This document shows, in pieces, positions 1-10,672 of a stretch of 10,672 bases of DNA. The notes under the pieces are model-generated. The model made no database searches. It was given only the letters and a program-made list of their open reading frames with translations, and had not been told where the DNA came from. Source of the stretch: Chitinophagaceae bacterium (GTDB lineage Bacteria > Bacteroidota > Bacteroidia > Chitinophagales > Chitinophagaceae); assembly GCA_025455245.1 (NCBI GenBank), contig JALOMX010000039.1, positions 1-10,672 of the forward strand, given 5' to 3'. The position numbers and the translations under genes were made by a program. The number at the start of each line of letters is the position of its first letter. The stretch's first letter is position 1.

Positions 1-1
1 A

Positions 2-403
2 GCAGGAAGGGATAAGGCTATAGCGCTTGCTGAAAAAGAGGGCGTCAACATCCGGTACGAAGTAGCCGATGCCGCCCACTTTGTTACCCATGAGTCATTT
101 GATGCGATTGCCTGCATATTTTTTCACTTGCCGGCCCCATTGCGTCAAGCCTTCCACGTAAGGATCATTCATTGGCTTGCACGCAACGGACATTTCATTT
201 TAGAAGCATTCACGCCAAATCAATTGCAATATCATTCCGGAGGACCGAAAGATATCGGTCTGCTTATGACTTCAGATATGCTTGCAGCAGCGTTTAGCGA
301 ACTACACATAATGGAAAATACTGAAACCCTAACCGTACTTGATGAAGGTTTGCACCATCAGGGTACGGCTGCCGTGGTGAGGTTTCATGGCATAAAAATG
401 TAA
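2..403 (+). CDS. Class I SAM-dependent methyltransferase, C-terminal part (5' truncated by window edge)
   Basis: The reading frame is open from the first full codon at position 2 to a TAA at 401-403, giving 133 residues of a protein whose start lies outside the window. The segment resembles the C-terminal half of small TehB-like class I methyltransferases. It shows an acidic loop (YEVADAAHF) where the second half of the SAM-binding site would lie, then FDAIACIFFHLP, the usual strand-4 region with a His-Leu-Pro in the active-site loop. HFILEAFTPNQL, a GGPKD motif and a C-terminal HQGTAAVVRFHG strand follow. The glycine-rich SAM motif I is not in the window. The substrate cannot be read from the sequence. 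It converges on purB with only 13 bp between the two stop codons and no obvious hairpin terminator between them. Confidence 0.8.
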   Translation, partial: AGRDKAIALAEKEGVNIRYEVADAAHFVTHESFDAIACIFFHLPAPLRQAFHVRIIHWLARNGHFILEAFTPNQLQYHSGGPKDIGLLMTSDMLAAAFSELHIMENTETLTVLDEGLHHQGTAAVVRFHGIKM

Positions 404-416
404 TGAAGATGCAACC

Positions 417-1658
417 TCAATACTCCGGGCAAATGCCTGTATAGTTTGAAGGGGTTATTTTCTTCAGTTCCTTTTTCAGGGCAGCGCTTACTTTCAATCC
501 ATCGATAAATGCATGCATGCTTTGCTTGTTGATACCGCTTGCCCCGCGGGTCAATTCCTTGAGGGCTTCGTAAGGATTGGGATAGTTTTCGCGGCGCAGT
601 ACGGTTTGAATGGCTTCGGCCACCACTGCCCAGTTATCTTCAAGGTCGGCGGCAATTTTCTTTTCGTTCAGTACAAGCTTATTCAGGCCTTTTTCAATGG
701 AAGCAAGCGCTATCATGGTATGGGCAACGGGGATGCCTAAGTTTTCAAAGTCAATAGGGTTTACCTTATGGGGCATGGCGCTGCTGCCTACTTCGCCTTT
801 TTTGGTTTTTTGTTTGAAATAATCCTGACTGATGTAAGTCCATATATCGCGGCACAGATCAATTAAAATATTATTAATCCGTTTAATGCAATCAAAGTGT
901 GCCGCAAGGTGGTCATAGTGTTCGATTTGGGTGGTAAACTGCATGCGCTGCAAACCGAGGATGTCTTCCACAAAATGGTTGGCAAGTTCAATCCAGTTGG
1001 TTTTGGGATAGGCTATATGGTGCGCATTGAAATTGCCGGTAGCACCGCCGAATTTGGCAGCATACGGTACGTAGCTGAACAGTTGCACCTGATTGTCGAT
1101 TCGTTCTACAAAAACCATGATCTCTTTCCCAAGACGGGTAGGCGATGCAGGCTGACCATGCGTACGGGCAAGCAGGGCAACATCGCGCCACTGAACAGCC
1201 AATTCGTGCAGATGCTTTTGCAGGTTGATGAGCGCCGGCAGGTATTCAAATTCCATGGCATGCTTAAAGCTTAGCGGAATGGCCGTATTGTTTACATCCT
1301 GGCTGGTAAGGCCGAAATGTACAAACTCTTTCACCTCCTCTGCAGCTCCGGTTTTATCAAGTATTTGCTTAATGTAATACTCCACTGCCTTTACATCGTG
1401 GTTGGTTGTTTTTTCTATCTCCTTAATGGCCTGTGCATCTTCGGTTGAGAAGTTTTCCGACAATTCTTTAAGGGCCTTCCTTGCTTTTGCATTCAGGGTG
1501 AAAAACTTTTTATCGGCAAGCAGGAAGAAATATTCAATTTCCACAAGTACCCTGTAACGGATTAAACCGAACTCGCTGAAATAAGGCGCAAGGTTATTTA
1601 CCTGTTTACGATAACGGCCGTCGATGGGCGAAATGGCGGTAAGAGAGGTTAGTTCCAA
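417..1658 (-). CDS. purB: Adenylosuccinate lyase with an apparent 36-residue internal in-frame deletion
   Basis: PurB cleaves SAICAR to AICAR and adenylosuccinate to AMP, releasing fumarate, in the cytoplasm. Family motifs are clear: SPIDGRYR (residues 10-17), TTNHDVKAVEYY (84-95), TSQD (118-121), RTHGQPASPT with catalytic-type His167, TTQIEHYDH (242-250), and the fumarate-lyase signature GSSAMPHKVNP (291-301) with the catalytic-loop serine. The start is TTG at 1658-1656. It gives MELTSLTAISPIDGRY, which matches the family N-terminus, and no ATG lies nearby. The upstream in-frame extension overlaps mqnA and is not coding. The protein is 413 residues; family members are about 450. In E. coli PurB, IDFEN is followed by 36 residues (SEGNLG to STVLRN) before LGVGIG. 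Here IDFEN (302-306) runs straight into LGIP at 740/741. The missing part holds the conserved QRDLTDSTVLR-type substrate-binding segment, so activity is doubtful. The rest reads intact to the stop. Confidence 0.93.
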   Translation of the reverse strand: MELTSLTAISPIDGRYRKQVNNLAPYFSEFGLIRYRVLVEIEYFFLLADKKFFTLNAKARKALKELSENFSTEDAQAIKEIEKTTNHDVKAVEYYIKQILDKTGAAEEVKEFVHFGLTSQDVNNTAIPLSFKHAMEFEYLPALINLQKHLHELAVQWRDVALLARTHGQPASPTRLGKEIMVFVERIDNQVQLFSYVPYAAKFGGATGNFNAHHIAYPKTNWIELANHFVEDILGLQRMQFTTQIEHYDHLAAHFDCIKRINNILIDLCRDIWTYISQDYFKQKTKKGEVGSSAMPHKVNPIDFENLGIPVAHTMIALASIEKGLNKLVLNEKKIAADLEDNWAVVAEAIQTVLRRENYPNPYEALKELTRGASGINKQSMHAFIDGLKVSAALKKELKKITPSNYTGICPEY

Positions 1659-1680
1659 ATTTTTATATTTATGGTATATC

Positions 1681-1796
1681 GTTTGTTGTTTATTGTTTGT
1701 GTGCGATTTGTGTATTTGGTTTGGGAGCCGGAGGATCGATAATTTATGGAAAAAGACGCCCGCCCAACTACAAACAACAAACCATAAACTACAAAC
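1681..1796. repeat. Imperfect 20-bp inverted repeat of AAAC-words flanking the purB/mqnA gap
   Basis: The left arm (1681-1700) is GTTTGTTGTTTATTGTTTGT. The right arm (1777-1796) is ACAAACCATAAACTACAAAC. Their reverse complements agree at 18 of 20 positions, with a 76-bp spacer. The right arm lies in a run of about four heptamers of the form CAAACAA, CAAACCA, TAAACTA and CAAACAG (1771-1798). A purB transcript starting near 1818 would carry both arms in its leader and could form a long stem. Whether this regulates purB or is simply repeat drift cannot be decided from one sequence. Confidence 0.6.
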
Positions 1797-1810
1797 AGAC
1801 AAACGGTTTG

Positions 1811-1818
1811 TATCTTCG
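1811..1818 (+). promoter_or_regulatory. Putative -7 promoter element for mqnA
   Basis: TATCTTCG matches the Bacteroidota -7 consensus TAnnTTTG at 7 of 8 positions. It sits 25 bp upstream of the mqnA TTG, leaving a leader of roughly 20 nt. No good -33 TTTG lies at the usual 19-21 bp spacing, so the call rests on the -7 box and its position. It forms the left side of a near-perfect palindrome centred on GCGGCCGC. Confidence 0.45.
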
Positions 1819-1824
1819 CGGCCG

Positions 1825-1832
1825 CAAAAATA
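1825..1832 (-). promoter_or_regulatory. Putative -7 promoter element for purB
   Basis: Read on the minus strand this is TATTTTTG, an exact match to TAnnTTTG. It is the only such match in the purB upstream region; 1659-1760 contains no CAAA on the plus strand at all. Transcription from it would begin near 1818 and give purB a leader of about 160 nt containing the AAAC-word inverted repeat. The -33 region on this strand is only a T-rich stretch, not a clear TTTG. Confidence 0.35.
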
Positions 1833-1843
1833 CGGATTCACCA

Positions 1844-2590
1844 TTGGAAAAAAAGATAAGGGTAGGGGCAGTAAGTTATTTGAATACGAAACCATTGTTG
1901 TACGGGATTGAACAAAGTGAAATCCGGAAATACATTGATCTCTCGGTTGATTACCCGAGTGAGGTAGCCCGAAAACTGAAGGGAAATGAAATAGATATTG
2001 GTTTGGTGCCGGTGGCTGTTTTGCCTGAATTGGCAGATTATTACATTGATGCAGATTACTGTATCGGTGCAAACGGACCGGTAAAGAGTGTATCTGTTTT
2101 CAGCGATGTGCCGCTTTCGCAGGTAGAAACCATCTTACTTGATTATCAAAGCCGAACTTCGGTCGCGCTCACCCGCATTTTACTTAAACATCACTGGAAG
2201 CTTTCGCCAAAGCTTGTGCCTGCCTATCCGGGTTATCAGGAAGAAATCAAGGGAACCACGGCAGGCGTGGTCATTGGCGACCGTGCATTTTTGCAGCGCA
2301 AGGTATCCAAAATGGATTACGACCTTGCTGAGGCATGGAAAGACTTTACGGGCTTACCATTTGTCTTTGCAGCATGGGTAGCCAATAAAGAACTGCCTGA
2401 AACTTTTATTGATGCATTTAACATTGCAAACGAATGGGGGCTCAGCAGGATAGATCAAGTTGTGGAGGCAAACCCTTTTCCCCATTACGACCTGCATGAA
2501 TATTATACCCATAATATCAGTTATTTGCTGGATGAAACCAAGCGGCTCGGGATGCAGAAATTCCTTGAATTTTTAAAAGCAGAAAACTGA
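1844..2590 (+). CDS. mqnA: Chorismate dehydratase, futalosine menaquinone pathway
   Basis: MqnA removes water from chorismate to give 3-[(1-carboxyvinyl)oxy]benzoate, the first step of the futalosine route to menaquinone. It acts in the cytoplasm and has a periplasmic-binding-protein-like fold (VitK2_biosynth family). Visible landmarks are RVGAVSYLNTKPL (residues 6-18), typical of MqnA rather than MqnD, DIGLVPVAVLPEL (51-63), the GPVKSVSVFSDVPL segment (78-91), LLDYQSRTS (98-106) and VIGDRAFL (133-140). The start is TTG at 1844; the frame is open further upstream, but the homologous region begins at EKKIRVGAV and no suitable ATG exists. The 248-residue length is normal. It is divergent from purB, and the phosphorylase gene follows after 108 bp. 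No other mqn gene is in the window. Confidence 0.9.
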   Translation: MEKKIRVGAVSYLNTKPLLYGIEQSEIRKYIDLSVDYPSEVARKLKGNEIDIGLVPVAVLPELADYYIDADYCIGANGPVKSVSVFSDVPLSQVETILLDYQSRTSVALTRILLKHHWKLSPKLVPAYPGYQEEIKGTTAGVVIGDRAFLQRKVSKMDYDLAEAWKDFTGLPFVFAAWVANKELPETFIDAFNIANEWGLSRIDQVVEANPFPHYDLHEYYTHNISYLLDETKRLGMQKFLEFLKAEN

Positions 2591-2698
2591 CTATCAATGC
2601 CTTGAATCGTTAAGCATGCTTTAATAGTAAAGACAATCCAAATTATTCACGTGCCGAATGGTATTTTTACGGCGCATTATTTTCAATAAAAAACTCTT

Positions 2699-3523
2699 AT
2701 GGGAATCAGCATCATTCAAAAGCTAAAAGAAACCGTTGCAGTCATTCAGGAATATTACGATGAAAGGCCACAGGTTGGTATTGTACTTGGAAGCGGCCTT
2801 GGCAATTTCAAATCGGAGATGGAGGTTGAATGTGAAATTCCCTATCGCGACATTCCCAATTTTCCTGAGAGTACCGTAGAAGGCCACAGCGGCACCCTGA
2901 TTTTTGGAAAACTCGGCGGTAAAAAAGTGGTGTGTATGGCGGGCCGTTTTCATTTTTATGAAGGATACAGTCCGGCAGATGTGGCTTTTCCGGTGAGGGT
3001 GATGAAATTTTTGGGTGTAGAAGCCCTTTTGCTCAGCAATGCAGCCGGTGGCATGAATACCTCCTTTCATGTAGGCGACCTCATGATCATTTCGGACCAT
3101 ATCAGCCTTTTCGCCCACAATCCATTGCTTGGACCCAATATTGATGAACTCGGGCCAAGATTTCCGGACATGAGCGAGCCTTACAGTAAAGACCTGATCC
3201 AAAAGGCAAAAGCGGTGGCAGAAAGTTTGAACATTCCCGTTCATCAGGGCGTGTATGCAGGGGTAACCGGCCCCACCTTTGAAACAAGGGCCGAATACAA
3301 AATGCTCCATATTTTGGGTGCCGATGCCGTGGGTATGAGCACGGTTCAGGAAAATATCGTAGCCCGTCATATGGGGCTTCCGGTGTTTGCCATCAGCGTC
3401 ATTACCGACCTTGGCATCAGGGAAGAAAACAATATCATTACCCACGATGAGGTATTGGAAGCGGCAAAAGCAGCCGAACCAAAGATGACGGCCATTTTTA
3501 AAGGATTAATCGAAACAATATAA
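2699..3523 (+). CDS. punA: Purine nucleoside phosphorylase, trimeric (PNP/MTAP) type
   Basis: This cytoplasmic salvage enzyme splits purine (deoxy)nucleosides with phosphate into base and (deoxy)ribose-1-phosphate. Its 274 residues are complete for the family. The phosphate site is visible as GSGLG with Ser32, His63, and GRFHFYEGY with Arg83 and His85. NAAGG lies at 114-118. The base site has GPTFET with Glu195 and GMSTV with Met213. Residue spacing (195, 213, 237) matches human PNP Glu201, Met219 and Asn243 with a constant offset of 6, so Asp237 in VITDLG replaces the usual Asn; His249 matches His257. Asp at this position is also seen in MTAP, which takes 6-aminopurines, so adenosine-type substrates are possible (inference). 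The ATG at 2699 follows an A-rich stretch without a Shine-Dalgarno site. Confidence 0.93.
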   Translation: MGISIIQKLKETVAVIQEYYDERPQVGIVLGSGLGNFKSEMEVECEIPYRDIPNFPESTVEGHSGTLIFGKLGGKKVVCMAGRFHFYEGYSPADVAFPVRVMKFLGVEALLLSNAAGGMNTSFHVGDLMIISDHISLFAHNPLLGPNIDELGPRFPDMSEPYSKDLIQKAKAVAESLNIPVHQGVYAGVTGPTFETRAEYKMLHILGADAVGMSTVQENIVARHMGLPVFAISVITDLGIREENNIITHDEVLEAAKAAEPKMTAIFKGLIETI

Positions 3524-3542
3524 AACAGGACCATCCCGTTTT
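3522..3542 (+). terminator. Short hairpin at the end of the phosphorylase gene, possible terminator
   Basis: AAAACAGGA (3522-3530) pairs with TCCCGTTTT (3534-3542) around a 3-nt loop, with one A-C mismatch in a 9-bp stem. It overlaps the stop codon of the phosphorylase gene and ends in four T. The stem is AT-rich at its base and no longer T tract follows, so it may be a weak terminator or only a chance fold. Confidence 0.4.
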
Positions 3543-3605
3543 AGCCAACCCAAATACATTACACAGTTGTTGCACACCGTTTTTAAATATTCACTGGTAA
3601 AAAAA

Positions 3606-5618
3606 ATGCCCTTCCGGATATGCCTTGTTTTGTCGCTGATTTTCAGCCTTGTGCTCCGGGCACAGGTGAATCCGCCGGTGAATTACCGGGTTGATAGTCA
3701 GGGCAGGCCGATAGGGGGCGCTAATCAGGGCGGGGATTCGCTGCAACAGCGGGACCGTAATGAGGATTCGATCACCATTTTTTACCGGATGTTCGACTCT
3801 TCAAGGATTCGTTTTATTGATAGTACAGTTCACAATTTTTACAATCGTTTTGCTTTACCCTTCGATTACCTGTACCTGAACCAATATGCGGGAGCGGCAA
3901 GGTCGGTTTTATTCAATCCAAATACGCAGCCGGGTTACGACCCCGGTTTTCATGGATATGATATTTACCACTTCACCCTGGCGAATACAAGGGTATTTAA
4001 TACCACAAGGCCTTATACCGAAATCGATTATATTCTCGGTGCCAAAGCAGAGCAAACCATAAAAATTTTACATACACAAAATTTAAAACCGCTCTGGAAT
4101 ATTGCTTTCGATTACCGGTTGATCAATTCGCCCGGGCATTTTAAAAGTTCAGCGGGCAATCATTCTGCCATCAGGCTTTCATCCGATTTTTCAACCAAGA
4201 ACAGGCGTTATTCCGGGTTTGTGGCTTTTATCAGAAACAGGACCAAGGTAAATGAAAACGGGGGCATCAGGAACGACAGTTTTCTGACCGATGATAACCC
4301 CGCTTATTTCGAAAGATTCAATATCCCCACATGGCTTGGCGCTGACGAAGCGTATACTACAAACTTCCTGACATCGAACCTTGTTACCGGATCCGACTAT
4401 TACAGTCAGACATTTTTCCTCAGACATCAATATGATGTGGGGCAAAAGGAGGAATTTTACGATGCCGATTCCAACCTGGTACAGAAATTTTATCCGAGGA
4501 TCAGGCTGCAGCATAACATCCATTATTTCAACAGGGGCTTTACCTACCGGGATGAGAACTATCTTACAGCTTCTGCACAGGAAGCTTACAAGGAACATTT
4601 CGGACTTGAGAATACCGATTCAGTGGGCAGCATGACCGACCGGTGGCGGGAGATAACCAATGAAGCAGCGCTTGTTTTTTTTCCGGACAAAAAGAACCTT
4701 GAGCAGTTTTTTAAAGTTGGAGCCGCGTTTCAGTGGCTGCGGGGCTGGTTTGCCGGCATTCCCGATGACCTGCACGGAACCTATCTATTGGGAGAATACA
4801 GGAACCGCACCCGCAACCGGAAATGGGATGTAAACGCCAATGGAAAATTTTTCCTGACCGGACCTTACCTTGGAAATTATTTTGTAAATGCCACCCTGCA
4901 AACCAATCTCGGCAGCAAACTCGGTGCCCTGGTGCTTGGCTTTCAGAATGCAAACAGAAACCCTTCCTTTGTTTTTAACGGACAAAGTAATTTTTACCTA
5001 AAGGAAACGCTTGATCTGAATACGGAAAACTGGACTACATTTTCCGGAGACCTGTTCGTTAACCGTCTTGGCCTTGCGCTGAAAGCAAAATACCACCTCG
5101 TAAGCAACTACACCTACTGGAAGGGATTTTATGAGGCAGAACAGGACGGGACCCTTCAAAGCATCCTGCGCATCAGCGGTGAAAAGAAATTTAAACTGAC
5201 AAAGCGCTGGAATTTGTACAGTGAACTGCATATTCAGCAATCCACAAGCAGCGGTATTAACCTTCCGCTGATTTACACACAGAACCGTTTTGCATACGAG
5301 GGGAATTTTTATAAAAACCTGAACCTGAGCACCGGCATCGAATTCAGGTATTTTTCGCCTTTTACGGCGGACAACTGGAGTGCGTTTAACGGTCAATGGG
5401 TAGCCCAATCGGAAGAAACCATTACCAACCGGCCGGATATCCATGCGTTTTTGCACATACGGATCAACAGTTTCCGCGGCTTTTTGCGCGCCGAAAACCT
5501 GAACACCTTTGAGCTTGGAAATGGTTTCAATTTTACGAAGAACAACCTTGCCGCACCGCTGTATGCCAACCCCGGCCTGCTGCTGAGGCTTGGGATTTAC
5601 TGGAGTTTTGTGAACTGA
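3606..5618 (+). CDS. Putative outer-membrane porin (Bacteroidota PF14121-like)
   Basis: This is a large predicted outer-membrane beta-barrel of 670 residues. From the ATG at 3606 the N-terminus is MPFRICLVLSLIFSLVLRAQ, a basic-hydrophobic signal peptide with likely cleavage after Ala19. A longer frame begins at a TTG at 3567, but it puts 13 residues before the signal, so ATG 3606 is preferred. The early domain contains DSSRIRFIDSTVHNFYNRF, GAARSVLFNP, GFHGYDIY, TRPYTEIDYILGAKAEQ and LHTQNLKPLWN. These phrases are characteristic of the Bacteroidota putative porin family as I recall it. The remainder alternates polar and aromatic residues as in amphipathic strands and ends LLLRLGIYWSFVN, with C-terminal aromatic residues. 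The transported substrate is unknown. The DUF3810 gene follows after 18 bp, which suggests co-transcription. Confidence 0.82.
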   Translation: MPFRICLVLSLIFSLVLRAQVNPPVNYRVDSQGRPIGGANQGGDSLQQRDRNEDSITIFYRMFDSSRIRFIDSTVHNFYNRFALPFDYLYLNQYAGAARSVLFNPNTQPGYDPGFHGYDIYHFTLANTRVFNTTRPYTEIDYILGAKAEQTIKILHTQNLKPLWNIAFDYRLINSPGHFKSSAGNHSAIRLSSDFSTKNRRYSGFVAFIRNRTKVNENGGIRNDSFLTDDNPAYFERFNIPTWLGADEAYTTNFLTSNLVTGSDYYSQTFFLRHQYDVGQKEEFYDADSNLVQKFYPRIRLQHNIHYFNRGFTYRDENYLTASAQEAYKEHFGLENTDSVGSMTDRWREITNEAALVFFPDKKNLEQFFKVGAAFQWLRGWFAGIPDDLHGTYLLGEYRNRTRNRKWDVNANGKFFLTGPYLGNYFVNATLQTNLGSKLGALVLGFQNANRNPSFVFNGQSNFYLKETLDLNTENWTTFSGDLFVNRLGLALKAKYHLVSNYTYWKGFYEAEQDGTLQSILRISGEKKFKLTKRWNLYSELHIQQSTSSGINLPLIYTQNRFAYEGNFYKNLNLSTGIEFRYFSPFTADNWSAFNGQWVAQSEETITNRPDIHAFLHIRINSFRGFLRAENLNTFELGNGFNFTKNNLAAPLYANPGLLLRLGIYWSFVN

Positions 5619-5636
5619 CACCTCTGCTAAAGCACT

Positions 5637-6725
5637 ATGAATTCAATGAAACGTTTTAAACCTTTCATATGGCCGGTCCTGTTGATAGCCTGCATTGAGT
5701 GCTGTAAAATGTTTCCATTTTTTATTGAAAAAAATTACGCACAGGGTCTATACCCTTTTATTGGCCGTTTTCAACGCATTATCTTCGGTTGGATACCATT
5801 TAGCATCGGTGATTTACTGGTGGCGGCACTGATTTTCCTGATTCTATTTACCCTTATTCGATTGTTCAGGCTGAGATTACAGGGGAAAAAATCGCTCCCG
5901 CTCCTAAAGAACTCTTTCGTTTTATTCATTCATTTGGCTCTTTGGGCCTATGCTTTTTTTTATCTCTTATGGGGTCTCAATTATTACCGGCTGGGCTCAT
6001 CGTATTTGCTTGGCATTTCACCTGACCGGTACACCACTGCCGAAGTGGAATGGCTTACCGACCATTTGGATAAGAAGATCAGACAAATTTGTGCCGACAG
6101 TTCCGCCGTTACGCCGGCTAAAACGAATGACCGGAAATCGCTTTCCAAAACGGCAAAGGAAGCCTACGGCGCTGCACAAAAAGAATTTCCGTTTATGGAT
6201 TTTGAAACAGTTAGCCTGAAACCAAACCTGTTGGGCCCCTTGCAATCCTATACCGGCTATGGTGGTTACCTGTTTCCTTTAACCGGCGAAGCGCATGTAA
6301 ATTTTTACAGCCCCCAAGCAGGTCTGCCCTTTACGGTTTGTCACGAAATGGCACATCAGATTGGTTTTGGTACGGAAAGCGAGGCCAACCTTGTGGGTTT
6401 TCTGGCGGCCAAAAGCAGCCCCAACCCTGCATTCAGGTACAGCGCCTATACTTCGATGTTTGAGTATGCCTTGAGCGAATTATTCTCCCGCGATTCTATA
6501 CAGGCCAAATCTAGACTCGACAGACTGCCCGGATATTACAAGAGGGATATGCTTGAACTGAGGGAGTTTGTACAAAGGCACAAAAATCCCTTCCAACCCC
6601 TGCTGAACCGGGTTTATAACCTTTACCTCATGAGCAATAATCAGCCTGAGGGTATTGAATCGTACAATTATGTGGTAGCCTGGCTGATCGATTATGCAAA
6701 GAAATATGGGATAGAAAGGCTATAA
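5637..6725 (+). CDS. DUF3810 family membrane protein with HExxH zinc-protease motif
   Basis: This 362-residue protein has three hydrophobic segments at about residues 8-30, 58-78 and 92-113, followed by a soluble C-terminal domain. That domain carries YTGYGGYLFPLTGEAHVNFY (205-224) and then the metallopeptidase-like motif HEMAH (236-240) followed by ESEAN (247-251). An acidic residue there could be the third zinc ligand, as in gluzincins. This architecture and sequence fit DUF3810, an uncharacterised Bacteroidota family. No substrate is known, and peptidase activity is inferred from the motif alone. The ATG at 5637 lies 18 bp after the porin stop, so the two genes probably share a transcript; a second Met is at residue 4. 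The TAA is followed at once by a hairpin terminator. Confidence 0.85.
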   Translation: MNSMKRFKPFIWPVLLIACIECCKMFPFFIEKNYAQGLYPFIGRFQRIIFGWIPFSIGDLLVAALIFLILFTLIRLFRLRLQGKKSLPLLKNSFVLFIHLALWAYAFFYLLWGLNYYRLGSSYLLGISPDRYTTAEVEWLTDHLDKKIRQICADSSAVTPAKTNDRKSLSKTAKEAYGAAQKEFPFMDFETVSLKPNLLGPLQSYTGYGGYLFPLTGEAHVNFYSPQAGLPFTVCHEMAHQIGFGTESEANLVGFLAAKSSPNPAFRYSAYTSMFEYALSELFSRDSIQAKSRLDRLPGYYKRDMLELREFVQRHKNPFQPLLNRVYNLYLMSNNQPEGIESYNYVVAWLIDYAKKYGIERL

Positions 6726-6726
6726 A

Positions 6727-6753
6727 AAAACGCCGCCGTGATGGCAGCGTTTT
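6727..6753. terminator. Bidirectional intrinsic terminator between convergent genes
   Basis: An 11-bp stem (6727-6737 with 6743-6753) with one C-A mismatch closes a 5-nt GTGAT loop. The arms are AAAACGCCGCC and GGCAGCGTTTT. On the plus strand the stem runs into TTTT and, after ATGCA, TTTTT. On the minus strand it runs into a TTTTTTT tract. It starts 2 bp after the DUF3810 stop and lies 22 bp beyond the stop of the convergent barrel gene, so it can serve both. Confidence 0.8.
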
Positions 6754-6774
6754 ATGCATTTTTAATTAAGAAAA

Positions 6775-7431
6775 TTACAATACTGTTTTGGGCATTTTAG
6801 TAGCTTTGTGGCTGGCTTTCAGTTTGCCGCCACCCAAAAAGCGCCAGTAAAGGCTCAACTGAAAAACGCCATTTTTTACATCCACAGTTTCTTCGTCAAA
6901 ATCTTCAAGTTCAGATACGGTACCCAAACCGATATTGTATCTTGCTCCAATGCCAAAAGGACTCTTGGTGGGCTGAAATCCAAGACCAAAGCAAGCGCTT
7001 ACGTCAGAACTTTCGAACTCATCGGAAATGTCTTCATCATCAAATGTTACATCACCTGTGCGCAACCCAAGTTGCGGGCCGGCTTCCAAATAAAAGCCGC
7101 TGTTGGTCAGGAACTTAACCATCACAGGAATGTTGAAATAGTTCAATTTCAAATTTTCCGATTCACCGAAGCCTTCCCATTTGGCACCTTGTGTGCTGAA
7201 AAGTAATTCGGGTTGAATAGCAAAATTTCTTCCAAGATTAAAAGTTACAAAGCCACCAAGGTGAAACCCGACAAGGGCATTTGATTCAAGGCCCTCAATG
7301 TCATTAACTCCTGATAAGTTACTGACATTCAGACCACCCTTGGCTCCTACGGAAATCTGGGCGAATGATTGCTGGCCCAAAGTGAAAAACATCACAAGAG
7401 CCAAAAAAGGGATAATTGGTGTTTTTTTCAT
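6775..7431 (-). CDS. Small outer-membrane beta-barrel protein (porin family, OMP_b-brl_2-like)
   Basis: This 218-residue secreted protein begins with a signal peptide, MKKTPIIPFLALVMFFTLGQ plus QSFA, with likely cleavage before Gln25. The mature start ISVGAKGGLNVSNLSG and the later segments GFHLGGFVTFNL (55-66), FAIQPELLFSTQGAK (70-84), YFNIPVMVKF (98-107), FYLEAGPQLGL (113-123) and FGIGARYNIGLG (159-170) are typical of PF13568-type eight-stranded barrels in Bacteroidota. The last strand ends FQLSLYWRF (190-198), where such proteins normally stop. Here a 20-residue Lys-rich tail follows (LGGGKLKASHK...), which is unusual. Function is unknown; these proteins are often abundant surface barrels. 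A good -7 box lies just upstream, and the gene shares a bidirectional terminator with DUF3810. Confidence 0.88.
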   Translation of the reverse strand: MKKTPIIPFLALVMFFTLGQQSFAQISVGAKGGLNVSNLSGVNDIEGLESNALVGFHLGGFVTFNLGRNFAIQPELLFSTQGAKWEGFGESENLKLNYFNIPVMVKFLTNSGFYLEAGPQLGLRTGDVTFDDEDISDEFESSDVSACFGLGFQPTKSPFGIGARYNIGLGTVSELEDFDEETVDVKNGVFQLSLYWRFLGGGKLKASHKATKMPKTVL

Positions 7432-7447
7432 AAGAAATTAATTTTCT

Positions 7448-7477
7448 CAAATTTATAACAAATTATCCTTTGGGAAA
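7448..7477 (-). promoter_or_regulatory. Promoter of the outer-membrane barrel gene
   Basis: On the minus strand, TAAATTTG (7455-7448) matches the Bacteroidota -7 consensus TAnnTTTG exactly. TTTC (7477-7474), one base off TTTG, lies 18 bp upstream as a possible -33 box. Transcription would begin around 7442 and leave a very short leader before the ATG at 7431. Confidence 0.55.
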
Positions 7478-7533
7478 ATATATAGGATATCCCCTTATCC
7501 ACAAATTAGGCAGTTTTTACATGAACCCCCCTT

Positions 7534-7570
7534 TTTGCATTACCAAATCCTTTTAAATGAATTTAATTTG
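7534..7570 (+). promoter_or_regulatory. Possible promoter of thyA
   Basis: TTAATTTG (7563-7570) matches TAnnTTTG at 7 of 8 positions, and TTTG (7534-7537) could be the -33 box, although the 25-bp spacing is longer than usual. The ATG of thyA begins only 5 bp after the -7 box, so a transcript from this site would be almost leaderless. Confidence 0.35.
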
Positions 7571-7575
7571 CGCAC

Positions 7576-8385
7576 ATGGAACAATATCATCAGCTATTAA
7601 AAACCATCATAAATACAGGTTCGGAAAAGGAAGACCGCACCGGCACCGGTACACGCAGTATTTTCGGGTATCAAATGCGGTTTAACCTGCAGGAGGGATT
7701 TCCTTTGATCACCACCAAAAAGGTCCACCTGAAAAGCATTATTTACGAATTGTTATGGTTTTTGAAAGGTGAAACCAATATTCAATACCTTAAAGAAAAC
7801 GGGGTTTCCATCTGGGATGAGTGGGCAGATGAAAACGGCGAACTCGGTCCGGTGTATGGCAAGCAATGGAGAAGCTGGCAAGGGGCAGGGGGCGAATCGA
7901 TTGATCAGATTTCGTGGCTTATCAAAGAACTGAAACAGAATCCCGATAGCAGGCGATTGATTGTAAGTGCATGGAACGTAGCTGACCTGCCAAGGATGGC
8001 ATTAATGCCTTGCCATAACATGTTTCAGTTTTATACCAAGGTGGAAGCCAATGGTAAAAGAAGCCTGAGCTGTCAGTTATATCAACGCAGTGCCGATGTG
8101 TTTTTGGGCGTTCCGTTCAACATTGCTTCTTATGCCTTGCTTACCATGATGATAGCACAGGTTGTTGATATGATTCCCGGCGATTTTGTGCATACTTTCG
8201 GCGATGTGCATTTATATTCCAATCATTTTGAGCAGGCCGAACTTCAGTTGTCGCGCGAACCTTATCCGTTGCCGCAGATGAAGATCAATCCTGAGGTGAA
8301 AGATATTTTCGGGTTTCAGTTCAGCGATTTTGAACTGGTCAATTATCAATGTCACCCGGGGATAAAGGCGCCGGTGGCGGTATGA
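7576..8385 (+). CDS. thyA: Thymidylate synthase
   Basis: ThyA methylates dUMP to dTMP using 5,10-methylene-tetrahydrofolate and leaves dihydrofolate; it acts as a cytoplasmic homodimer. The 269-residue protein aligns end to end with E. coli ThyA (264). It has Arg21 in the phosphate-binding [26 protein letters not shown] (80-99), [10 protein letters not shown] with Arg126 and Arg127, the nucleophile Cys146 in [25 protein letters not shown] (167-182) with Asp174 and Asn182, and HLYSNH (212-217). It ends in the conserved GIKAPVAV. The ATG at 7576 is at the expected family start. folA lies downstream in the common thyA-folA order, but with 193 bp of mostly heptamer repeat in between. Confidence 0.98.
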
Positions 8386-8389
8386 GGGG

Positions 8390-8508
8390 GAAATACGAAA
8401 TACGAAATACGAAATATGAAATATGAAATATGAAATAAGAAATAAGAAATAAGAAATAAGAAATAAGGAATAAGAAATAAGGAATAAGAAATGAGGAATA
8501 AGAAAGTA
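8390..8508 (+). repeat. Heptanucleotide tandem array between thyA and folA (17 units)
   Basis: Seventeen consecutive 7-bp units fill 119 bp, starting 4 bp after the thyA stop. The order is GAAATAC x3 (8390-8410), GAAATAT x3 (8411-8431), GAAATAA x5 (8432-8466), then GGAATAA and GAAATAA alternating with one GAAATGA, ending with GAAAGTA (8502-8508). The variants sit in blocks, as expected from stepwise duplication of neighbouring units. Because 7 is not a multiple of 3, the array avoids stops on the minus strand and creates spurious hydrophobic reading frames there. No inverted symmetry or promoter box is evident. Confidence 0.92.
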
Positions 8509-8533
8509 TAAATGGGAATTATAAAGGAGTAAC

Positions 8534-8568
8534 AAATCACGAATTTCAAATTTCGAATCTCAAATCTC
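8534..8568 (+). repeat. Second heptamer run just upstream of folA
   Basis: Five 7-bp units precede the folA start: AAATCAC, GAATTTC, AAATTTC, GAATCTC and AAATCTC. The last ends 10 bp before the TTG. The words differ from those of the 8390-8508 array but the period is the same. The run occupies the stretch where a folA ribosome-binding region would lie. Confidence 0.7.
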
Positions 8569-8578
8569 AAAAAATAAA

Positions 8579-9076
8579 TTGCAACACATTACACTCATAG
8601 TAGCTGCCGATGAAAACGATGCCATTGGAATAGATGGACAAATGCCATGGCATCTGCCGCAGGACCTGAAGTTTTTTAAGAATACAACCTGGGCCATGCC
8701 GGTCATCATGGGAAGGAAAACATTTGATTCCATGGGTAGGCCTTTGCCGGGCAGGACCAATATTGTGGTTACCCAAAATAAAGACTGGAAATATGATGGT
8801 GTCTGGACGGCAGGCAGCCTTGATGAAGCGCTCATTTTAGCTTCTTCACTGGAGGTGAATGAAATTTTTATTATCGGAGGAGGAACCATCTATCAGGCAG
8901 CTTTGCCATTGGCAAACCGGGTTTACCTTACGAGGGTACACACCAAAATGGAGAAGGCTGATACCTGGTTTCCGCAACTTAATGATAAGGAATGGAGCAT
9001 TGAATGGGAGCGGCCTTTTTTGAAAGATGAAAAGCATCTTTTTGATTACAGCTTTCAGTGTTGGGAGAGGATGTGA
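8579..9076 (+). CDS. folA: Dihydrofolate reductase
   Basis: FolA reduces dihydrofolate to tetrahydrofolate with NADPH, renewing the cofactor used up by ThyA. The 165-residue protein has all family landmarks: AIGIDGQMPWHLPQDLKFF (15-33) with the proton-donor Asp29 (E. coli Asp27), MGRKTFDSMGRPLPGR (44-59) with the cofactor-binding GRKT and folate-binding Arg59, IIGGGTIYQ (98-106) with the NADPH-binding glycines, and YLTR (116-119) with Thr118. The start is TTG at 8579. In-frame sequence upstream reaches a stop at 8522-8524 with no ATG or GTG, and homology begins right at the TTG. There is no Shine-Dalgarno site at the right distance; an AAGGAG at 8524-8529 is 49 bp too far away. The gene is probably in the same unit as thyA, separated by repeats. 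Confidence 0.96.
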   Translation: MQHITLIVAADENDAIGIDGQMPWHLPQDLKFFKNTTWAMPVIMGRKTFDSMGRPLPGRTNIVVTQNKDWKYDGVWTAGSLDEALILASSLEVNEIFIIGGGTIYQAALPLANRVYLTRVHTKMEKADTWFPQLNDKEWSIEWERPFLKDEKHLFDYSFQCWERM

Positions 9077-9092
9077 TGAAAGGTTGAGCTTG

Positions 9093-9108
9093 CCTGTCGG
9101 CAGACAGG
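9093..9108. repeat. Small perfect palindromic hairpin after folA
   Basis: CCTGTC (9093-9098) pairs perfectly with GACAGG (9103-9108) around a GGCA tetraloop, 16 bp after the folA stop. No T tract follows; instead the hexamer repeat begins. It could be a mobile REP-like palindrome or a weak terminator; the sequence alone does not decide. Confidence 0.55.
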
Positions 9109-9150
9109 GTTGAGGTTGAGGTTAAGGTTGAGGTTAAGGTTGAGGTTGAG
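9109..9150 (+). repeat. Hexanucleotide tandem repeat downstream of folA (7 units)
   Basis: Seven 6-bp units follow the hairpin directly: GTTGAG, GTTGAG, GTTAAG, GTTGAG, GTTAAG, GTTGAG and GTTGAG. An additional isolated GGTTGAG lies before the hairpin at 9082-9088, so the palindrome may have been inserted into, or may interrupt, a longer repeat tract. The rest of the gap (9151-9238) shows nothing I can identify. Confidence 0.88.
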
Positions 9151-9238
9151 TAAATGAATAATTAACTGTAGGATTGGGTGATTTCCGTAATAATTGTGAG
9201 GCCATAGGGAGATTTGGTTGAGAATTTATCTGAACATT

Positions 9239-10036
9239 ATGTACAGCCCTTTAAAGTTAGGTTTTAAATATGTAAAATACCTGTTGACTGCGGAGAATGG
9301 GAAGGGGCATGGTATTCATTCTCCGTTCGTTTTTGATTTTGTCATCCATGTATTAAATGATAAAGGGTCTTATTATTGCTACACGCCCCTTGAAGATCTC
9401 AGGAGAGAATTGTTACATGATGATCAGGAACTTGAAGTGGTCGATTTGGGTGCAGGATCAAGAAAAGGTACAGGAACCGTAAGAAAGGTCAGCGAGATTG
9501 CCCGTAATGCGCTGAAACCTTCAAAATACAGCCGCTTATTATTCAGGATGGCAAACTATTATAAAAGCCATACCATTCTTGAACTTGGAACTTCGCTTGG
9601 GATTACAACTTCCTACCTTGCTCAGGCCGATCATGCTGCACACATCCTTACCCTTGAGGGCGTTCCGGCCATAGCCCGAAAGGCGAAGCAGCATTTTCAA
9701 AAGTTCGGTCTAAACAACATTGAACTCATAGAAGGGAATTTTGACGATACGTTGTCTGTTGCATTGAAAAAGATGCCAAAGATTGATTTTGTTTACATCG
9801 ACGGCAATCATCGTTATGAACCAACCCTCCGGTACTTCAATCAGATTTTTGAATGCCTGCATCAGGACAGTTTGGTTGTTTTTGATGATATCCATTGGAG
9901 TGCCGAAATGGAGAAGGCATGGGAGGAGATTAAAAAAGACGAAAGGATAACCCTGAGCATTGATTTATTTTTTATAGGTATTGTATTTTTTAAAAAAGAG
10001 TTTAAAGTAAAACAGCATTTTACCATCCGGTATTAG
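9239..10036 (+). CDS. Class I SAM-dependent methyltransferase (Bacteroidota GHGIHSPF family)
   Basis: This 265-residue protein has a Rossmann-type methyltransferase core of the Methyltransf_24/O-methyltransferase type. Landmarks are GHGIHSPF (23-30), DLGAGS (69-74), the SAM motif ILELGTSLGITT (113-124), LTLEG (137-141) with the acidic ribose-binding residue, the EGNFDD loop (165-170), IDGNHRYEP (187-195), FDDIHW (215-220) and a conserved C-terminus QHFTIRY. Acidic residues in IDGNH and FDDIH could bind a metal, as in catechol-type O-methyltransferases. The substrate is unknown. The frame opens at a TTG at 9218, but the ATG at 9239 gives the usual family N-terminus and is preferred. pntA follows after 58 bp. 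Confidence 0.85.
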   Translation: MYSPLKLGFKYVKYLLTAENGKGHGIHSPFVFDFVIHVLNDKGSYYCYTPLEDLRRELLHDDQELEVVDLGAGSRKGTGTVRKVSEIARNALKPSKYSRLLFRMANYYKSHTILELGTSLGITTSYLAQADHAAHILTLEGVPAIARKAKQHFQKFGLNNIELIEGNFDDTLSVALKKMPKIDFVYIDGNHRYEPTLRYFNQIFECLHQDSLVVFDDIHWSAEMEKAWEEIKKDERITLSIDLFFIGIVFFKKEFKVKQHFTIRY

Positions 10037-10094
10037 TGCTGCAAAGCGTTGAAAGTCATTTTTTTATTGGTTTTGATTCCTTAACTTGCCCGAT

Positions 10095-10672
10095 ATGACA
10101 ATAGGTGTATTACATGAACCCGCGCCCGAATCAAGGGTGTCGCTTTTACCGGAACACGTAGCCAGTTTAGTTAAAGCCGGACATAAGGTAGTGGTTCAAA
10201 ATGAAGCAGGGCTCAAATCATTTGCATTTGATGACGCATACCGTGCCGCAGGCGCCCGGATGGGAACAAGGGTGGAGGTGATGCAGCAGTGTGAACTTGT
10301 TCTTGCCATGCACATACAGCATGAAAAGGAGTGGCGTGATAAGGTATTGATTGGTGATTACCGCCCTCTGTTTGCAGCGGACAAAATGAAACAGCTTGCA
10401 GAACAGAATGCTACCATTTTCAGTCTTGACATGTTGCCGCGTACCACAAGGGCGCAATCGATGGATATCTTAAGCAGTCAGGCCAATATAGCCGGCTATA
10501 AAGCAGTGCTGCTTGCTGCGCATATGCTTCCCCGTTATTTCCCGATGTTTATGACCGCAGCCGGGAGTATTCCTCCTGCAAGGGTGGTAATCATTGGGGC
10601 CGGGGTAGCGGGTTTACAGGCTATTGCTACCGCAAAAAGGCTTGGGGCCATTGTAGAGGTGAGCGACACGCG
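10095..10672 (+). CDS. pntA: NAD(P) transhydrogenase subunit alpha, N-terminal part (3' truncated by window edge)
   Basis: PntA is the NAD(H)-binding subunit of the proton-translocating transhydrogenase, which passes hydride from NADH to NADP+ at the inner membrane. The first 192 residues are present and the frame is still open at the window end. Seen are MTIGVLHEPAPESRVSLLPE (1-20), typical of the AlaDH/PNT N-terminal domain, LPRTTRAQSMDILSSQANIA (114-133), AGYKAVLLAAHMLPRYFPMF (133-152), and the dinucleotide-binding GAGVAGLQAI (168-177) followed by KRLGA and an acidic strand end. The substrate-loop wording fits transhydrogenase better than alanine dehydrogenase. Whether it is the full-length or split (alpha-1) form cannot be seen. 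The ATG at 10095 lacks a Shine-Dalgarno site. Confidence 0.92.
   Translation, partial: MTIGVLHEPAPESRVSLLPEHVASLVKAGHKVVVQNEAGLKSFAFDDAYRAAGARMGTRVEVMQQCELVLAMHIQHEKEWRDKVLIGDYRPLFAADKMKQLAEQNATIFSLDMLPRTTRAQSMDILSSQANIAGYKAVLLAAHMLPRYFPMFMTAAGSIPPARVVIIGAGVAGLQAIATAKRLGAIVEVSDT

Follow-up and report, generated by a model that had tools for sequence, protein, structure and literature searches.

The adenylosuccinate lyase gene (purB) of a Chitinophagaceae draft genome lacks, in frame, a block of residues beside its signature motif, and this raises the question of whether the bacterium carries an altered or dead enzyme or whether an ordinary gene was damaged during assembly. The analysed stretch of DNA (10,672 nucleotides, hereafter the window) comes from contig 342 of a draft in 417 contigs that is 78.31% complete with 2.17% contamination. 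Translation of the minus-strand frame 1658-420 gives 413 aa, in which GSSAMPHKVNPIDFEN runs straight into LGIPVAHTMIALAS; the boundary of the deletion is uncertain by one codon (FE/NLG or FEN/LG). The coordinates of purB, the junction and the neighbouring gene are collected in Table 1. Elsewhere in the window, about 16.6 copies of the heptanucleotide GAAATAA lie between thyA and the dihydrofolate reductase gene (8390-8505), and shorter arrays with units of 6-7 bp occur at 1766-1804, 8533-8571 and 9108-9150.

Table 1. Features of the purB region, in window coordinates
Feature	Position	Strand	Remarks
purB (adenylosuccinate lyase)	417..1658	-	413 aa as assembled; TTG start at 1658; stop at 417-419
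Junction FEN/LG (740/741)	738..743	-	36 residues (108 bp) of relatives' PurB missing here
Signature GSSAMPHKVNP	756..788	-	residues 291-301, intact; adjoins the junction on its upstream side
Menaquinone biosynthesis family protein, mqnA-like	1844..2590	+	divergent neighbour of purB; PF02621

Apart from the junction, the protein has the features of its family. Two PurB motifs, the signature GSSxMPxKxNP and THGQxASPT, are present at residues 291-301 and 166-174, respectively. In a phmmer comparison with PDB chains the match was split near residue 306 and 36 residues were skipped, identically in the two chains shown (9bpl_A and 4efc_A), and the Pfam Lyase_1 match (PF00206) stopped at residue 307. 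The ASL_C domain is present (PF08328, 125.5 bits, profile positions 15-115 of 115). The protein scored above the cut-off of NF006764 (548.7 bits vs 446) and slightly below that of TIGR00928 (322.7 vs 326.2), and its top named match was the PurB of Bacteroidetes bacterium CHIT1 (locus L041), with 74% identity in the best segment and 81% over the alignment. The window PurB agrees with the family (NF006764, PRK09285; PF00206 plus PF08328) in sequence outside the junction, in THGQPASPT and GSSAMPHKVNP and in the C-terminal domain, but differs from it by the 36 residues gone after the signature, which include QRDLTDSTVLR.

Relatives' PurB sequences were taken from 109 loci, 29 of them in whole genomes within the genus or family and 80 in GTDB species genomes. 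Counted from THGQ onward these comprise 106 distinct sequences; of the three identical pairs, two were read as the same genome found twice, and one locus (L021) ends early at a contig end. The spacing from FEN to the N of (L/M)RN was exactly 36 residues in 108 of the 109 loci. The exception, L013, counts 26, as a run of 13 N sits within the segment. This run (L013:2418-2430), in another draft of the family (G034), shows that a second draft had trouble at the same conserved place of purB. Altogether, the translation, the phmmer split and the alignment with relatives agree that the in-frame absence of 36 residues, placed at 740/741 by an earlier sequence-only reading, was located correctly to the residue, and the sum by which that reading arrived at a usual length (413 + 36 = 449) holds. 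The lost part had also been described as conserved, and it is nearly invariant: in the relatives' loci 25 of its 36 columns are at least 97% conserved, compared with 173 of 410 elsewhere, and it holds RDLTDSTVLR.

A degenerate DNA pattern of the deleted junction, in which MPHK may be followed by V or I, and FEN by I, L, M or F but not by V, matched once in the window, where no match was expected by chance. It matched nothing in genome_contigs, from which the window's own genome or a very near one may be left out. With no such match and with the segment intact in 108 of 109 relatives' loci, the junction was rejected as a trait of the lineage. Pseudogene decay was likewise rejected, since the window PurB departs from the relatives at only 2 of 174 near-invariant sites, the relatives' own median being 1.

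As assembled, PurB would very probably be a dead enzyme, because a very conserved stretch including RDLTDSTVLR is gone; the sequence-only reading had already predicted an enzyme that is probably inactive or altered. In the PurB of S. aureus, the phosphate of AMP is bound by Ser306 and Arg310 (PMC2917274); judged by equal spacing rather than by an alignment, these would be the S and R of DSTVLR. AlphaFold models, both built on small alignments (25 and 24 sequences), point the same way. In the short protein pLDDT falls below 50 at residues 287-305 and the next helix begins at 308, whereas the intact relative L041 is helical at 302-324 and 328-334, over the larger part of the stretch, and has block pLDDT values of 88 and 91 across residues 301-320. 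It could be argued that the short PurB still works, either as a new kind of lyase or with altered specificity, and dispenses with the phosphate-binding stretch, given that the frame is kept, that the catalytic signature and the C-terminal domain are intact and that the score exceeds the NF006764 cut-off. Against this stand the conservation of the lost columns, the poorly modelled segment where the intact relative has helices, the TIGR00928 score just under its cut-off and the failure of the junction pattern to match anything in genome_contigs. We therefore give hardly any credence to this reading, and a new working PurB variant is very unlikely.

If the enzyme were dead, AMP would have to be supplied in another way. 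Searches of the draft turned up neither a second purB nor the missing segment at another place, although at 78% completeness such absences are weak evidence. The draft has a full-length purA and, at the edge of a contig, purC; purH was not found, which at this completeness proves nothing. Hpt scored over its family cut-off, but it feeds only IMP, and the conversion of IMP to AMP still needs PurB. Adenine phosphoribosyltransferase (Apt, TIGR01090) reached its cut-off in none of the 10 genomes of the genus, a weak test because just 6 of 14 control genomes reach it; weak matches occurred in 7 of the 10, the best at 26.6 bits vs a cut-off of 185.85. Without Apt, the supply of AMP is expected to run through PurA and PurB. 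The suggestion that a biological deletion would be covered by salvage or by a second gene copy was not borne out within the reach of these searches.

Among the other 9 genus genomes, 4 likewise gave no PurB match (G001, G002, G003 and G005), yielding a fumarase-like match or none. Loss of purB throughout the genus was considered and set aside, as three of the four are 61-79% complete; G002, at 97%, is left unexplained. By eye, the neighbour of mqnA in G002 and G003 reads as an ExbB/ExbD-like pair instead of purB.

These data bear on the possibility that a recent 108-bp microhomology deletion really occurred in the sampled population and produced a null PurB allele, whose carriers would use adenine or adenosine from their neighbours or would be a dying minority that dominates the reads. 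Microhomology deletion is an ordinary mutation, and this one is clean, in frame and free of Ns. Its ends fall on a shared Asn codon with few matching bases around it. In this respect the direct repeats proposed earlier (EN and RN, each followed by LG) stood in part: a few bases at a single Asn codon are indeed shared, but the repeat is weaker than supposed, as RN is followed by Ile in 79 and by Leu in only 16 of the 109 relatives' loci. The genus genomes that lack a PurB match, among them the nearly complete G002, and the missing purH would fit such a loss. On the other hand, purA and purC are present, the rest of purB is undecayed, the low completeness of three of the four PurB-less genomes makes their absences mean little, and the genus shows no Apt over the cut-off, weak as that test is. 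A real deletion of this kind is accordingly held to be unlikely, though it is the chief competitor of an artefact. Somewhat less likely still is that the phosphate-binding stretch is really missing from the PurB of an environmental Chitinophagaceae population whose genus has no recognised Apt, and that this population obtains AMP by an unrecognised route or with a lyase that works without the stretch.

Other lesions in the same draft were sought in 60 of its 417 contigs, of which 51 were readable and 9 masked. These contigs were picked mostly by contig number; six were matches from earlier searches, and none of the six is a lesion contig. For comparison, 1.2 Mb of a one-contig relative (G008) was used. 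In the draft, an exact tandem duplication of 26 bp (L186:338-392, G000:C338) interrupts dnaE in the region of its PHP domain and splits it across two frames. An ABC transporter, MsbA-like by a best NCBIfam match that is below the cut-off, is broken in its ATPase domain by an exact 25-bp tandem duplication (L156:2692-2741, G000:C4). A PfkB-family sugar kinase, for which the best NCBIfam match was fructokinase (again below the cut-off), is missing about 88 nt that G008 has, with a change of frame at about position 9860 of L203 (G000:C359). In Pfam searches dnaE, the transporter and the kinase each continue in another frame. The gene dnaE is essential in bacteria generally, and its lesion is therefore hard to accept as real, which also counts against a real deletion in purB.

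In an ortholog comparison of the draft with G008, 120 reciprocal pairs were obtained, 58 of them at ≥50% identity (16,265 aligned residues). Internal gaps of at least 10 residues numbered 29 on the side of the draft and 22 on the side of G008, most of which, on reading, were ORF ends, poor matches, ORFs cut by contig ends or ORFs extended past the true start. The gap in PurB was the sole one flanked on each side by 30 aligned residues at ≥70% identity, and no second in-frame deletion with good flanks was found among the compared pairs. Frame breaks were searched for separately from the gaps, in 55 pairs. Of the four lesion sizes (108, 88, 26 and 25), one is in frame, which is near chance, even though purB was the case from which the comparison started.

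The excess of such lesions in the draft was then weighed against G008. Exact tandem duplications with a unit of at least 20 occurred twice in 360,167 readable bases of the draft and once in 1,195,000 bases of G008, where the single case is a multiple of a 16-nt multi-copy repeat; none was found in 540,160 bases of the 80 relatives' purB-neighbourhood loci. When the unit was lowered to at least 15 and N runs were set aside, 2 duplications (units 25 and 26) in 370,839 bases of the draft stood against 5 (units 16-19) in 1,195,000 of G008, so that the densities were similar. Three of the five in G008 lie outside ORFs of 100 aa and one close to the beginning of an ORF of 328 aa. The fifth, an exact 16-bp tandem duplication (L244:2839-2876), sits by our own reading where a gene without a Pfam match changes frame. 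The reverse comparison gave a small frame jump in G008 in 1 of 49 pairs. In L255:6936-7919 of G008, the frame of a Cys/Met-metabolism enzyme covers only profile positions 2-222 of 381, and this gene may be interrupted. Because G008 shows both a gene-breaking 16-bp duplication and the frame jump, the draft of the window is not alone in having lesions that break genes, and its excess amounts to few events. In both genomes the lesions may have a technical origin, or in both a natural one.

Taken together, an assembly or consensus artefact in an ordinary purB is the most likely reading of the 108-bp absence, and we consider it probable. It is favoured because other conserved genes of the draft, dnaE included, carry short duplications and a deletion, because the rest of purB is as undecayed as that of its relatives, because the junction matches nothing in genome_contigs, and because no Apt exceeds the cut-off in the genus, weak as that test is. 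Assembly error had earlier been named as a real alternative to a biological deletion; given the other short lesions of the draft, it has become the better reading. In that case purB would be ordinary and intact in the organism, with two of its stretches joined about one read-length too short in the assembly, and the lesions of the draft would share a technical cause, such as a wrong join, a low-coverage chimeric read or a consensus error. Cooley and Wright (2024) describe many bacterial pseudogenes as assembly errors tied to assembler, platform and coverage (PMC11017572). The present case resembles those spurious pseudogenes in that the draft is fragmented and the lesions strike genes that are conserved otherwise, but the errors described there are frameshifts and internal stops (PMC11017572), whereas purB has an in-frame deletion.

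Several points temper the preference for an artefact. The sample behind it is small, and this limits the case: the pairs at ≥50% identity are few, as are the residues aligned in them. The gene-breaking 16-bp duplication in G008 also lowers the probability of an artefact and raises that of a real deletion. Moreover, a de Bruijn assembler is not expected to join two sequences over only a few shared bases, whereas a deletion between such bases, as noted above, needs nothing unusual.

If the artefact reading holds, the true PurB of the organism would have about 449 aa and be an adenylosuccinate lyase like any other. If, on the contrary, the deletion is real, the bacterium would be one that is giving up the normal path from IMP to AMP. 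For now, the locus calls for caution, since clean in-frame deletions are possible in key enzymes of draft genomes and are missed by checks for frameshifts and stop codons.
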